NCBI GenBank assembly: GCA_030425425.1
Contig: JAUIAO010000022.1
Span: forward strand, 1-64,000
Direction: 5' to 3'
Length of the DNA: 64,000 nt
Source: Bacteroidia bacterium
GTDB taxonomy: Bacteria; Bacteroidota; Bacteroidia; Cytophagales; Cyclobacteriaceae
Made by a program: the position numbers and the translations under genes. The notes beneath the pieces were generated by a model, which saw only the letters and a list, made by a program, of their open reading frames with translations, made no database searches and was not told the origin of the DNA. Positions 1 to 64,000 of this stretch are shown piece by piece; the stretch's first letter is position 1, and each line of letters starts with the position of its first letter.

Positions 1-59
1 TTTGTTTTTATTTTGCCGAAACCAACATAGACTTATTTTAAGCTTTATTTTATCGTCTG

Positions 60-1346
60 ATGAGTATACTTGACCTAATTACCTTATTGATTTTCCTGGC
101 TGCAGTTTTTACGCTGATTAACATCACAGTCCTAAAACTGCCTAGTACGATCGGGCTTATGGCCATCGCGCTCATGATGTCCGTTGTGATCCTGATTTTA
201 GGATATGCTTTTCCAGCTGTGACAAGAGGAGCAGAACATATCATTGAAGAATTTGATTTCAAAGAAGTCCTTCTTGGAGTCATGCTAAATTTCCTGCTTT
301 TTGCAGGTGCTCTTTCTGTAAACCTGAAGAAACTACTCGAAGAGAGACTTCCGGTCCTAGTATTGGCCGTGGGAGGAACTTTAATGTCCACCTTCATTGT
401 AGGATATTTGGTTTACACCATTTTCCCTTTGCTGGGAGTGGAAATTGAATTCATATACTGTTTGTTGTTCGGTGCGTTGATTTCTCCTACAGATCCGATT
501 GCGGTATTATCACTGACCAAAAAGTTTGGTTTATCCCAAAATCTGGAGATTAAAATAGCAGGAGAATCCCTATTCAATGATGGAGTAGGTGTAGTAGTCT
601 TTTTAACAATACTCAATATTGCCATGTCTACTCATGGTGGAGCTGAAGCAGCTCATGGAGCACATGGTGGAGGAGAAGTAACAGCTGCATCTGTGGCAAT
701 TCTCTTCGGACAGGAGGTAATAGGCGGTGTACTAATGGGAGCCTTATTCGGTTTCCTTGGATTCCGCTTGCTAGATTTTATCGATAATGATCACGTAGAA
801 TTAGAAGTGCTCGTTACATTGACCCTCGTGATGGTAGGTGGTCGATTGGCAGAGTTGATTCATGTTTCTGCTCCGTTGGCAATGGTAGTAATGGGACTAT
901 TCATTGGTAATGAAGGAAGAGATGAGAAACTAGCCAATGCTACTGGAGAATATGTTTTTAAATTCTGGCACTTACTTGATGAAGCATTAAATGCGATTTT
1001 GTTCATCCTCGTGGGGTTAGAAATGATTGTAATTGCAGGAACATTCACACCTAATAGTATCTTGGTGGGTGCTGTAGGTATTGTGATTGTATTGACTGCA
1101 AGATTTATTGGTGTAGCTGTGCCTGTAAAGATCATGTCGATTTTTAGGTCATTTGAGCCAAAAACAATCTCAATCCTCACTTGGGGAGGTTTGAGAGGAG
1201 GAATTTCTGTAGCGCTTGCGCTATCCTTATCTGATTTCGATTGGATTCAGCCTGCAGTATTTGAGACTATACTTTTTGCAACTTATTGTTGTGTGGTGTT
1301 CTCAATTCTCGTGCAAGGACTTACAATGAAGAGTTTATTGAAATAA
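60..1346 (+). CDS. Na+/H+ antiporter, CPA1 (NhaP-like) family
   Basis: A 428-residue polytopic inner-membrane protein exchanging Na+ (or K+) for protons in pH and salt homeostasis. Hydrophobic segments run the whole length. The ion-site motifs of the CPA family are visible: ISPTDP at residues 141-146 and GESLFNDG at 168-175, the latter holding the conserved Asn-Asp pair. A cytosolic or periplasmic loop at about residues 192-206 is rich in His, Gly and Ala (five His), which is unusual and could respond to pH or metals. The ATG start gives a membrane segment at once with no leader. The GPP34 gene follows 22 bp downstream on the same strand, so the two may be cotranscribed. Family is clear; the transported cation is not. 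Confidence 0.9.
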
Positions 1347-1368
1347 TACATTATTATCAGATCTATTT

Positions 1369-2004
1369 ATGAAAATCAGCATAGCAGAAGGTTTATACCT
1401 AATTGCACTTGATGATGAAGAAGGGAGATTGTTATCTGCTGCAGAAAAATCAGTCATCCCTGGATTGATGAGTGCCGCAGTACTCGAACTACATCTTCTT
1501 AAGAAAATAAGTCTTAAGGGTGATGTGATTTCATCTGTTGATGATCCTTCGGGCACTGGTAATGGAATTCTAGACAAAATACTTCATAAAGTGAAAGGTG
1601 GTGTTGGGATAGTGGATATGGTAGAAGATCTATCACATCACTTCAAAGACATCATGGAAGACCTGAATGAACTGTTGAGTCAAAGAGGTATTTTGAGAAA
1701 AGAAGCTACAAAGTTGATGTGGATTCCTCTATCTGAACGAATGGATAATGCCAATTATGCATTTGAACAAGAAATCAGGAATAGCTTAAAGGCCATTGTT
1801 TTCAAAAACGCCAAACCAACACCATCATTCGTGGTGTTGATGTCATTGATTTTTGACTGTCACATTCTTGATGAGGTTTTTAAAGATAGTGATGAATTGA
1901 TAGATGCGGTTAAAGTGGCTAAAGACATTGTTTCTTCACCAGTGATCTCAGATGATTTGTCACAGACGTTAAAAACACTCAGAGCTTATTTCGAAGCTCG
2001 ATAA
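1369..2004 (+). CDS. GPP34 (GOLPH3-like) family protein
   Basis: A 211-residue soluble protein with the GPP34 pattern: an N-terminal segment of the form LYLIALDDEEG followed by an alternation of helices with acidic and leucine-rich faces. Eukaryotic GOLPH3 binds phosphatidylinositol-4-phosphate on the Golgi. Bacterial members occur mainly in Actinobacteria and Bacteroidota, where their role is not established; membrane-surface association is a reasonable inference. It lies 22 bp downstream of the Na+/H+ antiporter in the same direction, suggesting a two-gene unit. No catalytic motif is visible. Confidence 0.75.
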   Translation: MKISIAEGLYLIALDDEEGRLLSAAEKSVIPGLMSAAVLELHLLKKISLKGDVISSVDDPSGTGNGILDKILHKVKGGVGIVDMVEDLSHHFKDIMEDLNELLSQRGILRKEATKLMWIPLSERMDNANYAFEQEIRNSLKAIVFKNAKPTPSFVVLMSLIFDCHILDEVFKDSDELIDAVKVAKDIVSSPVISDDLSQTLKTLRAYFEAR

Positions 2005-2043
2005 ATAGTTTTTATTAGAAAAAAATCAAATCGGCAGAGAGAC

Positions 2044-2499
2044 CTAATCCTCGTTTAGATCCTCTGCTGATGTTGTTACCCCTCTGAGTTTGTTGTGCAG
2101 TAAGGCATCCAGCTCATTCTCTTCTTCATTTAAATAGAATTTGTAAAGCTGATCAACTTCTTCCTGTACCTTTTCGCGGCTTTGCCCGGATATATGGGTA
2201 TATGTCAGAGACTGTATGTCTTTGATAGTTTTTAATAGTGCGATCACAGAATCTTGCTTTTCCATCAGCTTATTGGCTCTGAAAGCCATGAAACCAAACC
2301 CTTCATGAGGGTTGTTATTATCTTTTTCTAATATCAGGTATTCAATACCGTCAACCGTGATTTTATCAAAATTGAAAATGATATTTTCGTGTATTTCACG
2401 GGGTTTGAACTCTTCTCCCTCAGTCAGATCACGGTTATGACATCCATGAAATGCAATAGTTACTATGCTGAGAATGAGAATAACTAGTAGTTTTTTCAT
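2044..2499 (-). CDS. Small lipoprotein of unknown function
   Basis: A 151-residue protein with a type II signal peptide: Lys-Lys, a hydrophobic core and a lipobox-like AFHGC with the acylated Cys at residue 20. The mature part is acidic and helical and ends in a Glu/Asp-rich tail; no known domain is recognised. Its start codon overlaps the stop of the upstream K+ channel gene by four bases (ATGA), so translational coupling and a shared transcript are likely. A periplasmic or inner-membrane partner of the channel is a guess from position only. Confidence 0.65.
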   Translation of the reverse strand: MKKLLVILILSIVTIAFHGCHNRDLTEGEEFKPREIHENIIFNFDKITVDGIEYLILEKDNNNPHEGFGFMAFRANKLMEKQDSVIALLKTIKDIQSLTYTHISGQSREKVQEEVDQLYKFYLNEEENELDALLHNKLRGVTTSAEDLNED

Positions 2500-3590
2500 G
2501 ATGATTTTTGGTTTTCACGGATAAAACCTTCTCCAACTCCAAATACGCGTTTCAGGAGTTTATATGCTTTTCCATTTAGGATCATGATAAGATAATCCCC
2601 TTGACTTATTTTAAGGTCACCCAGAGGGTTTTTGATAAGCCTTTTATTTCCAAATTTGTCTCTCTTGGTAATGCCTATCAAAACAGTGTTGTATTTTGAT
2701 TTTAGCTCTAAAAAAGCGTCCTGATAGGGTTTGCCCAAAAATGGGTTTTGGTTAGTAACCAGCATTTGCTTTATGTCATACTCTCCATCACCTTTAGCAA
2801 AAGACATGATGTCCTCACTATATCCAGCTACGTCAGGCTCAAACATATAAGATGCCAGGAGTTTGGAACTTATTTCGTGTTTAGAAATAGTATTAGAAAC
2901 TCCAGCGCTCAGAAAGGTGTCTTTTAAGTCACCATTATCCAATGTTACCACGAAATCCAGATTCGGGTAATACTTTTTAATGTTAAGTATATATACAAGT
3001 TTTTCTGTATCATTTTCCAGATTCACAAACACTATGGATGAATGATCAATATTTGCTTTTTTAAGCAACTCGAAGCTCTCAAAATCAGAGTAAAGTGTGA
3101 AAATATCCTTGCTGCTATATTGCTCTTTGATATGGTCTATGTCCTCTTTTTTATTCGTTACTATAGCCACTTTTTTACCTACTCCAATCAATTGATCCAT
3201 GACTAGTTTGCCAAAATCATTCCAGCCTATAATTACAGCATGATGCTCGAAATTAGTGCCATTGTATCCTAGTTTTTTGTTTTCCTGTATAGTAGCCATA
3301 AGGTTAGTGAATTGACCAATTAATAAACCATAAATACCCAAACTTGTCAAAATAAAAATGTATCCAATAATACGACCATAGAGAGTTGCAGGATACAAGT
3401 CTCCATATCCCACAGTGGTAAGCGTAACTACTGAATACCAAATGGCATTTTGCATATCCGTAATTGCTGATTGATTACTATCTCTTTCAACTGTAACCAA
3501 GGCAAAAATCAATAAGAAATAGACAATGAATCCTAATAGGATTTTGAAAGAAATGCTAAATGTTTTGCTTTTCAGGAGTTCTTGAAACAT
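2496..3590 (-). CDS. Potassium channel with RCK (TrkA-N/TrkA-C) domains
   Basis: A 364-residue channel of the two-transmembrane Kch/MthK type. The first membrane helix covers about residues 15-33, the pore helix and selectivity filter follow with TVGYGD at 59-64, and the second helix at about 72-95. An RCK N domain begins near residue 115 with a Rossmann segment (VIIGWNDFGK) that probably binds a nucleotide or ion, and a TrkA-C domain lies near 275-350. It mediates regulated K+ flux across the inner membrane. The downstream lipoprotein gene overlaps it by four bases. It is divergent from the GH15 gene, and the intergenic region holds a 22-base inverted repeat. Confidence 0.9.
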   Translation of the reverse strand: MFQELLKSKTFSISFKILLGFIVYFLLIFALVTVERDSNQSAITDMQNAIWYSVVTLTTVGYGDLYPATLYGRIIGYIFILTSLGIYGLLIGQFTNLMATIQENKKLGYNGTNFEHHAVIIGWNDFGKLVMDQLIGVGKKVAIVTNKKEDIDHIKEQYSSKDIFTLYSDFESFELLKKANIDHSSIVFVNLENDTEKLVYILNIKKYYPNLDFVVTLDNGDLKDTFLSAGVSNTISKHEISSKLLASYMFEPDVAGYSEDIMSFAKGDGEYDIKQMLVTNQNPFLGKPYQDAFLELKSKYNTVLIGITKRDKFGNKRLIKNPLGDLKISQGDYLIMILNGKAYKLLKRVFGVGEGFIRENQKSS

Positions 3591-3657
3591 TTGACGATGT
3601 TAGGTTGATTTCAAATATAGTTAAAAGCATGATTTATTAGGAATAATCTTCATAGAG

Positions 3658-3679
3658 TACATTTTTGGCTAAAAATGTA
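3658..3679. promoter_or_regulatory. Inverted repeat between divergent channel and GH15 genes
   Basis: TACATTTTT and AAAAATGTA are perfect 9-base arms separated by GGCT. The dyad sits 68 bp upstream of the channel start and 104 bp upstream of the GH15 start, where an operator for either or both would be expected. It could also be a chance AT-rich dyad; no regulator is assigned. Confidence 0.3.
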
Positions 3680-3782
3680 TTTATGGTGATATTTTACAGG
3701 TTGCAAAATAATTATTGTTTAATTGGTGGAATATTAATAAAATAGCGTGTTTATTACATAATTCACACTTTAATTAAACTTC

Positions 3783-5567
3783 ATGCAAAAAAGACATACT
3801 TACGATTACGGGGTAATCGGAAACTGTGCATATACTGCTCACATTCATATGGACACCAACATCTCATGGATGTGTTGGCCAAGGTTTGACAGCTCCTTTA
3901 TTTTTGGTAAACTACTGGATCACAACAAAGGAGGTGAGTTTTCAATCAAACCAATCAATGAAGGTTTTGAGACCAAGCAGTATTATATTGAGAATACCAA
4001 CATGCTCTGCACGGAGATTACTACAGAAAATGGTAAGTATAAGGTAACAGATTTTGCACCACGGTTTTTTCAAATGGATCGCTATTATAAGCCTTTGATG
4101 CTTATCCGTAAGATTGAAAGAATAGAGGGTAGTCCAAAAATCGTGGTGAAGTGTCATCCCAAAGGTAATTATGGGGAACTCAACCCTGAGCACTCAATGG
4201 GAAGCAATCATATTAGATTTTTAGGTTTGGATGCACAAGTCAGGCTGACGACTAATATTTCTTTGAATTATGTGATGGATGAAGAAAGTTTCGTACTCAA
4301 TGAGACTAAATATCTGGTTTTAACCTATGGGCCACCACTGGAAGGACCATTGATGGAAACAGTAGACAATTTTTACACTCGGACCAGAGAGTATTGGAGA
4401 GGATGGGTGAAAACTGCTAATATTGTTCATTTTCATCAGCGAGCGGCTATTCGGTCTGCTTTGATTCTGAAAATCCATCAGTATGAAGATACCGGAGCAA
4501 TCATTGCTGCTGCGACGACCAGTCTTCCCGAATCACCAGGAAGTACCCGTAACTGGGATTATCGCTTTTGCTGGATGAGGGATACTTATTATACGCTTAA
4601 TGCTTTCAATAACATTGGTCACTTTGAAGAGTCAGAAAAGTACTTTCACTACATTCTGAATACAACAGTGGAAGAAAGTGATCGCTATCAGCCTCTATAC
4701 GGAATAAGCGGGCAAAAACAACTCACTGAAAAAGAAATTCCTTTGGCCGGATATGAAGGAAATCAGCCAGTGCGCATTGGTAATGATGCTTATACTCATA
4801 TTCAAAATGACGTATATGGACAGGTATTGATTTCCTTGTTGCCATTATATGAAGATAAGCGTATCATATTTACGGAGAGATTTGACTCTGCGGAATTGGT
4901 TTCCAAAACGCTTGATATGATCGAAAAGACTTTTGATGAAAAAGATGCAGGTCTATGGGAGTTTAGAAATTTAGCACAACATCATACTTATACTTATTTA
5001 TTTCATTGGACAGGTAGCAGTGCTGCTCTGAAAATAGCTAAAGTGATAGGGGACGAGAAGATGATCAAGAAGGCTCAGGAATTGAAAGATCGCTCTCATG
5101 CTATGATTCAGAAGAGCTATGTGCCTGAGAAGAAAGGTTACGCTCAGGCCGTGGGAGTGGATAGAATGGATGCCAGCACACTCCAACTCATTATGATGAA
5201 TTATCTGGATCCCAACTCTGAAGAGGCTAAAGATCATTTAGTTGCACTTGAAAAAGAGCTACATGCCAAAGATGGACTTTTCTACCGATACAAACATCAG
5301 GATGATTTTGGCGAGCCGGAGACTACCTTCTTGATCTGTGCTTTTTGGTACGTAGAGGCCCTTGCATGTGTAGGCAGGCTAGATGAGGCCATTAAGTATT
5401 TTGAAAACCTGCTGTCGTATTCCAATCATGTTGGGTTGCTCAGTGAGGATGTAAAAGAATCAGATGGTAGTATGTGGGGAAATTTTCCACAGGCTTATAG
5501 CCACGTTGGATTACTCAACGCGGCTTCAAGAATTGCTAGAAAACTAGACAAGCCAGACTTCTTATAG
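3783..5567 (+). CDS. Glycoside hydrolase family 15 protein (glucoamylase/trehalase-type)
   Basis: A 594-residue protein with the GH15 layout: an N-terminal beta-sandwich (about 1-210) and a C-terminal (alpha/alpha)6 barrel (about 215-594). The hallmark NWDYRFCWMRD is at residues 257-267, the general-acid region GLWEFR at 390-395 (Glu393), and the second acidic site near the C-terminus in LLSEDVKESDG. It hydrolyses an alpha-glucosidic bond by inversion. There is no signal peptide, so it acts in the cytosol. It converges on, and overlaps by six bases, a fused trehalose-6-phosphate synthase/phosphatase gene, which favours trehalose or a related alpha-glucoside as substrate; GH15 trehalases are known in other phyla. 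Substrate is inference. Confidence 0.85.
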   Translation: MQKRHTYDYGVIGNCAYTAHIHMDTNISWMCWPRFDSSFIFGKLLDHNKGGEFSIKPINEGFETKQYYIENTNMLCTEITTENGKYKVTDFAPRFFQMDRYYKPLMLIRKIERIEGSPKIVVKCHPKGNYGELNPEHSMGSNHIRFLGLDAQVRLTTNISLNYVMDEESFVLNETKYLVLTYGPPLEGPLMETVDNFYTRTREYWRGWVKTANIVHFHQRAAIRSALILKIHQYEDTGAIIAAATTSLPESPGSTRNWDYRFCWMRDTYYTLNAFNNIGHFEESEKYFHYILNTTVEESDRYQPLYGISGQKQLTEKEIPLAGYEGNQPVRIGNDAYTHIQNDVYGQVLISLLPLYEDKRIIFTERFDSAELVSKTLDMIEKTFDEKDAGLWEFRNLAQHHTYTYLFHWTGSSAALKIAKVIGDEKMIKKAQELKDRSHAMIQKSYVPEKKGYAQAVGVDRMDASTLQLIMMNYLDPNSEEAKDHLVALEKELHAKDGLFYRYKHQDDFGEPETTFLICAFWYVEALACVGRLDEAIKYFENLLSYSNHVGLLSEDVKESDGSMWGNFPQAYSHVGLLNAASRIARKLDKPDFL

Positions 5568-7733
5568 AAGGCTGGCGAGCAGTTTGCGAATATCTGTGTG
5601 ATCAGTAACTCTGTACTTGGCAGCTGAAGACATATTACCTACCTTGATGGTAAATGCATCATCAGGCATGGCTTTGAAGGTGTCTTCATCTGTCCAGTCA
5701 TCTCCACAAGCGAGTATAAAATCTGATTCGTATTTGTTGAGCCATACAGTAGCAGCTCTTCCTTTGTCTATTTCGGAGTTCTTGATTTCCACTACTTTAT
5801 TCCCTTCTAGCACTTTGAGGTTTTTATCTACCGTGATATACTTCAGGTGACTCGTCAGTTCTCTGGTTCTTGCCTCGCCAAGTCCCGTTTCCACCTTTCT
5901 GTAATGCCAAACCAGTGAGTAATCTTTCACCTCTACGAAGGAGCCAGGGGTTCTATCTACGTAGCCTTTTAGCACTTCCATGATCGGGTCTTTCCATGAG
6001 TCGTTAAGATTGATAAGCGTTCTGAACTCTTTACCTTTTTCTTTGATCCAGACCCCATGTTCAGCAATAATTTCCAAATCAAAATCACTAAGCCATTCTT
6101 CTAGTGTATCTCTGCCTCTTCCGCTGATGATTACTACCTGGTTTTTCTTGTCTTTGGTAAGCTTGCTGAGTATGTCAATTAATTCTTTGTCGGGCTTGGT
6201 TTTGGTAGGGTCACTATCAAAACCTACGAGTGTTCCATCATAATCGAGGAAGATCATTCGTTTTTCTGCAGACTTATAACCTGTGATCAGGCGGTCTGAA
6301 ATTTGATTGTCAAGTATTTCTGTTTCCAAATCTTTCTGTACTTTTTTAATGTAATTCAATCCTTTCATGAACATGCTTACCCAGTGATGGATATTATAGT
6401 GCTTCAAAGAATTTTGCATGCTGCTAATCTGGGCCATTTGTTTTTTTACAGGCATCGTGAGTGCATTTTTCAGAGCGGTTACCATCTCACCCATGTCATT
6501 AGGGTTGATGAGAATTGCGTCCGACAATTCTTTCGATGCACCTGCCATTTCACTAAGAATCAATACACCTTTTTTATCCAACCTGCTGGCAATGAATTCT
6601 TTACAAACCAGGTTCATTCCATCACGCATAGGAGTGACCAATGCTACTTCCGCCATTCTATAAAATGCTGAGAGGGCGTTTAGAGGAAAAGATCTGTAGA
6701 AATAATGGATGGGTGTCCAGTTGAGTCGTGAGTGGTGACCGTTGATTCTTCCTACCAATAGATCAACTTCTTCTTTCAATTCTTTGTATTTGCCTACTTG
6801 ATCTCTGGAAGGAACCACCACCATGAGCAAAGACACCTTGCCTACATATTCAGGGTATTCTCCCAAAAACCTCTCAAATGCCCTTAATCTCTGTGGAATT
6901 CCTTTTGAATAATCGAGGCGGTCTATTGATAAAATCAATCTCTGATCACCGATAGAGGTCCGATATCTAACTTCTCTGGCCAGTGTCTCCGGTGAAGCTG
7001 CAGATTCGGCATATTTGTCATAGTCTATTCCCATAGGTAGGGCGTCCACCATCACTTTACGATTGTCTACATTGATTTGTCCATTGCTATTTCCTAATCC
7101 CGCCAATCTATTCACTGAAGAGAGGAAGTGACGCATGTCATCATAAGTGTGAAATGCCAGAAAATCTGCTCCCAGCATGCCTTCTAATAGCTCTCGTCTC
7201 CATGGTAATAATCTGAAAGACTCGTATGAAGGAAACGGTATGTGTAGGAAAAAACCTATACTAGCTTTTGGAGCATGCTCCCTGAGTAACTGTGGAAGAA
7301 GCAAGAGCTGATAGTCATGAATCCATATGGTATCATCTGGCTCCAATACTTCTTGAATAGCTTTGGCGAATTTCTTATTTACTTTCTGGTAGGCTTTCCA
7401 AAGATCATCATCATAGACAATGTATTGGTTGAAATAATGGAAGTTTGGCCAAAGTGTTTCGTTGCTAAAACCCTCGTAAAAATCTTCAATCTCAGTGGTA
7501 GTAAGAAACACAGGTTTCATACTTTCTTTTTTGAGATTAGTAATGACTTCCTGCTGCTGATCAGACTTATTAATGGCTAGTCCTGGCCATCCGATCCAGA
7601 CATTATCACCCTCTTTGTAAATAGATCCCAGTCCGGTTGCTAGCCCTCCTTCACTTGGTTTGTAAATAAACTTCCCATCCTCTTGTGAGATTTTGACAGG
7701 CAATCGGTTTGATACTATGATTGTTTTGGCCAT
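5562..7733 (-). CDS. Bifunctional trehalose-6-phosphate synthase/phosphatase
   Basis: A 723-residue fusion. Residues 1-465 are a GT20 trehalose-6-phosphate synthase (OtsA) joining UDP-glucose and glucose-6-phosphate: visible signatures are IVSNRLPV at 6-13, WIHDYQLLLLP at 137-147, HIPFPSYE at 164-171, and the nucleotide-sugar site DRLDYSKGIP at 271-280 and PMRDGMNL at 368-375. Residues 490-723 are an HAD-type phosphatase (OtsB) with DYDGTL at 497-502 and a late acidic motif GDDWTDED. Together they make trehalose in the cytosol, an osmolyte and stress protectant. The gene's last six bases overlap the 3' end of the convergent GH15 gene, so antisense interference between the two is possible. Confidence 0.94.
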   Translation of the reverse strand: MAKTIIVSNRLPVKISQEDGKFIYKPSEGGLATGLGSIYKEGDNVWIGWPGLAINKSDQQQEVITNLKKESMKPVFLTTTEIEDFYEGFSNETLWPNFHYFNQYIVYDDDLWKAYQKVNKKFAKAIQEVLEPDDTIWIHDYQLLLLPQLLREHAPKASIGFFLHIPFPSYESFRLLPWRRELLEGMLGADFLAFHTYDDMRHFLSSVNRLAGLGNSNGQINVDNRKVMVDALPMGIDYDKYAESAASPETLAREVRYRTSIGDQRLILSIDRLDYSKGIPQRLRAFERFLGEYPEYVGKVSLLMVVVPSRDQVGKYKELKEEVDLLVGRINGHHSRLNWTPIHYFYRSFPLNALSAFYRMAEVALVTPMRDGMNLVCKEFIASRLDKKGVLILSEMAGASKELSDAILINPNDMGEMVTALKNALTMPVKKQMAQISSMQNSLKHYNIHHWVSMFMKGLNYIKKVQKDLETEILDNQISDRLITGYKSAEKRMIFLDYDGTLVGFDSDPTKTKPDKELIDILSKLTKDKKNQVVIISGRGRDTLEEWLSDFDLEIIAEHGVWIKEKGKEFRTLINLNDSWKDPIMEVLKGYVDRTPGSFVEVKDYSLVWHYRKVETGLGEARTRELTSHLKYITVDKNLKVLEGNKVVEIKNSEIDKGRAATVWLNKYESDFILACGDDWTDEDTFKAMPDDAFTIKVGNMSSAAKYRVTDHTDIRKLLASLL

Positions 7734-7823
7734 TGTTACGCAGTTTCATTAAATATACAATCCAGCATTTGAATTGTTCGGTTGTGGTTGTTTATTAACA
7801 TGTAAACTTTGTTGCGCCGGGGT

Positions 7824-8624
7824 TTACCCAAAGCTACTTTTTAGTCTTATCTGGGTTAATTTTCTTTTGGTATCCAATGGAAAATCACCCTTCATCATCC
7901 AGTCATAAAAACCGGGTTCTCTTTTTAATACTTCTTTCACTGGCTTTCCTCTGTGTTTGCCAAAGTTAAATATTTCCTCTCCCTCTTCATTGTAAACGAT
8001 CCTGCCAGCAAGGTCTACCATCCTCTGATTGGTGATTTCATGGAGTTTGCCCATGTCATTGGTAATGGTTCCCATCTCTTTGCCCAATAGGTCTACCACT
8101 TTCTCTCCATTGTATCTATCTACCTGAGCAGTAAGTACTTCCAGCGTGGCTTGTGTATCGGCTAGCGCACTGTGAGCGTTTTCCAATGGTTTGTTGCAGT
8201 AAAACTTATATGCAGCTGATAGGTTTCTTTTCTCCATTAAATGAAAAATCTTCTGTGCATCTACAAGCTTCCGATTATCCACCTCGAAATCTACGTTTGC
8301 TCTGAGGAATTCTTCTACGAGCATTGGTACATCAAACTTTAGAATATTAAATCCGGCAAGATCACAACCTTCCAGCCAAGTAGCCAATGATTTAGCCACT
8401 TGCTTGAAAGTCGGTTCGTCTTTCACGTCTTCATCATAGATGCCATGAATCAAGCTTGTTTCCACAGGAATAGGAATTCCCGGGTTTATTTTTCTGCATT
8501 TTTCTTCTACCGATCCATCTGGAAAAACTTTGATCAAAGCCATTTCCACGATTCGGTCATGAGAAATATTAGTCCCTGTAGTCTCCAGATCAAAAACTAC
8601 CAAAGGATTCTTTAAATGGAGCAT
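7824..8624 (-). CDS. 3'-5' exonuclease, DnaQ-like DEDDh family
   Basis: A 266-residue exonuclease. Exo I is VFDLETTG at residues 9-16 (Asp and Glu ligands), Exo II is FNILKFDVP, and Exo III is HSALADTQ with the DEDDh His and Asp. A C-terminal module reading FNFGKHRGKPVKEVL and then PGFYDWM matches the ExoX-like C-terminal domain often attached to such nucleases in Bacteroidota. It is not a polymerase III epsilon subunit proven by context; a proofreading-like or repair role is likely. Its start overlaps the stop of the upstream gene by one base (TAATG), so the two are probably translationally coupled. Confidence 0.88.
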   Translation of the reverse strand: MLHLKNPLVVFDLETTGTNISHDRIVEMALIKVFPDGSVEEKCRKINPGIPIPVETSLIHGIYDEDVKDEPTFKQVAKSLATWLEGCDLAGFNILKFDVPMLVEEFLRANVDFEVDNRKLVDAQKIFHLMEKRNLSAAYKFYCNKPLENAHSALADTQATLEVLTAQVDRYNGEKVVDLLGKEMGTITNDMGKLHEITNQRMVDLAGRIVYNEEGEEIFNFGKHRGKPVKEVLKREPGFYDWMMKGDFPLDTKRKLTQIRLKSSFG

Positions 8625-9226
8625 TATGCCAGGGTTTTTAAAGCTGAGTAAAACTGTTTTTTTGAAATCCCGATTCGCCCAAGTAGCATTTTTGCTCCGG
8701 CGGCATGGTTGGGAAAACCTTCGTTATCTGTTCTGATGACAATGTGCTCATCTCCCGGTTCGAAAATAAACCCATCATCTGTTTGCTTGCATTTGAGGGC
8801 TTTGTATTCGAAAGATTTCACATCTTCACGCTCTTTTTTGCCAATCATTGTAGCTACATGGTCATCTTCAAAATACACCAATGAACCTGCTTTTGGGAGC
8901 TGATCAGCAAGTTTTTCGTATTCGAGCACTACTTCGTCGAAAGACTGGTATCCTGCTGGCAATCGCTCGCCTATCCTGTGAATCAGTAAAATATGGAGAT
9001 CCAGGTCATGAAAGTATGGCTTTCCATCCGCCTTCTCATCGCCGCCCTTGATGATGATTACAGGGGCATCAGTAAAATTAGTTTCTTCTCCTATGCTGTA
9101 AAAATCGACCTCTTTGCCGACATGATTGACTACCAATTGGCACAAATCAAAAATTTCTTCAACGCCTCGGGTGCCACCTATGTAGATACGTTGTTTGTTT
9201 TTAATGGGAGCTGTGTCTATTTGCAT
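8624..9226 (-). CDS. Conserved hypothetical protein coupled to the exonuclease
   Basis: A 200-residue soluble protein that I do not recognise. It opens with a strand-turn segment (QRIYIGGTRG) that could begin a nucleotide-binding fold, followed by mixed alpha/beta sequence; no signal peptide, membrane segment or clear catalytic motif is visible. The stop codon shares one base with the exonuclease start, so both are made from one message. The gene is divergent from dnaB across 197 bp. A role in DNA metabolism is suggested only by these neighbours. Confidence 0.65.
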   Translation of the reverse strand: MQIDTAPIKNKQRIYIGGTRGVEEIFDLCQLVVNHVGKEVDFYSIGEETNFTDAPVIIIKGGDEKADGKPYFHDLDLHILLIHRIGERLPAGYQSFDEVVLEYEKLADQLPKAGSLVYFEDDHVATMIGKKEREDVKSFEYKALKCKQTDDGFIFEPGDEHIVIRTDNEGFPNHAAGAKMLLGRIGISKKQFYSALKTLA

Positions 9227-9315
9227 TTTGAATTTAGTCTCTGTTCAAAAATAATTGAAAAAGGGTCGGTGACAAACTTTTTATGGATTTAGGCGAATCT
9301 ACGCCAAAAGGAAAA

Positions 9316-9324
9316 TTATCCACA
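9316..9324 (+). promoter_or_regulatory. Consensus DnaA box upstream of dnaB
   Basis: TTATCCACA, the strong DnaA-box consensus, lies 100 bp upstream of the dnaB start. It is the only copy in this intergenic region, so it is not an origin; it could let DnaA-ATP adjust dnaB transcription. Inference from sequence and position. Confidence 0.4.
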
Positions 9325-9380
9325 GTAAAGATTGTTAGTAAGATGTTAATAGATAAAATATCTAATCAATACAGGGGTAG

Positions 9381-9388
9381 TAAGTTTG
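9381..9388 (+). promoter_or_regulatory. Putative -7 element for dnaB
   Basis: TAAGTTTG matches the Bacteroidota -7 consensus TAnnTTTG and lies 36 bp upstream of the dnaB ATG. No good TTTG -33 element is seen at the expected spacing, so the promoter would be weak or activated. Confidence 0.4.
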
Positions 9389-9423
9389 CCCGTTCTAAGT
9401 TCTAAACACATTAACCGAGACGC

Positions 9424-10965
9424 ATGGAGGGTAAGACATCAGCATTAAAATCATCAGGTAAATCCAGAAGAATGGGGGTTTCAGAGCTCTCACGTGAGTT
9501 GGGGAAGCTGCCACCACAGGCCGTAGAAATTGAAGAAGCTGTACTGGGAGCACTGATGTTGGAGCGTGATGCCTTGACCAACGTTATCGAAATCCTCAAG
9601 CCGGACAGTTTTTATAAAGATGCCAACAGACTGATTTTTGAAGCAATCGTGCAGCTTTTTAATAATAGTGAGCCAGTTGATATTAAAACGGTCGTACATC
9701 AGGTAAGAAAAGGTGGTAACCTGGATTTGGTAGGTGGAGCTTACTATATCACGGAGCTTACTACCAAGGTAAACTCTGCGGCGAATATTGAATATCATGC
9801 AAGGATTATTGCAGAGCAATCGATCAAGCGTGAATTGATCCACATTGCATCTCAGATTCAGCATGATTCTTATGAGGATACCACGGACGTTTTTGATTTG
9901 TTGGATAAGGCTCAGCAGTCGCTTTTCGATGTTTCTGAATCTCACATTCGTAAGAATTTTGATAAAATGAATTCCTTGATGCATCAGGCCATTCAGGAAA
10001 TAGAAGAGCGAAAAAATCAAACTGATGGACTTACAGGTATTGCCAGTGGATTTACTTCTCTTGACAGAATTACTTCGGGATGGCAAAGATCCGATTTAGT
10101 TATTATCGCGGCGAGACCTGGTATGGGTAAAACAGCTTTTGTTGTTTCTGCTCTCAGAAATGCCGCAGTTCAGTTCAAAACGCCAGTGGCCATCTTCTCA
10201 CTGGAGATGTCTTCTGTTCAGCTGGTTCACAGGATGGTATCGGCCGAGGCAGAGCTGGAAAGTGATAAATTGAGAAAAGGAAATCTGGAAGCCTATGAGT
10301 GGCAGCAGTTGATCAGTAAGACAGGGAAATTATCCGAAGCACCCATTTTCATAGATGACACTCCGGCACTAAGTATCCTGGAGTTACGAGCTAAATGTCG
10401 AAGACTGGTACAGCAGCATGGAGTATCCCTGGTGGTGATTGACTACTTGCAGCTGATGTCGGGCGATTCTTCTAAAAACTCTGGAGGAAACCGCGAACAG
10501 GAAATCGCCTCTATTTCTCGAGCGTTGAAAGGAATCGCTAAAGAATTGAATATTCCAGTTATTGCTCTGTCTCAGCTTAGTCGTGCAGTGGAGACCAGAG
10601 GAGGAGATAAGCGACCACAGCTTTCCGATTTGAGGGAATCTGGTTCAATTGAGCAGGATGCCGATATGGTAATGTTCCTTTACAGACCAGAGTACTATGG
10701 CATGACTCAAGATGAAAATGGTATGCCATTACAAGGAATTGGAGAGGTTATCATTGCTAAGAACAGGCACGGAAAGCTTGAAAATGTTCAACTCAAGTTC
10801 ATCGGCAAGTTCACCAAATTTGAAGATTTGGATGCTTCTATGAGTACAGGTGATGATAAATACATGACCTCATTTCCTAGTAGTGGGCCGTCTAATTCTG
10901 ATTTTACCATCACTATTCCTAGCAAAGCCAATAAAAAGGATGACGGTGGAGAAATGCCATTTTAA
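9424..10965 (+). CDS. dnaB: Replicative DNA helicase DnaB
   Basis: A 513-residue hexameric 5'-3' helicase of the replisome. The N-terminal DnaB domain (about 28-130) binds primase, and the RecA-like motor (about 200-470) carries Walker A ARPGMGKT at 230-237, Walker B in VVIDYLQLM, and the SQLSRAVE and SGSIEQDADMVMF motifs. A Lys/Ser-rich N-terminal extension of about 25 residues and a low-complexity C-terminal tail of about 40 residues flank the core. The ATG at 9424 gives the usual Bacteroidota length. It is transcribed away from the exonuclease pair. Confidence 0.96.
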   Translation: MEGKTSALKSSGKSRRMGVSELSRELGKLPPQAVEIEEAVLGALMLERDALTNVIEILKPDSFYKDANRLIFEAIVQLFNNSEPVDIKTVVHQVRKGGNLDLVGGAYYITELTTKVNSAANIEYHARIIAEQSIKRELIHIASQIQHDSYEDTTDVFDLLDKAQQSLFDVSESHIRKNFDKMNSLMHQAIQEIEERKNQTDGLTGIASGFTSLDRITSGWQRSDLVIIAARPGMGKTAFVVSALRNAAVQFKTPVAIFSLEMSSVQLVHRMVSAEAELESDKLRKGNLEAYEWQQLISKTGKLSEAPIFIDDTPALSILELRAKCRRLVQQHGVSLVVIDYLQLMSGDSSKNSGGNREQEIASISRALKGIAKELNIPVIALSQLSRAVETRGGDKRPQLSDLRESGSIEQDADMVMFLYRPEYYGMTQDENGMPLQGIGEVIIAKNRHGKLENVQLKFIGKFTKFEDLDASMSTGDDKYMTSFPSSGPSNSDFTITIPSKANKKDDGGEMPF

Positions 10966-11061
10966 CTCAGGGTCATATTGAGCTAATTTTTAGTTGAGGG
11001 ATAACATTTTTCATATGATACCTTGTTGTATGGATGAAGTTATAATGAAAACCAGCTGGTA

Positions 11062-12063
11062 ATGATGAAAAGCTTAATTGTAAGTTCTACAGATCAAGGG
11101 ACCTGGGATATTCATATCATTAAAAAAGAAATCCCTAAACCTTCAAAAAACGAGTGTCTTGTCCGAGTGAAAGCTGCAGCATTAAACAGGAGGGATTATT
11201 GGATTTCTGTGGGCAAATACCCTGGTATTAAATCCGGTGTAACATTGGGCTCGGATGCATGTGGTGTGGTAGTAGAAGGAGATGATAAATGGGTCGGTAA
11301 AGAAGTTTGGATCAATCCAAACCAAAACTGGGGAGAAAACCCTGAGTTTCAATCAGGCCAATATACCATATTGGGAACTCCTAAGGATGGAACTTTGGCT
11401 GAATACTTAAGCGTACCAACTGATCGATTGAAAGAAAAGCCGGCTCATTTGACTTCTGTGGAAGCCGCTGCTTTTCCTTTGGCAGCTTTGACAGCATATC
11501 GGGCAGTATTCACTAAAGGTCAGGTAAAATCAGGAGACAAAGTTTTAGTGACAGGAATCGGTGGGGGTGTAGCACAATTTGCCATGGCTTTTGCCAAGAA
11601 TCTTGGAGCACGAGTTTCCGTGTCCTCTAGTTCGGATTGGAAATTAGAAAAAGCTAAAAATTCAGGAGCCGATTTTGGATTCAATTACAAGCACGAAAAC
11701 TGGTTGGTCAAGGCCTCAGCCGAAGCGGGCAAATTTGATGTTATCATAGACAGTGCCGGAGGAAATGCTTTGAATAGTTACCTGAAAATTATCAAATCTG
11801 GAGGTAAAATAGTCATGTATGGCAGCACCACTGGCAAACCAGAACATCTTGATGCTTTTCGTTTATTTTGGTCTCAAGCATCCATCTTAGGCTCTACAAT
11901 GGGAAATGATGATGAGTTTCAGCGAATGACTGAATTTGTTGCTCGTCAGCAGATCAAACCTACTTTAGATAAAGTATATAAGCCTGATCAGATGGTTGAA
12001 GCTGTCAAGTCTATGAAGAGTTCCGATAATTACGGAAAGAAAGTCATTCAGTTCTTAGATTGA
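11062..12063 (+). CDS. Medium-chain dehydrogenase/reductase (quinone oxidoreductase-like)
   Basis: A 333-residue NAD(P)H-dependent oxidoreductase. The GroES-like half (about 25-120) keeps the GSDACGVV turn but lacks the full zinc-binding set, pointing to the zinc-independent quinone oxidoreductase branch. The Rossmann half starts near 160 with VLVTGIGGGVAQFA, the dinucleotide-binding loop. Substrate cannot be read from sequence. Its 3' end overlaps by 16 bases the 3' end of the convergent hybrid kinase gene. Confidence 0.85.
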   Translation: MMKSLIVSSTDQGTWDIHIIKKEIPKPSKNECLVRVKAAALNRRDYWISVGKYPGIKSGVTLGSDACGVVVEGDDKWVGKEVWINPNQNWGENPEFQSGQYTILGTPKDGTLAEYLSVPTDRLKEKPAHLTSVEAAAFPLAALTAYRAVFTKGQVKSGDKVLVTGIGGGVAQFAMAFAKNLGARVSVSSSSDWKLEKAKNSGADFGFNYKHENWLVKASAEAGKFDVIIDSAGGNALNSYLKIIKSGGKIVMYGSTTGKPEHLDAFRLFWSQASILGSTMGNDDEFQRMTEFVARQQIKPTLDKVYKPDQMVEAVKSMKSSDNYGKKVIQFLD

Positions 12064-13865
12064 TCGGTTTTTTCATTGTTGAAGTATTTGCTAAAGCATT
12101 TCATCAAATCCTGCGGTTTGAAAGGTTTTGGTAGGTGATCATTCATCCCCACGTCATAGCAGCTCTGGATTTCTGCTGGTAAGGTAGAGGCGCTCAACGC
12201 TATGATTGGAATATTGCAGATCGGCGGTTCAGTGGCATTTCGGATGAATCGAGTGGCGTCAAGACCGCTCATGATCGGCATCCGCACATCCATTAATATT
12301 ATATCATATTCATTTTCAAATATTTTATCAATGACCTCCTGACCATTCACAGCCACATCAGTTTTGAAGCCTAACTTCTCCAAAGTGATGGTTGCTACCA
12401 TTCTATTTACCTCATTATCCTCAGCAATCAGGACCTTGATTTCACCCGTTTCGAAATTGTAGGGGATTGGTTGATCTGGTTTTTTCTGACTTTTCAGCTT
12501 TTTTGCGGGCTTCAATTGGATTTCAAAACTGAAACTTGTGCCTTTTCCCACCTTGCTCTCTACTTTGATGTTACCTCCGTAGAGTTCGACCAGTTCTTTG
12601 CTGATGGCGAGCCCAAGGCCAGATCCTCCAAATTCCCGTGTAGTTTCAATGCTGGCTTGCTCAAAGGATTCGAATATTTTATCCAATTTATCATCAGGGA
12701 TGCCAATACCCGTGTCATTGATTTCGAATTGTAATCTAGGGCCATCATCGGTATGTTTAGAATTTACTATAAGGTCTACACCTCCTTCATTGGTGAATTT
12801 CAGCGCATTTCCCAGGATATTCAGGAGGATCTGATTCAGTCTTATAGGATCACCACAAACGCGTAAAGGTACCTGCTCACGAAAAATGGACCGGAGGGTA
12901 ATTCCTTTCTCTTCAGCCACTCCTTTAAATGTGTTTACCGCTCCATCTACCACTTCATTAACGTCAAAATCAATATGTTCTAAGGTTAGTTTTTCGGAAT
13001 TGATTTTTGAGATATCCAATACCTGATTGATCAGCGTCATCAATATTTCTGAGGAGAATTGAATATTCTTTAAGTATTTGGCTTGCTGCTCATCCAGGTT
13101 AGTGGTAGACATAATATTCACCAATCCAATGATTCCATTCAATGGAGTACGAATTTCATGACTCATATTGGACAGAAACTGGTCTTTAGCTTTAACTCCT
13201 GCCAAAGCTTCTTTTTTAGCCTCTTTGAGCTTCATTTCGTTGAGTTTACGCTCCTTTACATCATTCAGGAGAAGCTCGTTTCTTTTATTTAGCTCTTCTG
13301 AAAACTGTTTATTTTTCAATTCTGTATCCAGCATTTTTTGGATAATGATCCCCATCAGAATGCTAAAAGGTATAAATCCGATCAAACCAAAGACAAGAGG
13401 GTGAGACTGGTTGTATTGCCAATAGAGCTCCCCGGAGATATATCCAAAATCATGTTTTATAACGGATGTAGTTCCAATTACATATAGAAAAACACCCCAT
13501 GAAGAAAATAATAAGGTAATCACCTGACCTTTTTGGGGGTTCTTCTTTTGCAAAGTTTTGTTGTAATGTCTGATGACATAGTGAAGTAAAACGAATGAAA
13601 TAGAAGCGATCCCGAGCATCCAAAGCTGCGGGACATTGAAGAAAGTTCTGTAAAGATTGGCGATGGAAAAAGAGCCATACTCTTGCCAGCTGTAATTGAT
13701 GCCACATCCGATGAGTAAAACAATGGATATGCACAACGCCGGGTATATGATTTTTGATGTGAAGTTTTTCACGGCTGAGTTTTGATTATTGGTATGGTAA
13801 AGTTGGTTAGGTAAAACCCAATAGTCAACAGAGAAAATCTGAAGTATGAAAATGGGTGTAATCAC
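12048..13865 (-). CDS. Hybrid sensor histidine kinase/response regulator
   Basis: A 605-residue membrane sensor. Several hydrophobic helices occupy about residues 38-175, then a coiled coil (about 185-225), a HisKA domain with SNMSHEIRTPLNG, an HATPase with NALKF, DTGIGIP and GGSGLGLAIS motifs, and a C-terminal receiver (about 475-600) with IAEDNEVNR and the phospho-acceptor in ILMDVRMP. It would autophosphorylate and pass phosphate to its own receiver, probably onward to an Hpt protein not in this window. The start is GTG; no ATG precedes the first membrane helix. No sensor domain beyond the membrane block is recognised. Confidence 0.88.
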   Translation of the reverse strand: MITPIFILQIFSVDYWVLPNQLYHTNNQNSAVKNFTSKIIYPALCISIVLLIGCGINYSWQEYGSFSIANLYRTFFNVPQLWMLGIASISFVLLHYVIRHYNKTLQKKNPQKGQVITLLFSSWGVFLYVIGTTSVIKHDFGYISGELYWQYNQSHPLVFGLIGFIPFSILMGIIIQKMLDTELKNKQFSEELNKRNELLLNDVKERKLNEMKLKEAKKEALAGVKAKDQFLSNMSHEIRTPLNGIIGLVNIMSTTNLDEQQAKYLKNIQFSSEILMTLINQVLDISKINSEKLTLEHIDFDVNEVVDGAVNTFKGVAEEKGITLRSIFREQVPLRVCGDPIRLNQILLNILGNALKFTNEGGVDLIVNSKHTDDGPRLQFEINDTGIGIPDDKLDKIFESFEQASIETTREFGGSGLGLAISKELVELYGGNIKVESKVGKGTSFSFEIQLKPAKKLKSQKKPDQPIPYNFETGEIKVLIAEDNEVNRMVATITLEKLGFKTDVAVNGQEVIDKIFENEYDIILMDVRMPIMSGLDATRFIRNATEPPICNIPIIALSASTLPAEIQSCYDVGMNDHLPKPFKPQDLMKCFSKYFNNEKTDQSKN

Positions 13866-14119
13866 TGAAGCAACTCAGTAAAATACTTATGAGATTCACA
13901 TAAGTCAGCGATCATCAGTTGATTCAGTATAGAGTTTGATCACAATCATTACCCGGCTTGAGGTTCATCATAGGATTATTCTAATAATTTTTTGAAATTA
14001 ATGGTAACACAATGAATAAGAACCCATGATCTGAACGTAAAAAACCAATTTCTAAAAACAGGATTAGAATTAGGTATACATGCCCATTTCATGAGTTTTA
14101 ACCCACAAATACTAGAAAG

Positions 14120-14926
14120 ATGAAAACGCTACACACCCATGATCGACACGCTCCGGTGGATAGGAATTTGCCGGAAGCGCTTAGAGCTAATGAAGTATTG
14201 CATACCAAACCGTTGAGTTCATCTACTTATCAAGGGCTGATGGATGTAAAAAAAGAGCGCCAGCAGTCATATGAGGAAAAAAGGCCATTATTCATGATGA
14301 TAGGTCTGACTATCAGTTTGTTTCTGGTAGTACTTGGTATCAACTGGAAATTCTATGATAAGACCGAATTGGTAGATTTAGGACAGGTAGAAAATGATTT
14401 TGAGGAAGTGTTGGAAGTTCCTCCTAGCTTACAGCCACCACCTCCACCTCCCAAGAAATTGGAGGTTTTTACTCTCAAGGAAGTTGATGATAACAAAGTA
14501 ATAGAAGAATTGCAGATTCAGATTGATGTGGAAACAACAGAAGATATGGAGGTGGAGCAGGTCATCTACGAACCCGTATTTGAAGAAGTGGAAGAGGAAG
14601 TTGAGGAAATCTTTACAATAGTAGAAGAGCAACCTAGTTTTCCAGGAGGAATCAGTAAGTTTTATGAATATGTGGCTAATTCTATTGAGTATCCTTCGAG
14701 TGCAAGAAGGTTGAATATCACCGGTCGGGTTTTTGTGAAATTCGTTATTGAAAAAGACGGAACAGTTACTGATGTACAGGTAATCAAAGGTATAGGAGCT
14801 GGCTGTGATGAAGAAGCCAGACGAGTCATAGAAGCCACGCCAAATTGGAATCCTGGCAAGCAGAGAGGAAGAAATGTGAGAGTGTACATGACTGTACCAA
14901 TTATGTTTAAGTTGCAGGAGAATTAA
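14120..14926 (+). CDS. Energy transducer TonB
   Basis: A 268-residue TonB-type protein that couples the inner-membrane proton gradient to outer-membrane transporters such as SusC. A cytosolic N-terminal segment precedes the single membrane helix at about 56-75. A proline run at 101-111 and an acidic Glu/Val-rich linker span the periplasm, and the TonB C-terminal domain occupies about 178-268 (YPSSARRLNITGRVFVKF then GCDEEARRVIE). The cytosolic extension before the helix is longer than in Escherichia coli TonB but usual in Bacteroidota. The CoA-transferase gene begins 21 bp downstream, so both may share a transcript. Confidence 0.92.
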   Translation: MKTLHTHDRHAPVDRNLPEALRANEVLHTKPLSSSTYQGLMDVKKERQQSYEEKRPLFMMIGLTISLFLVVLGINWKFYDKTELVDLGQVENDFEEVLEVPPSLQPPPPPPKKLEVFTLKEVDDNKVIEELQIQIDVETTEDMEVEQVIYEPVFEEVEEEVEEIFTIVEEQPSFPGGISKFYEYVANSIEYPSSARRLNITGRVFVKFVIEKDGTVTDVQVIKGIGAGCDEEARRVIEATPNWNPGKQRGRNVRVYMTVPIMFKLQEN

Positions 14927-14947
14927 CCAAACAACTTTTTAACCAAT

Positions 14948-16222
14948 ATGAAAATTGTGAATACAGCTAGTGAAGCTGTGCAAGCTATTAAATCCGGCGA
15001 CCATGTATTTATACATACAGCCGGAGCTACCCCCACGGCCTTGGTGGAAGCCATGACAGAACGGCACGATGAACTAAGGTCAGTAGAGATATTTCATTTG
15101 CATACCGAAGGTACTGCTCCATATGCTCAGGAAAAGTATCAAAGTAGTTTTCACCTCAACTCTTTCTTTTTGGGAGCCAATGTCCGTCAGGCCATTTCGG
15201 AGGGAGTAGCAGACTATATTCCTTGTTTTCTAAGTGAAATTCCGATCATGATCAGGTCAGGAATCGTACCTATCACTGTTGCGCTTATCCAGGTTTCGCC
15301 ACCCGATTTGCATGGCTATTGTTCTCTGGGAATATCTGTAGATGCTACCAAATCAGCCGTGGATATGGCTGAGGTCGTTATTGCTCAGATTAACCCGAGT
15401 ATGCCCCGAACACATGGTGATGGATTAATCCATGTGAGCAGGATCAATTACGCAGTAGAAATTGAAGCTCCCATTCCCGAAATTCCTCCACATCCACACA
15501 CAGAAGTCGAAGAGAAAATCGGAGCTTTTATCGCACATATGATACCAGACCGGGCAACTCTGCAAATGGGAATAGGAGCTATTCCTGATGCTGTGCTTGG
15601 TTTTCTGGGTAATCACAGAGATTTGGGTATTCATACAGAAATGTTTTCTGATGGCGTGATTCCGCTGGTAGAAAAAGATGTGATTACCAATAAATTTAAG
15701 ACCAAGCACAAGGATGTAATGGTTTCAGGTTTTCTCCTCGGGTCTAAGAAATTATATGATTTCGTTCACGATAATCCTATTGTGAGAATGCTGGATATCC
15801 AATATGTGAATGATGCGGCTGTGATACGTAGAATGCCCAATATGATCAGCATCAATAGTGCTATTGAAGTAGATATTACCGGTCAGGTGGTTTCTGATAG
15901 TATTGGTACCCGTATCTATTCAGGAGTAGGAGGGCAGATGGATTTTATCAGAGGAGCTTCATTGTCGCCAGGAGGAAAGCCAATCATCGCTTTGCCATCT
16001 ACCACTAGCAGAGGAGATAGTAAAATCACATCATTTCTGAGGCCAGGAGGGGGTGTGGTCACCACCAGAGCTCACGTGCACTATGTAGTTACTGAGTATG
16101 GCGTTGCAGAATTATATGGAAAAAATTTAAGACAAAGAGCAAAAGCCTTGATCAATATTGCCCATCCTGATCACAGGGAAGAGCTGGAGCGACAGGCTTT
16201 TGAGCGTTTTAAGCAGTTCTAG
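14948..16222 (+). CDS. Acetyl-CoA hydrolase/transferase family CoA-transferase
   Basis: A 424-residue family I-type CoA-transferase resembling 4-hydroxybutyrate/acetate CoA-transferases. The C-terminal half contains the catalytic-Glu and CoA-site region VTEYGVAELYGKNLRQRA, and a Gly-rich stretch FSDGVIPLVE precedes it. It probably moves CoA between acyl groups in acetate or short-chain acid metabolism in the cytosol. The acyl pair cannot be fixed from sequence. It lies 21 bp after tonB; no functional link is evident. Confidence 0.85.
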   Translation: MKIVNTASEAVQAIKSGDHVFIHTAGATPTALVEAMTERHDELRSVEIFHLHTEGTAPYAQEKYQSSFHLNSFFLGANVRQAISEGVADYIPCFLSEIPIMIRSGIVPITVALIQVSPPDLHGYCSLGISVDATKSAVDMAEVVIAQINPSMPRTHGDGLIHVSRINYAVEIEAPIPEIPPHPHTEVEEKIGAFIAHMIPDRATLQMGIGAIPDAVLGFLGNHRDLGIHTEMFSDGVIPLVEKDVITNKFKTKHKDVMVSGFLLGSKKLYDFVHDNPIVRMLDIQYVNDAAVIRRMPNMISINSAIEVDITGQVVSDSIGTRIYSGVGGQMDFIRGASLSPGGKPIIALPSTTSRGDSKITSFLRPGGGVVTTRAHVHYVVTEYGVAELYGKNLRQRAKALINIAHPDHREELERQAFERFKQF

Positions 16223-16292
16223 TTTTTGTGTTGTTGGCATTATGCCAAAAGTGTGAGGTCATTTCCTGAAACTGGAGATGGCCTCCATTTTT

Positions 16293-16685
16293 TCATACTA
16301 ACCAAATACTCTTTGTCGCCAGTATTTCATCATTCAATAAGATTGATAGCTTCCATTCCCCTCTTTTGTCCTCTACTGGAGCCCAGATGGTGTCTCCCAG
16401 AAAAAAATGAAATGGATTGTGCTTCACACGAAAAGTGCCAGTAAACGGAGCTGCAAGATCACCATTCTCATCAAGAAAAGGAGGGTGGTCTATAATGAAG
16501 TCCAGATATCTACCTCTTGCTTTGCGGATTTCTACTATCATTCCAAACTCCACACCTATTTCTGCTGTCACCTGATTGGTCAACTCAATGAACTGAGGTA
16601 ACGCACTACTTTCTCTATCCCATGTGCTATAAAGACCAAAGTTGATAATGTCAATTTCTATCGGACGGTTGTTCTTCTTTTTCAT
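16293..16685 (-). CDS. DUF3859-family protein
   Basis: A 130-residue soluble protein of the DUF3859 type, judged by the GLYSTWDRES opening, the EIGVEFG strand and the DHPPFLDENG and FFLGDTIW segments typical of that family. Predicted as a compact beta-rich domain without signal peptide. Function is unknown. It converges with the CoA-transferase gene; the 70-bp gap holds a short TTGGCAT/ATGCCAA dyad but no clear terminator. Confidence 0.7.
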   Translation of the reverse strand: MKKKNNRPIEIDIINFGLYSTWDRESSALPQFIELTNQVTAEIGVEFGMIVEIRKARGRYLDFIIDHPPFLDENGDLAAPFTGTFRVKHNPFHFFLGDTIWAPVEDKRGEWKLSILLNDEILATKSIWLV

Positions 16686-16798
16686 TCATCGCAAAGTTAT
16701 TGTTTCCGCCGATTGGGCAAGAATTCACGTGAGATTTAGTGCATTAAAGAACTGACGAACGCCCTGATTTGATATGACCTACCTCAGTGTTTAAGAAC

Positions 16799-16814
16799 AT
16801 GTAGAAATCTACAT
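16799..16814. promoter_or_regulatory. CRP-family-like dyad upstream of the EF-G paralogue
   Basis: ATGTAGAAATCTACAT is a perfect 7-2-7 dyad; read as TGTAG-N4-CTACA it has the 5-4-5 geometry of CRP/FNR operators. It lies 45 bp upstream of the EF-G2-like start codon. In Bacteroides the fusA2 gene is activated by the CRP-like regulator Cur/BT4338, so a similar regulator may act here. That link is inference. Confidence 0.45.
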
Positions 16815-16858
16815 TTATTCCTCTAAACATATTTTAAACCTTCTTAATCCTTTCGCAA

Positions 16859-18982
16859 ATGAAAGTATTTGATGAAAAACACATAAAAAACATTGTCCTG
16901 CTTGGTAGCACCAAGTCAGGCAAAACCACGTTGGCAGAGGCCATGCTTTTCGAGGCAGGCCTCATTGGAAGACAAGGAACGGTAGAAGATAAAAATACCG
17001 TGTCTGACTATCATGAGATAGAGCATGAGCGTGGAAGTTCTGTTTACGCTACCACCATGCATACCGAGTGGCGAAACTATAAAATCAATATCATGGATAC
17101 TCCGGGACTGGATGATTTTATAGGTGAGGTCATTTCGTCTGTAAGAGTAGCAGATACTTGCGTATACGTGATCAATGCACAGCACGGAGCAGAAGTGGGT
17201 ACAGATTTGATTTGGAATTATGTAGACAAATTTCAGAAGCCTACCATTTTCGCAATGAACCAGCTGGATCATGCTCAGTCCAATTTTGATGCCTCTGTAG
17301 AGTCACTGAAGAATGATTTTGGAGATGCAGTAATAGTGATGCAATACCCTCTAAATGAAAAGGAAGGATTCAATGGAATCATTGACCTGTTGAAAATGAC
17401 TTATTACCGGTTCGGACCAGATGGTGGTAAGCCAGAAAAATTGCCAATCCCTGAGAGTGAAATGGAAAAAGCAAAAGCGCTTCACAATGAGCTCGTAGAG
17501 AAGGCTGCGGAGAATGATGAAAACTTAATGGAGCTCTATTTTGAGAAGGGTACATTAGATGAAGATCATATGAGAGAAGGGCTGAAAATCGGAATGAGAG
17601 ATCATACGGTGTTTCCAGTATTTTGCCTTTCAGCAAGAAATAATATGGGTAGTGGAAGAATGATGGGCTTTATCGATAATGTAGCTCCTTCTTCAATAGA
17701 TATTACACCTGAAATAGCACTGGATGATCAGGAGATTCCTCATGATCCTAATGGCGATGAGGTGCTTTTCGTATACAAGACACTAATAGAGCCAAACCTT
17801 GGTAAGATGTCCTTTTTCAAGGTGATCTCTGGTGAGGTAAAGACCGGAGATGAATTAATCAATCATCAAACAGGCCAGACAGAAAGAATTAGTCAGCTGT
17901 TTATCATAGACGGACATAAAAGAATCCCTGTAGATAAACTAGTAGTTGGAGATATTGGCGCTACCCTGAAGCTAAAGGATACGGAGACAAACCATACTTT
18001 GAGAACATCAAAAAAAGAAATCGCTGTGCAGCCAATGCAATATCCTGAAGCACGGATGAGAATGGCTGTAGTGGCCCAAACAAAAGCTGATGATGATAAG
18101 CTGGGAGAAGTGATCCACAAGATCAGCCAGGAAGACCCTACTGTGGTATTCAGTCACTCAAGTGAATTGAAACAATTGATAATCGAAACACAGGGAGAAT
18201 TGCACCTGTCTGTGATTCAGTGGAAACTGGAAAATATATACAATATCAATGTAGACTTTATCTCACCAAAAATCCCATATCGAGAAACCATTCAGCGCTT
18301 GGTTGAGACCAGTTACAGACACAAAAAACAGTCTGGTGGTGCGGGGCAATTTGGTGAAGTATATATGAAGGTGGAGCCTTATTATGAAGGCATGCCTGAG
18401 CCAGAAGGAGTGAGTATTAGAGGTAAGGAAATTATAGAACTGGAGTGGGGTGGTAAGCTCGTATTTTACAATTGTATCGTTGGTGGTGTGATTGATGCCA
18501 GATTCCTGCCATCCATTCAAAAAGGTATCATGGAGAAAATGGAAGAGGGCCCACTTACGGGATCATATGTCAGAGACGTAAGAGTGATCGTTTATGATGG
18601 CAAAATGCACCCTGTTGATTCTAATGATATGGCTTTTAAGATAGCAGGGATGATGGCGTTTCGTCAGGCATTTAAGGAAGCTGATCCTAAGATTCTGGAG
18701 CCACTGAATCATCTGGAAGTAACAGTGCCAGAAGATCTGCTAGGTGATGTGATGACAGATTTACAAACCAGGCGATCCATCGTCACAGGCGTAGAAGTAA
18801 AAGGCAATAACCATGTCATCAAAGCCAAGACTCCTCTTGCTGAGCTGGATAGATATACAAATGCTCTGCGTTCGTTGACAAAGGGAATGGCCAGTTTCCA
18901 TACTACTTTTGCGGAGTACGCTCCGGTGCCTTATGAAATTCAAAAGTCATTGATTGAGGAATATCAGGCACAGGAAAACTAA
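16859..18982 (+). CDS. EF-G2-like translation factor with altered GTPase site
   Basis: A 707-residue protein with the five-domain EF-G layout: G domain (about 1-280), domain II (about 295-380), and domains III-V to the end, including the RETI motif and the QSGGAGQFGEV loop region of domain IV. The P loop GSTKSGKT (16-23) is intact. Switch I has ERGSS instead of ERGIT, G3 is DTPGL (80-84) so the catalytic His of DTPGH is Leu84, and G4 is NQLD (134-137) instead of NKxD. Bacteroides EF-G2 (BT2167) was reported to translocate without GTP hydrolysis; this protein looks like the same lineage. Its stop overlaps the convergent DUF3995 gene by four bases. Confidence 0.87.
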   Translation: MKVFDEKHIKNIVLLGSTKSGKTTLAEAMLFEAGLIGRQGTVEDKNTVSDYHEIEHERGSSVYATTMHTEWRNYKINIMDTPGLDDFIGEVISSVRVADTCVYVINAQHGAEVGTDLIWNYVDKFQKPTIFAMNQLDHAQSNFDASVESLKNDFGDAVIVMQYPLNEKEGFNGIIDLLKMTYYRFGPDGGKPEKLPIPESEMEKAKALHNELVEKAAENDENLMELYFEKGTLDEDHMREGLKIGMRDHTVFPVFCLSARNNMGSGRMMGFIDNVAPSSIDITPEIALDDQEIPHDPNGDEVLFVYKTLIEPNLGKMSFFKVISGEVKTGDELINHQTGQTERISQLFIIDGHKRIPVDKLVVGDIGATLKLKDTETNHTLRTSKKEIAVQPMQYPEARMRMAVVAQTKADDDKLGEVIHKISQEDPTVVFSHSSELKQLIIETQGELHLSVIQWKLENIYNINVDFISPKIPYRETIQRLVETSYRHKKQSGGAGQFGEVYMKVEPYYEGMPEPEGVSIRGKEIIELEWGGKLVFYNCIVGGVIDARFLPSIQKGIMEKMEEGPLTGSYVRDVRVIVYDGKMHPVDSNDMAFKIAGMMAFRQAFKEADPKILEPLNHLEVTVPEDLLGDVMTDLQTRRSIVTGVEVKGNNHVIKAKTPLAELDRYTNALRSLTKGMASFHTTFAEYAPVPYEIQKSLIEEYQAQEN

Positions 18983-19410
18983 TCTAATAGCCACTCAATC
19001 GTGGCAGTCAGTATTGAAATTATCAAGCAAAGAGGCACAAAGTATTTTGTGTCTCTTTTTGCAAAATCAGTATCCTTCACCTTTTTGAATATTCCTACAT
19101 AATTGAAATCTCCAATTACTCTCAGTAGGAAAATAACGGCGATAGCAACTCCTCCAAAATCCATAATCCATTTCGGAAAATCCAAGATTGGCAGAAGACC
19201 AGTTTTAATCCAGTAATAAAGGCTGAAACTCAGAAGGAACAAGCCAACGATAAGGCTTTCTGCTTTTCTGGGTCTAAATAAGAATCCACCGTCAGGTTTT
19301 TGTGGAAGTGACTGTTCAAATCCCCATTTTCCTCCCACAGACCAATAGATGTGCAATATGGAAAGTAAGCTGAAAACAGCGATTAGAAGCAATCCTGATA
19401 TGATTATCAT
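18979..19410 (-). CDS. DUF3995-family membrane protein
   Basis: A 143-residue inner-membrane protein with four predicted helices (about 2-22, 50-67, 78-97, 120-140). The first loop carries HIYWSVGGKWGFEQSLP, close to the DUF3995 family pattern. Function unknown. It converges on the EF-G2-like gene with a four-base overlap of stops. Confidence 0.7.
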   Translation of the reverse strand: MIIISGLLLIAVFSLLSILHIYWSVGGKWGFEQSLPQKPDGGFLFRPRKAESLIVGLFLLSFSLYYWIKTGLLPILDFPKWIMDFGGVAIAVIFLLRVIGDFNYVGIFKKVKDTDFAKRDTKYFVPLCLIISILTATIEWLLD

Positions 19411-19478
19411 AGAAAATATCTAGTTGCGATAGCATGAAAATCGCGCTAAAAGATCAGTAATTCGGATCAAATATTTAC

Positions 19479-19566
19479 ATGATTTGCATCAAAAAATATT
19501 TTGATCTAAATCAAATAAACACCTCTCAATCGTCATAACCCACCGCAAAACCCACTGCTACTTTTG
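19479..19566 (+). promoter_or_regulatory. FNR/FixK-type promoter with two tandem boxes (yceI)
   Basis: Box 1 is ATGATTTGCATCAA (19479-19492, 9 of 10 consensus bases) and box 2 is TTGATCTAAATCAA (19501-19514), a perfect TTGAT-N4-ATCAA; centres are 22 bp apart. The -7 element TACTTTTG (19559-19566) matches TAnnTTTG and no TTTG -33 element is present, as expected for an activated promoter. Box 2 is centred 58.5 bp before the end of the -7 element, about -65 from a start near 19573, a class I-like position. The same 58.5-bp spacing recurs upstream of usp-ccoI and ccoS. Confidence 0.8.
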
Positions 19567-19592
19567 TATCACAATCAATCAAATAAAAAGCT

Positions 19593-20129
19593 ATGAAGAC
19601 AATACTAGCGACCATTATACTCACCAGCCTGATTTCCGTCAACGAATGGAGTTTCAAGGCAAATATCGATGAGAGTAATCTAATAATCAAAGGAACCTCC
19701 TCGGTTCATGATTGGGAATCTACTGTCAGCGAATTTTCGGTATCAGGTGTAATGTCTGACACTGAGATCAATAACCTGGATGTGCAAGTAATAGTCAAAT
19801 CCATATCAAGTGGAAAATCCATTATGGATGACAAGACCTACGACGCTCTTAAAGCAAATAAGTTCAGTAAGGTGTTTTTCAAATCCACAAAGTTGGACGT
19901 TTCAGGAGACAAAATATCTGGTATGGGAACATTGGAACTGGCCGGGGCAAAAAAAGAAGTTCCTATCTCTGCCAAGGTGGTCAATCAAACAGCGGCATCT
20001 TTCACCATTCGCGGTGAAGTGGAGCTGGATATGACAGAATTTGGCATAGAACCACCTACGGCTATGTTTGGAACACTTGAAACAGGCGAAGTAGTCACAA
20101 TAGAATATCAATTATTACTCAATAAATAA
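19593..20129 (+). CDS. YceI-family periplasmic protein
   Basis: A 178-residue lipocalin-like protein. A short hydrophobic N-terminus (residues 2-18) looks like a signal peptide. The body shows the YceI pattern: WSFKANIDESNLIIKGTSSVHDWE, a middle Lys/Phe-rich segment, and the closing FGIEPPTAMFG before the last strands. Family members bind isoprenoid-type lipids such as polyprenyl or quinone chains. It is under a double FNR-type promoter with a predicted 20-nt leader and is followed 24 bp later by an outer-membrane protein, so both are likely made under low oxygen. Confidence 0.88.
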   Translation: MKTILATIILTSLISVNEWSFKANIDESNLIIKGTSSVHDWESTVSEFSVSGVMSDTEINNLDVQVIVKSISSGKSIMDDKTYDALKANKFSKVFFKSTKLDVSGDKISGMGTLELAGAKKEVPISAKVVNQTAASFTIRGEVELDMTEFGIEPPTAMFGTLETGEVVTIEYQLLLNK

Positions 20130-20153
20130 ACGGGACCGAAAGGTCTAAATATC

Positions 20154-21419
20154 ATGAACAAACCAATTTTCAATTTATTATTAACAGCTGCGCTCTTATT
20201 AGGAGTGAATGTTCTCAATGCGCAACAAGGTGAAATGCAGTATTTTAGAGAAGCTGGGCAAGATGGGTTAAATATATTTGAGACAACCAAGAATAATGAG
20301 GTTGAATTCAATGGACTAAGCGTGAAAGTAGGTGGTGATTTTGCCATGCAATTTCAAGGGATAAGCCATACTAATGCGGGAGATACACTACCAGATTTAG
20401 GTAATAATTTTAACCTTCCTACAGCAAACTTGAATCTTGATGTACAGTTGGCGGATGGAGTAAGAATGCACTTGAGAACTTACCTTTCTTCACGTCATCA
20501 CACAGAGGCATATGTAAAAGGTGGTTACATGCAGATTGATAAATTAGATTTTGTGAAACCAGGCTTCTTACAAGGTTTTATGAATATCGCAACAATCAAA
20601 GTAGGTATGGATGAGATCAATTATGGTGATGCCCATTTCAGAAGATCGGACAATGCTCAGGCTATTTATAATCCTTTCGTTGGTAATTATATAATGGATG
20701 CCTTCACCACTTATCCGTATGTTGAGGTAAATATTCAGTCAAATGGACTTGTTGGAGTTATTGGTTTGACCAACGGTAGGTTAAATCAGAACGTATTAGA
20801 TAACTCTGATAAGGGATTTGGAGTGTATGGTAAACTAGGGTACGACAATCAAATCAATGATGATTTAAGATTGAGATTGACTGGATCATTTTATAGTTCT
20901 AATGACCAGAGTACAAGAGAAGATTTGTATGCGGGTGACAGAGCTGGTGCCAGATATTATGGAGTATTGTCATATGCCGAAAATTTCAGATCAGGTAGAT
21001 TTAATCCTGGTTATATGAGAGCACCTAATGGCGGCTACATCACTTCATTCCAGATTAATCCATTCATTAAATTCAAAGGCTTGGAATTCTTCGGTTTGTT
21101 TGAAACGACTAAGAATGGTAACGAATCATATGGTGGTGGATTTACCCAACTTGGAGCTGAAGCCATCTACAGATTAGGAGCAGAGGAGAATTTTTATCTT
21201 GGAGGTAGATTCAATACTGTCTCTGGAGAAGAAGCAGATGGAGCAGATACCAAAGATATTAGCAGAATTAACATAGGTGGAGGTTGGTTTATGACTAAAA
21301 ACGTATTAACTAAAGTTGAATACGTAAACCAATCTTACAGTGGTGCAGGTTGGGCAAATGGTGATTACCAAGATGCAAAATTTAATGGACTTGTAATTGA
21401 GGCAGTAATAAGCTTCTAA
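20154..21419 (+). CDS. Outer-membrane beta-barrel protein (porin-like)
   Basis: A 421-residue exported protein with a signal peptide ending at NAQ (about residue 23), alternating amphipathic strands, and a terminal Phe after VIEAVIS, the typical C-terminal signature of barrels. It resembles the uncharacterised porin-like proteins of Bacteroidota rather than TonB-dependent receptors; no plug domain is present. The 24-bp gap after yceI and the terminator just downstream define a two-gene transcript driven by the FNR-type promoter. Cargo is unknown. Confidence 0.78.
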   Translation: MNKPIFNLLLTAALLLGVNVLNAQQGEMQYFREAGQDGLNIFETTKNNEVEFNGLSVKVGGDFAMQFQGISHTNAGDTLPDLGNNFNLPTANLNLDVQLADGVRMHLRTYLSSRHHTEAYVKGGYMQIDKLDFVKPGFLQGFMNIATIKVGMDEINYGDAHFRRSDNAQAIYNPFVGNYIMDAFTTYPYVEVNIQSNGLVGVIGLTNGRLNQNVLDNSDKGFGVYGKLGYDNQINDDLRLRLTGSFYSSNDQSTREDLYAGDRAGARYYGVLSYAENFRSGRFNPGYMRAPNGGYITSFQINPFIKFKGLEFFGLFETTKNGNESYGGGFTQLGAEAIYRLGAEENFYLGGRFNTVSGEEADGADTKDISRINIGGGWFMTKNVLTKVEYVNQSYSGAGWANGDYQDAKFNGLVIEAVISF

Positions 21420-21446
21420 ATTTTAAAGCAATAGGTTGATAAAGTG

Positions 21447-21478
21447 AAAAATGGGCTGTATTTGCAGCCCATTTTTTT
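21447..21478. terminator. Bidirectional intrinsic terminator
   Basis: AAAAATGGGCTG pairs with CAGCCCATTTTT around a six-base loop and ends in a T run; the A run gives a usable terminator on the other strand too. It lies between the convergent outer-membrane protein and second yceI genes. Confidence 0.88.
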
Positions 21479-21483
21479 TAATA

Positions 21484-22086
21484 CTAAAAGGTCCTCACAG
21501 CCATATTGATTTCAAACCCAACACTCAGCTCATCATTTACTACGATCATCCCGAAAAACTTTGTAGGCGGTGAGATTTCAAAATCAGACATATTCAATTC
21601 TTGTTTTCCTGTAAGTGTCACTGAGTTTTCCGAATGATTGACTACATAACCATCTCTTATCGAGATATTTTTTGATTTGCCAGCCAGTATAATTGTTACT
21701 TCGGAAGTGACAGAAAGTTTTTCAATTTCCTGAGGCTCATTCTTGATTTTAATCTTATTTATTCTCAGGGTCAGATAAGGGAATTCTTTACTCTTGAGCG
21801 TTTTTTTTAAGTCTTCACTCATCGCTTCTAATCCACAATCGAAATCATTTATTCTGTAGTCCATTTCTAGGCCTGTGAATCGTAGCTCGTAATCATTCGC
21901 TTTGGTGCGTACAGCAATAGAGCCGGTAGAGTCTGGCACGATCAGTTCACAGGTATACTCATTGAGGTTTGTAGTACCATAAAGTGTAAATTTACTTGAG
22001 GTTATATTCACTAGATGCTCTGCTTTGCTTTGTGAAAAACTGACATTGCAAAAAATGATGAAGACAAGTAGCAAAATTTTTCTCAT
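21484..22086 (-). CDS. YceI-like periplasmic protein, second copy
   Basis: A 200-residue protein from the ATG at 22086; an ATG six codons earlier (22104) is possible but the signal peptide MRKILLLVFIIFCNVSFSQ fits the later start. The mature part has YceI-like features: a TLYGTTNLNEYTCEL opening and the DFEISPPTKFFG motif before the last strands, parallel to FGIEPPTAMFG in the copy at 19593. It is more divergent than that copy, so lipid binding is less sure. It is transcribed convergently to the yceI-porin unit and divergently from the candidate small RNA. Confidence 0.78.
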   Translation of the reverse strand: MRKILLLVFIIFCNVSFSQSKAEHLVNITSSKFTLYGTTNLNEYTCELIVPDSTGSIAVRTKANDYELRFTGLEMDYRINDFDCGLEAMSEDLKKTLKSKEFPYLTLRINKIKIKNEPQEIEKLSVTSEVTIILAGKSKNISIRDGYVVNHSENSVTLTGKQELNMSDFEISPPTKFFGMIVVNDELSVGFEINMAVRTF

Positions 22087-22141
22087 TGCCATAAAGCTAA
22101 TCACTTAGCTTAAAAATGAGAAGAAGAAAGCTTTCAGATAG

Positions 22142-22184
22142 ATGATGAAGATCAAATTACGACCTTGAGTTAATCATACTTTTG
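22142..22184 (+). promoter_or_regulatory. FNR-type class II-like promoter of candidate small RNA
   Basis: The box ATGATGAAGATCAA (22142-22155) matches 9 of 10 consensus bases of TTGAT-N4-ATCAA. TACTTTTG (22177-22184) is the same -7 octamer as at the yceI and usp promoters. The box centre is 35.5 bp before the end of the -7 element, about -42 from the expected start at 22191, the classic class II activator position. No protein gene lies downstream on this strand before a terminator. Confidence 0.6.
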
Positions 22185-22190
22185 TGAGCA

Positions 22191-22285
22191 GAAACGTCTT
22201 TAGTTTTGAGGTATTAGCGAGCAATTCCAATAAATTGGTTTGTTCATGAATGGGGGGTTGCTGTGGTTAGTAACCCCCTCTTTTT
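22191..22285 (+). ncRNA. Candidate low-oxygen small RNA
   Basis: About 95 nt between a predicted FNR-type promoter and a strong + strand terminator. No open reading frame of note is contained. A short upstream stem CCAA/TTGG at 22227-22238 precedes the terminator stem. The 3' end overlaps the last bases of the convergent hemN gene. The layout resembles FnrS of enteric bacteria, an FNR-activated small RNA, but no sequence relation is claimed. The start is inferred from the -7 element; existence of the transcript is unproven. Confidence 0.5.
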
Positions 22286-22287
22286 AT
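22253..22287 (+). terminator. Orphan + strand intrinsic terminator
   Basis: GGGGGTTGCT pairs with AGTAACCCCC (one G-T pair) around a six-base loop, followed by TCTTTTTAT. The T tract lies only on the + strand side, so it does not serve hemN on the - strand. The nearest upstream + strand gene already ends at its own terminator at 21447-21478. Confidence 0.8.
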
Positions 22288-23630
22288 ACTGTCTGACTAA
22301 ATGCCCGCATTTCCTTGTTTTCCCATAAATGTGGATCCAGCGCCATGCAGACATTTCTAACAAATGGTTTACCCAGGTCAAGGACTTTGATTCCTTCGCT
22401 GTTCCATTCGATCAGTTGATCATTTTGTAGCTCGTTCAACAGATCAGCGTTATACAAATTCTCAAACGCGTAAAATTCCTTTGTATCCCAGGATGTCTCG
22501 AATCGACACATGAGGTTAAGTATGTGTTGACGGATAATCAAGTCCTGCTCAGAAAGTTGATGTCCTTTTATAATGGGGAGCTCTCCATTGTCTATTCGCT
22601 CATAATACTTGTCTAGCACTTTTTCATTTTGGTTAAATGCTTTCCAGCTGTCACTGATGGAGCTCATTCCTAGTCCAATGAGTAAATCGGACGTTTGAGT
22701 GGTGTATCCCATAAAACTTCTATGCAAGCTGCCATCCATGAAAGCTTTGTAAAGTTTGTCTTCAGATTGTGCAAAATGATCCATGCCAATATCATGATAT
22801 CCTGCATCTGTCAGCAATTTTTTACCAGTCTGATACATTTCTAACCTCAGCTCAGGTGTTGGCAAGAACTCTACAAAGGAATTCTGAGCTCTTTTAATCC
22901 ACGGCACGTGAGCATATCCATAGAATGCAATTCTGGATGGATTGAGTTCGATCGTTTTTTGTATCGTTTCTTGGATGGTTTCGCTTGATTGTTTGGGCAA
23001 ACCGTAGATCAGGTCGAAATTGATGCTTTGGAATCCATACTGACGAGCCAGTTCCGTGACTTTTTTTACTTGTTCAAAAGTCTGTCGCCTATTGATCGTT
23101 TTTTGTACTTCTGTGTTGAAATCCTGAATTCCCAGACTAATTCTGGAAAAACCTAATTCAGATAAAGCTTTGAGGTGAGCCTCAGTTGTGTTGTTTGGAT
23201 GACCCTCAAACCCAAACTCATAATCGCTGGATAAGATTGTGTTTTTGGTTATTCCTTTAATGAGTCTTTGTAGGTTATCAGGAGTAAAGAAAGTAGGGGT
23301 TCCTCCACCCAAGTGAATTTCTTTGATCGTGGGAGCTGTTGGAAATGAGGCCATGTAGAGATCCCATTCCTTGAGCACATGTGTGATATAAGTTTCTTCT
23401 ACACTATGGTTTTTAGTGATTTTGGTGGTACACCCACAATAAGCACACAAGCTCTCACAGAATGGTAAGTGTATGTACAAACTGACAGTATTATTGCCTT
23501 CTGTAAAGCAGTCAATTACTGATTTTTTCCAGTTCTCTTCGTTGTGTGATGATGCATCCCAGTGAGGCACAGTAGGATAGGAAGTATATCTGGGCCCTGG
23601 GGTATTGTATTTGCTGATAAGACGATCCAT
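22284..23630 (-). CDS. hemN: Oxygen-independent coproporphyrinogen III oxidase
   Basis: A 448-residue radical-SAM enzyme converting coproporphyrinogen III to protoporphyrinogen IX without oxygen. The cluster motif is C58-x3-C62-x2-C65-x-C67 in FCESLCAYCGC; GGGTPTFF and the later HPNNTT segment are typical of HemN. The C-terminal HemN domain covers about 360-430. It supplies haem for cytochromes under low oxygen, which fits the adjacent receiver-CRP regulator and the cbb3 genes. The start codon lies in the 3' arm of a stable hairpin, so translation or transcription may be controlled there. It follows the receiver-CRP gene by 80 bp and is probably in its transcript. Confidence 0.95.
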   Translation of the reverse strand: MDRLISKYNTPGPRYTSYPTVPHWDASSHNEENWKKSVIDCFTEGNNTVSLYIHLPFCESLCAYCGCTTKITKNHSVEETYITHVLKEWDLYMASFPTAPTIKEIHLGGGTPTFFTPDNLQRLIKGITKNTILSSDYEFGFEGHPNNTTEAHLKALSELGFSRISLGIQDFNTEVQKTINRRQTFEQVKKVTELARQYGFQSINFDLIYGLPKQSSETIQETIQKTIELNPSRIAFYGYAHVPWIKRAQNSFVEFLPTPELRLEMYQTGKKLLTDAGYHDIGMDHFAQSEDKLYKAFMDGSLHRSFMGYTTQTSDLLIGLGMSSISDSWKAFNQNEKVLDKYYERIDNGELPIIKGHQLSEQDLIIRQHILNLMCRFETSWDTKEFYAFENLYNADLLNELQNDQLIEWNSEGIKVLDLGKPFVRNVCMALDPHLWENKEMRAFSQTV

Positions 23631-23660
23631 ACCACAAAGGAATCAATTTCCTTGTGGTAT
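23629..23660 (-). promoter_or_regulatory. Hairpin overlapping the hemN start codon
   Basis: On the hemN strand ATACCACAA pairs with TTGTGGTAT, and after a one-base bulge GGAA/TTCC-type pairs extend the stem to 13 bp with a five-base loop. The first two bases of the hemN ATG are the last two bases of the 3' arm. In RNA this would occlude initiation; in DNA it would be an operator-like dyad. Confidence 0.6.
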
Positions 23661-23710
23661 AGACATGACTATTCTCATTTTTTTGATTGATGTTGATACA
23701 CGAGAGTTGC

Positions 23711-24742
23711 TTAGAACTTGATCGCGGAGAGCTTATCAGCGTCCAATACATGTATCGTACTTCCCTCGATTCTAATCAGATTGTCCTTTTTAAATTCTGA
23801 AAGGATTCTGATTACAGATTCTGTAGCCGTACCTACCATGCTGGCCAGATCCGATCGGGTCACTTCATAATTGTCTTTTCCGTAAGTATCATAGAGCTTC
23901 ATCAGCGAATCTGCAGTACGTTTTCTCACAGTGTCATAGGCCATCTCTACCAATTCGTGCTCCTTTTCCAGTAAGTTTCTGCTGAGCATTTTGATAAACT
24001 GGCTGGATACTTCTCTGTTCTGAAAGATCAGGTCCTGAAAATCTTTTCTTGGTACTAGAATTAATTCAGTTTCCTCCAGAGCTTGTGCAAACTCAGTCCT
24101 TTCAGTATCCTGAATCAGCGCATTCTCACCGAGGAAGTCACCGTCTTTCAATACGTCCAGGATAAATTCTTTACCATCCGTATTGATCTGGTAGGTTTTT
24201 ACCTTTCCAGATTTGATTTTATAAGCATAAGATGCAAAATCACCTTGACGATAGATAATGTCTTTTTTCTTAAAGAGTCTGGTTTTGCTGGTCGTTTCTA
24301 TATCCTGAAGCTCATGATATTCTTTGGCGCGAGCAACAAACTCCTGCAGGCTTTCGTGATTAGCCAATCGCCCAAACTTCTCGAGTCTTCGCTCTATTGC
24401 TCCTAGCAATTCCATTTCTTCGAAAGGTTTGGTGATATAATCATCAGCACCCATGTTCATACCTTTCCTGAAATCTGCCTTTTCAGCTTTTGCAGTAAGG
24501 AAAATAAATGGCGTAGAAGCAATGTCCGGGTTTTTGCCTACCAAATAGAGCACTTCATATCCATCCATTTCTGGCATCATGATATCGCACAATATCAAGT
24601 CTGGCTTATGCTCCAGGGCCATTTGCACACCTTCTTTTCCATTAACGGCCGTAATGGCGCTGTAATTAGAAAGTTGAAGCAACTCTGCTATATTCTCTCT
24701 TACTTCTTCCTGATCTTCGATTACTAGGATTTTCTTCTTCAT
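23711..24742 (-). CDS. Receiver-CRP/FNR fusion transcription regulator
   Basis: A 343-residue protein joining a receiver (1-120; phospho-acceptor Asp53 in LILCDIMMP, Lys105 in YITKP) to a CRP/FNR effector half: cNMP-like beta-roll (about 155-250), dimer helix (about 250-275) and winged helix (about 280-335). The recognition helix reads TESVIR; Glu308 and Arg312 align with Glu209 and Arg213 of FNR, which read the TGA core of TTGAT, while the FNR Ser212 position is Ile311. Only one Cys is present in the receiver and the FNR iron-sulfur Cys set is absent, so oxygen is not sensed directly. The kinase gene lies 12 bp upstream. It is the best candidate to bind the TGA-N6-TCA boxes nearby. Confidence 0.88.
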   Translation of the reverse strand: MKKKILVIEDQEEVRENIAELLQLSNYSAITAVNGKEGVQMALEHKPDLILCDIMMPEMDGYEVLYLVGKNPDIASTPFIFLTAKAEKADFRKGMNMGADDYITKPFEEMELLGAIERRLEKFGRLANHESLQEFVARAKEYHELQDIETTSKTRLFKKKDIIYRQGDFASYAYKIKSGKVKTYQINTDGKEFILDVLKDGDFLGENALIQDTERTEFAQALEETELILVPRKDFQDLIFQNREVSSQFIKMLSRNLLEKEHELVEMAYDTVRKRTADSLMKLYDTYGKDNYEVTRSDLASMVGTATESVIRILSEFKKDNLIRIEGSTIHVLDADKLSAIKF

Positions 24743-24754
24743 ATATGCACAAAA

Positions 24755-26059
24755 TCACGTATTTGGTGGAAATGAAATGGTAAACTCACTTCCATAATTT
24801 TCTCGACTTGTAAAAGTAATATTTCCATCGATTAGGTCAAGGTATCTTTTCACAATGTTTAGCCCAAGACCTGTTCCCTGGATATTGGAGGCGTTTTCTG
24901 CTCTGTAAAATCGCTGAAAAAGCTTCTTTTGTTCGTCTTCCGGAATGCCAATACCCTCATCTTTGATAGATACACATATATCATGATTATCAAAGAAAGC
25001 ACGAATGGTAATTGTTTTACCCTCCGGTGAATATTTGATCGCATTGGAAATCAAATTGATGATAATATTCTTAATGATTTGCGGATCATTGTTGATGATC
25101 GGCAAGTCATCATCATATCTCACATCCAGCTGTTGGCCTTTTTTCAATGTGAGCTCAAATAAATCCAAAACTTCATGGATAATGTTTTGAATCGTGAATT
25201 TATCTATCCTTACAGCCACTGATTCACTATCTAGCTTTTCGAGGGATAGGAAATCATTTAAAATATTGGTCAAGTTTTGTACCGCTGTTTTGATTCGCAG
25301 AACGTGCTTTTCACGATTGGGCTGTTGATCAGTTTCTGTATATTTTGCTACTAAACTGGCAGAGCTATGTATGGTGGTAAGTGGAGTTCTAAATTCATGA
25401 CTAGCAGTAGAAATGAATCTAGATTTCATTTCATTCAGTTCTTTTTCTTTTTCCAGTGCATTCAGAATTTCCTTTTCTGCCTTTTTAAGGTCGTCAAGGC
25501 TGTCTTTTAAGGCTTCTTCTGCGAGCTTTCTTTCTCTAATCTGACTCTTAAGCCCCATGTTCAAGTGCTCTAGCTCTTGGGTTCGCTCAAAAACCTTACT
25601 CTCTAGTTTGTTTGCGTATTCTGCAATTTTTTGCTTGCTGTCTTTTAACTCGTCTTCTATTTCTTGTCTCTTCGTAATGTCCGTGACAAAACCTACTACC
25701 AGATTGGAATTTTGGTGTCTTACATGACTGAGGCTAACTTCTACGGGGAATTCACTGCCATCTTTTCTCAACCCTGTCAGGTGGCGACCTATTCCCATCG
25801 GTCTGGTGACCGGATTTTCAATGAATCCATCTCTCTGAGCAACATGGCCTTTTTTGTATGGGGTAGGAACCAGATCTTCTATTAATAATCCATTCATTTC
25901 ATCTGGATTATATCGGAAAATATATTCCGCATGCTGGTTTACAAACTGTATTTTACCGGAATCATCGATGATTATGATTCCCTGACCTGCTTCTGTAAAA
26001 ATTTTCTGTAGTAATTCTACTCCCAAAGGAGAGGAGAAATAATGACTACTTTGGTTCAT
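24755..26059 (-). CDS. PAS histidine kinase, FixL-like
   Basis: A 434-residue soluble kinase without membrane segments. One PAS domain (about 15-135) aligns without gaps to the FixL haem pocket between the PY and RKDGS motifs: His72 falls on the haem-ligating His200 of Bradyrhizobium FixL and Arg92 on the ligand-sensing Arg220, 20 residues apart in both. A coiled coil (135-210), HisKA with STASHEFRTPL (His221) and an HATPase with NAIKYS and DEGIGIP follow. A His at this site is also seen in some PAS domains not shown to bind haem, so oxygen sensing is probable, not certain. It sits 12 bp before the receiver-CRP gene and is divergent from usp-ccoI. Confidence 0.85.
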   Translation of the reverse strand: MNQSSHYFSSPLGVELLQKIFTEAGQGIIIIDDSGKIQFVNQHAEYIFRYNPDEMNGLLIEDLVPTPYKKGHVAQRDGFIENPVTRPMGIGRHLTGLRKDGSEFPVEVSLSHVRHQNSNLVVGFVTDITKRQEIEDELKDSKQKIAEYANKLESKVFERTQELEHLNMGLKSQIRERKLAEEALKDSLDDLKKAEKEILNALEKEKELNEMKSRFISTASHEFRTPLTTIHSSASLVAKYTETDQQPNREKHVLRIKTAVQNLTNILNDFLSLEKLDSESVAVRIDKFTIQNIIHEVLDLFELTLKKGQQLDVRYDDDLPIINNDPQIIKNIIINLISNAIKYSPEGKTITIRAFFDNHDICVSIKDEGIGIPEDEQKKLFQRFYRAENASNIQGTGLGLNIVKRYLDLIDGNITFTSRENYGSEFTISFPPNT

Positions 26060-26130
26060 TCTAAAGGGGGATAGTTAGTTGTTTAGTTGGTAAACCTAAT
26101 AAAGGACAAGCAAACTGACTTTTATCTAAA

Positions 26131-26196
26131 CTGATTTATTTCATTTTTAAAATTGATCATGGTCACCACTAGCCATCTGCCACTCTGATACTTTTG
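26131..26196 (+). promoter_or_regulatory. FNR/FixK-like promoter of usp-ccoI
   Basis: CTGATTTATTTCAT (26131-26144) keeps the TGA-N6-TCA core (7 of 10 consensus bases). The -7 element TACTTTTG is at 26189-26196. Centre-to-element distance is 58.5 bp, identical to the yceI promoter. No TTTG is seen at the -33 position. Predicted leader is about 23 nt. Confidence 0.6.
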
Positions 26197-26225
26197 TTAA
26201 CTGAAGCTTACATAAAATCCTTTTA

Positions 26226-26687
26226 ATGAGTCCATTTCAACACATATTGATACCTACGGATTTTTCGCATTCAGCGTGGAAGGCTGTACAGATGGGTCTG
26301 ACGCTTGCTGATCATGAAGATTCCAGTATCGTATTGCTGCATGTTTTTCCTTCATCGGCTAAGTTTACAAATGGTAAAAAGGTCTCTCTAGAAGATGAAA
26401 AACAGATCCAGAGTCTTCAGGAGCAAATGGATGACTTCTGCAAATCTCTACAGGAAAGCTCCAGAGCTACGATTATTCCGAAGATACTCAGAGGAAAAGT
26501 AGAGCACGAAATCTTACAATATATTGACAAGTATGCCTTTGATATGGTAATATTGGGGATTAATAGTAATGGTGCAGATAATCATCCGGGTAGCCATGTT
26601 TCCAATATTATTGAACAGGCAAATGCACCTGTGATGGTTATTCCCAATTACCTAGAATCAGAAATTAAAGAAAAAGTCCCTGCATAA
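26226..26687 (+). CDS. Universal stress protein (UspA family)
   Basis: A 153-residue single Usp domain starting ILIPTDFSHSAWKAV and ending ANAPVMVIPN. The ATP-loop region near LGINSNGADNHPGS is only loosely like G-x2-G-x9-G-S, so nucleotide binding is uncertain. It is the first gene of a two-gene unit; its TAA is directly followed by the ccoI ATG. Usp genes next to fixed low-oxygen regulons are common in bacteria. Predicted activation by the receiver-CRP protein through the upstream dyad. Confidence 0.88.
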   Translation: MSPFQHILIPTDFSHSAWKAVQMGLTLADHEDSSIVLLHVFPSSAKFTNGKKVSLEDEKQIQSLQEQMDDFCKSLQESSRATIIPKILRGKVEHEILQYIDKYAFDMVILGINSNGADNHPGSHVSNIIEQANAPVMVIPNYLESEIKEKVPA

Positions 26688-29075
26688 ATGGTGAAAACCA
26701 TGGAGAAGCCTACATGTTATCACTGCGGTGATAAGTGTGAGGATGAAACCATCTACTTTGATGACAAGGTGTTTTGTTGCTATGGCTGCAAAGCTGTATA
26801 CGAACTACTAGAGTCATCCAATCTCGATAACTACTACGAAAACGAAGAGCTGAAAGCAAAAAAGGTTCAGGACAAGCTGGCCTCTGAGCGTAAATTTAGC
26901 TTTTTGGATCTTCCTGAGGTTACGGAGAAATTACTCAGGTATCATGATGATACTGTCTCAATGGTAAGGTTTTACATTGCGGGAATTCACTGTAGTTCTT
27001 GTATCTATCTTTTAGAACACCTCCCAAAGCTTAATTCAAACATCGTTAGATCTGAAGTCAATTTCGTTAGGAAAGAAATCACCATCACTTTTACAAATGA
27101 GATTACACTCAAGGAAATAGCCGTATTGCTTTCCTCTGTAGGTTATCCACCCACAGTAAATTTGGATAGCCTGGATGATACGAAAAAGAAAGTTTCATCT
27201 GACCGTATAGGGATGAAAATTGCAGTGGCGGGATTTGCTTTTGGCAATAGTATGCTCATTAGCTTACCTGAATATCTGGACGTAGGCTATCAGCTGGATG
27301 ATACATTCAAATCTTTGTTTGGTTGGATTAATATGGTACTGGCTTTCCCTGTGGTCTTTTATGCAGCTCAGGATTATTTCATTAGTTCGTGGAAAGGTCT
27401 TAAGCACAAATACCTCAACATAGATGTGCCCATATCACTTGGGGTTATCACCTTGTTTATCAGGAGTTTGTATGAGATTCTCTGGTCCTTAGGACCTGGT
27501 TATGTGGATTCACTTACAGGTTTGGTATTCTTTCTTTTAGTGGGGAAATGGTATCAGGGTAAAACCTACCAGGCGCTTTCCTTTGATCGTGATTATACCA
27601 GTTATTTTCCCATCACAGTTACCAGGATTACTGCCGGTATAGAAGAAAATGTAATGATCAGAGAGCTACAGGCCGGAGATCAAATAGTGCTACATAACCA
27701 GGAATTGATTCCTGCAGATGGAGTAATCAAGAGTGGAGAAGCCAGGTTGGACTATAGTTTTGTGACCGGAGAAGCAGAACCGGTTTTGAAAAAAGTGGGT
27801 GATAAAGTTTTTGGCGGTGGACGTCAGGTAGGGGGTAATATGACTATCGAACTTGAAAAATCAGTCAACAATAGTGAGCTTACTCAGCTTTGGAATAGTC
27901 AATCATCATCCAGCAAAAACACCACTAAATTTGATGGGCTCATTGATAAAGTCAGCCAATATTTCACAGTGGCCATCATTGTTCTTGCATTGGGCACAGG
28001 TGCTTATTGGTGGTTTGATGATAAGGAAATTGTTTGGGATGCTATTACCGCGGTGTTGATTGTGGCTTGTCCATGTGCATTGGCTTTGGCTATGCCTTTT
28101 GGTCAGGGGCACGGTATGCGAGTATTGGGTAAAAATGGCTTTTACCTTAAAAATGCTCAGGTTATTGAGCAAATCGGAAAGATCAAAAATATGATTTTTG
28201 ACAAAACCGGAACGCTAACTAAAAATGACCCCATGAGCATTTCATTCGTTGGGAAGGAGCTGAGTATTGATTCAAAACAAATCATTAAGACTGCATGTGC
28301 TAATTCAGCCCATCCATTGAGCAAACTGATAGCTTCTTCTTTTGGGGATGAAATAGAGAAACTACCAATTACTACTTTCGACGAAGAGATTGGTAAAGGA
28401 ATCATTTCTGAAATCAACGGTGAAGTCATACGCTTAGGCTCTGCTAGTTTGATAGGAGTAAAGCATGAAGGAGTAATGCATGAATCTCATGTCCATGTGT
28501 CTCTAAAAGGTAATTATCTGGGATATTACCGCATCAAGGCCAGCTATCGTGATGGTATTTTCAATGAACTCGAAGAGCTGGCAGAAGCGTATCAATTACA
28601 CCTGCTTTCTGGAGATAACGACGCGGAAAAAGAGCATTTAAATTCTTATTTTCAGGAATTACACTTCAATCAAAAACCAACTGATAAGCTCCAATATGTA
28701 GATAAAATCAAAGAAAAGACACTGATGATAGGGGATGGTCTCAATGATGCTGGAGCACTGAAAGGTGCTGATGTGGGTATTGCGGTTTGTGAAGATATAC
28801 ATCAGTTTAGTCCGGCCTGTGATGCGCTTCTTCAGGCGGATGCTATGAGTAATCTTCCGAAAATTCTGGAGTTCTCTCGATCAATTATGAAGATCGTGGT
28901 AACGGCACTGGTGATCTCACTCATCTATAACTTAATTGGACTTTCATTTGCTATCACAGGTAATTTGAAACCAGTTATTTCTGCTATTCTGATGCCGATC
29001 AGTTCTGTTACTGTAGTTGGCTTCATCACCCTGGCGGTGAATTTTTTAGGCAATCGAGTCTTTAAATCTCACTAG
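26688..29075 (+). CDS. ccoI: Copper-transporting P1B-ATPase for cbb3 oxidase assembly (CcoI/FixI)
   Basis: A 795-residue P-type ATPase delivering copper for the cbb3 active site. The N-terminus holds the CcoI-type Cys cluster C10-x2-C13-x3-C17 and C30-C31-x2-C34, then an HMA domain with C102-SS-C105. CPC is at 461-463 in the membrane, DKTGT at 505-509 (phosphorylated Asp505), and GDGLNDAGAL near the end. Eight membrane helices are expected. It abuts usp and is far from the ccoNO operon (3.4 kb), but both are under dyads with equal spacing. A second Met at residue 5 is an alternative start. Confidence 0.94.
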   Translation: MVKTMEKPTCYHCGDKCEDETIYFDDKVFCCYGCKAVYELLESSNLDNYYENEELKAKKVQDKLASERKFSFLDLPEVTEKLLRYHDDTVSMVRFYIAGIHCSSCIYLLEHLPKLNSNIVRSEVNFVRKEITITFTNEITLKEIAVLLSSVGYPPTVNLDSLDDTKKKVSSDRIGMKIAVAGFAFGNSMLISLPEYLDVGYQLDDTFKSLFGWINMVLAFPVVFYAAQDYFISSWKGLKHKYLNIDVPISLGVITLFIRSLYEILWSLGPGYVDSLTGLVFFLLVGKWYQGKTYQALSFDRDYTSYFPITVTRITAGIEENVMIRELQAGDQIVLHNQELIPADGVIKSGEARLDYSFVTGEAEPVLKKVGDKVFGGGRQVGGNMTIELEKSVNNSELTQLWNSQSSSSKNTTKFDGLIDKVSQYFTVAIIVLALGTGAYWWFDDKEIVWDAITAVLIVACPCALALAMPFGQGHGMRVLGKNGFYLKNAQVIEQIGKIKNMIFDKTGTLTKNDPMSISFVGKELSIDSKQIIKTACANSAHPLSKLIASSFGDEIEKLPITTFDEEIGKGIISEINGEVIRLGSASLIGVKHEGVMHESHVHVSLKGNYLGYYRIKASYRDGIFNELEELAEAYQLHLLSGDNDAEKEHLNSYFQELHFNQKPTDKLQYVDKIKEKTLMIGDGLNDAGALKGADVGIAVCEDIHQFSPACDALLQADAMSNLPKILEFSRSIMKIVVTALVISLIYNLIGLSFAITGNLKPVISAILMPISSVTVVGFITLAVNFLGNRVFKSH

Positions 29076-29252
29076 ATCGGGTTTATTTACATATAATGCG
29101 CTGAAAGTCAATAAGTTTTAATTCTGCTGAATAGAGAACCAAGTTCTTGATTTAAGTAATTCAAGGGACGTTTTTTTGAATGTTTAATAGTAAAGTGAAA
29201 CATTTCTATTAAAATATATGTACATACATTAAATTTGATGTAAACTTCAAAA

Positions 29253-30134
29253 ATGAAGCGAAAGACATTTATCAAAGCAATAGGAGGGCTTACAGCAATG
29301 ACGACATTAGGAGGATTCAAGCAGGTTACAGATACATTATTGAAAGATAATCAGTTGATGCCTGTATTATTTATGGGACATGGATCTCCAATGAATGGGA
29401 TCGAGGACAATGAGTTTAGTAGATATTGGTCTAAGCTGGCGAAGGAGATTCCTCAGCCAGAGGCGATCCTGTGTGTCTCAGCTCATTGGTTGACGAAGGG
29501 AACTCATGTGACGGCCATGGACTTTCCAAAAACCATTCACGACTTTGGAGGTTTTCCAAGAAAACTGTTTGAGGTGGAATATCCTGCACCGGGCCACCCG
29601 GGTATAGCAACTGAAACTGCGAAGCTGATTCAGACTACCGACGTTGGATTAGATCATGACTGGGGACTGGATCACGGTACATGGACGGTAGTCAGGCATA
29701 TGTATCCTCAGGCTAATATTCCAGTTTTTCAGCTCAGTATTGATTATCACAAACCTGCTGAATATCACTACAACCTGGCTAAAGAATTGGCTGCTTTACG
29801 TAAAAGGAGAGTGCTGATCATTGGCAGTGGAAACATGGTCCATAATCTCAGAATGATTGATTGGAAAAATATGAATACTGACAATTATGGTTACGATTGG
29901 GCGAGGGATCTGAATGAGATATTCAAATCAAAAATTTCTTCACGTGATCACCATGCATTGTTGAGGTACAATGAATTGAGCTCAGCGGCTAAACTAGCCA
30001 TTCCATCTCCAGATCATTATTACCCATTGATTTATACATTAGGTCTTCAAAATGAAAGAGAAGACGTAGAGTTTTTCAACGACAAATGTGTGGCGGGATC
30101 TCTCACTATGACCTCTGTGAGAATTGGTCAGTGA
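29253..30134 (+). CDS. 4,5-DOPA-extradiol-dioxygenase family protein (YgiD-like)
   Basis: A 293-residue LigB-type protein. Metal-site His residues are in FMGHGSPMN, SAHWLTKGTH and LDHGTWTVVRHMYP, with the GSGNMVHNL loop later. A hydrophobic N-terminus of the form KRKTFIKAIGGLTAM could be an export signal, which is atypical of the cytosolic YgiD enzymes. It would open an aromatic diol ring using Fe or Zn. It stands alone; its stop abuts that of the convergent gene at 30135. The native substrate is unknown. Confidence 0.85.
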   Translation: MKRKTFIKAIGGLTAMTTLGGFKQVTDTLLKDNQLMPVLFMGHGSPMNGIEDNEFSRYWSKLAKEIPQPEAILCVSAHWLTKGTHVTAMDFPKTIHDFGGFPRKLFEVEYPAPGHPGIATETAKLIQTTDVGLDHDWGLDHGTWTVVRHMYPQANIPVFQLSIDYHKPAEYHYNLAKELAALRKRRVLIIGSGNMVHNLRMIDWKNMNTDNYGYDWARDLNEIFKSKISSRDHHALLRYNELSSAAKLAIPSPDHYYPLIYTLGLQNEREDVEFFNDKCVAGSLTMTSVRIGQ

Positions 30135-31127
30135 TTATTTTGAGAGTTTTTTAACCACTTTTTCTATACACCATTCATAACTCTTCTTATTCTTGAGATA
30201 TTTTGGAATATACTTGTTGAGCACCTTGTTGTGCCCTGCTTCAATTTCATTTCTGGTAAGAAATGTTTCATAATTCTCTATCCCAGCAGTTTCTAATAAT
30301 TGCTTGGTGATATATCCGGTAATGAAATATTGAAATTCAACCCACAATATAGAGTAACTCAATTCCAGATCTTGGGTTTGTTCAAGAAGGTATTCATTCA
30401 CCTGACTCTTATTCAATTCTTTGACATTCATCAAGGAATTCAAATACAGAGTTTCTACCCAGTTTCCTTGTGGTTGATAGATCGGCTGTGAGCCTATGAT
30501 TATTCGAAATGGGTCTTTAGTTATGTAAGTTTTTTCCATAGAATTCAATGGAGATAAATTCCCCAAATAACAGATGTCAACCCTGATTTTACCATCTTTC
30601 CATTCCCTTTTAAATGCATTCGAAAGTCGGTCAAACATCTCATTTTCAGTGGTTTGTATGTTTATTAAATTTTCGTTCAGTGTGTTGGTTATGTTTTCCA
30701 GATGTTCTTCCCAGAAGTAGGTTCTGTAGATCAGTGAAACCTGCACAAGCTGAAAACTAATGACTCTGAATTTTGAGGGTATGCCGGTGAGTGATAATTG
30801 GCTTTCTTGTATCAACCACTTTTCAAATTCATTTAAATATGGATCAGTGGGTAAGTCTTTTCCAATCACACTGTCTTTATAAAACTGAATCACATTGTTG
30901 AGGCGTTTTTTTTCATACTCACCCAGTTTATCTTTCACTTCAGTGGGTATCAAAGTAGAGTCAGTGCTCACATTCACTAGCGCTTCATTATACAAGAAGT
31001 GATGGAGGTTTATCCAATAATGGCCATAAAAAGCATATTTATTCGTCTCGTTTAGGAGACCGTTTTCTGATTGTGATTTTGCCAGGAAAAATGAACATAG
31101 GATAACTAAAAACAATATTTTTCTCAT
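30135..31127 (-). CDS. Secreted hypothetical protein
   Basis: A 330-residue exported protein with a signal peptide (MRKILFLVILCSFFLAKS, cleavage near residue 18). The rest is alpha-helical and rich in aromatic residues; no HExxH or other metal motif is obvious, although a late ETFLTRNEIEAGHNKVL segment recalls peptidase-like proteins only loosely. I do not recognise a family. Convergent and directly adjacent to the dioxygenase gene. Confidence 0.6.
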   Translation of the reverse strand: MRKILFLVILCSFFLAKSQSENGLLNETNKYAFYGHYWINLHHFLYNEALVNVSTDSTLIPTEVKDKLGEYEKKRLNNVIQFYKDSVIGKDLPTDPYLNEFEKWLIQESQLSLTGIPSKFRVISFQLVQVSLIYRTYFWEEHLENITNTLNENLINIQTTENEMFDRLSNAFKREWKDGKIRVDICYLGNLSPLNSMEKTYITKDPFRIIIGSQPIYQPQGNWVETLYLNSLMNVKELNKSQVNEYLLEQTQDLELSYSILWVEFQYFITGYITKQLLETAGIENYETFLTRNEIEAGHNKVLNKYIPKYLKNKKSYEWCIEKVVKKLSK

Positions 31128-31285
31128 CTACATAATATTTCTGAAAGGTAAAACTAAACATCAAATTCGAGCTCCGTAATTGGCGTCAGTATTTTTACGG
31201 AAAGTGGCATTGAGTATTGTCCGAAGAAAAGAATACGAATTTTATATGAAAGCAGGGAATAGGTTCCGTATCTAATTTTGGTTTT

Positions 31286-31870
31286 ATGAAAATTTCAAAA
31301 GCAATAACCATTATCCTATTTTCGACCTTTTCTTATTCAGCTATAGGCCAGGATCCTGAAGGCAATGTCGTAGAAGATGTATATGATGAATTGACTGAAG
31401 AATGGCAGAGTTATTCTGATGAAATAAAGCATTATAGGGGGCTAAGTGAGTTCTGCTCAAACGCGGAGTTTAGAGATCGTGTTTTTCTGGTACTGAAAAA
31501 ACTTCATCATTACGATTCACTCGTTCTAGACATCATCAATGACCCATTATATACTTTAGAAATCGATCCAAAAGAGTACAGACAGACATTAAATGAAATC
31601 TATGATTTGGAGACCAGGTATAGTGTAAAAGCCTTTTCCGTTTTCTTGCGCGAAAGCTGTCACAAACGAAAGGATTTGGAAAAAGAAAAAGATCAACTTT
31701 CCAATGGTATTGGTATGTACTCCTATGATGGTCAGATACTCATGCTGGAAACCGATCTTGGTAAATATCTTAAACACCTGGATAAAAAATTCATAAGTAT
31801 GAGAGACCATCTTCATCAGATTCACCCTGACCAGCTAAAGCAAATAGTCGACCTAGTTTATAATGATTAG
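31286..31870 (+). CDS. Secreted hypothetical helical protein
   Basis: A 194-residue exported protein with a signal peptide ending at AIGQ (about residue 22). The mature part is charged and helical with two Cys (SEFCSNAEF and RESCHKRK) that might form a disulfide in the periplasm. No family recognised. It is divergent from the previous unknown gene over 158 bp and is followed by the long regulatory gap before ccoS. Confidence 0.6.
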   Translation: MKISKAITIILFSTFSYSAIGQDPEGNVVEDVYDELTEEWQSYSDEIKHYRGLSEFCSNAEFRDRVFLVLKKLHHYDSLVLDIINDPLYTLEIDPKEYRQTLNEIYDLETRYSVKAFSVFLRESCHKRKDLEKEKDQLSNGIGMYSYDGQILMLETDLGKYLKHLDKKFISMRDHLHQIHPDQLKQIVDLVYND

Positions 31871-32434
31871 ATTCTACTTATTGCCTGACCTCCTTGGACG
31901 ACATTCTGATTGCAATGCAAACTCCATCAACTCACTGGATGGACCTGCCTCGAAGTAGTTTATTGCACAGTTACATTTTTATCGATCAGCTGTGTGGATA
32001 ATATTCATCAGCTCTGTAACATTTGTTACGTTGGCAGGTGAGAATATGTAGCTCGTGTTTGATACTCATTTCAGGTTCTTACCTCTTTCTGATTTTTAGT
32101 TTTATTGATGAGAATTTTCTTGAATAAATGTATTCAATAACCATTGAATTATTTTCATATTATCAATTATTAATTTAATATAAGTGTTTGATATTCAGTA
32201 TTTTGTAGAAGTGGGCTTGAAAGGCATAGCAGAGTACATAGCGACTTGTTTTAAATATCATTTCATTTACCGGAATAATTTTTAAATTGAGGGTAGTTTG
32301 TTTCTCATGTATATGAGCATATATCACCGCTCCGGTATTTTGCAAACGATTACCACTGATTAAAATCAGCTTTTTTTTTGAAACCTCTCATAAAAATCGC
32401 CTGATGATCCACCTAATCTTGCTAACTGTATAAT
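31871..32434. other. 564-bp non-coding region upstream of ccoS
   Basis: No gene is seen. It contains three 14-base dyads with 5-4-5 geometry: GTAAC-ATTT-GTTAC (32016-32029), CTCAT-GTAT-ATGAG (32304-32317) and CTGAT-TAAA-ATCAG (32356-32369). A perfect DnaA-box 9-mer on the - strand lies at 31993-32001. The middle part is very AT-rich. The last dyad belongs to the ccoS promoter; the others are unassigned. Confidence 0.6.
32356..32421 (+). promoter_or_regulatory. FNR/FixK-like promoter of the cbb3 operon
   Basis: CTGATTAAAATCAG (32356-32369) is a perfect dyad with the TGAT-N4-ATCA core. The -7-like element TAATCTTG (32414-32421) differs from TAnnTTTG at one base. The distance from dyad centre to element end is 58.5 bp, the same as at yceI and usp. 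The leader before the ccoS ATG would be only about 7 nt. Confidence 0.6.
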
Positions 32435-32626
32435 ATGAGTGTAATAGTTTTATTAATCGGATTCAGTCTTACTACAGCCACAGGGTTTCTTATTGCGTTT
32501 CTCTGGGCTTCAAAATCAGGTCAATTTGACGATGATTACACTCCATCTGTGAGAATATTATTTGATGACGAACAAAAACAATCTATCAATGGAAGCAACC
32601 CTAGATCAAAAACAGGGGACTACTAA
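32435..32626 (+). CDS. ccoS: cbb3-type oxidase assembly protein CcoS
   Basis: A 63-residue protein with one N-terminal membrane helix (about 2-27) holding the CcoS pattern (VIVLLIGFSLTTATGFLIAF then WASKSGQFDD), and a short cytosolic tail. CcoS is needed for cofactor insertion into CcoN. It is the first gene of the cbb3 operon and its 3' end overlaps ccoNO by 38 bases in another frame, a layout that implies coupled translation. Usual CcoS genes follow ccoI; here it is placed at the oxidase instead. Confidence 0.87.
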   Translation: MSVIVLLIGFSLTTATGFLIAFLWASKSGQFDDDYTPSVRILFDDEQKQSINGSNPRSKTGDY

Positions 32627-34757
32627 AGCAGTAGAAACGTTCTATTATGACAATGCGATCGTTCGTAATTTTCTAATTGCGTCGGTCATATTTGGTATAA
32701 TTGGAATGACAGTAGGTCTCCTCGCTGCAATGCAGTTTTTCTGGCCAGAGTTAAGCTTTGGCTTACAGTACACTACCTTCGGACGAATCAGGCCACTGCA
32801 CACCAATGCAGTGATTTTTGCATTTGTAGGTAATGGAATCTTTGCGGGAGTGTATTATTCACTTCAGAGATTATGTAAAACCAGAATGTTCAGTGATTTC
32901 CTGAGCAAAATCCACTTTTGGGGCTGGCAATTGATCATACTCTCAGCCGCTATCACTTTGCCACTGGGTATCACATCTAGTAAAGAATATGCTGAGCTAG
33001 AGTGGCCTATCGATATCGCTATCGCATTGATTTGGGTAGTATTTGGTATCAACATGATGGCAACCATTATTAAGCGTAGAGAAAGACACATTTACGTTGC
33101 TATATGGTTCTATATAGCCACTTTCGTCACTGTAGCGATGCTTCACATTGTGAACAACATTGAGCTGCCAGTTACATTATTTAAAAGTTACTCTGTATAT
33201 GCTGGTGTTCAGGATGCTCTGATTCAGTGGTGGTATGGACACAATGCTGTTGCATTCTTCCTGACTACTCCATATCTGGGATTAATGTATTATTTCGTTC
33301 CTAAAGCTGCGAACAGACCTGTATATTCCTATAGGTTGTCAATTGTGCACTTCTGGGCATTGATTTTTATCTATATCTGGGCTGGACCTCACCACTTACT
33401 TTATAACGCACTCCCTGACTGGGCACAATCCTTAGGTACAGTATTCTCTGTGATGTTGATTGCACCATCTTGGGGTGGTATGCTGAATGGTCTATTGACA
33501 CTTCGAGGTGCATGGGACCGAGTGAGAGAAGATCCTATTTTGAAATTCATGGTAGTAGCAGTAACTGCTTACGGAATGTCTACTTTCGAAGGGCCAATGC
33601 TTTCTTTGAAAAACTTCAATGCTGTAACGCACTTTACTGACTGGATCGTAGCACACGTTCACGTAGGTGGTCTTGGATGGAATGGATTTCTGACATTTGC
33701 TATGCTCTACTACCTGGTACCTAGAATGTGGGGAACCAAACTTTACTCAAAGAAATTAGCCAATACACACTTCTGGATTGGTACTTTAGGTATCATATTC
33801 TATGTGATGCCACTTTACTGGGCTGGTTTGACTCAGAGTTTAATGTGGAAACAATTCACTCCGGAAGGAACATTGGTATACAGTAACTTCCTGGAAACAG
33901 TTACTCAGATCTTACCAATGTACATGCTGAGAGCATTAGGTGGTACACTTTATCTTGCAGGTGTAATTGTAATGGTGGTCAACCTCGTTAAAACTGCAAA
34001 ATCTGGTAAGTTCATTCCTGAAGTAAAAGCAGAAGCTGCTCCGTTGAGCAAAGGATACCAGTCACCTAAGAGTGATGGATGGCACAGAAGAATCTTCGAA
34101 TGGAGACCTGTTAATATGTTGATTTGGTCCTTAGTGGCAGTAGCAATTGGTGGTGCTGTAGAGATCATTCCTACATTCCTCGTGGAGTCAAACGTACCTA
34201 CAATTGCCAGTGTAAAACCATATACTCCTCTTGAGTTAGAGGGTCGTGATATCTATATCCGAGAAGGATGTTATACATGTCACTCTCAGATGATCAGACC
34301 ATTCAGATCAGAAACTGAAAGATATGGTGAATACGCTAAAGCTGGTGAGTTTGTTTATGATCATCCATTCCAGTGGGGATCTAAGCGAACTGGTCCAGAC
34401 TTACTGCGAATTGGTGGTAAATACCCACATAGTTGGCATTACTATCACATGCTGGACCCTCGCAGTATGTCTCCTGGTTCTATCATGCCTCCATACCCAT
34501 GGTTGTTTGAGCAGGATTGGGACAAAGAAACACTTCCAGCCAAGATTAGCGCTATGCAGACGCTGGGTGTTCCTTATGAAGATGGATATGAGAATGATGC
34601 TTTGGGAGATGCCGAATCTCAGGCAATGAAAATTGCTTCAGAGCTTAAGTCTCAGGATATCACCGTTTCTTCAGATAAAGAGATCGTAGCCTTGATCGCA
34701 TATCTGCAGAGAATGGGAACAGATATCAGTAAAGTAGACGGTGTAGCTGAAAATTAA
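32589..34757 (+). CDS. ccoNO: Fused cbb3 oxidase subunits I and II (CcoN-CcoO)
   Basis: A 722-residue fusion. The N-terminal part (about 1-480) is the 12-helix haem-copper oxidase subunit CcoN, with haem and CuB His residues in HTNAVIFAF, WWYGHNAV, GPHHLLYNALPDW and HFTDWIVAHVHVGGLGWNG. A linking helix near 505-525 leads to CcoO with one c-type haem site CYTCH at 561-565 and RPFRSETERYGEYAKAGE after it. It reduces oxygen at high affinity in the inner membrane. I chose the ATG at 32589 because it begins the conserved region; an in-frame ATG at 32562 lies inside ccoS. The CcoN-CcoO fusion is typical of Bacteroidota. Confidence 0.95.
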   Translation: MEATLDQKQGTTKAVETFYYDNAIVRNFLIASVIFGIIGMTVGLLAAMQFFWPELSFGLQYTTFGRIRPLHTNAVIFAFVGNGIFAGVYYSLQRLCKTRMFSDFLSKIHFWGWQLIILSAAITLPLGITSSKEYAELEWPIDIAIALIWVVFGINMMATIIKRRERHIYVAIWFYIATFVTVAMLHIVNNIELPVTLFKSYSVYAGVQDALIQWWYGHNAVAFFLTTPYLGLMYYFVPKAANRPVYSYRLSIVHFWALIFIYIWAGPHHLLYNALPDWAQSLGTVFSVMLIAPSWGGMLNGLLTLRGAWDRVREDPILKFMVVAVTAYGMSTFEGPMLSLKNFNAVTHFTDWIVAHVHVGGLGWNGFLTFAMLYYLVPRMWGTKLYSKKLANTHFWIGTLGIIFYVMPLYWAGLTQSLMWKQFTPEGTLVYSNFLETVTQILPMYMLRALGGTLYLAGVIVMVVNLVKTAKSGKFIPEVKAEAAPLSKGYQSPKSDGWHRRIFEWRPVNMLIWSLVAVAIGGAVEIIPTFLVESNVPTIASVKPYTPLELEGRDIYIREGCYTCHSQMIRPFRSETERYGEYAKAGEFVYDHPFQWGSKRTGPDLLRIGGKYPHSWHYYHMLDPRSMSPGSIMPPYPWLFEQDWDKETLPAKISAMQTLGVPYEDGYENDALGDAESQAMKIASELKSQDITVSSDKEIVALIAYLQRMGTDISKVDGVAEN

Positions 34758-34760
34758 ATC

Positions 34761-34952
34761 ATGCTAAAATTTATAAAACATCATATGGACAGTATCGCGG
34801 GAATAGAAATATTCCCGCTGATCTCCCTAATCATATTCTTTGTGTTCTTTATCGGCCTCATTATCTATGTTTGGAAAGCTGACAAAGAACGATTTCAAAA
34901 AATTTCTAGACTTCCTCTAGACTTAAATGAAGACGACAATGAGCAAGCTTAA
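34761..34952 (+). CDS. ccoQ: CcoQ/FixQ-like small membrane subunit
   Basis: A 63-residue protein with one membrane helix (about 15-40) and a charged cytosolic tail, in the position of CcoQ between ccoNO and ccoP. Starts three bases after the ccoNO stop and overlaps the ccoP start by 26 bases. CcoQ stabilises the oxidase against oxygen in other bacteria. Assignment rests on size, topology and position, as the family is poorly conserved. Confidence 0.75.
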   Translation: MLKFIKHHMDSIAGIEIFPLISLIIFFVFFIGLIIYVWKADKERFQKISRLPLDLNEDDNEQA

Positions 34953-35871
34953 ATATATTTTTATGGTACTGGCAGGGATGGGGCTCCCGCTTGTTACCCA
35001 GGCGCAAGACGCAAGTGATGCCTCGTTTTATGAGCAGAATCAGCTCGAAATTGTATTGGGTATTGCAGTGCTTACAGTAGTGGTAGCATTAGTGGCTTTG
35101 ATCACGGCACTTTACGCTATTAACACAATCCTTAATGTGAAGAATGCTGCTGAGGCAGAAGCTGAAGGTAGAGAGCCACTTGGTTTTTGGGCTAATTTCT
35201 GGGATAGATTTAATAGTGCAGTGCCATTAGAAGAAGAGGAAACCGTAATGACCGATCATGCATACGATGGTATTCGTGAATTGGACAATAGACTCCCGCC
35301 TTGGTGGTTGTATGGTTTTTATTTCACCATCTTATTTGGAGTGGGATATTTGATTTATTTTCATGTGACTGGCGCAGGAGACCTGTCTGCTGCAGAATAT
35401 GATAAGGAAATGGCCAGAGCTGAAGAAGAAGTACAGGCATATCTGGCATCTCAGGGTGGTTTGATAGACGAAAGTTCCGTGGAATTGCTGACTGCCGATG
35501 CTGAGATAGCAGCTGGGAAAGAGATTTTCATGGCCAATTGTGCTGCATGTCACGGAATGAATGGTGAAGGTACTGTAGGTCCAAACCTTACGGATAAATA
35601 CTGGATTCACGGTGGTGACATCAAGTCTATATTCAAAACAATCAAATACGGAGTGCCGGCAAAAGGGATGATTCCATGGGAGTCGCAGCTAGGACCATCT
35701 GACATGCAGAAGGTAGCAAGCTACATTTATACCTTAGAAGGTACCAACCCTCCAAACCCTAAAGATCCACAAGGTGATCTTTTCGAAAGAGAAGGAGCTT
35801 CAACTGACTCTACGGAGGCTGCAGCTGAAGATACAACAGAAGTAAAAGTAGTGCTTGAGGCTGGAATGTAA
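34927..35871 (+). CDS. ccoP: cbb3 oxidase subunit III (CcoP), single-haem form
   Basis: A 314-residue protein. An N-terminal hydrophobic segment (about 8-26) and a second helix (about 38-63) precede the FixP_N region YDGIRELDNRLPPWW with its helix at about 130-150. One cytochrome c domain follows with CAACH at 205-209 and the axial Met probably in AKGMIPW. Proteobacterial CcoP has two c haems; only one CxxCH is present here. The tail is acidic and Thr-rich. A second Met four codons in (34939) is an alternative start. Stop and ccoG start overlap by one base (TAATG). Confidence 0.92.
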   Translation: MKTTMSKLKYIFMVLAGMGLPLVTQAQDASDASFYEQNQLEIVLGIAVLTVVVALVALITALYAINTILNVKNAAEAEAEGREPLGFWANFWDRFNSAVPLEEEETVMTDHAYDGIRELDNRLPPWWLYGFYFTILFGVGYLIYFHVTGAGDLSAAEYDKEMARAEEEVQAYLASQGGLIDESSVELLTADAEIAAGKEIFMANCAACHGMNGEGTVGPNLTDKYWIHGGDIKSIFKTIKYGVPAKGMIPWESQLGPSDMQKVASYIYTLEGTNPPNPKDPQGDLFEREGASTDSTEAAAEDTTEVKVVLEAGM

Positions 35872-37298
35872 TGGAACCAAATCTTAGCGAGTTATATAAA
35901 GATAAAGAGGCTGAAGAGTCTTTTAGAGATCATATTTCTACAGTTGATGAAAGTGGTAAGCGCCTTTGGGTTTATCCCAAGAAATCCAAAGGGCGCCTTA
36001 CCGCCTATAGAAGAATAGTCAGCTTGGGATTGCTCGCTATTTTGTTCTCCGTGCCTTTTATAAAGGTAGGTGGAGAGCCATTATTATTGTTAAATTTTCT
36101 GGAGAGGAAGTTTATCATTTTTGGTCAGATTTTCTGGCCTCAGGATTTTATATTAGCTGTATTTGGGATGATAAGTCTGATTGTATTTATCGTTTTGTTT
36201 ACAGTAGTATATGGAAGGATTTTCTGCGGGTGGCTATGTCCGCAGACCATTTTCATGGAATGGGTATTTCGCCAGATTGAATATTGGATAGAGGGTGATT
36301 ATATGGCTCAGAAGAAGCTGAATAAACAACCCTGGAATACTCAGAAAATCCTCAAAAAAGGTTCTAAACAAATCATATTTGTTGCAATCAGTGCATTGAT
36401 TATGCATACTCTGGTGACTTACATCATTGGTGTAGATCGGCTTTGGGAACTGATTAGTCAAGGGCCAATGGAGGCACCGGGAACATTTGCTGCCATGGTA
36501 GTCTTTACCGGATTGTTCTACGGGGTGTTTGGTTGGATGCGTGAGCAAGTATGTACCACGATCTGTCCATACGGAAGATTCCAGGGAGTACTTCTGGATC
36601 GTCAGAGTATCGTCGTAGCATACGATTACAAGCGAGGAGAGACTAGAGGAAAATTCAGGAAAAATGAAGATAGAGCAGCAGAAAGTAAAGGTGACTGTAT
36701 AGATTGTAAGCAGTGTGTGTACGTTTGTCCTACTGGTATTGATATCCGCAATGGTACCCAGCTGGAATGTGTAAACTGTACAGCGTGTATAGACGCTTGT
36801 GACTCCATTATGGATAAGGTAGGTAAACCGAGAGGCCTGGTTCGCTATGCCTCCGAAGAGAATATCGCAGAAGGTAAGCCATTCAGGTTTACCTGGAGAA
36901 TGGCGGGTTATAGTACCGTATTGGCCGTACTGTTGGGAGTATTGGTTTTGTCATTGTCCATGAGGTCTGATTTTGAGACCACAATATTGAGAACACCAGG
37001 TATGATGTATCAGGAGCGTGATAATGGGAATATCACCAACCTGTACAACTTCAAAATGGTCAATAAGACCAATGAGGAAATGCCTGTAACATTTGAACTG
37101 CTTAGTCCGGAAGGGAGTATTGAAATGGTAGGTGAGAATATCACCTTGAAACCACAAGGTATTGGAGAAGGAGCCTTCTTCGTGGTACTGAAACCAGAGA
37201 ATATTGCCTCTATGAGTAGTAAAATAGAAATTGGAGTTTACTCCGAAGGAGAGTTGATTGAGACGGTGAAAACCAAGTTTTTAGGGCCTGCCATTTAG
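35871..37298 (+). CDS. ccoG: cbb3 oxidase accessory protein CcoG (FixG/RdxA)
   Basis: A 475-residue inner-membrane iron-sulfur protein that supports copper reduction for the oxidase. Membrane helices lie near 50-70, 85-115, 165-185, 205-225 and 345-365. CGWLCPQTIF and CTTICPYGRF are the NapH-like Cys motifs, and two 4Fe-4S clusters are marked by CIDCKQCVYVCP and CVNCTACIDACD. A C-terminal immunoglobulin-like periplasmic domain covers about 375-475. Overlaps ccoP by one base. Confidence 0.95.
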   Translation: MEPNLSELYKDKEAEESFRDHISTVDESGKRLWVYPKKSKGRLTAYRRIVSLGLLAILFSVPFIKVGGEPLLLLNFLERKFIIFGQIFWPQDFILAVFGMISLIVFIVLFTVVYGRIFCGWLCPQTIFMEWVFRQIEYWIEGDYMAQKKLNKQPWNTQKILKKGSKQIIFVAISALIMHTLVTYIIGVDRLWELISQGPMEAPGTFAAMVVFTGLFYGVFGWMREQVCTTICPYGRFQGVLLDRQSIVVAYDYKRGETRGKFRKNEDRAAESKGDCIDCKQCVYVCPTGIDIRNGTQLECVNCTACIDACDSIMDKVGKPRGLVRYASEENIAEGKPFRFTWRMAGYSTVLAVLLGVLVLSLSMRSDFETTILRTPGMMYQERDNGNITNLYNFKMVNKTNEEMPVTFELLSPEGSIEMVGENITLKPQGIGEGAFFVVLKPENIASMSSKIEIGVYSEGELIETVKTKFLGPAI

Positions 37299-37348
37299 CA
37301 TAGTATGGCAGCTCTATCTCTTTCTTTTTAGCAACTGTAACTGTAGAA

Positions 37349-37792
37349 ATGATGAAGTTTAATTGGGGACACGGCATAGTCGTGGCGTTTGCGCTATTCA
37401 TGTCGTTTGTGATTTACGCAGTAGTTACCGCATTCAGACAAGACGTGGATCTGGTATCAGAAACTTACTATAAAGACGAATTAGTATATCAGGAAAGAAT
37501 CGATGAGAAATCAAACCTTGCTCAGAGTGGTTTGGAATTAAAACTGGAGCAAACAAGTGATGCACTGATCGTTAAGTTCCCACAGGAGTTCAGCACGGCA
37601 TCTGGAGATATACATTTGTTCCATCCTTCCAGAGAGATTTTTGATAAGCATTTTGATATCGACCTAAACGATGACCTGGCTCACGTGATCAGCAAAGAGA
37701 ACGTAGCAAAGGGTCGGTTCAAGGTGAAGATTTCCTGGGCGACTGCTGATAGTACCAACTATTATCAGGAAGCAGAAGTTTTTCTTCAATGA
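37349..37792 (+). CDS. ccoH: FixH/CcoH family protein
   Basis: A 147-residue protein with one N-terminal membrane helix (about 8-28) and a periplasmic domain. The FixH signature is the segment DVDLVSETYYKDELVYQERID after the helix. It works with CcoG and CcoI in oxidase assembly. It follows ccoG by 50 bp and overlaps the next gene by four bases (ATGA). Confidence 0.9.
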   Translation: MMKFNWGHGIVVAFALFMSFVIYAVVTAFRQDVDLVSETYYKDELVYQERIDEKSNLAQSGLELKLEQTSDALIVKFPQEFSTASGDIHLFHPSREIFDKHFDIDLNDDLAHVISKENVAKGRFKVKISWATADSTNYYQEAEVFLQ

Positions 37793-38472
37793 CCGGAGCA
37801 TTTCTGATCGGCTTGATTGGTAGTCTGCACTGCGTGGGAATGTGTGGTCCTTTGATGATTACCTTCTCTGGTAAATCTGGTAGATATCCCGGTGTATCTT
37901 TTTTATTGTATCACATTGGTCGACTGCTGGTTTACACAGGTATAGGACTTGTGTTTGGTATTCTAAGCACATCCTTATTCTTTTTCCAGTTTCAACAGTA
38001 TGGGTCCATTATTTTGGGGTTGCTGATCATCATTGTTTATGTTTTCCCCAAATGGAGAAACAAAATCGAGGGACTGTACTATAACTCTGGTTTGTATGCA
38101 TTTTTCAAAAAGAAACTCACCGGGTTTTATGGTGGTAAAGCCAAATGGTTTGCGGCAGGGTTGCTGAACGGTCTGTTGCCATGCGGAATGATCTACCTGG
38201 CTGCAGCAGGAGCTACCCTTACCGGTAATATGCTGGATGCAATCTTGTTTATGATATCTTTTGGATTAGGAACTATTCCGGCGTTATTTACACTCACCTA
38301 TCTTTCTAAAAAGCTCCCTCAGGTTATTAGCAAAATGTCATATATCGTAACCCCAGTGGCATTGATCTCTGGTGCGCTATTGATTTATCGAGGGTTTACG
38401 GTGCAAAACCCAGATATGAACCAACTCATACAAGCCCACATAATGAACGCCATCAGCGTTTGTGGTTTCTAG
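37789..38472 (+). CDS. SafE/TauE-like (UreH-type) membrane protein of the cbb3 operon
   Basis: A 227-residue protein with six predicted helices. It starts GAFLIGLIGSLHCVGMCGPL, where His and two Cys form the metal-like motif seen in the DsbD/UreH-type transporters linked to cbb3 operons, and repeats a similar element at GLLNGLLPCGMIYLA. It probably moves copper or another metal for oxidase assembly; substrate is inference. It is the last gene of the operon. Confidence 0.85.
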   Translation: MTGAFLIGLIGSLHCVGMCGPLMITFSGKSGRYPGVSFLLYHIGRLLVYTGIGLVFGILSTSLFFFQFQQYGSIILGLLIIIVYVFPKWRNKIEGLYYNSGLYAFFKKKLTGFYGGKAKWFAAGLLNGLLPCGMIYLAAAGATLTGNMLDAILFMISFGLGTIPALFTLTYLSKKLPQVISKMSYIVTPVALISGALLIYRGFTVQNPDMNQLIQAHIMNAISVCGF

Positions 38473-38481
38473 ACAATCAGA

Positions 38482-39795
38482 TTACTTCTGACGGAAAACC
38501 AGCTTTACAGGAACCCCTTCAAAATCGAAATGTGATCTCAATTTATTGATTAGGTAGCGCTCATACGATTCTTTGATGTCCTTAGGATGATTACAGAAAA
38601 ACGCAAATGTTGGAGTCTTTGTCGGTAACTGAGTGATGTATTTGATTTTAATGTGTTTACCTCTTACTGCCGGAGGAGGATAGTTTTCTATCTCCTTCAG
38701 CATCACATCGTTGAGCTTGGATGTGCTGATTTTCTTGGTTTTGTTTTCAGCTACTTTGAGTGCCAACTCTACTACTTTAAAAATCCGTTGTTTATTGATA
38801 ACACTGGTAAAAATCACCGGGATGTAGGAGAGAGGACCTAATCGCTCAGCTATATGTTTCCGGTATTCCTCAGCAGAATTGGTTTCTTTTTCCCAGAGAT
38901 CCCATTTGTTCACCATGATGATGGTGCCCTTTTTGTATTTGTGGGCCAGACCGATGATATTCATATCCTGGGCTTCCAGGCCGTTGGTAGCATCCAATAT
39001 CACTATGCAGATATCACTATCCTGAAGTGCCTGAATGGCACGGAGCACGGAGTAGAACTCTATGTCTTCTTTTACTTTGGTTTTTCTTCTGATACCCGCC
39101 GTGTCGGTGAGAATGAAGTCTTTTCCAAAAAGATTGTAACGACTGTCTATTGCGTCTCTTGTAGTGCCCGATATGTTCGTGACGATACTCCGTTCTTTAC
39201 CGAGCAAAGCATTGAGAAAAGATGACTTACCTACATTAGGTCTACCCACTATGGCAATTCTAGGTAGCTTACTCAGCTCGTCTCGTTCGTCTTCTTCCTC
39301 TTCGAAATAGGCTACGGTTTCATCGAGGAGGTCTCCGGTACCTGTTCCGCTGGTAGAAGAAATGGTAAAAATTTTATCCGAAATCCCTAGTTGATAAAAC
39401 TCAGAAGCCATATAAGATTTCTCGGCATTGTCGGCTTTGTTGGCCACAATGACCACAGGTTTTCCTGTTTCACGTACCACATTGGCAAAATCCTGATCCA
39501 GTCCATGCAAACCAACATGGCAATCTACCATGAATAAGATGACATTGGCTTCCTGTAGCGCTTCTTTTACCTGCGTACGGATTGCTCCCTCAAACACGTC
39601 ATCAGAGCCTTCTACATACCCTCCGGTATCTATGACCGTAAAGGTCTTCCCATTCCACTCACAATAACCATAATGCCGGTCTCGGGTTACTCCCGATTCA
39701 TTATCCATGATAGCCTGTTTTCTCTCGATCAATCGGTTAAACAGGGTGGATTTTCCTACATTCGGTCGTCCTACTATTGCTACAATATTTGCCAT
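38482..39795 (-). CDS. der: Ribosome biogenesis GTPase Der (EngA)
   Basis: A 437-residue protein with two tandem G domains and a C-terminal KH-like domain. The first P loop is GRPNVGKST (8-16) and the second GRPNVGKSS (about 182-190); DTGGY and DTAGI are the two G3 motifs, NKAD and NKWD the two G4 motifs. It acts in 50S subunit assembly. It is convergent with the cbb3 operon over nine bases. Confidence 0.96.
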   Translation of the reverse strand: MANIVAIVGRPNVGKSTLFNRLIERKQAIMDNESGVTRDRHYGYCEWNGKTFTVIDTGGYVEGSDDVFEGAIRTQVKEALQEANVILFMVDCHVGLHGLDQDFANVVRETGKPVVIVANKADNAEKSYMASEFYQLGISDKIFTISSTSGTGTGDLLDETVAYFEEEEDERDELSKLPRIAIVGRPNVGKSSFLNALLGKERSIVTNISGTTRDAIDSRYNLFGKDFILTDTAGIRRKTKVKEDIEFYSVLRAIQALQDSDICIVILDATNGLEAQDMNIIGLAHKYKKGTIIMVNKWDLWEKETNSAEEYRKHIAERLGPLSYIPVIFTSVINKQRIFKVVELALKVAENKTKKISTSKLNDVMLKEIENYPPPAVRGKHIKIKYITQLPTKTPTFAFFCNHPKDIKESYERYLINKLRSHFDFEGVPVKLVFRQK

Positions 39796-39891
39796 AAGTC
39801 TGCAAATTTAGCTTTTTTGAGGATGTGAGGGTTAGAATAAAATCAATTAAAAATTGAACAGGGATTTATGATCAATTGAATCAATTAACCA

Positions 39892-40431
39892 TTATGATTC
39901 TATTTCTTCAAAAGTGAGCCTGAGTCGCTGTTCGTCCAGTTTTTCGATGTTTGTAGTATCGCTAAACTTGATGTCTAAGCCTTTGATCAGTGAAATGAAC
40001 AGATCGATGAGATTGCGATCTGATTTGTAGGTTATATGTAGCACATTATCCGATTCCCACTCATAGATAAACCTCGGAGGATAGGCCCCTTTGATATGAC
40101 CTGTGACCACCTCGTGAACATGATCCAGCTTGGTGATGGCATCTTTGGTGCTTTTCATACCTCGGTAGAACACGCCGTATACTCTGGGTGAGTAATCCAC
40201 ACACCAATGTTCCCCGAACACATCGAAGATTTCTGTGATTGGTACTTTTAGCACTGTAGAAGTAAGTACAAAAAGTTCGATGCTCTGTACCTCGTCAATG
40301 TCTTCCCGGATTTGCGTGCCGAAACTAAAATCAGCTTCGTTTCCGAATGCTGTCATCACTTTTCCCCAGGCTTCTTCGCCGTATACCTTAATGATTGATT
40401 CTTCAAGGCAATAGTGGATAGTTCCTTTCAT
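39892..40431 (-). CDS. H-NOX haem sensor, predicted NO-selective
   Basis: A 179-residue stand-alone haem-nitric-oxide/oxygen-binding domain. I use the ATG at 40431 because MKGTIHYCLEESI is the canonical H-NOX opening. The proximal haem His is His106 in LDHVHEVV, and the propionate-binding YxSxR is Y135-x-S137-x-R139. The residue five after that Arg, the distal Tyr140 of Thermoanaerobacter H-NOX needed for stable oxygen binding, is Leu144 here, so NO (and CO) rather than oxygen is the predicted ligand. H-NOX proteins usually control a histidine kinase; none is adjacent, but a stand-alone receiver is divergent 198 bp away and a kinase and PP2C genes lie beyond. Confidence 0.9.
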   Translation of the reverse strand: MKGTIHYCLEESIIKVYGEEAWGKVMTAFGNEADFSFGTQIREDIDEVQSIELFVLTSTVLKVPITEIFDVFGEHWCVDYSPRVYGVFYRGMKSTKDAITKLDHVHEVVTGHIKGAYPPRFIYEWESDNVLHITYKSDRNLIDLFISLIKGLDIKFSDTTNIEKLDEQRLRLTFEEIES

Positions 40432-40629
40432 AATATAGTTGGTTGAGTAAGATTGTAGTATAACTAATTTCGGGGTTAAGATAATTAACCTGATCATCAA
40501 TCAGCAACCGAATGTAGTCAATGAGAAAAAATTTTAACTGACCGATTATCTGAGTATCGGTGCCATTCAACGATTATTTTGTGAAGAAACATTTTGAATT
40601 GATGAATTTTGGACAAAGAGGAAATCACT

Positions 40630-41019
40630 ATGTTTGCAGAAGTTATGTCACAGTCCAAAATCAGTACCATCTGGAGTCTCGATGATGACTACATCCAATT
40701 GGAAGTAGTACGAAGTATGGTGAAGTACCAGATGCCCGAGGTTTCATTCAAAACCTTTGATAAGAGTAAAGAGCTGGTGGATCTATTTAGAAGCGGTGTT
40801 TATCCCGATTTACTTTTTTTGGACATCAGAATGCCGGAGATCAATGGGCTTGAGGTATTGGAACTGATACAGGATCTTCAGGTTCCTTCTTTGGTGATTA
40901 TGCTTACTTCTTCCGCTAATCCTGCGGATCGGGAGAAATGTGAGCAATACTCTTTTGTGAAAGGTTATGAGCAGAAACCACTTCATCCGAATGTTTTGAA
41001 GCAGTTGGCTGAATTATGA
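40630..41019 (+). CDS. Stand-alone response-regulator receiver
   Basis: A 129-residue receiver from the ATG at 40630; a TTG start seven codons earlier is possible. Acidic pocket in SLDDDY, phospho-acceptor Asp in LLFLDIRMPEING, Thr/Ser in MLTSSA and Lys in EQKPL. No output domain. Divergent from the H-NOX gene, matching the H-NOX/receiver pairs known elsewhere, and convergent with the gene at 41044. It probably relays phosphate or acts by protein binding. Confidence 0.85.
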   Translation: MFAEVMSQSKISTIWSLDDDYIQLEVVRSMVKYQMPEVSFKTFDKSKELVDLFRSGVYPDLLFLDIRMPEINGLEVLELIQDLQVPSLVIMLTSSANPADREKCEQYSFVKGYEQKPLHPNVLKQLAEL

Positions 41020-41043
41020 TCTTTCGATTTTCAGTGATTTGGT

Positions 41044-41454
41044 CTAAAGCATGATTTGCCTGACCAACTCCTGGGTTTTTAACTTGACCAGTCCCACGTT
41101 GGCTTCAGCCGAACAAACTACACCAAAAACATAATCCGGATTCTCAGGTAATTTGGTGAGAAAATAAAGTAATTCATCCACATAAAAAATAATCTCGTTG
41201 AATGTCTGGGCATCCTCTTTTTTGAAAAATATTTTCTGAAACTTTCTCTCCAGACTCAGTTCGTCATGTTTTTCGAACAGGTCCTGTGCTGACTTTTTCA
41301 GCAGGTCGAAATGCGCTTTTCTAACCTCTTCCAGATTCATCTCCTGTGTGAATTTGTTTGACTTTACATCAAGTAATACTACCCCGAGGTTTTTTGGAAT
41401 GATTTGGAAGCTTTGTTTAATGGCGTTATCAGCAGTCATAAAATATTCTTTCAC
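41044..41454 (-). CDS. Hypothetical protein, possible Roadblock/LC7-like fold
   Basis: A 136-residue soluble protein. Its C-terminal end (VFGVVCSAEANVGLVKLKT) has the strand-then-helix look of Roadblock/LC7 domains, which in bacteria often partner small GTPases or signalling proteins; this is a weak fold-level guess. It lies six bases after the degenerate PP2C gene and is probably cotranslated with it. Confidence 0.5.
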   Translation of the reverse strand: MKEYFMTADNAIKQSFQIIPKNLGVVLLDVKSNKFTQEMNLEEVRKAHFDLLKKSAQDLFEKHDELSLERKFQKIFFKKEDAQTFNEIIFYVDELLYFLTKLPENPDYVFGVVCSAEANVGLVKLKTQELVRQIML

Positions 41455-41460
41455 TTAAGA

Positions 41461-42633
41461 CTAAACATTGAATCCCACAAGGGTAAAATCGCTAAATCGA
41501 TCTTTGGATATGATGTTTGATAGCCGCGGATCATTATATGATTTTATCTCGTTGTTTTCAAACAATTCGGTGATGGCTTCCTGATCTTCCTTTTCTATGC
41601 CGTCTGTATGGAGCAGCAACCAGGTGCCTGCTGCTTTCACTTCATAACTTTCTACGCCTGAGCCTGGAGGAGTAGATTGAATTTCACCAGTCTCATTTTT
41701 TATGATCAACCCATTTCCTTTGTTATGAATTTGAAGTAGCTGTTGGTCTTTGTCCCAGACGACAATGGATAGGTGAGCGTTGATTTGATGCTCTTCATTA
41801 TTGATGTTTTCGAGGTTCTGGGCATTCAATACTTTGTTTACCCATTGATAGAAATGGTCGAATGAAAACATTTCTGCATAATTATATTCTTCCAGGTAGG
41901 TGTTGAGATAAAGGGTAAGGAGGGTGCCACTTTTATTCTCAATATGGCAGTCGGTCAGAACCATGACCAAGAGGTTTTGCCTTTGTCTGATCCAGAAAAA
42001 ATCTCCTCCCAGATAATTTGCCGGCTGATTATAGAATATTGAATGGTCGAAGTAGTCATGCACATTGTTTTGCCTCAGAACTCTTTTTTGAAGTCTTTGG
42101 GTAGAAACCACTTCTGGGTCTTTGGGTTTGGGTTTCGATACACCCTGCAGCAAAACGTTCGTTTTGACAGATTCAGATACTTTGGATTCCTGTGGATTTG
42201 CATTTTCAACCGGTAGAGGATTTTGATCCTCCGAGTGGTTTACCTCAGTATCTTCTTCTTGCGAGTCATTGTCCAAATCCTCTAGAAAAGCGTTCAAATA
42301 AATATTGAGTGCTGCGTAGATATTGGATTTTGCATAGATGACAAGGTGCTGATCTTCTAATTTCCTGAGAAATAGAAAGCCTCCATTATCCAGGTATATC
42401 TTCATTTTGTTTGCAAAAGGAGAAAACCTATCAAAAAGTGATAACAACTTATTCAGATCGATAGTCTCTGAAGGAGACATTATCTCAATTTTTTGAGTTT
42501 CCTGATGGACGAAAGCCAGCCCATCTATTTTTGAAATCTTCTCTAGCAGGTAATTCCCCAGCTCTAGTGATTTGTTGTTCATTCTGGTTTTATAGATGTG
42601 TCCGCCTATGCCTTTAATAGTCTGGACAATCAT
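41461..42633 (-). CDS. Degenerate PP2C/SpoIIE-like protein with Roadblock-like N-terminus
   Basis: A 390-residue protein. Residues 1-120 are an alpha/beta domain that could be Roadblock/LC7-like; 120-180 is an acidic, low-complexity linker; 190-390 is a SpoIIE-type PP2C fold, shown by NYLGGDFFWIR and LLLHTDGIEKED. The DxxGHG metal motif is replaced by TDCHIENKSG, and the final DD is SD in RFSDFTLVGF. It therefore lacks metal ligands kept by the active paralogue at 43058 and is likely a non-catalytic or specialised phosphatase. It lies 172 bp after the small gene at 42806. Confidence 0.72.
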   Translation of the reverse strand: MIVQTIKGIGGHIYKTRMNNKSLELGNYLLEKISKIDGLAFVHQETQKIEIMSPSETIDLNKLLSLFDRFSPFANKMKIYLDNGGFLFLRKLEDQHLVIYAKSNIYAALNIYLNAFLEDLDNDSQEEDTEVNHSEDQNPLPVENANPQESKVSESVKTNVLLQGVSKPKPKDPEVVSTQRLQKRVLRQNNVHDYFDHSIFYNQPANYLGGDFFWIRQRQNLLVMVLTDCHIENKSGTLLTLYLNTYLEEYNYAEMFSFDHFYQWVNKVLNAQNLENINNEEHQINAHLSIVVWDKDQQLLQIHNKGNGLIIKNETGEIQSTPPGSGVESYEVKAAGTWLLLHTDGIEKEDQEAITELFENNEIKSYNDPRLSNIISKDRFSDFTLVGFNV

Positions 42634-42805
42634 TTTTGTTTTAGTCCCAATGCAATATAATGACTTATAACCTTGATATTGAAACTCATAACGAATCTTG
42701 TATTCAATCCCTCAGACCTTTTCAAGGTTGATTTTTGTATCGTAAATCAGTGAAGATTAACAAATATTGCCGTCCTGCAGGTTGAATACATTTGTCAATA
42801 CCCGG

Positions 42806-43042
42806 CTAAGCCATGACTAACTGAGCAGGCACTTCAACCCTGTAGAGTTCATCCACACTTTCAAAAACTGTATGAAGTAGTTTACCTTCCAATATTAAAT
42901 TGGATTCTGGTGTTTCTACCTGATCTAGCTCAAATCCAAATTCATTGAATGTGGGCAAGGTTCTCAGGACTATTCTTTTCCATGCAAGTGGTGAGATGTT
43001 GGAGTTGGCCCAATTTTTAATGTCGATTGCGTTGGCTTTCAT
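42806..43042 (-). CDS. Small hypothetical protein
   Basis: A 78-residue soluble protein, not recognised. It begins 15 bp after the receiver-PP2C stop on the same strand, so it is probably in that transcript. Leu- and Val-rich strands in the second half suggest a small mixed fold. No Cys and no signal peptide. Confidence 0.6.
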   Translation of the reverse strand: MKANAIDIKNWANSNISPLAWKRIVLRTLPTFNEFGFELDQVETPESNLILEGKLLHTVFESVDELYRVEVPAQLVMA

Positions 43043-43057
43043 GATTGTTAGATTTGG

Positions 43058-44296
43058 TTATGGTTTGATTCCGATTAGTGAGATATCATCTATCTGTTCT
43101 GTTTTACCCATCCAGGCAGATAAGTTTTCAGACAGATGGTTATTCTGTTCGCTAAATGGTTTTTCCTTAATGGTTTCCAGGGTTTCTAATAATTGCTTTC
43201 TTCCATATTTTTTCGTGAAATCATGGTTCATTTGATCGATGAATCCATCCGAAAACATGTAAAGGCTATCTGTTTTCTTTGGATCTAATTGATGTTTGGT
43301 TACTGTTTTTTCGTCTTTGTTCCAGCTGCTTCCTATGGAAAACCTCTCGCCTTTGATGTGATTGATTTCACCATTTTCGAAATAGACCAGGTCAGATTTG
43401 CAACCAGCAAAACACATGGTTTGATCTGTTTCATTGATTACCACTACGGAACCATCCATGCTGTTGTGTGAATTGTCATTACTAATATTCGCTTCAGACA
43501 ACACATTGTCCAGTTCTATCAGGATCTCGTCTGCATTGGTCAATTCATTCCTACTGACAATCTGCCATAGATACGAGATGGCCATGCTACTCTGTAAAGC
43601 CCCGGCGACACCATGTCCCATGCAGTCCATCAGCGCTATGATTTTGTAATTTTTGCCAGCTTTTTCAAATTCCGTAAACCAGTAGAAGTCACCGCTCACA
43701 TGATCAAATGGTTTGAATAAAACAAAATGATCGGTGAACGCACTCTTAAGCTGCTTTTCGGAGGGAAGAAGATTTCTTTGTACGAGACTTCCATATTCCA
43801 GACTCTCTACCATTCGGTCATTCAGCACTCTTAAGTTGTGCGTGCGTTCTTCTACCTTTTTTTCCAGTTCTTCATTTTTCTTTTCTAGCTGCTCCAGGAG
43901 GTTTTTACGTTCTAGCTTAAGCTTGTTGGACTCCAATGCTTTGTCCAGCGTAATTTTCAATTCACCCTGATCATAAGGCTTGGTGATATATTTATAGATA
44001 CCAATTTTGTTGACAGCCTTTACGATAGATTGGATATCAGAAAAACCCGTAAGGATGATCCTGATCATATCAGGGTTATTTTCCAGGGTTTTTTCCAAAA
44101 GTTCTGTTCCAGTCATTTCCGGCATCTTTTGGTCGGTAATGATCAGGTCTACATTTTCTTTCTTTAGTATTTCTATTGCTTCATACCCGTTGTTAGCCGT
44201 GATGACATTGTAATGACGTTTAAAACTCAACCTGAAGATCCTCAGGTTGCTTTGTTCGTCATCTACATAAAGTATGGTGTATTGATGTTTGTTCAT
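43058..44296 (-). CDS. Receiver-PP2C phosphatase (SpoIIE/RsbU/SiaA-like)
   Basis: A 412-residue protein: receiver (1-125; Asp55 in LIITDQKMPE), coiled coil (about 125-165, VEERTHNL) and a PP2C phosphatase (about 175-412). All metal-binding motifs are present: GDFYWF, LMDCMGHG, MFSDGFIDQ and the closing DDISLIGI. Such proteins dephosphorylate an anti-anti-sigma or SiaC-type partner. A SiaC-family gene lies 2.3 kb upstream on the same strand, making it the likely substrate. The sensor kinase gene is 11 bp upstream and probably phosphorylates the receiver. Confidence 0.9.
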   Translation of the reverse strand: MNKHQYTILYVDDEQSNLRIFRLSFKRHYNVITANNGYEAIEILKKENVDLIITDQKMPEMTGTELLEKTLENNPDMIRIILTGFSDIQSIVKAVNKIGIYKYITKPYDQGELKITLDKALESNKLKLERKNLLEQLEKKNEELEKKVEERTHNLRVLNDRMVESLEYGSLVQRNLLPSEKQLKSAFTDHFVLFKPFDHVSGDFYWFTEFEKAGKNYKIIALMDCMGHGVAGALQSSMAISYLWQIVSRNELTNADEILIELDNVLSEANISNDNSHNSMDGSVVVINETDQTMCFAGCKSDLVYFENGEINHIKGERFSIGSSWNKDEKTVTKHQLDPKKTDSLYMFSDGFIDQMNHDFTKKYGRKQLLETLETIKEKPFSEQNNHLSENLSAWMGKTEQIDDISLIGIKP

Positions 44297-44307
44297 GGAT
44301 TAGTATC

Positions 44308-46425
44308 TTATTTGGGCAGTGTGATGACAAATTCAGTTCCTTTACCTTGCTCACTTTCCACATAGATTTCTCCATTGTGCTTCTCAATGATTCCGTAACT
44401 AATGCTGAGTCCTAGTCCCGTACCTACACCTACAGGTTTGGTAGTGAAAAAAGGTTCGAAAATCCTCTTTTTCACATCTTCAGGTATACCCATCCCATTA
44501 TCCTTGATACGGATATTGACACTCTTCTCAAGACTCTCAGTATAAATCCAGATTTTCTTTTCTTTTTGGTCTTCCGGGAATGCCTGAATCGCATTGCTCA
44601 GGATATTCATAAATACTTGATTCAGCTGACCTGGGAAGCAATCAATTTCTCCGAGGGTATCATCATATAGTTTCTTGATCTCTACATTGTCTTTTGTTTT
44701 GTTCTTAAGCAAAACCAATGTTGCATCCAGGTTTTCATTGATATTGGCGGACTTTTGTTCCTCTTCATCCAGTCGGCTAAATACCCTTAGGCCTTTTACG
44801 ATTTCTATGGTTCTGACAGCTCCTTTCTTGATGTCAGAAACCAAAGCATCAATGTCTTCCGCCAGCTCGTCTATTTCTAGATCTTTTTTGAGTTCAATCA
44901 ACTCTTCAAAATCTTCCATATTAGAAGTGTCGTTGATCTCTCTGAGTTTATTAATGATCGTAAACATCTCATCCATGGTGATTTTGAGCGTGTCTATACC
45001 ATTATAAACGAAGTTGATCGGATTGTTGATCTCATGAGCAATACCAGCTGTTAGCTGACCCAGAGAGGCCATTTTTTCATTGTTGACCAATTGCGATTGT
45101 GTCTCTTTCAACATAGATGAACTACTTCGCTCTTTTTGAAGCGCATCCTGAAGGTCTTTCTCTGCCATCATGAGCTTTTCAGAAACCATAAGCTGCTCTT
45201 CCGCGATTTGGCGCATTTTAGATTCAGACTCTTTGGCCTTTTGCAATGCAGCTTCTACCTGTTCTTTAGCCAACTGCTCTTCTGTTACATCCTTCGCAAT
45301 ACTCAGTAGGCCGGATACCTTTCCACTTCTATCTCTAAGCGGAGTGTAAGAGCTTAGGAGGATGAGGTCCTTGATTTTGGTTTTTGAGCTTTTAAATACT
45401 CCTTTCAGAGATTGATCAATACAAATGGTGTTTTCCTCATCATTCTGATCAAAGAACTCATAGATAGAAGTACCAATTAATTCTTTTGATCTCAGTCCAA
45501 ACTTCGATAATTCTGTACCTTCACAAAGCTGGATTATACCTGATGCATCTGTAGATAAGATGATTTCTGGTGAATTCTCTACTACTGCCCGGAATTGCAT
45601 TTCTTGTTTTTGGAGTTCCTCTTGAGCTTCGGTCAGCCTGAGATTTGCTTCCATCTGCCGCTGTGTGATGACTCTGAGCTCGCGCTCAGATTCCTGTAAT
45701 TTCTTATTGTTATTTTCTAATTCCTGTTGCTTTTTTTCAAGATCTCTCTGAGTCATATATAGTTTCTCAGCGTCTTCCAGCTGTCGTTCACTAGACTCTC
45801 TTAGCTGGGTTTCTTGTTTTTGTGATCTGATCAGTACTTCATTGAGTTGTTCTCTGTCTTTTCTCTGCTGACCAACAAAGAATAGTACTAACCCAAATAC
45901 TATGGCGGATATAATGGTCACATTCGTAACCAAAAAGCCTAAGGACAAGTCCGGCAATATTTCTGGTTTGAAACTGATGGCCAGTTCTTCAAAAAAGGCA
46001 CTGACAAGCGTAAAGACGATGAATAGTACTAACCAGGTGAATCCCTCATTGGAGTTTTTGAATGTTAGTGAGGCAATCAATGCCAATAATGCCCAGAGCA
46101 TAATTGCACCTGATGATCCAAAACCACCGAGCGACCACTGAAATAGGAAAGGAAGTAACAAACTTGCAAGAATCTGAACAGTACGGGCTATTTTGAAATT
46201 CTTGTGATAGGCATATGCAGCTATGTTGTAAAATGAAATAACTACGTAACCTAAAGGAAAAATTGCTGGTATTTTCAAACTGTAAACCAAGCTGATACCT
46301 CCCCAAATAAGTCCTCCAATACTCATGAAGATGGCCAGATAAACCAGGAAGTTTTTTTGTAATTTTAATTCAGCATCGTCGGTATTTAACACACCGATCC
46401 TCTCAATGGATTGTGATAAACTCAT
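44308..46425 (-). CDS. Membrane PAS sensor histidine kinase
   Basis: A 705-residue kinase from the ATG at 46425; an upstream TTG would add four residues. Six or so membrane helices fill about 25-190, followed by long coiled coils (about 195-285), a PAS domain (about 290-395, ENSPEIILSTDASG), more coiled coil, HisKA with AGIAHEINNPINFVYN and an HATPase with NAIQAF, DNGMGIP and GVGTGLGLSIS. The ligand of the membrane domain is unknown. Its 3' neighbour, 11 bp away, is the receiver-PP2C phosphatase, its probable target. Confidence 0.9.
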   Translation of the reverse strand: MSLSQSIERIGVLNTDDAELKLQKNFLVYLAIFMSIGGLIWGGISLVYSLKIPAIFPLGYVVISFYNIAAYAYHKNFKIARTVQILASLLLPFLFQWSLGGFGSSGAIMLWALLALIASLTFKNSNEGFTWLVLFIVFTLVSAFFEELAISFKPEILPDLSLGFLVTNVTIISAIVFGLVLFFVGQQRKDREQLNEVLIRSQKQETQLRESSERQLEDAEKLYMTQRDLEKKQQELENNNKKLQESERELRVITQRQMEANLRLTEAQEELQKQEMQFRAVVENSPEIILSTDASGIIQLCEGTELSKFGLRSKELIGTSIYEFFDQNDEENTICIDQSLKGVFKSSKTKIKDLILLSSYTPLRDRSGKVSGLLSIAKDVTEEQLAKEQVEAALQKAKESESKMRQIAEEQLMVSEKLMMAEKDLQDALQKERSSSSMLKETQSQLVNNEKMASLGQLTAGIAHEINNPINFVYNGIDTLKITMDEMFTIINKLREINDTSNMEDFEELIELKKDLEIDELAEDIDALVSDIKKGAVRTIEIVKGLRVFSRLDEEEQKSANINENLDATLVLLKNKTKDNVEIKKLYDDTLGEIDCFPGQLNQVFMNILSNAIQAFPEDQKEKKIWIYTESLEKSVNIRIKDNGMGIPEDVKKRIFEPFFTTKPVGVGTGLGLSISYGIIEKHNGEIYVESEQGKGTEFVITLPK

Positions 46426-46588
46426 TTTTCTAATCAATAATCTTGTCTAACTAAAACAATAGTATCGTGCCTAGTGTGCGTCACAAGACATGCTGGTGGA
46501 TACTAAAGATATAGGGTTGGGTGGAATATAGCGGAAGGTAACTTTTTGTGCTACAGCATTTTAGCTGGTTTAATCAAATATAATACAA

Positions 46589-46978
46589 TTACATATTACT
46601 TGCTACTTTTGTTTGGTTTTCGATCAAGTCAATGTCAAGGTTCAGTGCATCTGCAAAGTCTTCTCCACATTCCAGCATGTCTTCATCGAATTCATCATAA
46701 TACCATTTGTATTTCATGTGAATCCCTCGTTTTGATAGCTGACTGCTTTGTTTTAGCAAGTCGTAGATGCATTTGCTGGATGATGTATTGAAATGCTTAA
46801 GATCTAACTCAATCGTCAAAACTTTGTTTTTCAAAGGCTTTTTAAAAAAGTTTATCAGCGGATTATAAAACTTTAGACTGTTCTCAGGACTGGAAACACC
46901 GGATAATCTGAATACTCCTGTTTTCAGATTGATATCCACTTCTGGGGTGATTCTAGTTGATGGTTTAAAAAATTTCAT
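46589..46978 (-). CDS. siaC: SiaC-family regulatory phosphoprotein (DUF1987)
   Basis: A 129-residue protein using the ATG at 46978, which begins just before the conserved region. The family pattern is clear: TPEVDINLKTGVFRLSG, SSPENSLKFYNPLI, and FNTSSSK at 63-69, the loop phosphorylated in Pseudomonas SiaC (Thr68 there; Thr65 here), and the acidic YYDEFDEDMLECGEDF. In Pseudomonas, SiaB kinase and SiaA PP2C set SiaC phosphorylation, and SiaC activates the diguanylate cyclase SiaD. Neither SiaB nor SiaD is seen in this window, so the kinase and target are open. It lies 163 bp upstream of the membrane kinase. Confidence 0.9.
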   Translation of the reverse strand: MKFFKPSTRITPEVDINLKTGVFRLSGVSSPENSLKFYNPLINFFKKPLKNKVLTIELDLKHFNTSSSKCIYDLLKQSSQLSKRGIHMKYKWYYDEFDEDMLECGEDFADALNLDIDLIENQTKVASNM

Positions 46979-47149
46979 TCTCGCTGCTTGCCTGTTCTTT
47001 TGCCAGTACAAGGTTAGTGTAGTTTCTACAATCATCCTACGGATTACCGATGAACGCTAGGAAATTGTCGATAGAAAAGTTCAGGAAATGGATGTTATTT
47101 CAAAATTGAACTATTTCATGATGTCAATTCAGTGAGTCTTCAATTATGA

Positions 47150-47518
47150 CTAGTCTTCTTGTAGAATTTTGATAATTGACTCTATAGTTTCTTTTAGTAA
47201 AATTTCGTTTTTAATGGGTTTGTCCAAAAACGCAAAAACTTCCAACGGAAAGGTTTTATCCTTGTTTTCCGGGTCTGCGGAGAGCATAATGATGATAGGT
47301 TTGTTCTCCAGTGACTCTATAATATCAAATCCGCTAAAAGTATCGATGTTTACATCAAGAAAAAGAATGTCTGGTTGTATTTTCTGAATACCCATGAGGG
47401 CAGAAACTGAATCCCTGAAAGAGTCATAATGCTCTAAATCAGGAAATTGATCTAGTTGCTTTTTCAGTATTACATTAAAAATTGGATCGTCATCAACAAT
47501 CACGTAGGAAAAACTCAT
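47150..47518 (-). CDS. Stand-alone receiver, paralogue 1
   Basis: A 122-residue receiver without output domain: IVDDDP acidic pocket, phospho-acceptor in ILFLDVNID, and Lys in FLDKPI. It shares DSVSALMGIQKIQP with the receiver at 48135 (DSVSALMGINKIRP) and is a clear duplicate. The globin gene lies between the two copies. Likely a phosphate shuttle or binding partner in the local network. Confidence 0.85.
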   Translation of the reverse strand: MSFSYVIVDDDPIFNVILKKQLDQFPDLEHYDSFRDSVSALMGIQKIQPDILFLDVNIDTFSGFDIIESLENKPIIIMLSADPENKDKTFPLEVFAFLDKPIKNEILLKETIESIIKILQED

Positions 47519-47709
47519 ATTCTATGCTTTGAATAACTCCGCAACACTCATTGATACATATATCAGCAAGTTTGCAAGAGTAAAGATAGGTAGGTCATCA
47601 ATATTTATCTAGTGAAACATGATTGACTTTGGTCATCGAATATTTTTATCGAGGTTAAGTTTGTTTAATGTTTTACAATAAAAAAAGGAAAAATATTCAA
47701 CAATATTGA

Positions 47710-48123
47710 CTAATTCAGTGCTTCATCCTCATGCTGTATCAATCGAATAGCTACGTCAAGGACGTGATTCCACTGTTGTTCCAAACTATCACTAAATTCA
47801 GGATCTACAGTTCTTATAGTTTCGATCATGCTTTTTTTCCAAATTTCATAATGCTCTGGTAGAATATTCATACCAAGAGTTCCATGTGTTTCTCTCAGTT
47901 TTTCAAACATGTATCTTCCTGCAAGGCTCTTTTGGTCCAGGTAGGTAATCACTGACATTAGTCCGTGTCTTAGTAATTTGGTTTGTTTATCAAAATCCAC
48001 ATGAGTGAATTTGTTCTTGATTTCCGTGCCAGAAGCCAGAAATCTATCGTAAAAAGAATAGATGAAGTCTTTGTTTTCTATGCACCTCAAGTAGCTGTTG
48101 ATAACAGGTTTGTATTGTGACAT
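47710..48123 (-). CDS. Single-domain globin
   Basis: A 137-residue globin of the bacterial myoglobin-like/GCS type. FYDRFLASGTEIKNKF holds the B-C helices with CD1 Phe39, and the proximal His is His80 in RETHGTLGMNILPEHY, the pattern of bacterial haemoglobins. No reductase or signalling output is fused. It follows the receiver at 48135 by 11 bp, so the two are probably coexpressed. Sensing of oxygen or NO, or ligand delivery, is inference from the H-NOX and receivers around it. Confidence 0.85.
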   Translation of the reverse strand: MSQYKPVINSYLRCIENKDFIYSFYDRFLASGTEIKNKFTHVDFDKQTKLLRHGLMSVITYLDQKSLAGRYMFEKLRETHGTLGMNILPEHYEIWKKSMIETIRTVDPEFSDSLEQQWNHVLDVAIRLIQHEDEALN

Positions 48124-48134
48124 TGTTTGCAGGA

Positions 48135-48518
48135 TTAAGCTGTGATTATTTGATCTTCGTCAAGCATATGTAACAAGTATTTAACGCTGCTCTCAAAGAA
48201 CTTTGAATCATGGATAGGTTTATAAAAAAGCTCAAATACAGATTCAGGAAGATTCTCTTTCTTGATATCAGTATCAGAAGTCATTAAAATCACAGAAGGA
48301 GTATATTCTAGATTATTTAAAATGTCCGGACCATTGAAGGTGTCGATATTGTAGTCCATAAAAATGATTTCCGGACGGATTTTATTAATCCCCATTAGGG
48401 CAGATACAGAGTCTTTATAGAATTCATAAAAATCGAGATCCTTTATGCGGTCCAGTTTTCTTTTCAGCAGCATGTGAAAAAGTGGATCATCATCCACAAT
48501 GACGTAAGAATGTTTCAT
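48135..48518 (-). CDS. Stand-alone receiver, paralogue 2
   Basis: A 127-residue receiver: IVDDDPLFH, phospho-acceptor in IIFMDYNID, and Lys in FYKPIH. It is a duplicate of the receiver at 47150 and sits 11 bp before the globin gene. No output domain. Confidence 0.85.
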   Translation of the reverse strand: MKHSYVIVDDDPLFHMLLKRKLDRIKDLDFYEFYKDSVSALMGINKIRPEIIFMDYNIDTFNGPDILNNLEYTPSVILMTSDTDIKKENLPESVFELFYKPIHDSKFFESSVKYLLHMLDEDQIITA

Positions 48519-48685
48519 TACTTGTCTATAAAATGAGTAAAAGCTGTGGTTGATTGCTGGGAATTGACCAACGAGTTGGTCATATGGCCGGAATGGATAT
48601 GGCTAAAATAATATGTAGTAATTACACAGAGGAAAAATACTCGATGAATGGTAAGTTTTTAGGGATGTGAGGGTGTTTTATTTGT

Positions 48686-49567
48686 TCAATAGCCGAATTT
48701 CTTTAATTTTTGATCATCTTTTCTCCAGTCTTTTTCCACCTTCACGAAGGTCTCCAGGTGAACTTGTTTGCCAAAAAAGCTTTCAAGTTCTTTTCTGGAT
48801 TGAATTCCCAGTTTTTTGATTGATTCTCCTTTTTTACCAATGATGATGCCTTTTTGAGAATCTCGCTCCACATAGATTTCTGCCTGAATTCTGATGATGG
48901 TCTCATCTTCTTTGAAAGAATTAACGACTACTTCACTGCTGTATGGAATTTCCTGTTTGTAGATAAGGAATATCTTTTCCCTAATGATCTCTGCAGCAAT
49001 AAATCGCTCTGTTTTATCGGTGAGTTCGTCTTCAGGGAAAAATGGAGGATGGGTTGGTAGGAGGCTGGCGATTTTCGATTGTAACAGTTCTACGCCTTCT
49101 CCGTTTTCTGCTGAAACGACAATTGGCTCCAGCCAGTCATATTCTTCTTTCCAGTAATTGATTTTATCATTTACCTGAGTGCCTTTTCCCAGGTCAATTT
49201 TATTGATTACAAAAAGTATTGGAATCTCAGACGCTTTGGCCATTTTGATCCAGTCCTTATGATCATTTTTTTCTCCTAGCTCTACCATGAAGACAATTAC
49301 ATCAGCATCTTCCAGAGATTTCTTCACGTAACCCATCATTCGCTCTTGCAGCTTGTAGGACGGATCCAGTGTCCCAGGAGTATCTGAGAATACTATCTGG
49401 TACTGATCAGTGGTGATGATTCCGAAAATTCTATGACGGGTTGTCTGCGCTCTGTTAGTAACGATAGATATTCGCTCACCAGTGAGGCGATTCATCAATG
49501 TGGATTTGCCAACATTTGGCTTACCCATGATTGTAACAAACCCAGATTTGTAATTGCTGTTGTCCAT
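48686..49567 (-). CDS. era: GTPase Era
   Basis: A 293-residue protein with a G domain (P loop GKPNVGKST at 15-23, DTPGT, NKID) and a C-terminal KH domain containing GIIIGKKGESIKKLG. It binds the 3' end of 16S rRNA in 30S assembly. Start at the ATG 49567 gives the family length. It precedes the signalling cluster on the same strand, separated by 167 bp. Confidence 0.96.
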   Translation of the reverse strand: MDNSNYKSGFVTIMGKPNVGKSTLMNRLTGERISIVTNRAQTTRHRIFGIITTDQYQIVFSDTPGTLDPSYKLQERMMGYVKKSLEDADVIVFMVELGEKNDHKDWIKMAKASEIPILFVINKIDLGKGTQVNDKINYWKEEYDWLEPIVVSAENGEGVELLQSKIASLLPTHPPFFPEDELTDKTERFIAAEIIREKIFLIYKQEIPYSSEVVVNSFKEDETIIRIQAEIYVERDSQKGIIIGKKGESIKKLGIQSRKELESFFGKQVHLETFVKVEKDWRKDDQKLKKFGY

Positions 49568-49606
49568 GAGCCTGCAATTTCGTCAAAACAAAGGAAAACT
49601 TTTAGA

Positions 49607-50356
49607 TTAAAATGTCAGCCCGGCCATTTGCACGAATTCTTTTGGTTGAATATCCATGAAATAGCGAAATTCTTTGATCAAATGAGACTGGTCATAATAA
49701 CCTGATAGGAAAGTCATTTGCGTAAGGTTGAGGCTATCTTTATGCTCGATGTAGCTATGAAGAAAGTGGCTCAATTTTTCAATCTTACAAAACTCCTTCG
49801 GGGTTAATCCAATTTCTCTATTGAATTTCTGCTCTAAGCTGGATTTGCTAATACCCAGCTGATCGTTCACGTCTTTTACTTTTATTTTTCCATTGCTGGC
49901 TTTCATCATTTCTATTGCCTCTTCCAATATAAAATCCGGTTCAAAATGTGGGAGCTTTTGCCACCACGATTTTATATGATTTTCAAAATCATCCGAGTTT
50001 TTGATTTCCGGGAAACGACCAAAACGTATCAACTGATCACGCTCTGCACATGAACCCGGTGAAAAGAACAATCCGGTGAATTGTGCGGGAATTTTGGCAC
50101 AGATCATCTGAATATTTTCACCTGCCAGAGTCATTCCCTTGCTTCTACAGCTAGAAATAATCATTTCATTCGTTTCAATAGTGATTTGACGGATGCTTCC
50201 GATCAGAGATCTTTTAATCGGGCTTCCCAGATTCATTGTGAGGTCGATATGATTATCCGGCATGAAGTGATATTGACTTTGTTTATTGGGCAAGTCAAAG
50301 GTTTTGATGGTGGCTACAGTTTCATGAAATGTAGGAGATGGTTTGATTAAAAACAT
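49607..50356 (-). CDS. AraC-family transcription regulator
   Basis: A 249-residue regulator from the ATG at 50356 (an upstream Met adds 11 residues). The N-terminal half is a cupin-like ligand domain of the type found with Bacteroidota AraC proteins; the C-terminal half (about 150-249) is a double helix-turn-helix with QLGISKSSLEQKF and FLSGYYDQSHLIKEFRYF. It probably senses a small molecule. No regulated gene is obvious, though locus 1 of susCD is nearby. Confidence 0.85.
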   Translation of the reverse strand: MFLIKPSPTFHETVATIKTFDLPNKQSQYHFMPDNHIDLTMNLGSPIKRSLIGSIRQITIETNEMIISSCRSKGMTLAGENIQMICAKIPAQFTGLFFSPGSCAERDQLIRFGRFPEIKNSDDFENHIKSWWQKLPHFEPDFILEEAIEMMKASNGKIKVKDVNDQLGISKSSLEQKFNREIGLTPKEFCKIEKLSHFLHSYIEHKDSLNLTQMTFLSGYYDQSHLIKEFRYFMDIQPKEFVQMAGLTF

Positions 50357-50491
50357 GGCTTTTTTTCTCCCAATACAGGGAGAGAGCACGAAACTCTTAT
50401 TTAAAAAAATGCCGAATTGTTAACATAAATGATGATTAAGTAAATAATCACGCATGTTTACAATCTTTTTAGAATGATAATAAGGGTATTT

Positions 50492-50956
50492 TCAATTTGA
50501 TTGTTTTAGTGACCTTCTATAATCAGTAGGTGATATCTCTACTACCTTTTTGAAAGCCTTATAAAAAGAAACCTTGTTTGAAAACCCTGCCATCTCGGCG
50601 ATAGCATCTATGGTATAATGACTGTATTCTTCGCTGATTAGCATCCATTGTGCTTCTTTGATTCTGAGTTTATTGATATAAGTGTTGAAGTTTTGGCAGG
50701 CAATCGTGTTGATTGCTGATGAGACTTGTTTGTCCGTCAATTGTAACCCTTTGGCTACTTTTTCCAATCGAATATCTGGGTCCAGAAAGGCTTTATTTAA
50801 TTTAATCCAATCATCTATTCTTTTAAAGTCTGCTTCCTTCTGATGGATATCTTCCACATCTTTTGAAGACTGGGTGTGTTTCGTTTCTCCGAGATACCAC
50901 TTACGAATCAGGTAGAGGGTGATTAATATAGATATGATTAGTATGAAGATTTCCAT
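50492..50956 (-). CDS. Membrane-anchored AraC-type regulator
   Basis: A 154-residue protein with one N-terminal membrane helix (about 2-18) followed by a cytosolic linker and an AraC DNA-binding domain (about 55-150: LQLTDKQVSSAIN and MAGFSNKVSFYKAFKK). Most AraC proteins are soluble, so the anchor is notable; it may be a truncated form of the larger membrane AraC regulators of Bacteroidota. It is divergent from susC1 across a 371-bp region that carries four direct repeats, making it the most likely regulator of that locus. Confidence 0.82.
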   Translation of the reverse strand: MEIFILIISILITLYLIRKWYLGETKHTQSSKDVEDIHQKEADFKRIDDWIKLNKAFLDPDIRLEKVAKGLQLTDKQVSSAINTIACQNFNTYINKLRIKEAQWMLISEEYSHYTIDAIAEMAGFSNKVSFYKAFKKVVEISPTDYRRSLKQSN

Positions 50957-51007
50957 TCAGTTTTTGTTAACAAAGTAATTCCTATCATGAAGGCTCTGCC
51001 AAATGCA

Positions 51008-51264
51008 TTTTTACAATTCCCGGCAGTTCCTTCTTTTTTACAATTCCTTACTGAAGTAAAACCCTTATTTAGCAGCACCTCTTTATGTTGTACTGTTTCA
51101 AAAAAGGTTGCCTTTGTAGTAGGGGGCAACCTTTTTGTTTTGATCCAGAAACAGGCGGAATGGGCTTTTTTACAATTCAAAAAGCACTCAAAACTTGACT
51201 GAATCGCTCAGAAGCCAGATTTTCTCAAAACCCTTACACGTCTACCTGTTCTTTTTTACAATTA
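51008..51264. repeat. Four TTTTTACAATT direct repeats upstream of susC1
   Basis: TTTTTACAATT occurs at 51008, 51035, 51167 and 51253, all in the same orientation. The first two copies are 27 bp apart and extend to TTTTTACAATTCC. They lie in the 371-bp gap between the AraC-type gene and susC1. AraC proteins bind direct repeats, so these are candidate operators. The remainder of the gap holds a hairpin (51101-51136) and a short dyad near 51300. Confidence 0.6.
51101..51136. terminator. Bidirectional hairpin between AraC-type gene and susC1
   Basis: AAAAAGGTTGCC and GGCAACCTTTTT form a perfect 12-bp stem with a 12-base loop, with T runs on both strands. It lies between divergent genes, so as a terminator it could only act in a leader (attenuation) or end a short transcript. 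Confidence 0.65.
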
Positions 51265-51327
51265 TTCACAGAAAGTCTCATCTACTCTTACGGTGATTTA
51301 AATCATGTTAAACCAAAAAAGTAGTTT

Positions 51328-54300
51328 ATGAGAAAACTTCTACAAATGGCATGTCTGGTTTTGCTCCAGGGGGTCTTGTTTGCACAAGAAAGAACCATCA
51401 CTGGAACAGTAACCGGAAGCGACGGTACAGCATTGCCGGGAGTGAACGTGGTAGTGAAAGGTACTACCCAGGGAACCATCACTGATATTGATGGTAATTA
51501 TACACTGTCTGTTGGCAGTGGAAGTATTGTGTTGGTCTACTCGTTTGTGGGTATGGAAGCACAGGAAATTGCAATTGGTCAGCGGTCAGTTGTTGATGTC
51601 ACCTTATCTGAAGATTCGCAGCAGCTGGCAGAGGTTGTTGTTACGGCTATAGGGATTGAGCGTCAGCAAAAAGCCCTGGGATATTCAGTAGGAAAGGTAG
51701 AGTCGAAACAAATTCAGCAGATTTCCGAGCCAGATGTATTGAGGTCTATGCAAGGGAAGATTCCAGGCGTGAACATCGCAGCATCTTCTGGTGCTCCGGG
51801 TAGTGCCACCCGAATCACCATTAGGGGTGCTTCATCATTATTTGGTAATAATGATCCGCTGTTTGTGGTGGATGGTGTGCCGTATAATAATGCCCAATAC
51901 AACACCAGTAATCAATTGATCGGAGGAGGGGCATATTCTACTCCTTTATCCTTTTTAGATCCGAATACCATCGAGTCTGTAAACGTGCTTAAAGGCGCAG
52001 CAGCAGCTGCACTTTACGGGTCCAGAGCGGCAAATGGAGTGATCTTAATCACCACCAAAGGGGGTACCACGCGACCTGCGAATAAGGGTCTTGAAGTGAC
52101 GATTAGTTCTTCTTATTCTGTTGAGGAGATTGCCAATTTGCCTGATTATCAGAATAAATATGGTAACGGATCTGAATTCAATTATCAGAATTCGAACGGT
52201 GCATGGGGGCCGGCATTTTCAAGTAGAGACTCTTTTCCTACATGGCCTACGTATACAGCAGCTTTTCCGGATATGCCTACCAACTCACCGTTTGTGGCTC
52301 AACCAAACAATGTGAAAGATTTGTTTGAAAAAGGGAGTGTTTTGGAGAATTCAATAAATGTCTCTGGAGGAAATGGTCAGTCTACTTTTTCAGGAGGAAT
52401 TTCACGACTTAGTCAGGATGGGTACATTCCTCACGCGAGTTTTGACCGTACTTCCATCAACCTTGGGGCAAGGACCCAGCTGGAAAATGGATTCAACTTT
52501 GGAGGGTCTGCTACCTACTCTAAAAGTGATATTCGAGGGCCGTTTTTTGGTGAAAACGGAGCGGCAGGAGCCGAGGTAGCTTCATCTTTTGCCAGAACAC
52601 TTTGGCTAGGTAGAAACTGGGATAGCAGTCTTCCATACGAAACCCCATCGGGAGGCAATGTCTTTTACAATACTAATACCATAGATAATCCTCGTTGGTC
52701 TTGGAAGCACAACGGAGTAGTAGAGCAGACAGATAGATTAGGGATGACATTTGATGTCAACTATGATATTACTGATTGGCTAAACGCTTCGTGGAAGGTT
52801 GGGACTAATCAATTTACTACCAGAAGGGAGCAGCGATATGATCTTGGTTCCAATGCATTCAGCGGTGGTGGAGCTATTACCACAGATAATATTTCTTTTG
52901 AAGAACTCAATTCTGATTTTCTTATTTCAGCAGATCAGCAATTTGGTGAGTTTGATGTGAGGTTACTTCTTGGTCAAAACATCAATCAGCGAACTTCTGA
53001 TAGACAATCTCTGACCGGTACAGGCATGGTCGTGCCAGATATTTTTGACCTGGACAATATGAGTTCTGTAGTTCCCAATGGTGGAGGCTTTTCTCAAAGA
53101 AGGCTCATGGGCTTGTTTTATGAAGTTTCTTTTGGCTACCGGGATTTTCTGTTTTTCAATACTACTGGAAGAAACGACTGGTCATCAACCTTGCCATCTG
53201 CGGAGAGGAGCTTCTTTTATCCTAGTGCGTCTACTTCGTTTGTATTCACTGAATTGCTGGATGTAGACACTAAGTTTCTCAATTTTGGAAAGATCCGTGT
53301 GAGCTGGGCCAAAGTAGGTAATGATGCTCCGGTCTATTCATTGCAAAATGTGTATCAGGTTAATCTTGGACAATCTGCTGGAGCCATTGGATCACAGCCT
53401 ACTGTTGACTTTCCGATCGCGGGTCAGTCGGCAGCTACCCTATCTAATCTGGGAGCTGATCCAGGTCTTACTCCAGAGTTTACCACAGAATATGAGTTGG
53501 GGATGAACGTGCGATTGTTGAATAATCGAATTGATCTGGATGTGACCTATTATGATCGAAACTCTACGGATCAGATTGGGACTATTTCTACTCCATCCGT
53601 CACGGGATTCGAACAGATTACGACCAACTTCGGAAATGTGGAAAACAAAGGTTGGGAAATTGGCTTAAATATCATTCCTATCCAATCGCAATCAGGATTC
53701 ACCTGGAGCACTTTCATCAATTACACGAAGAATAAGAACACGGTGCTTGAATTGTCCGATGGAGTAGAGCGTTTGAATATGAGGAACTTATTCGGAGGAG
53801 GAATCAGACCAATTTTTGAACCTGGCCAGCCTTACGGAGCTCTATTCGGGACCACTTCTGCCAAGGATGAGGATGGTAACTGGCTGATCAATCCAGCTAC
53901 CGGATTATTATTCCCTGCTGTGGGTGATGATAGATTTCAAATCATCGGAAACCCTAATCCAAATTATACAGTGGATGTGACCAATACTTTATCCTTCAAA
54001 GGAGTATCTCTTGGCTTTCTCATTTCCTATAAAGATGGAGGTGATATTTACACCACTACTGTAGAGCGTCTGATGGGGAGAGGAGTTGCTAAAGACACGG
54101 AGGACCGTGAGAAATCTAGGATTATTGCAGGGTATTTGGGAGACCCTAACACTGGTCAACCATTACTCGACGATTCAGGTAATAAAATTCCAAACACTAT
54201 TCAGGTGACCACAAATGATTTATTCTTTGCATCTGGTGGGCCAGAATCTTTCTTTATCAATGGAGCAGATGAAGCCTCAGTATTTGACGGAACAGTGATA

Positions 54301-54543
54301 CGATTACGCGAAATAAGTCTGGGTTATAGTTTTTCAAAGAATTTGCTGAGTAAGACGCCTTTTGGAAGTGCCAATATTTCCATATCTGGTCGTAACCTGT
54401 GGTATTTCGCACCTAATATTCCTCATTCTACCAATTTCGATCCGGAAGTCAACGGTTTTGGAGCTACAAATACTCAGGGTATTGAATATGCTGCAGCACC
54501 ACAGACAAAGCGATATGGTGTAAATCTTAGGTTCACATTCTAA
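51328..54543 (+). CDS. SusC/RagA-family TonB-linked outer-membrane protein, locus 1
   Basis: A 1071-residue outer-membrane importer. Signal peptide (about 1-20), a carboxypeptidase-regulatory-like domain (about 22-100, ITGTVTGSDGTALPGVNVVVK), plug (about 115-235 with GASSLFGNNDPLFVVDG and GVILITTKGG) and a 22-strand barrel ending in NLRFTF. It forms a lidded pore with SusD and is powered by TonB. No polysaccharide enzyme is in the locus, so the substrate is unknown. Confidence 0.94.
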   Translation: MRKLLQMACLVLLQGVLFAQERTITGTVTGSDGTALPGVNVVVKGTTQGTITDIDGNYTLSVGSGSIVLVYSFVGMEAQEIAIGQRSVVDVTLSEDSQQLAEVVVTAIGIERQQKALGYSVGKVESKQIQQISEPDVLRSMQGKIPGVNIAASSGAPGSATRITIRGASSLFGNNDPLFVVDGVPYNNAQYNTSNQLIGGGAYSTPLSFLDPNTIESVNVLKGAAAAALYGSRAANGVILITTKGGTTRPANKGLEVTISSSYSVEEIANLPDYQNKYGNGSEFNYQNSNGAWGPAFSSRDSFPTWPTYTAAFPDMPTNSPFVAQPNNVKDLFEKGSVLENSINVSGGNGQSTFSGGISRLSQDGYIPHASFDRTSINLGARTQLENGFNFGGSATYSKSDIRGPFFGENGAAGAEVASSFARTLWLGRNWDSSLPYETPSGGNVFYNTNTIDNPRWSWKHNGVVEQTDRLGMTFDVNYDITDWLNASWKVGTNQFTTRREQRYDLGSNAFSGGGAITTDNISFEELNSDFLISADQQFGEFDVRLLLGQNINQRTSDRQSLTGTGMVVPDIFDLDNMSSVVPNGGGFSQRRLMGLFYEVSFGYRDFLFFNTTGRNDWSSTLPSAERSFFYPSASTSFVFTELLDVDTKFLNFGKIRVSWAKVGNDAPVYSLQNVYQVNLGQSAGAIGSQPTVDFPIAGQSAATLSNLGADPGLTPEFTTEYELGMNVRLLNNRIDLDVTYYDRNSTDQIGTISTPSVTGFEQITTNFGNVENKGWEIGLNIIPIQSQSGFTWSTFINYTKNKNTVLELSDGVERLNMRNLFGGGIRPIFEPGQPYGALFGTTSAKDEDGNWLINPATGLLFPAVGDDRFQIIGNPNPNYTVDVTNTLSFKGVSLGFLISYKDGGDIYTTTVERLMGRGVAKDTEDREKSRIIAGYLGDPNTGQPLLDDSGNKIPNTIQVTTNDLFFASGGPESFFINGADEASVFDGTVIRLREISLGYSFSKNLLSKTPFGSANISISGRNLWYFAPNIPHSTNFDPEVNGFGATNTQGIEYAAAPQTKRYGVNLRFTF

Positions 54544-54554
54544 ATACTGATATT

Positions 54555-56216
54555 ATGAAAAATAATTTTATATATAAAGTATTGACGCTCAGTATTACTG
54601 TGGTTTTACTGACTTCATGCGAAGATTTCTTTGATATTAATGTTGATCCAAACAATCCTACTCAGGTTACGCCCAATTTGTTGTTGGTCAACTCAGAAGC
54701 TGCAATAGCCGGTGCGGTGGGCATGGGTAGTGGGATTAATATGCAGACGAGCGTATTCATGCATCATGCTGTAAGAAGGGGAGCTGGTGATCAATATGTC
54801 ACACAAGGAAATGACTTTGCCGTAGGTACTTGCTGGCAGGCATTTTATGATATTGCCATTCCTGATTTGAAAGTTATAATTGATCAGGAAACAGTGAATG
54901 GTAATATGGTGTATGTAGGGATTGCTAAAATTCTCACAGCCTACAGCTATTCTGTGATTGTAGACTTGTGGGGAGATGTGCCATTCTCTCAGGCCACACA
55001 GTTCAACGATTATCGATTTCCTGAATATGACGCTGATGAAGAGATTTATCCACAATTATTACAATTGATCGATGAAGGTATTGCAGACCTCCAGGATGAA
55101 GAGGCTGAGAATGAATTTGTGCCAGCGGGTGATGATTTGATATACGGAGGTGACACAGATTTGTGGATCAAATTTGCCAATACGCTCAAATTTAAGATGC
55201 TTTATCAGCTTCAGGATGTTTCGGTTATTTCTGATCGGGATACTCAGATTACCAGTCTGGTATCAAATCCCGACACTTTGATCAATGACATGAGCGAAGA
55301 TTTTGAGTTTTGGTATGGCGCTTCTGGTCCTACACCTGAAAACCGACATGGTATGTTCGTTTCTGAATACACTCAGGGAAATCCTATATTCTATGTAAGT
55401 CCGTGGCTTTATGAGACCATGAAAGGCCAGAATACTGGAATTTTCACAGGTATCGAGGATCCAAGAATACCATATTATTGGAATAGGCAATTACAGCCGG
55501 GTGAGGCGCCTGAGAATCCTTTTGAGTATTTGACTGATGATGGATTTCTGACCATTCATTTTGGTTCTATACACCCGAACCAGGCTTCCGGCCAGCAATC
55601 GTCTCAAACTGTGTTTGGTCTTTATCCATGTGGTGGATTTTATGATGACGATAGTGGCACCAAGGTGACGGCTAGCAATGGCAATGGTGTAGCTCCAGAG
55701 AGAATGTTGCCATATTTCAAAGTACTGTATATGCGTGCAGAACTCGCTCTAGCCGGAATCACATCAGAGGATGATCGTCAGTTGCTCAGTGATGCAATCC
55801 AGGCATCATATGACAAGGTGAATCAGATGGTTGGTATCAATGGGCAAGCTAGTGTGCCCGAAATTGACCAGGCGGATATTGATTCTTATATCACTTCAGT
55901 CCTGGGCGTGTATGACGCTGGATCTGCGGAAGAAAAGCTAGAGATTATTCTTACCCAAAAATGGATTGCCAGCCTGGGTAATAGTATAGATGCTTACACA
56001 GATTACAGGAGGGAAGGATATCCTGTGCTGTTTGACCCGAATAATTACAATGGTAATTATGTAGGATCTAACCCGGATAACTTTTCTGCATTTACCACAG
56101 CAGGAAGGGGATACCCAGTTAGTTTTCCTTGGCAGCAGGTAGATTTAGATATCAATCCTAATGCTCCCGATCAGAAGGATCCTACTGATTACAATGTGTT
56201 TTGGGACGTTAACTAA
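54555..56216 (+). CDS. SusD/RagB-like surface lipoprotein, locus 1
   Basis: A 553-residue lipoprotein with LLTSC lipobox (Cys22) and a CEDFFDINVDPNNPT start, the pattern of the SusD-like type 2 branch. Helical TPR-like scaffold expected. It lies 11 bp after susC1 and forms the lid that presents substrate to the barrel. Confidence 0.9.
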   Translation: MKNNFIYKVLTLSITVVLLTSCEDFFDINVDPNNPTQVTPNLLLVNSEAAIAGAVGMGSGINMQTSVFMHHAVRRGAGDQYVTQGNDFAVGTCWQAFYDIAIPDLKVIIDQETVNGNMVYVGIAKILTAYSYSVIVDLWGDVPFSQATQFNDYRFPEYDADEEIYPQLLQLIDEGIADLQDEEAENEFVPAGDDLIYGGDTDLWIKFANTLKFKMLYQLQDVSVISDRDTQITSLVSNPDTLINDMSEDFEFWYGASGPTPENRHGMFVSEYTQGNPIFYVSPWLYETMKGQNTGIFTGIEDPRIPYYWNRQLQPGEAPENPFEYLTDDGFLTIHFGSIHPNQASGQQSSQTVFGLYPCGGFYDDDSGTKVTASNGNGVAPERMLPYFKVLYMRAELALAGITSEDDRQLLSDAIQASYDKVNQMVGINGQASVPEIDQADIDSYITSVLGVYDAGSAEEKLEIILTQKWIASLGNSIDAYTDYRREGYPVLFDPNNYNGNYVGSNPDNFSAFTTAGRGYPVSFPWQQVDLDINPNAPDQKDPTDYNVFWDVN

Positions 56217-56227
56217 ACAATGAAATT

Positions 56228-57205
56228 ATGAAAAGAATAATAAATATATGGGCCATTGGATTGGTCATAAGTGTGGTTTCATCTTGTGTAGATGATGACA
56301 AATTGTTCGAGTTGGATGATTTTGAAGTTGGGGCCCTTCCTAATATGCAGCGAACGTCAAATGATCCTGGATATATTGATTTTCAGGATTTGGATCAAGC
56401 GACTATGGAGCTGATGGTTGATTTTGTGATAGACGTGCCACAAAGTGATGACGGAGGGCTTACCAATGGGGGAGATGGACGCGAACATACGAGTACGGAG
56501 TTTGCAGAAGTTTCTTCTGTTCAGCTCGCGGTATCTTACAACGGAGCTTCTTCATCGGTAATCGAGAGTGGAGTGATTAGTGAAGTCACATCCTGGCCAG
56601 CGACGTTTACTTTTAAAGGAGTGCAAGATCTAATAGATGCGATACCTTCATTGAATAGTAAGGATGATATTCAGCTTGGTGATGTTTTCACCTTCGTCTG
56701 TGGAGTAACATTGGCAGATGGTAGAGAGTTGCCGGCTTTTATCACCGATGCATCAGGTAATTCGTTGCCCAATTACAGCGTGAATTTTGCTGGCTCAGGA
56801 AATAATCCGGGTTTCGAATATGCGATCAGCTATCTGGTTACATGTCCGTCGGATTTGGCAGGAAACTATACCTCTACAGTCTTATCATCCAATATTGCTT
56901 TGAGTAATTTCAGAACACCACAACCTGTAACTGTGACTGGATCAGGAGGTAGTTATATTCTCAGTGATGGTACAGCCGATATTTTCGGTCCGGATTTCCC
57001 ACTTGGATTGGCATTTTCGGAGATTTGTGGTGAGATATTTATTACACCAGGATCTATTGAATTTCCAACATTGGTAATTTATGATCTTAACTCTGCCACG
57101 TATGATCCTGTGACAGATGTCATCACATTTGATATTACCTACAATGCCAATTCCTGTTGCGGGTTGCCTGGTATACAGTATGTACTACAAATAGAGCCGG
57201 AATAA
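56228..57205 (+). CDS. Lipoprotein of susCD locus 1
   Basis: A 325-residue lipoprotein with Cys20 (VVSSC). It is beta-rich and Ser/Gly/Asp-rich, ending with a CCGLPG element before the last strand. It occupies the place of SusE-type surface binding proteins, 11 bp after susD, but no family match is claimed. Probably displayed at the surface with the SusCD complex. A terminator follows at 57215. Confidence 0.7.
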   Translation: MKRIINIWAIGLVISVVSSCVDDDKLFELDDFEVGALPNMQRTSNDPGYIDFQDLDQATMELMVDFVIDVPQSDDGGLTNGGDGREHTSTEFAEVSSVQLAVSYNGASSSVIESGVISEVTSWPATFTFKGVQDLIDAIPSLNSKDDIQLGDVFTFVCGVTLADGRELPAFITDASGNSLPNYSVNFAGSGNNPGFEYAISYLVTCPSDLAGNYTSTVLSSNIALSNFRTPQPVTVTGSGGSYILSDGTADIFGPDFPLGLAFSEICGEIFITPGSIEFPTLVIYDLNSATYDPVTDVITFDITYNANSCCGLPGIQYVLQIEPE

Positions 57206-57214
57206 ACTTATGAT

Positions 57215-57248
57215 AAAAGAAGAGGTCTGGATTGGATCTCTTCTTTTT
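57215..57248 (+). terminator. Terminator of susCD locus 1
   Basis: AAAAGAAGAG pairs with CTCTTCTTTT around a 13-base loop, followed by a T. It lies 9 bp after the last stop of the locus. Confidence 0.85.
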
Positions 57249-57285
57249 CATTAAATGAATTTTATTAAATATTTCAACGCAACAT

Positions 57286-57316
57286 TTTGGTAATGTAAAA
57301 GACTGTGCTACTTTTG
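57286..57316 (+). promoter_or_regulatory. Consensus housekeeping promoter of tRNA-fMet
   Basis: TTTG at 57286-57289, a 19-bp spacer, and TACTTTTG at 57309-57316: an exact match to the Bacteroidota -33/-7 consensus. It lies 82 bp upstream of the tRNA. Confidence 0.85.
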
Positions 57317-57398
57317 CAGTCCACTTCGTAAACGAAGGCTCATTCAAAGCGACTAAAGTAATGAATTAGTTGCGAGCAATAGTTTATAGTGGACATAT

Positions 57399-57471
<73 letters not shown>

Positions 57472-57481
57472 CTCTGAAAAT

Positions 57482-57518
57482 CAGGCAGTTACGATCAAAA
57501 GTAGCTGCCTGTTTTTGT
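57482..57518 (+). terminator. Terminator after tRNA-fMet
   Basis: CAGGCAGTTAC pairs with GTAGCTGCCTG (one G-T pair) around GATCAAAA, followed by TTTTTGTTT. Confidence 0.9.
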
Positions 57519-57520
57519 TT

Positions 57521-57542
57521 TACCTAAAACATACCTAAAACA
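57521..57542. repeat. Tandem 11-bp repeat next to tRNA-fMet
   Basis: TACCTAAAACA is repeated exactly twice in tandem 50 bp after the tRNA. Short direct repeats beside a tRNA 3' end resemble integrase arm-binding sites of att regions, but no integrase is present. Confidence 0.45.
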
Positions 57543-57885
57543 ATTTCACTGTTCTGGTATCTTAATTAACTCAAAGTCTTTTAGAGGTTTTTAAGGAAAA
57601 AAAGATTTCCTTTTCCTTTGCTTAACGGACTTTTAACCTTGCTTTAATCGTGTTCTGATTAAGTTTGAGTTTGGCTCACATACAATCCTGCATATCTTTT
57701 TTGTTTTCAATTGCTCATTATGTTTCTATAATATGCATTACATAATTGTTTCAGCAGAAAAAAACCTCAATGCAGTTGATTTTCAAGGAGTTGAGCTGTA
57801 GTCGTGTCGAATTCATGATGAATTCACTGTAAATGTTTTTCCTTTTTGTGAGAATGCTAGTTTTCAAAGAGCTAAATGAAGAATA
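57543..57885. other. Non-coding stretch between tRNA repeat and IS remnant
   Basis: AT-rich sequence with no gene or clear signal seen. Part of it may be decayed sequence of the adjacent insertion element. Confidence 0.4.
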
Positions 57886-58014
57886 TGGATCGATTAAGAT
57901 TCTAGAAAGATTGTTTCTCGAAGTTGGAGTCTAGAGGAAGCGGGCGCCCGAATGACACAGGAATTCACGGCTTTTTTAAAAGAACTGCATCGACAGTTCG
58001 GCGGTAAGTTGTAA
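57886..58014 (+). pseudogene. ISAon1-type transposase N-terminal protein, 3' fragment
   Basis: Reading from 57886 gives W-I-D-stop-DSRKIVSRSWSLEEAGARM and then TQEFTAFLKELHRQFGGKL before TAA at 58012. This is the end of the ISAon1 N-terminal-region protein, with an in-frame TAA at 57895-57897. The 5' part is missing or too decayed to read. Confidence 0.65.
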
Positions 58015-58036
58015 AAGCCTTGGAGAATACTTTCAC

Positions 58037-58986
58037 GTGAACGGAAAACTTCTCGAAGAACAATATGCCGTACACTTGAGTGATTACTCCACCTGGGATC
58101 AACTAGATCATGCTGAGAATTACATTGTCTTTCCCGAGAATATTGGTTCTTATCGCACCATAGATGAAACCTCACTTTCACAAGGAGAACTTTATACTGT
58201 AATCACGAACAAGGAAGCCAAAGGCCGCAAAGGAACTTTGGTGGCTATGATTAAAGGTGTTGATAGTGAAAGGGTTAAGTCTATACTTCACAGAAAAGTA
58301 CCTTTGGAAACAAGACGTCAGGTGAAAGAAGTTATCCTCGATATGGCTGCCAATATGGAGCAAATTGTCCGCAAAACATTTACCAAAGCCACACTAGATA
58401 CAGATAGATTCCATGTACAAAAGCTAGCTTATGATGCTCTTCAACAAATGAGAATTGAATATCGCTGGGAAGCGATAGAACAAGAGAACAATGAAATAGA
58501 GCTGGGAAAGCAAGTGGGTCAACCATACAAACCACACATCCTTGATAATGGAGATACTCCAAAGCAACTTCTGGCACGTAGCAGATACCTACTCTTCAAA
58601 AGAAAAGACAACTGGACACCCTCTCAGATTTATCGTGCAGAGATACTATTCTACCGATACCCAAGATTAGAACAGGCCTATAACTTGGCTCAAAACTTAG
58701 GATATATCTATATCATAAAGGACAAAGGGGTGGTATACACCAAACTGGCTCAATGGTATAATAGGGTTGAAGAGTTGGGGTTCAAATCTTTCAATACCAT
58801 ATCAAGAACCATCCAAAGTCACTATGAAACTATCCTGAATTACTTTGATCAGCGTAGGGGCACGCCTAGTGTACAAATGCTGCAGCAGAATCATTTAATG
58901 CCAAAATCAAGGCACTGAGAGCTCAGTTCCGTGGGGTAAAAAGGGTGTCTTTTTTCCTTTACAGATTATCCAAAATCTATGCTTAG
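58037..58986 (+). pseudogene. ISAon1-type DDE transposase, frameshifted
   Basis: The reading frame from GTG 58037 to 58918 encodes 293 residues of an ISAon1-family transposase, with FPENIGSYRTIDETSLSQG and DRFHVQKL containing acidic catalytic-type residues. The expected R-S-T-N-A-A-A-E-S-F-N-A-K-I-K motif near the C-terminus is broken: removing 14 bases at 58858-58871 restores it and joins the frame that ends ...FFLYRLSKIYA-stop at 58986. The copy is therefore probably inactive. Terminal repeats were not identified. Confidence 0.75.
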
Positions 58987-59043
58987 TACAATTACTCCCC
59001 AGAAATATTGCTTGATCCCTGTTCGGATACTCAACCAAAAACT

Positions 59044-59079
59044 CTCAAATCATGGTTATGATCATAACCATGATTTGAG
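59044..59079. repeat. Perfect 36-bp palindrome
   Basis: Arms of 18 bases, starting CTCAAATCATGG and centred on TATGATCATA at 59061/59062, are perfectly complementary with no loop. It lies between the IS remnant and susC2. No T run follows. It may be an operator, an IS-related end or a recombination site. Confidence 0.7.
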
Positions 59080-59388
59080 TCAGAACCCGGAAGTGGTAAT
59101 TCATCAAGTTTTTCACGTATTCTCGCTTGATCTATGAATCTTTTCATCAAGCTCATTCCTCCAAAGGGAGATACTGGTTTGGATGAATATTCAATCCGTA
59201 AATTGATCTACTTTCGACTAACCATTTTGGTGATTTTGATGTTAGCACCAAAATCGCATATATCCTTAAATAATCGAAGTTTCATCTCAATTTCCAATTC
59301 TTTATTGCATAATCACTATTGAAGGACTTTAAATAAGTTTCTCAGTTCAAAAATTCGCAATTTTCTTGTATTGATTAAGTGTTTTAAT
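59080..59388. other. Non-coding stretch upstream of susC2 operators
   Basis: No supported gene. A 62-codon reading frame at 59134-59322 has no recognisable features and is treated as chance. Confidence 0.4.
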
Positions 59389-59425
59389 CAATCGATTGCG
59401 TAAAATAACACAATCGATTGCGTAA
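59389..59425 (+). promoter_or_regulatory. Paired LacI-like operators upstream of susC2
   Basis: CAATCGATTGCGTAA occurs at 59389-59403 and 59411-59425, 22 bp apart, each containing the perfect dyad CAATCGATTG with the central CG typical of LacI-family operators. The second copy overlaps the likely -33 region of the susC2 promoter, so repression is plausible. No LacI gene is in the window. Confidence 0.6.
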
Positions 59426-59442
59426 TTCTAATTTGCAAAATA

Positions 59443-59450
59443 TATATTTG
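59443..59450 (+). promoter_or_regulatory. -7 element of susC2
   Basis: TATATTTG matches TAnnTTTG. ATTG at 59417-59420 is a possible -33 with a 22-bp spacer, slightly long. A leader of about 80 nt precedes the susC2 ATG. Confidence 0.6.
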
Positions 59451-59535
59451 TTGTTAAGTCACTGTTTCTAAACTTAAAATAGTACGGTTTCATTGATCTG
59501 TTACAAACCTAAAAAATCAATTAAAAAAGAATACT

Positions 59536-62500
59536 ATGAAGAAAATCATACGGGTTTTAATCATTTTTCAGCTATTCATGGGAGTATCCACATACTTACT
59601 GGCCCAAGAACGAACAATATCAGGAAGAGTGGTTGGGGCAGATAGAGAAGGTCTCCCTGGTGTAACTATACTTGTGAAAGGTACCCAAACTGGTACTGTT
59701 TCTGACATTGATGGGAATTACAAGTTGAGTGTATCCTCTGATGTGCAAACGCTTGTTTACAGTTTTATAGGGTACGTACCGAAAGAAGTAAACGTAGGTG
59801 AACAAGCCGTAATTGATGTTACGCTTAAAGAAGACGTTACTGCGCTGGAGGAAGTAGTCGTTGTTGGGTATGGCGAACAAAAGAAAGCTACAATTGTGGG
59901 TTCCGTCACACAAACGTCAAGTGAAACACTTGAACGTACTGCTGGTATCCCCAATGTTGCTACTGCACTTACGGGTAATTTGCCTGGACTTGTTACTACT
60001 GCCAGTACAGGTTTGCCTGGACAGGAGAATCCTCGAATTGTGATTAGAGGTAACAACTCATGGAATAATAATGATCCATTGATATTAGTGGATGGTGTAG
60101 AGCGACCAGATTTCTTCAATGTAATGGATGTGAATTCCGTTGAGTCGATATCAGTTTTGAAGGATGCGTCAGCCACGGCTGTTTTTGGTTCCAGAGGGGC
60201 CAATGGTGTGATTATAGTTACCACAAAGCGAGGAAAAGAGGGTAAGGCGCAGTTTACGGCTAATGTGAATACCTCAGTTAAGCAAGTATCCAAGCTTCCG
60301 GGTACGCTTTCTGCTGTTCCAACCCTTCAATTAAGAAACCGCGCAATTGAATATGAATTATCTACCAGTCCTGATAGTTGGAATGACATCATTCCTGACG
60401 AAATAATTGCTAAGTATGCCAATCCAGCTGATTTGGAAGAAGCAGAGCGATATCCGGACATTGACTGGCAGGATTACTTATTCAAAAACACAGCAATGGC
60501 TTTCAATGCCAATTTAAGTGTTCAGGGAGGTACTAAAGTAGCTAAGTACTTTGCAAACTTAGACTTTCAAAATGAGCAGGATCTTTTCAAAGATATTTCA
60601 AATAACCGTGGTTATGATCCAGGTTATGATTACAATAGGTTGAATTTTAGAAGTAACCTTGATTTTCAATTAACACCTTCAACTAAACTCCAGACAAATC
60701 TGGGTGGATCATATGGGGTAAGAAAAACGCCATGGGGAGGAGGAAACGCCTACCCATTTTGGATTGCTGCGTATGGAAATGCGCCTACTGCATTTGTGCC
60801 AAGGTATTCAGACGGAACATGGGGATTTTTCCCGCCTAGTGAGCAAGCTGCTTTGAACTCTGCTAGAATTTTGGCAATTGGAGGTATTCAATACGAGACC
60901 TCAGCGACCATTTCTACCAATTTCGTACTAGATCAGGATCTCAGTATGTTGGTGGATGGTTTGAGTGTTAAAGGTACTTTGGCATTCGACAATACTTTCA
61001 ATGAAGCCAGTAGAGGAGTAAATGATCAATTCAATGGTCATCAGGAAAAATGGATTGATCCTGAGACTGGGGTCGAGTTTTTTGATCAGGCATTTGACCC
61101 GAATACACGTTTTGACTTTTATGATGAAAACCGATCATGGACTACTACCGGAGGGGATATTAGCTATGATCAAAGAAGGCTCTTTTATCAGTTTCAAATG
61201 AATTATAATAAGACCATAGCTCGACGACATAAAATTGGGCTAATGGGATTGATGAACAGGTTGGAAGTAGCTGAGAATAGTACAATTCCTTCATATAGAG
61301 AAGATTGGGTATTCAGAACGACTTATAATTTCGATGATAAGTATGTGATAGAATACAATGGCGCATACAATGGTTCAGAGAGATTTGGAGCAGGTAATAA
61401 ATTTAATTATTTCTCATCTGGTGGACTTGGTTGGGTCATCTCTGCTGAGAATTTTATGAAATCTCAATCAATTATTGGTTTCTTAAAACTGAGAACCTCT
61501 ATTGGTGAAACAGGTGATGACAGTTACAACGCACCAAGTAGGTTTGGTTATCAGGATATTTGGGATTACGGTGGACAATCCAAAATGGGAGTAACTGGTG
61601 TGAGTAGTGAATTTAGTCCATATACCTGGTATAGAAGAGTCAGTTTAGGTAACCCTGCATTGAGGTGGGAAACGGTATACAAAATGAATGTTGCCCTTGA
61701 ATTTGAATTATTAAAAGGGTTAATAGATGGGTCGGTTGACGTATTCAGAGATAGAAGGGTTGATATTTATACTGTAGGGTCTGATCGTGCAGTACCATCA
61801 TATTTTGGAGTAAGTGCCCCAGCTGCCAACATAGGAAAAGTTACCACTGAAGGATTCGAAATTACTCTGGGAAGTAGACATACTTTCGGCAATGGAGTGA
61901 AAATATGGGCAGACTTGGCTATGACCAGTGCGAGAGATGATGTGATTTATCGTGATGATCCTGAATTTTTGGCGGATTACCAAAAGCAGGAAGGTTTCCA
62001 ACTTGGACAGGCCAGAACGTACGTAGATGCGGGATACTATAATTCATGGGATGATGTCTACGCCAGCACTACGCATGCCACCAATAATACAGCAAAACTA
62101 CCGGGAGGGTATCATATTATTGATTATAACGCTGATGGTATTCTTGATAATCTGGATCAGGTTCCTTACGATTATTCAGGAACTCCACAAAGAACTTATA
62201 ATGCAACAATCGGTGCTAGTTGGAAAGGATTAAGCGCATTTGTACAGTTCTATGGAGTCAATAATGTAACTCGATGGGTGACATTCAATACATTGTCTGG
62301 TCAGCAGAATAGGGCATTTGTAGAAGGAACTTATTGGGCACAGGATAATACAAGTCCTGATGCGCCTATGCCTAGATGGTTATCAATTACACATGGCTCA
62401 TATGATGGCAGTCGATTTTATTACGACGGATCATACGTAAGATTGAAAAACGCTGAGATTGCATATACATTCAATTCAGGCTTTATTAATAAGTTAGGGT

Positions 62501-62655
62501 TGAATAGTTTGAGGGTTTATCTAAATGGTAACAACCTTTTTCTATGGACCGATATGCCTGATGATCGAGAGTCGAATTTTGCGACTAATCTAGCTAGTCA
62601 GGGTGCCTATCCTACCGTAAGGCGTTTCAATTTGGGTTTGAATATGACATTTTAA
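59536..62655 (+). CDS. SusC/RagA-family TonB-linked outer-membrane protein, locus 2
   Basis: A 1039-residue importer with signal peptide (about 1-23), carboxypeptidase-regulatory-like domain (about 25-105, ISGRVVGADREGLPGVTILVK), plug (about 115-240 with GVIIVTTKRGKEG) and barrel ending in GLNMTF. It is a paralogue of susC1 but belongs to a different subgroup by its plug and barrel. It is preceded by paired LacI-like operators, suggesting sugar-responsive control. Confidence 0.94.
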   Translation: MKKIIRVLIIFQLFMGVSTYLLAQERTISGRVVGADREGLPGVTILVKGTQTGTVSDIDGNYKLSVSSDVQTLVYSFIGYVPKEVNVGEQAVIDVTLKEDVTALEEVVVVGYGEQKKATIVGSVTQTSSETLERTAGIPNVATALTGNLPGLVTTASTGLPGQENPRIVIRGNNSWNNNDPLILVDGVERPDFFNVMDVNSVESISVLKDASATAVFGSRGANGVIIVTTKRGKEGKAQFTANVNTSVKQVSKLPGTLSAVPTLQLRNRAIEYELSTSPDSWNDIIPDEIIAKYANPADLEEAERYPDIDWQDYLFKNTAMAFNANLSVQGGTKVAKYFANLDFQNEQDLFKDISNNRGYDPGYDYNRLNFRSNLDFQLTPSTKLQTNLGGSYGVRKTPWGGGNAYPFWIAAYGNAPTAFVPRYSDGTWGFFPPSEQAALNSARILAIGGIQYETSATISTNFVLDQDLSMLVDGLSVKGTLAFDNTFNEASRGVNDQFNGHQEKWIDPETGVEFFDQAFDPNTRFDFYDENRSWTTTGGDISYDQRRLFYQFQMNYNKTIARRHKIGLMGLMNRLEVAENSTIPSYREDWVFRTTYNFDDKYVIEYNGAYNGSERFGAGNKFNYFSSGGLGWVISAENFMKSQSIIGFLKLRTSIGETGDDSYNAPSRFGYQDIWDYGGQSKMGVTGVSSEFSPYTWYRRVSLGNPALRWETVYKMNVALEFELLKGLIDGSVDVFRDRRVDIYTVGSDRAVPSYFGVSAPAANIGKVTTEGFEITLGSRHTFGNGVKIWADLAMTSARDDVIYRDDPEFLADYQKQEGFQLGQARTYVDAGYYNSWDDVYASTTHATNNTAKLPGGYHIIDYNADGILDNLDQVPYDYSGTPQRTYNATIGASWKGLSAFVQFYGVNNVTRWVTFNTLSGQQNRAFVEGTYWAQDNTSPDAPMPRWLSITHGSYDGSRFYYDGSYVRLKNAEIAYTFNSGFINKLGLNSLRVYLNGNNLFLWTDMPDDRESNFATNLASQGAYPTVRRFNLGLNMTF

Positions 62656-62668
62656 AAAATAGCACAAG

Positions 62669-64000
62669 ATGAAATTATTATTTTCAAAATACTTGAGACC
62701 GGATTTAGCGTTAGTTATTCTGATCTCATTAACTACGCTTATTTCATGTGAAGATTATCTTGAGCGCACACCGGATGTAAATGTGTCTGAAGATATCGCC
62801 TTTAGGAATTTTAGGAATTTTCAAGGTTTTACAGAAGAATTGTACCAGTGTGTGCCTGATTTTACCAATGGTTACTGGACCAACTCTTGGAACTGGGGCG
62901 ATGATGAAATTCAGTCTACATCGAGAAACTTTCATTTCGGTGTAAAGATCGAGAATGGTGATTTTTGGGGATGGCAGAGTGAATTTGACGGATGGGGAGC
63001 TGGCTGGATGGACGATCAGTCGAGCACCGTAATTACCGATCCAGGGGAGAGATTTAACAAAGGACTTTGGCCTCTGGCGTGGTATGGCATTCGGAAGGCC
63101 AATGTTGGCCTTGAAAATCTGGACCTGCTGACGGAGGCTACTCAGGAAGAAAGAGACTTGATCGAAGGTCAGCTTCTGTTTTTTAGAGGTTGGTTTCATT
63201 TTCAACTGATACAATACTTTGGTGGGCTTCCTTACATAGACCGTGTATTACCAGCAGACGAACCTTTACGTCTTGATAGATTAAGCTATCATGAATGTGC
63301 AGACAAGATTACTGCAGATTTAAGAAGAGCCGCAGATTTATTACCAATTGACTGGGATGATACAGAAGCTGGTAAAGCTACCTTAGGTAATAATGCGCTT
63401 AGGATCAATAAGATCATGGCTCTAGGATACCTGGGTAAAAATTTGTTATGGGCAGGTAGCCCTTTGATGAACAAGGAATCCACAGGGGCAGAAACTTATA
63501 ATGAAGAATACTGTAGGAATGCAGCAGATGCATTTGGGGAATTGTTGAGTTTGGTGGAATCAGGCGAAACACAATATTCGCTGGTTAATTTTGCCGATTA
63601 TTCTTCTTTATTCTATACAACCGGACAGAATTGGGCATTGCCTGGAATGACCGAATCCATATTCAGACATGTTTACAATGATGCACATGCATCAACTTAT
63701 GGGACGGCAAAACAATACACTCCGGCGGCTCCCGCAGGAGATGGTGACGGAATCATCTTTTTACCGACTGCCAATTATGTGAATTACTATGGTATGGCGA
63801 ATGGATTGCCAATAGACGATCCTAATTCTGGTTATGATCCGGAACATCCATGGAAAGACAGAGATCCTAGATTCTACAATGATATTGTTTATGATGGGGT
63901 TCAGGTGATTCAAGGGTCACTTGGTGCTAATGATCCTCCGGGCAATCGTTGGGCTAATCTCTACACCGACGGAAGTTATCGTGATCCTGCTACAGGTAGT
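62669..64000 (+). CDS. SusD/RagB-family lipoprotein, locus 2 (partial)
   Basis: 444 codons open to the window end. Lipobox TLISC with Cys27, then CEDYLERTPD, the classic SusD opening; FFRGWFHFQLIQYFGGLPYIDR and DLRRAADLLP are SusD signatures. It starts 13 bp after susC2. A tandem 9-bp duplication (TTTAGGAAT twice at 62801-62818) doubles F-R-N near residue 46 without breaking the frame. The C-terminus is beyond the window. Confidence 0.92.
   Translation, partial: MKLLFSKYLRPDLALVILISLTTLISCEDYLERTPDVNVSEDIAFRNFRNFQGFTEELYQCVPDFTNGYWTNSWNWGDDEIQSTSRNFHFGVKIENGDFWGWQSEFDGWGAGWMDDQSSTVITDPGERFNKGLWPLAWYGIRKANVGLENLDLLTEATQEERDLIEGQLLFFRGWFHFQLIQYFGGLPYIDRVLPADEPLRLDRLSYHECADKITADLRRAADLLPIDWDDTEAGKATLGNNALRINKIMALGYLGKNLLWAGSPLMNKESTGAETYNEEYCRNAADAFGELLSLVESGETQYSLVNFADYSSLFYTTGQNWALPGMTESIFRHVYNDAHASTYGTAKQYTPAAPAGDGDGIIFLPTANYVNYYGMANGLPIDDPNSGYDPEHPWKDRDPRFYNDIVYDGVQVIQGSLGANDPPGNRWANLYTDGSYRDPATGS

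Follow-up and report, generated by a model that had tools for sequence, protein, structure and literature searches.

Between yceI2 and hemN, the window (the whole 64,000-nucleotide stretch that was analysed, from a member of the Cyclobacteriaceae) contains an intergenic interval in which we place, at about even confidence, the gene of a lineage-specific, low-oxygen small RNA (sRNA) of ~75-98 nt that would work as a MicF-like antisense RNA. On the plus strand, this interval carries a CRP/FNR/FixK-type box, two -7 elements and a terminator, without a protein gene. Judged from the sequence, the predicted sRNA is likely to be transcribed; its control by the box is rather probable, and its action on the start of a nearby porin mRNA is slightly favoured. 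For the whole chain, from transcription to porin repression, we would give an even chance at most.

Layout and conservation of the yceI2-hemN interval

The interval is flanked by two minus-strand genes, yceI2 (21484-22104; YceI, 1.6e-5), which is divergent from the predicted sRNA, and hemN (22284-23630; TIGR00538, 3.3e-133), which encodes an oxygen-independent coproporphyrinogen III oxidase. The box ATGATGAAGATCAA (22142-22155, plus strand) deviates from TTGATNNNNATCAA by one mismatch (9/10 matches) and is palindromic; read on the minus strand, it could serve yceI2 as well. A -7 element of the Bacteroidota type, TACTTTTG, lies at 22177-22184 on the plus strand, 35 bases from box start to -7 start. 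A second one, TAGTTTTG (22201-22208), at a spacing of 59 to the start of the box, would provide an alternative promoter. The predicted intrinsic terminator (22252-22285, plus strand) consists of a 12-pair stem (22252-22279) followed by CTTTTT, with T5 at 22281-22285. The terminator scan returned 13 terminator-like sites in 15000-30000, and 12 pairs were reached in two of them, including this stem. From the first -7 element and the terminator, the predicted sRNA would span 22189-22286 on the plus strand and be ~98 nt long; with the second -7 element in use it would start at ~22213 and have ~74 nt. The fold of 22190-22286 has an energy of -31.5 kcal/mol (z -4.24), a good part of which is supplied by the terminator hairpin, and a further stem-loop is predicted at 22219-22245.

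The sequence-only reading had described a box, a -7 element and a strong terminator facing the wrong way for hemN, in an interval free of protein genes and behind a plus-strand gene with a terminator of its own. This description holds, with the spacing now set at 35 and the second -7 element added. The end of hemN meets the edge of the terminator, but the hairpin lacks a T tract when read on the hemN strand; the T tract is found on the plus strand only. Behind the plus-strand porin gene, an inverted repeat (21447-21476) runs into T8, a site that the simple terminator scan did not pick up. Among the reading frames, only short ones overlap the predicted RNA: the longest on its strand are two 21-codon frames with GTG starts (22184-22249 and 22263-22328), a 45-codon TTG frame on the minus strand (22244-22381) lies mostly inside hemN, and a 16-codon ATG frame (22246-22296) crosses the terminator and is probably due to chance. 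Going by these frames, 22142-22285 is without a fitting protein gene. The features by which a stand-alone bacterial sRNA gene is recognised, namely its own promoter, its own terminator and the lack of a protein gene, are thus all present at the level of prediction.

To estimate how rare this arrangement is, we searched for a composite of a box with at least 8/10 matches, TAnnTTTG at a spacing of 35-37 or 57-59, and a terminator 50-210 bases past the -7 element. In 710,619 bases of the same genome (12%), the composite occurs only at 22142-22285; it is absent from the 1,235,749 bases that make up 80 porin loci of relatives, and from five Markov shuffles of the 710,619-base set. These counts are biased towards the site, as the spacing windows (one base to either side of two spacing peaks described below) were chosen after the site had been seen at 35 and 59. 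TAnnTTTG has a frequency of 0.00087 per intergenic position, which gives a chance of ~0.5% of meeting it at any of the six spacings, and the box at 22142 has two. The box by itself is not enriched within the window: 13 sites with one mismatch were counted, the shuffle mean being 8.4, and 7 of 100 shuffles reached 13. When no terminator was required, the 710,619-base set yielded 12 box/-7 pairs, eight of them outside long frames. Four of these eight belong to the gene cluster described here, and the other four, all with 8/10 matches, lie elsewhere, so weak box/-7 pairs are not rare. As a means of defining a regulon, the box plus -7 pattern was rejected after a search of six genomes of the genus, since four of its five matches in the own genome overlap long reading frames. 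Perfect TTGATNNNNATCAA has 53 sites in the own genome and the same pattern read backwards has five, a comparison that says little because the backwards control contains TAG and is therefore biased.

In three relatives from the genus (G002-G004), the hemN-yceI2 interval is 110-111 bases long, compared with ~190 here, and holds a hairpin that would serve hemN. Its best box scores in the three are 8/10, 6/10 and 7/10, and TAnnTTTG does not occur on the sRNA strand of the interval in any of the three. In the remaining two of the five other genus genomes, hemN has a different neighbour (G005) or there is no hemN match (G001). When the DNA of the interval was compared with 58 other genomes, no match outside the own genome stood out (best E 0.001), and none did among 389 other genomes of the family, with two candidates scored in each; one of these reached 6.7e-4. 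This 28-base stretch, in G140, was rejected, as it lies in a coding frame. The reading of the bare sequence had named conservation of box, -7 element and terminator as a unit in relatives as a test, and this test failed. Since the unit was not found in relatives, there is nothing to be said from covariation either. On present data, the promoter-sRNA-terminator unit is lineage-specific as far as these sequence comparisons reach.

In G002-G004, hemN is followed by a T-tailed hairpin, which is missing here (22250-22284, minus strand). Transcripts of hemN may run into yceI2 here, and they would then be antisense to the predicted sRNA.

Operator spacing in the clade and the likely regulator

The gene yceI1 (19593-20129, plus strand; YceI, 6.2e-12, and synteny) directly precedes the porin gene, with which it probably forms one operon. 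Its promoter has a perfect box, TTGATCTAAATCAA (19501-19514, plus strand), at a spacing of 58 to TACTTTTG at 19559-19566. In 77 loci the two genes were found together as neighbours on one strand, yceI1 coming first, and TAnnTTTG is present before yceI1 in 41 of these. In the 41 promoters, the mean match to TTGATNNNNATCAA is 4.56/10 at a distance of 36 from TAnnTTTG and 5.76/10 at 58, while it stays between 1.7 and 4.1 at the other 82 distances. Matches of at least 7/10 occur at 58 in 20 and at 36 in six of the 41 promoters, three of which have both; since the loci share ancestry and include near-duplicates (e.g. L117 and L118), these counts are not independent. Class I and class II activator positions are the context in which such peaks can be read. 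Two sharp peaks 22 bases apart would fit an activator bound at positions two helical turns apart.

The promoters of yceI1 in L070, L112-L191 and the own genome (19479-19566) have boxes at the fixed distances of 36 and 58 from TAnnTTTG; in the own promoter, boxes are seen at 80 and 58, and the one at 36 is degenerate. Within the same cluster, the usp-P-type-ATPase promoter has a box with 8/10 matches, TTGATCATGGTCAC (26153-26166, plus strand), at a spacing of 36 to TACTTTTG at 26189-26196. In L114 and L158, a box at spacing 36 lies ~500 bases before their ATPase match. The arrangement before yceI1 looks like a phased CRP/FNR/FixK array that is common to part of the Bacteroidota, and the spacing analysis suggests a low-oxygen operator grammar for that part of the phylum. 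Irrespective of spacing, boxes with at most one mismatch were counted upstream of yceI1 in 9/78, yceI2 in 5/75, hemN in 0/5, the receiver-CRP gene described below in 0/24 and the ATPase in 0/10 cases, and in 5% of random windows; this spacing-blind count thus amounts to a weak enrichment, with none for hemN, the receiver-CRP gene and the ATPase. By the spacing peaks, the CRP/FNR-type operator is of a kind that is conserved in front of low-oxygen genes in the neighbourhood. What weakens the promoter argument most is that the spacings of the sRNA box, 35 and 59, are each one base off the conserved ones, 36 and 58. Among yceI1 promoters with at least eight matches, 59 was encountered once (L152) and 35 never.

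A likely regulator is encoded on the minus strand at 23711-24742, a fusion of a receiver, a cNMP-binding and a Crp helix-turn-helix domain, next to a PAS histidine kinase (24755-26059, minus strand) that is the likely partner of this receiver-CRP protein. Since residues 120-343, the CRP half, contain no cysteine, it is probably not an FNR of the iron-sulphur-cluster kind; by its sequence we would call it FixK-like rather than FNR. Its helix TATESVIR is retained in the closest relatives. FixK2 of Bradyrhizobium, also of the CRP/FNR type, binds a similar 14-bp palindrome (PMC9104804). From the gene neighbourhood, we infer that the receiver-CRP protein binds the boxes of this cluster. The proposal of an FNR-activated sRNA is thereby supported in one part and not supported in the other: there is a promoter-to-terminator unit with a CRP/FNR-type operator, whereas a strict FNR is not what the CRP half suggests.

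The antisense match to the porin start

When the interval was compared with its own genome by BLAST, one best match besides itself was obtained, 18/18 bases in inverted orientation, at 20152-20169. The stretch at 22232-22249 (plus strand) is the exact 18-nt reverse complement of this site, which reaches from two bases before the ATG at 20154 to base 16 of the porin gene (20154-21419, plus strand); the predicted pairing would thus cover the porin start codon. Most of the antisense stretch is held in the 3' arm of the stem-loop at 22219-22245, so that part of it sits inside a predicted hairpin. A small hairpin, GGACCGAAAGGTC (20133-20145), is found between yceI1 and the porin start, just 5' of the target site.

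The 421-residue porin has no Pfam or NCBIfam match and no significant sequence relative in the PDB; the closest named porin match is from Marinoscillum sp. MSM7 (L112, 76%). A model built from 20 aligned sequences (mean pLDDT 69, pTM 0.68) has 16 strands, and its best fold match is OmpC (2j1n; E 3.2e-11, TM 0.54 by query, 12% identity). As modelled, the proposed target resembles OmpC/OmpF.

We assessed the match in several ways, bearing in mind that it was found post hoc, in an interval that the sequence-only reading had nominated beforehand without noting the match. Over 544 gene starts of the own genome, the longest exact complement is the one at the porin (18 nt), and the next best has 11 nt. 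Across 81 porin loci (83 minus two in which no start could be located), the longest antisense match per locus has a mean of 10.5, and the next longest after 18 are 15 and 14; none of the other 80 porin starts offers a pairing of more than 15 nt. When gene starts were compared with tiles lying no more than 5 kb away (193,298 comparisons), a length of 18 was reached four times: twice by the porin/sRNA pair, and twice by direct repeats, which are longer. Among inverted matches, the porin/sRNA pair is the longest, and the next one seen has 16 nt. None of 500 shuffles of the RNA body reached its pairing energy with the porin start. As support for the porin as target, pairing energy was nevertheless rejected, as it does not discriminate across the 544 gene starts: the porin ranks third, and for 47 of 60 shuffled RNAs a partner of the same quality exists somewhere. 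First among the 544 starts by predicted cofold energy is L202 9616-9655, which has an 18-pair match (G-U pairs included) to the 5' part of the sRNA and lies before what we read as a decarboxylase beta-subunit-like gene; four of 60 shuffles equal this energy. A duplication origin of the 18-mer was also considered and rejected, as the homology stops at the 18 bases in both directions.

The box might instead serve the divergent yceI2, with plus-strand -7 elements and terminator that form no unit and a terminator that merely blocks antisense transcription into hemN. The palindromic box is indeed at the conserved spacing of 36 from a minus-strand TCATTTTT, and as we read the sequence the start site would fall ~15-20 bases before yceI2. 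But TCATTTTT matches at 4/6 positions only, an equal match at one of three spacings is expected by chance in ~19% of cases, and neither the 18-nt match nor the presence of two perfect -7 elements on the plus strand would be accounted for, so we consider this reading unlikely. It is also conceivable that a chance assembly of motifs gives no transcript at all and that the hairpin is a degenerate hemN terminator, given that the unit is not conserved and that the hairpin of G002-G004 in the same interval would serve hemN. The T tract of the hairpin here is on the plus strand only, and the composite is rare; we regard such a chance origin as improbable.

A real sRNA might have other targets or no oxygen control, the porin match being a coincidence or the relic of a short inverted copy. 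Better energies are found elsewhere (e.g. -21.9 kcal/mol for the gene at L202:9656, while the porin has -15.7 kcal/mol), inverted repeats of 18 nt or more at a distance of 100-5000 bases occur twice in 710,619 bases, the porin/sRNA pair included, and those of at least 16 nt are commoner than in shuffles (8 versus 4 in three shuffled sets). On the other hand, the match falls precisely on the start codon of a neighbouring gene, and the end of homology after 18 bases gives no sign of a longer, decayed duplication; overall, we find this fairly unlikely. Least of all would we expect the 18-nt repeat to be a DNA inversion site at which the porin-yceI2 segment is flipped so that the porin comes to lie behind hemN (phase variation), an idea to which we assign a very low probability. 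The repeat is perfect, the 2,062 bases between its arms contain the porin and yceI2, and by our reading the porin frame would be kept after inversion. Yet the 13 Phage_integrase and two Resolvase matches of the genome are all on other contigs, BLAST returned just one other exact copy of the 18-mer, the order of yceI1 directly before the porin on the same strand is maintained in the 77 loci, and in the four relative loci in which hemN was seen the porin does not directly follow it.

Proposed circuit and known sRNAs

The reading that we prefer is that of an sRNA directed against the porin start. Upon falling oxygen, the receiver-CRP regulator, encoded 1.4 kb away, would bind the box at 22142 and activate one or both -7 elements, giving an RNA that ends near 22285. 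Its 18-nt pairing would keep ribosomes from loading at the porin start; in the yceI1-porin operon, where the porin comes second, the porin would be repressed while yceI1 is still made. The operon carries its perfect box at 58, one of the conserved spacings, so the sRNA would uncouple the porin from yceI1 upon induction, in the manner of an incoherent feed-forward loop. More tentatively, and with rather less than even confidence, we propose that a CRP/FNR-family response regulator uses one operator type to drive both the yceI-porin operon and a lineage-specific antisense sRNA, in an incoherent feed-forward loop that splits the operon at low oxygen. As far as our literature searches go, this would be the first oxygen-regulated sRNA of the Cytophagales for which a target is predicted, and it would have arisen once the lineage had separated from the relatives examined.

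All the elements, from the likely regulator and its operator to the RNA and the target proposed for it, are contained in ~6 kb and form a concrete set that can be tested. To our knowledge, there are few Bacteroidota sRNAs for which both control and target are known. Among the open-access papers listed in our searches there was no FNR- or FixK-controlled one, which is a weak sign of absence. If our proposal is true, it concerns a young sRNA with a long exact complementarity to its target, which would be useful for understanding how such pairs arise.

Searches with Rfam at the gathering score returned only a tRNA for the whole window, without FnrS, and at a low threshold nine weak matches in 22050-22350, again without FnrS; BTnc201, an sRNA of Bacteroides (RF04177), scored 17.9 bits (E 0.88) against a gathering score of 105. 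FnrS of Escherichia coli and Salmonella, to which the candidate had been likened, shares with it the short RNA, the CRP/FNR-type operator and the predicted rise at low oxygen, but the regulator near the predicted sRNA is not a cysteine-bearing FNR. What remains of this likeness is the promoter logic; the target is proposed to be of the MicF/MicC kind.

Within the Bacteroidota, Rfp18 and other sRNAs of Flavobacterium psychrophilum are independent examples (PMC9723704). Rfp18 has a link to proteases and, unlike our case, is conserved widely within its genus (PMC9723704); the terms fnr, crp and microaer are absent from the main text of that paper. GibS of Bacteroides thetaiotaomicron is an intergenic sRNA described as pairing across start codons, by prediction and in vitro, and one of its start-codon targets is in an operon beside its own gene (PMC7366714). 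Certain sugars induce this RNA of ~145 nt, which is for the most part unstructured and is conserved in Bacteroides; the same report states that Bacteroides has no obvious Hfq or ProQ homologue (PMC7366714). The RNA predicted here is shorter than GibS, lineage-specific and provided with a CRP/FNR-type box.

MicF and MicC pair near the start region of porin mRNAs. They modulate the porins OmpF and OmpC (PMC5745476). Similarly, the predicted sRNA complements the translation start of an mRNA for a protein with a porin fold over 18 exact nucleotides, and the model of that protein matches OmpC. Differences from MicF/MicC are the other phylum and promoter logic, and the location of the predicted sRNA 2 kb from its proposed target. 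Because the model of the target matches OmpC, the closest functional parallel to the predicted sRNA, as far as the modelled fold can be relied upon, is MicF/MicC rather than FnrS.
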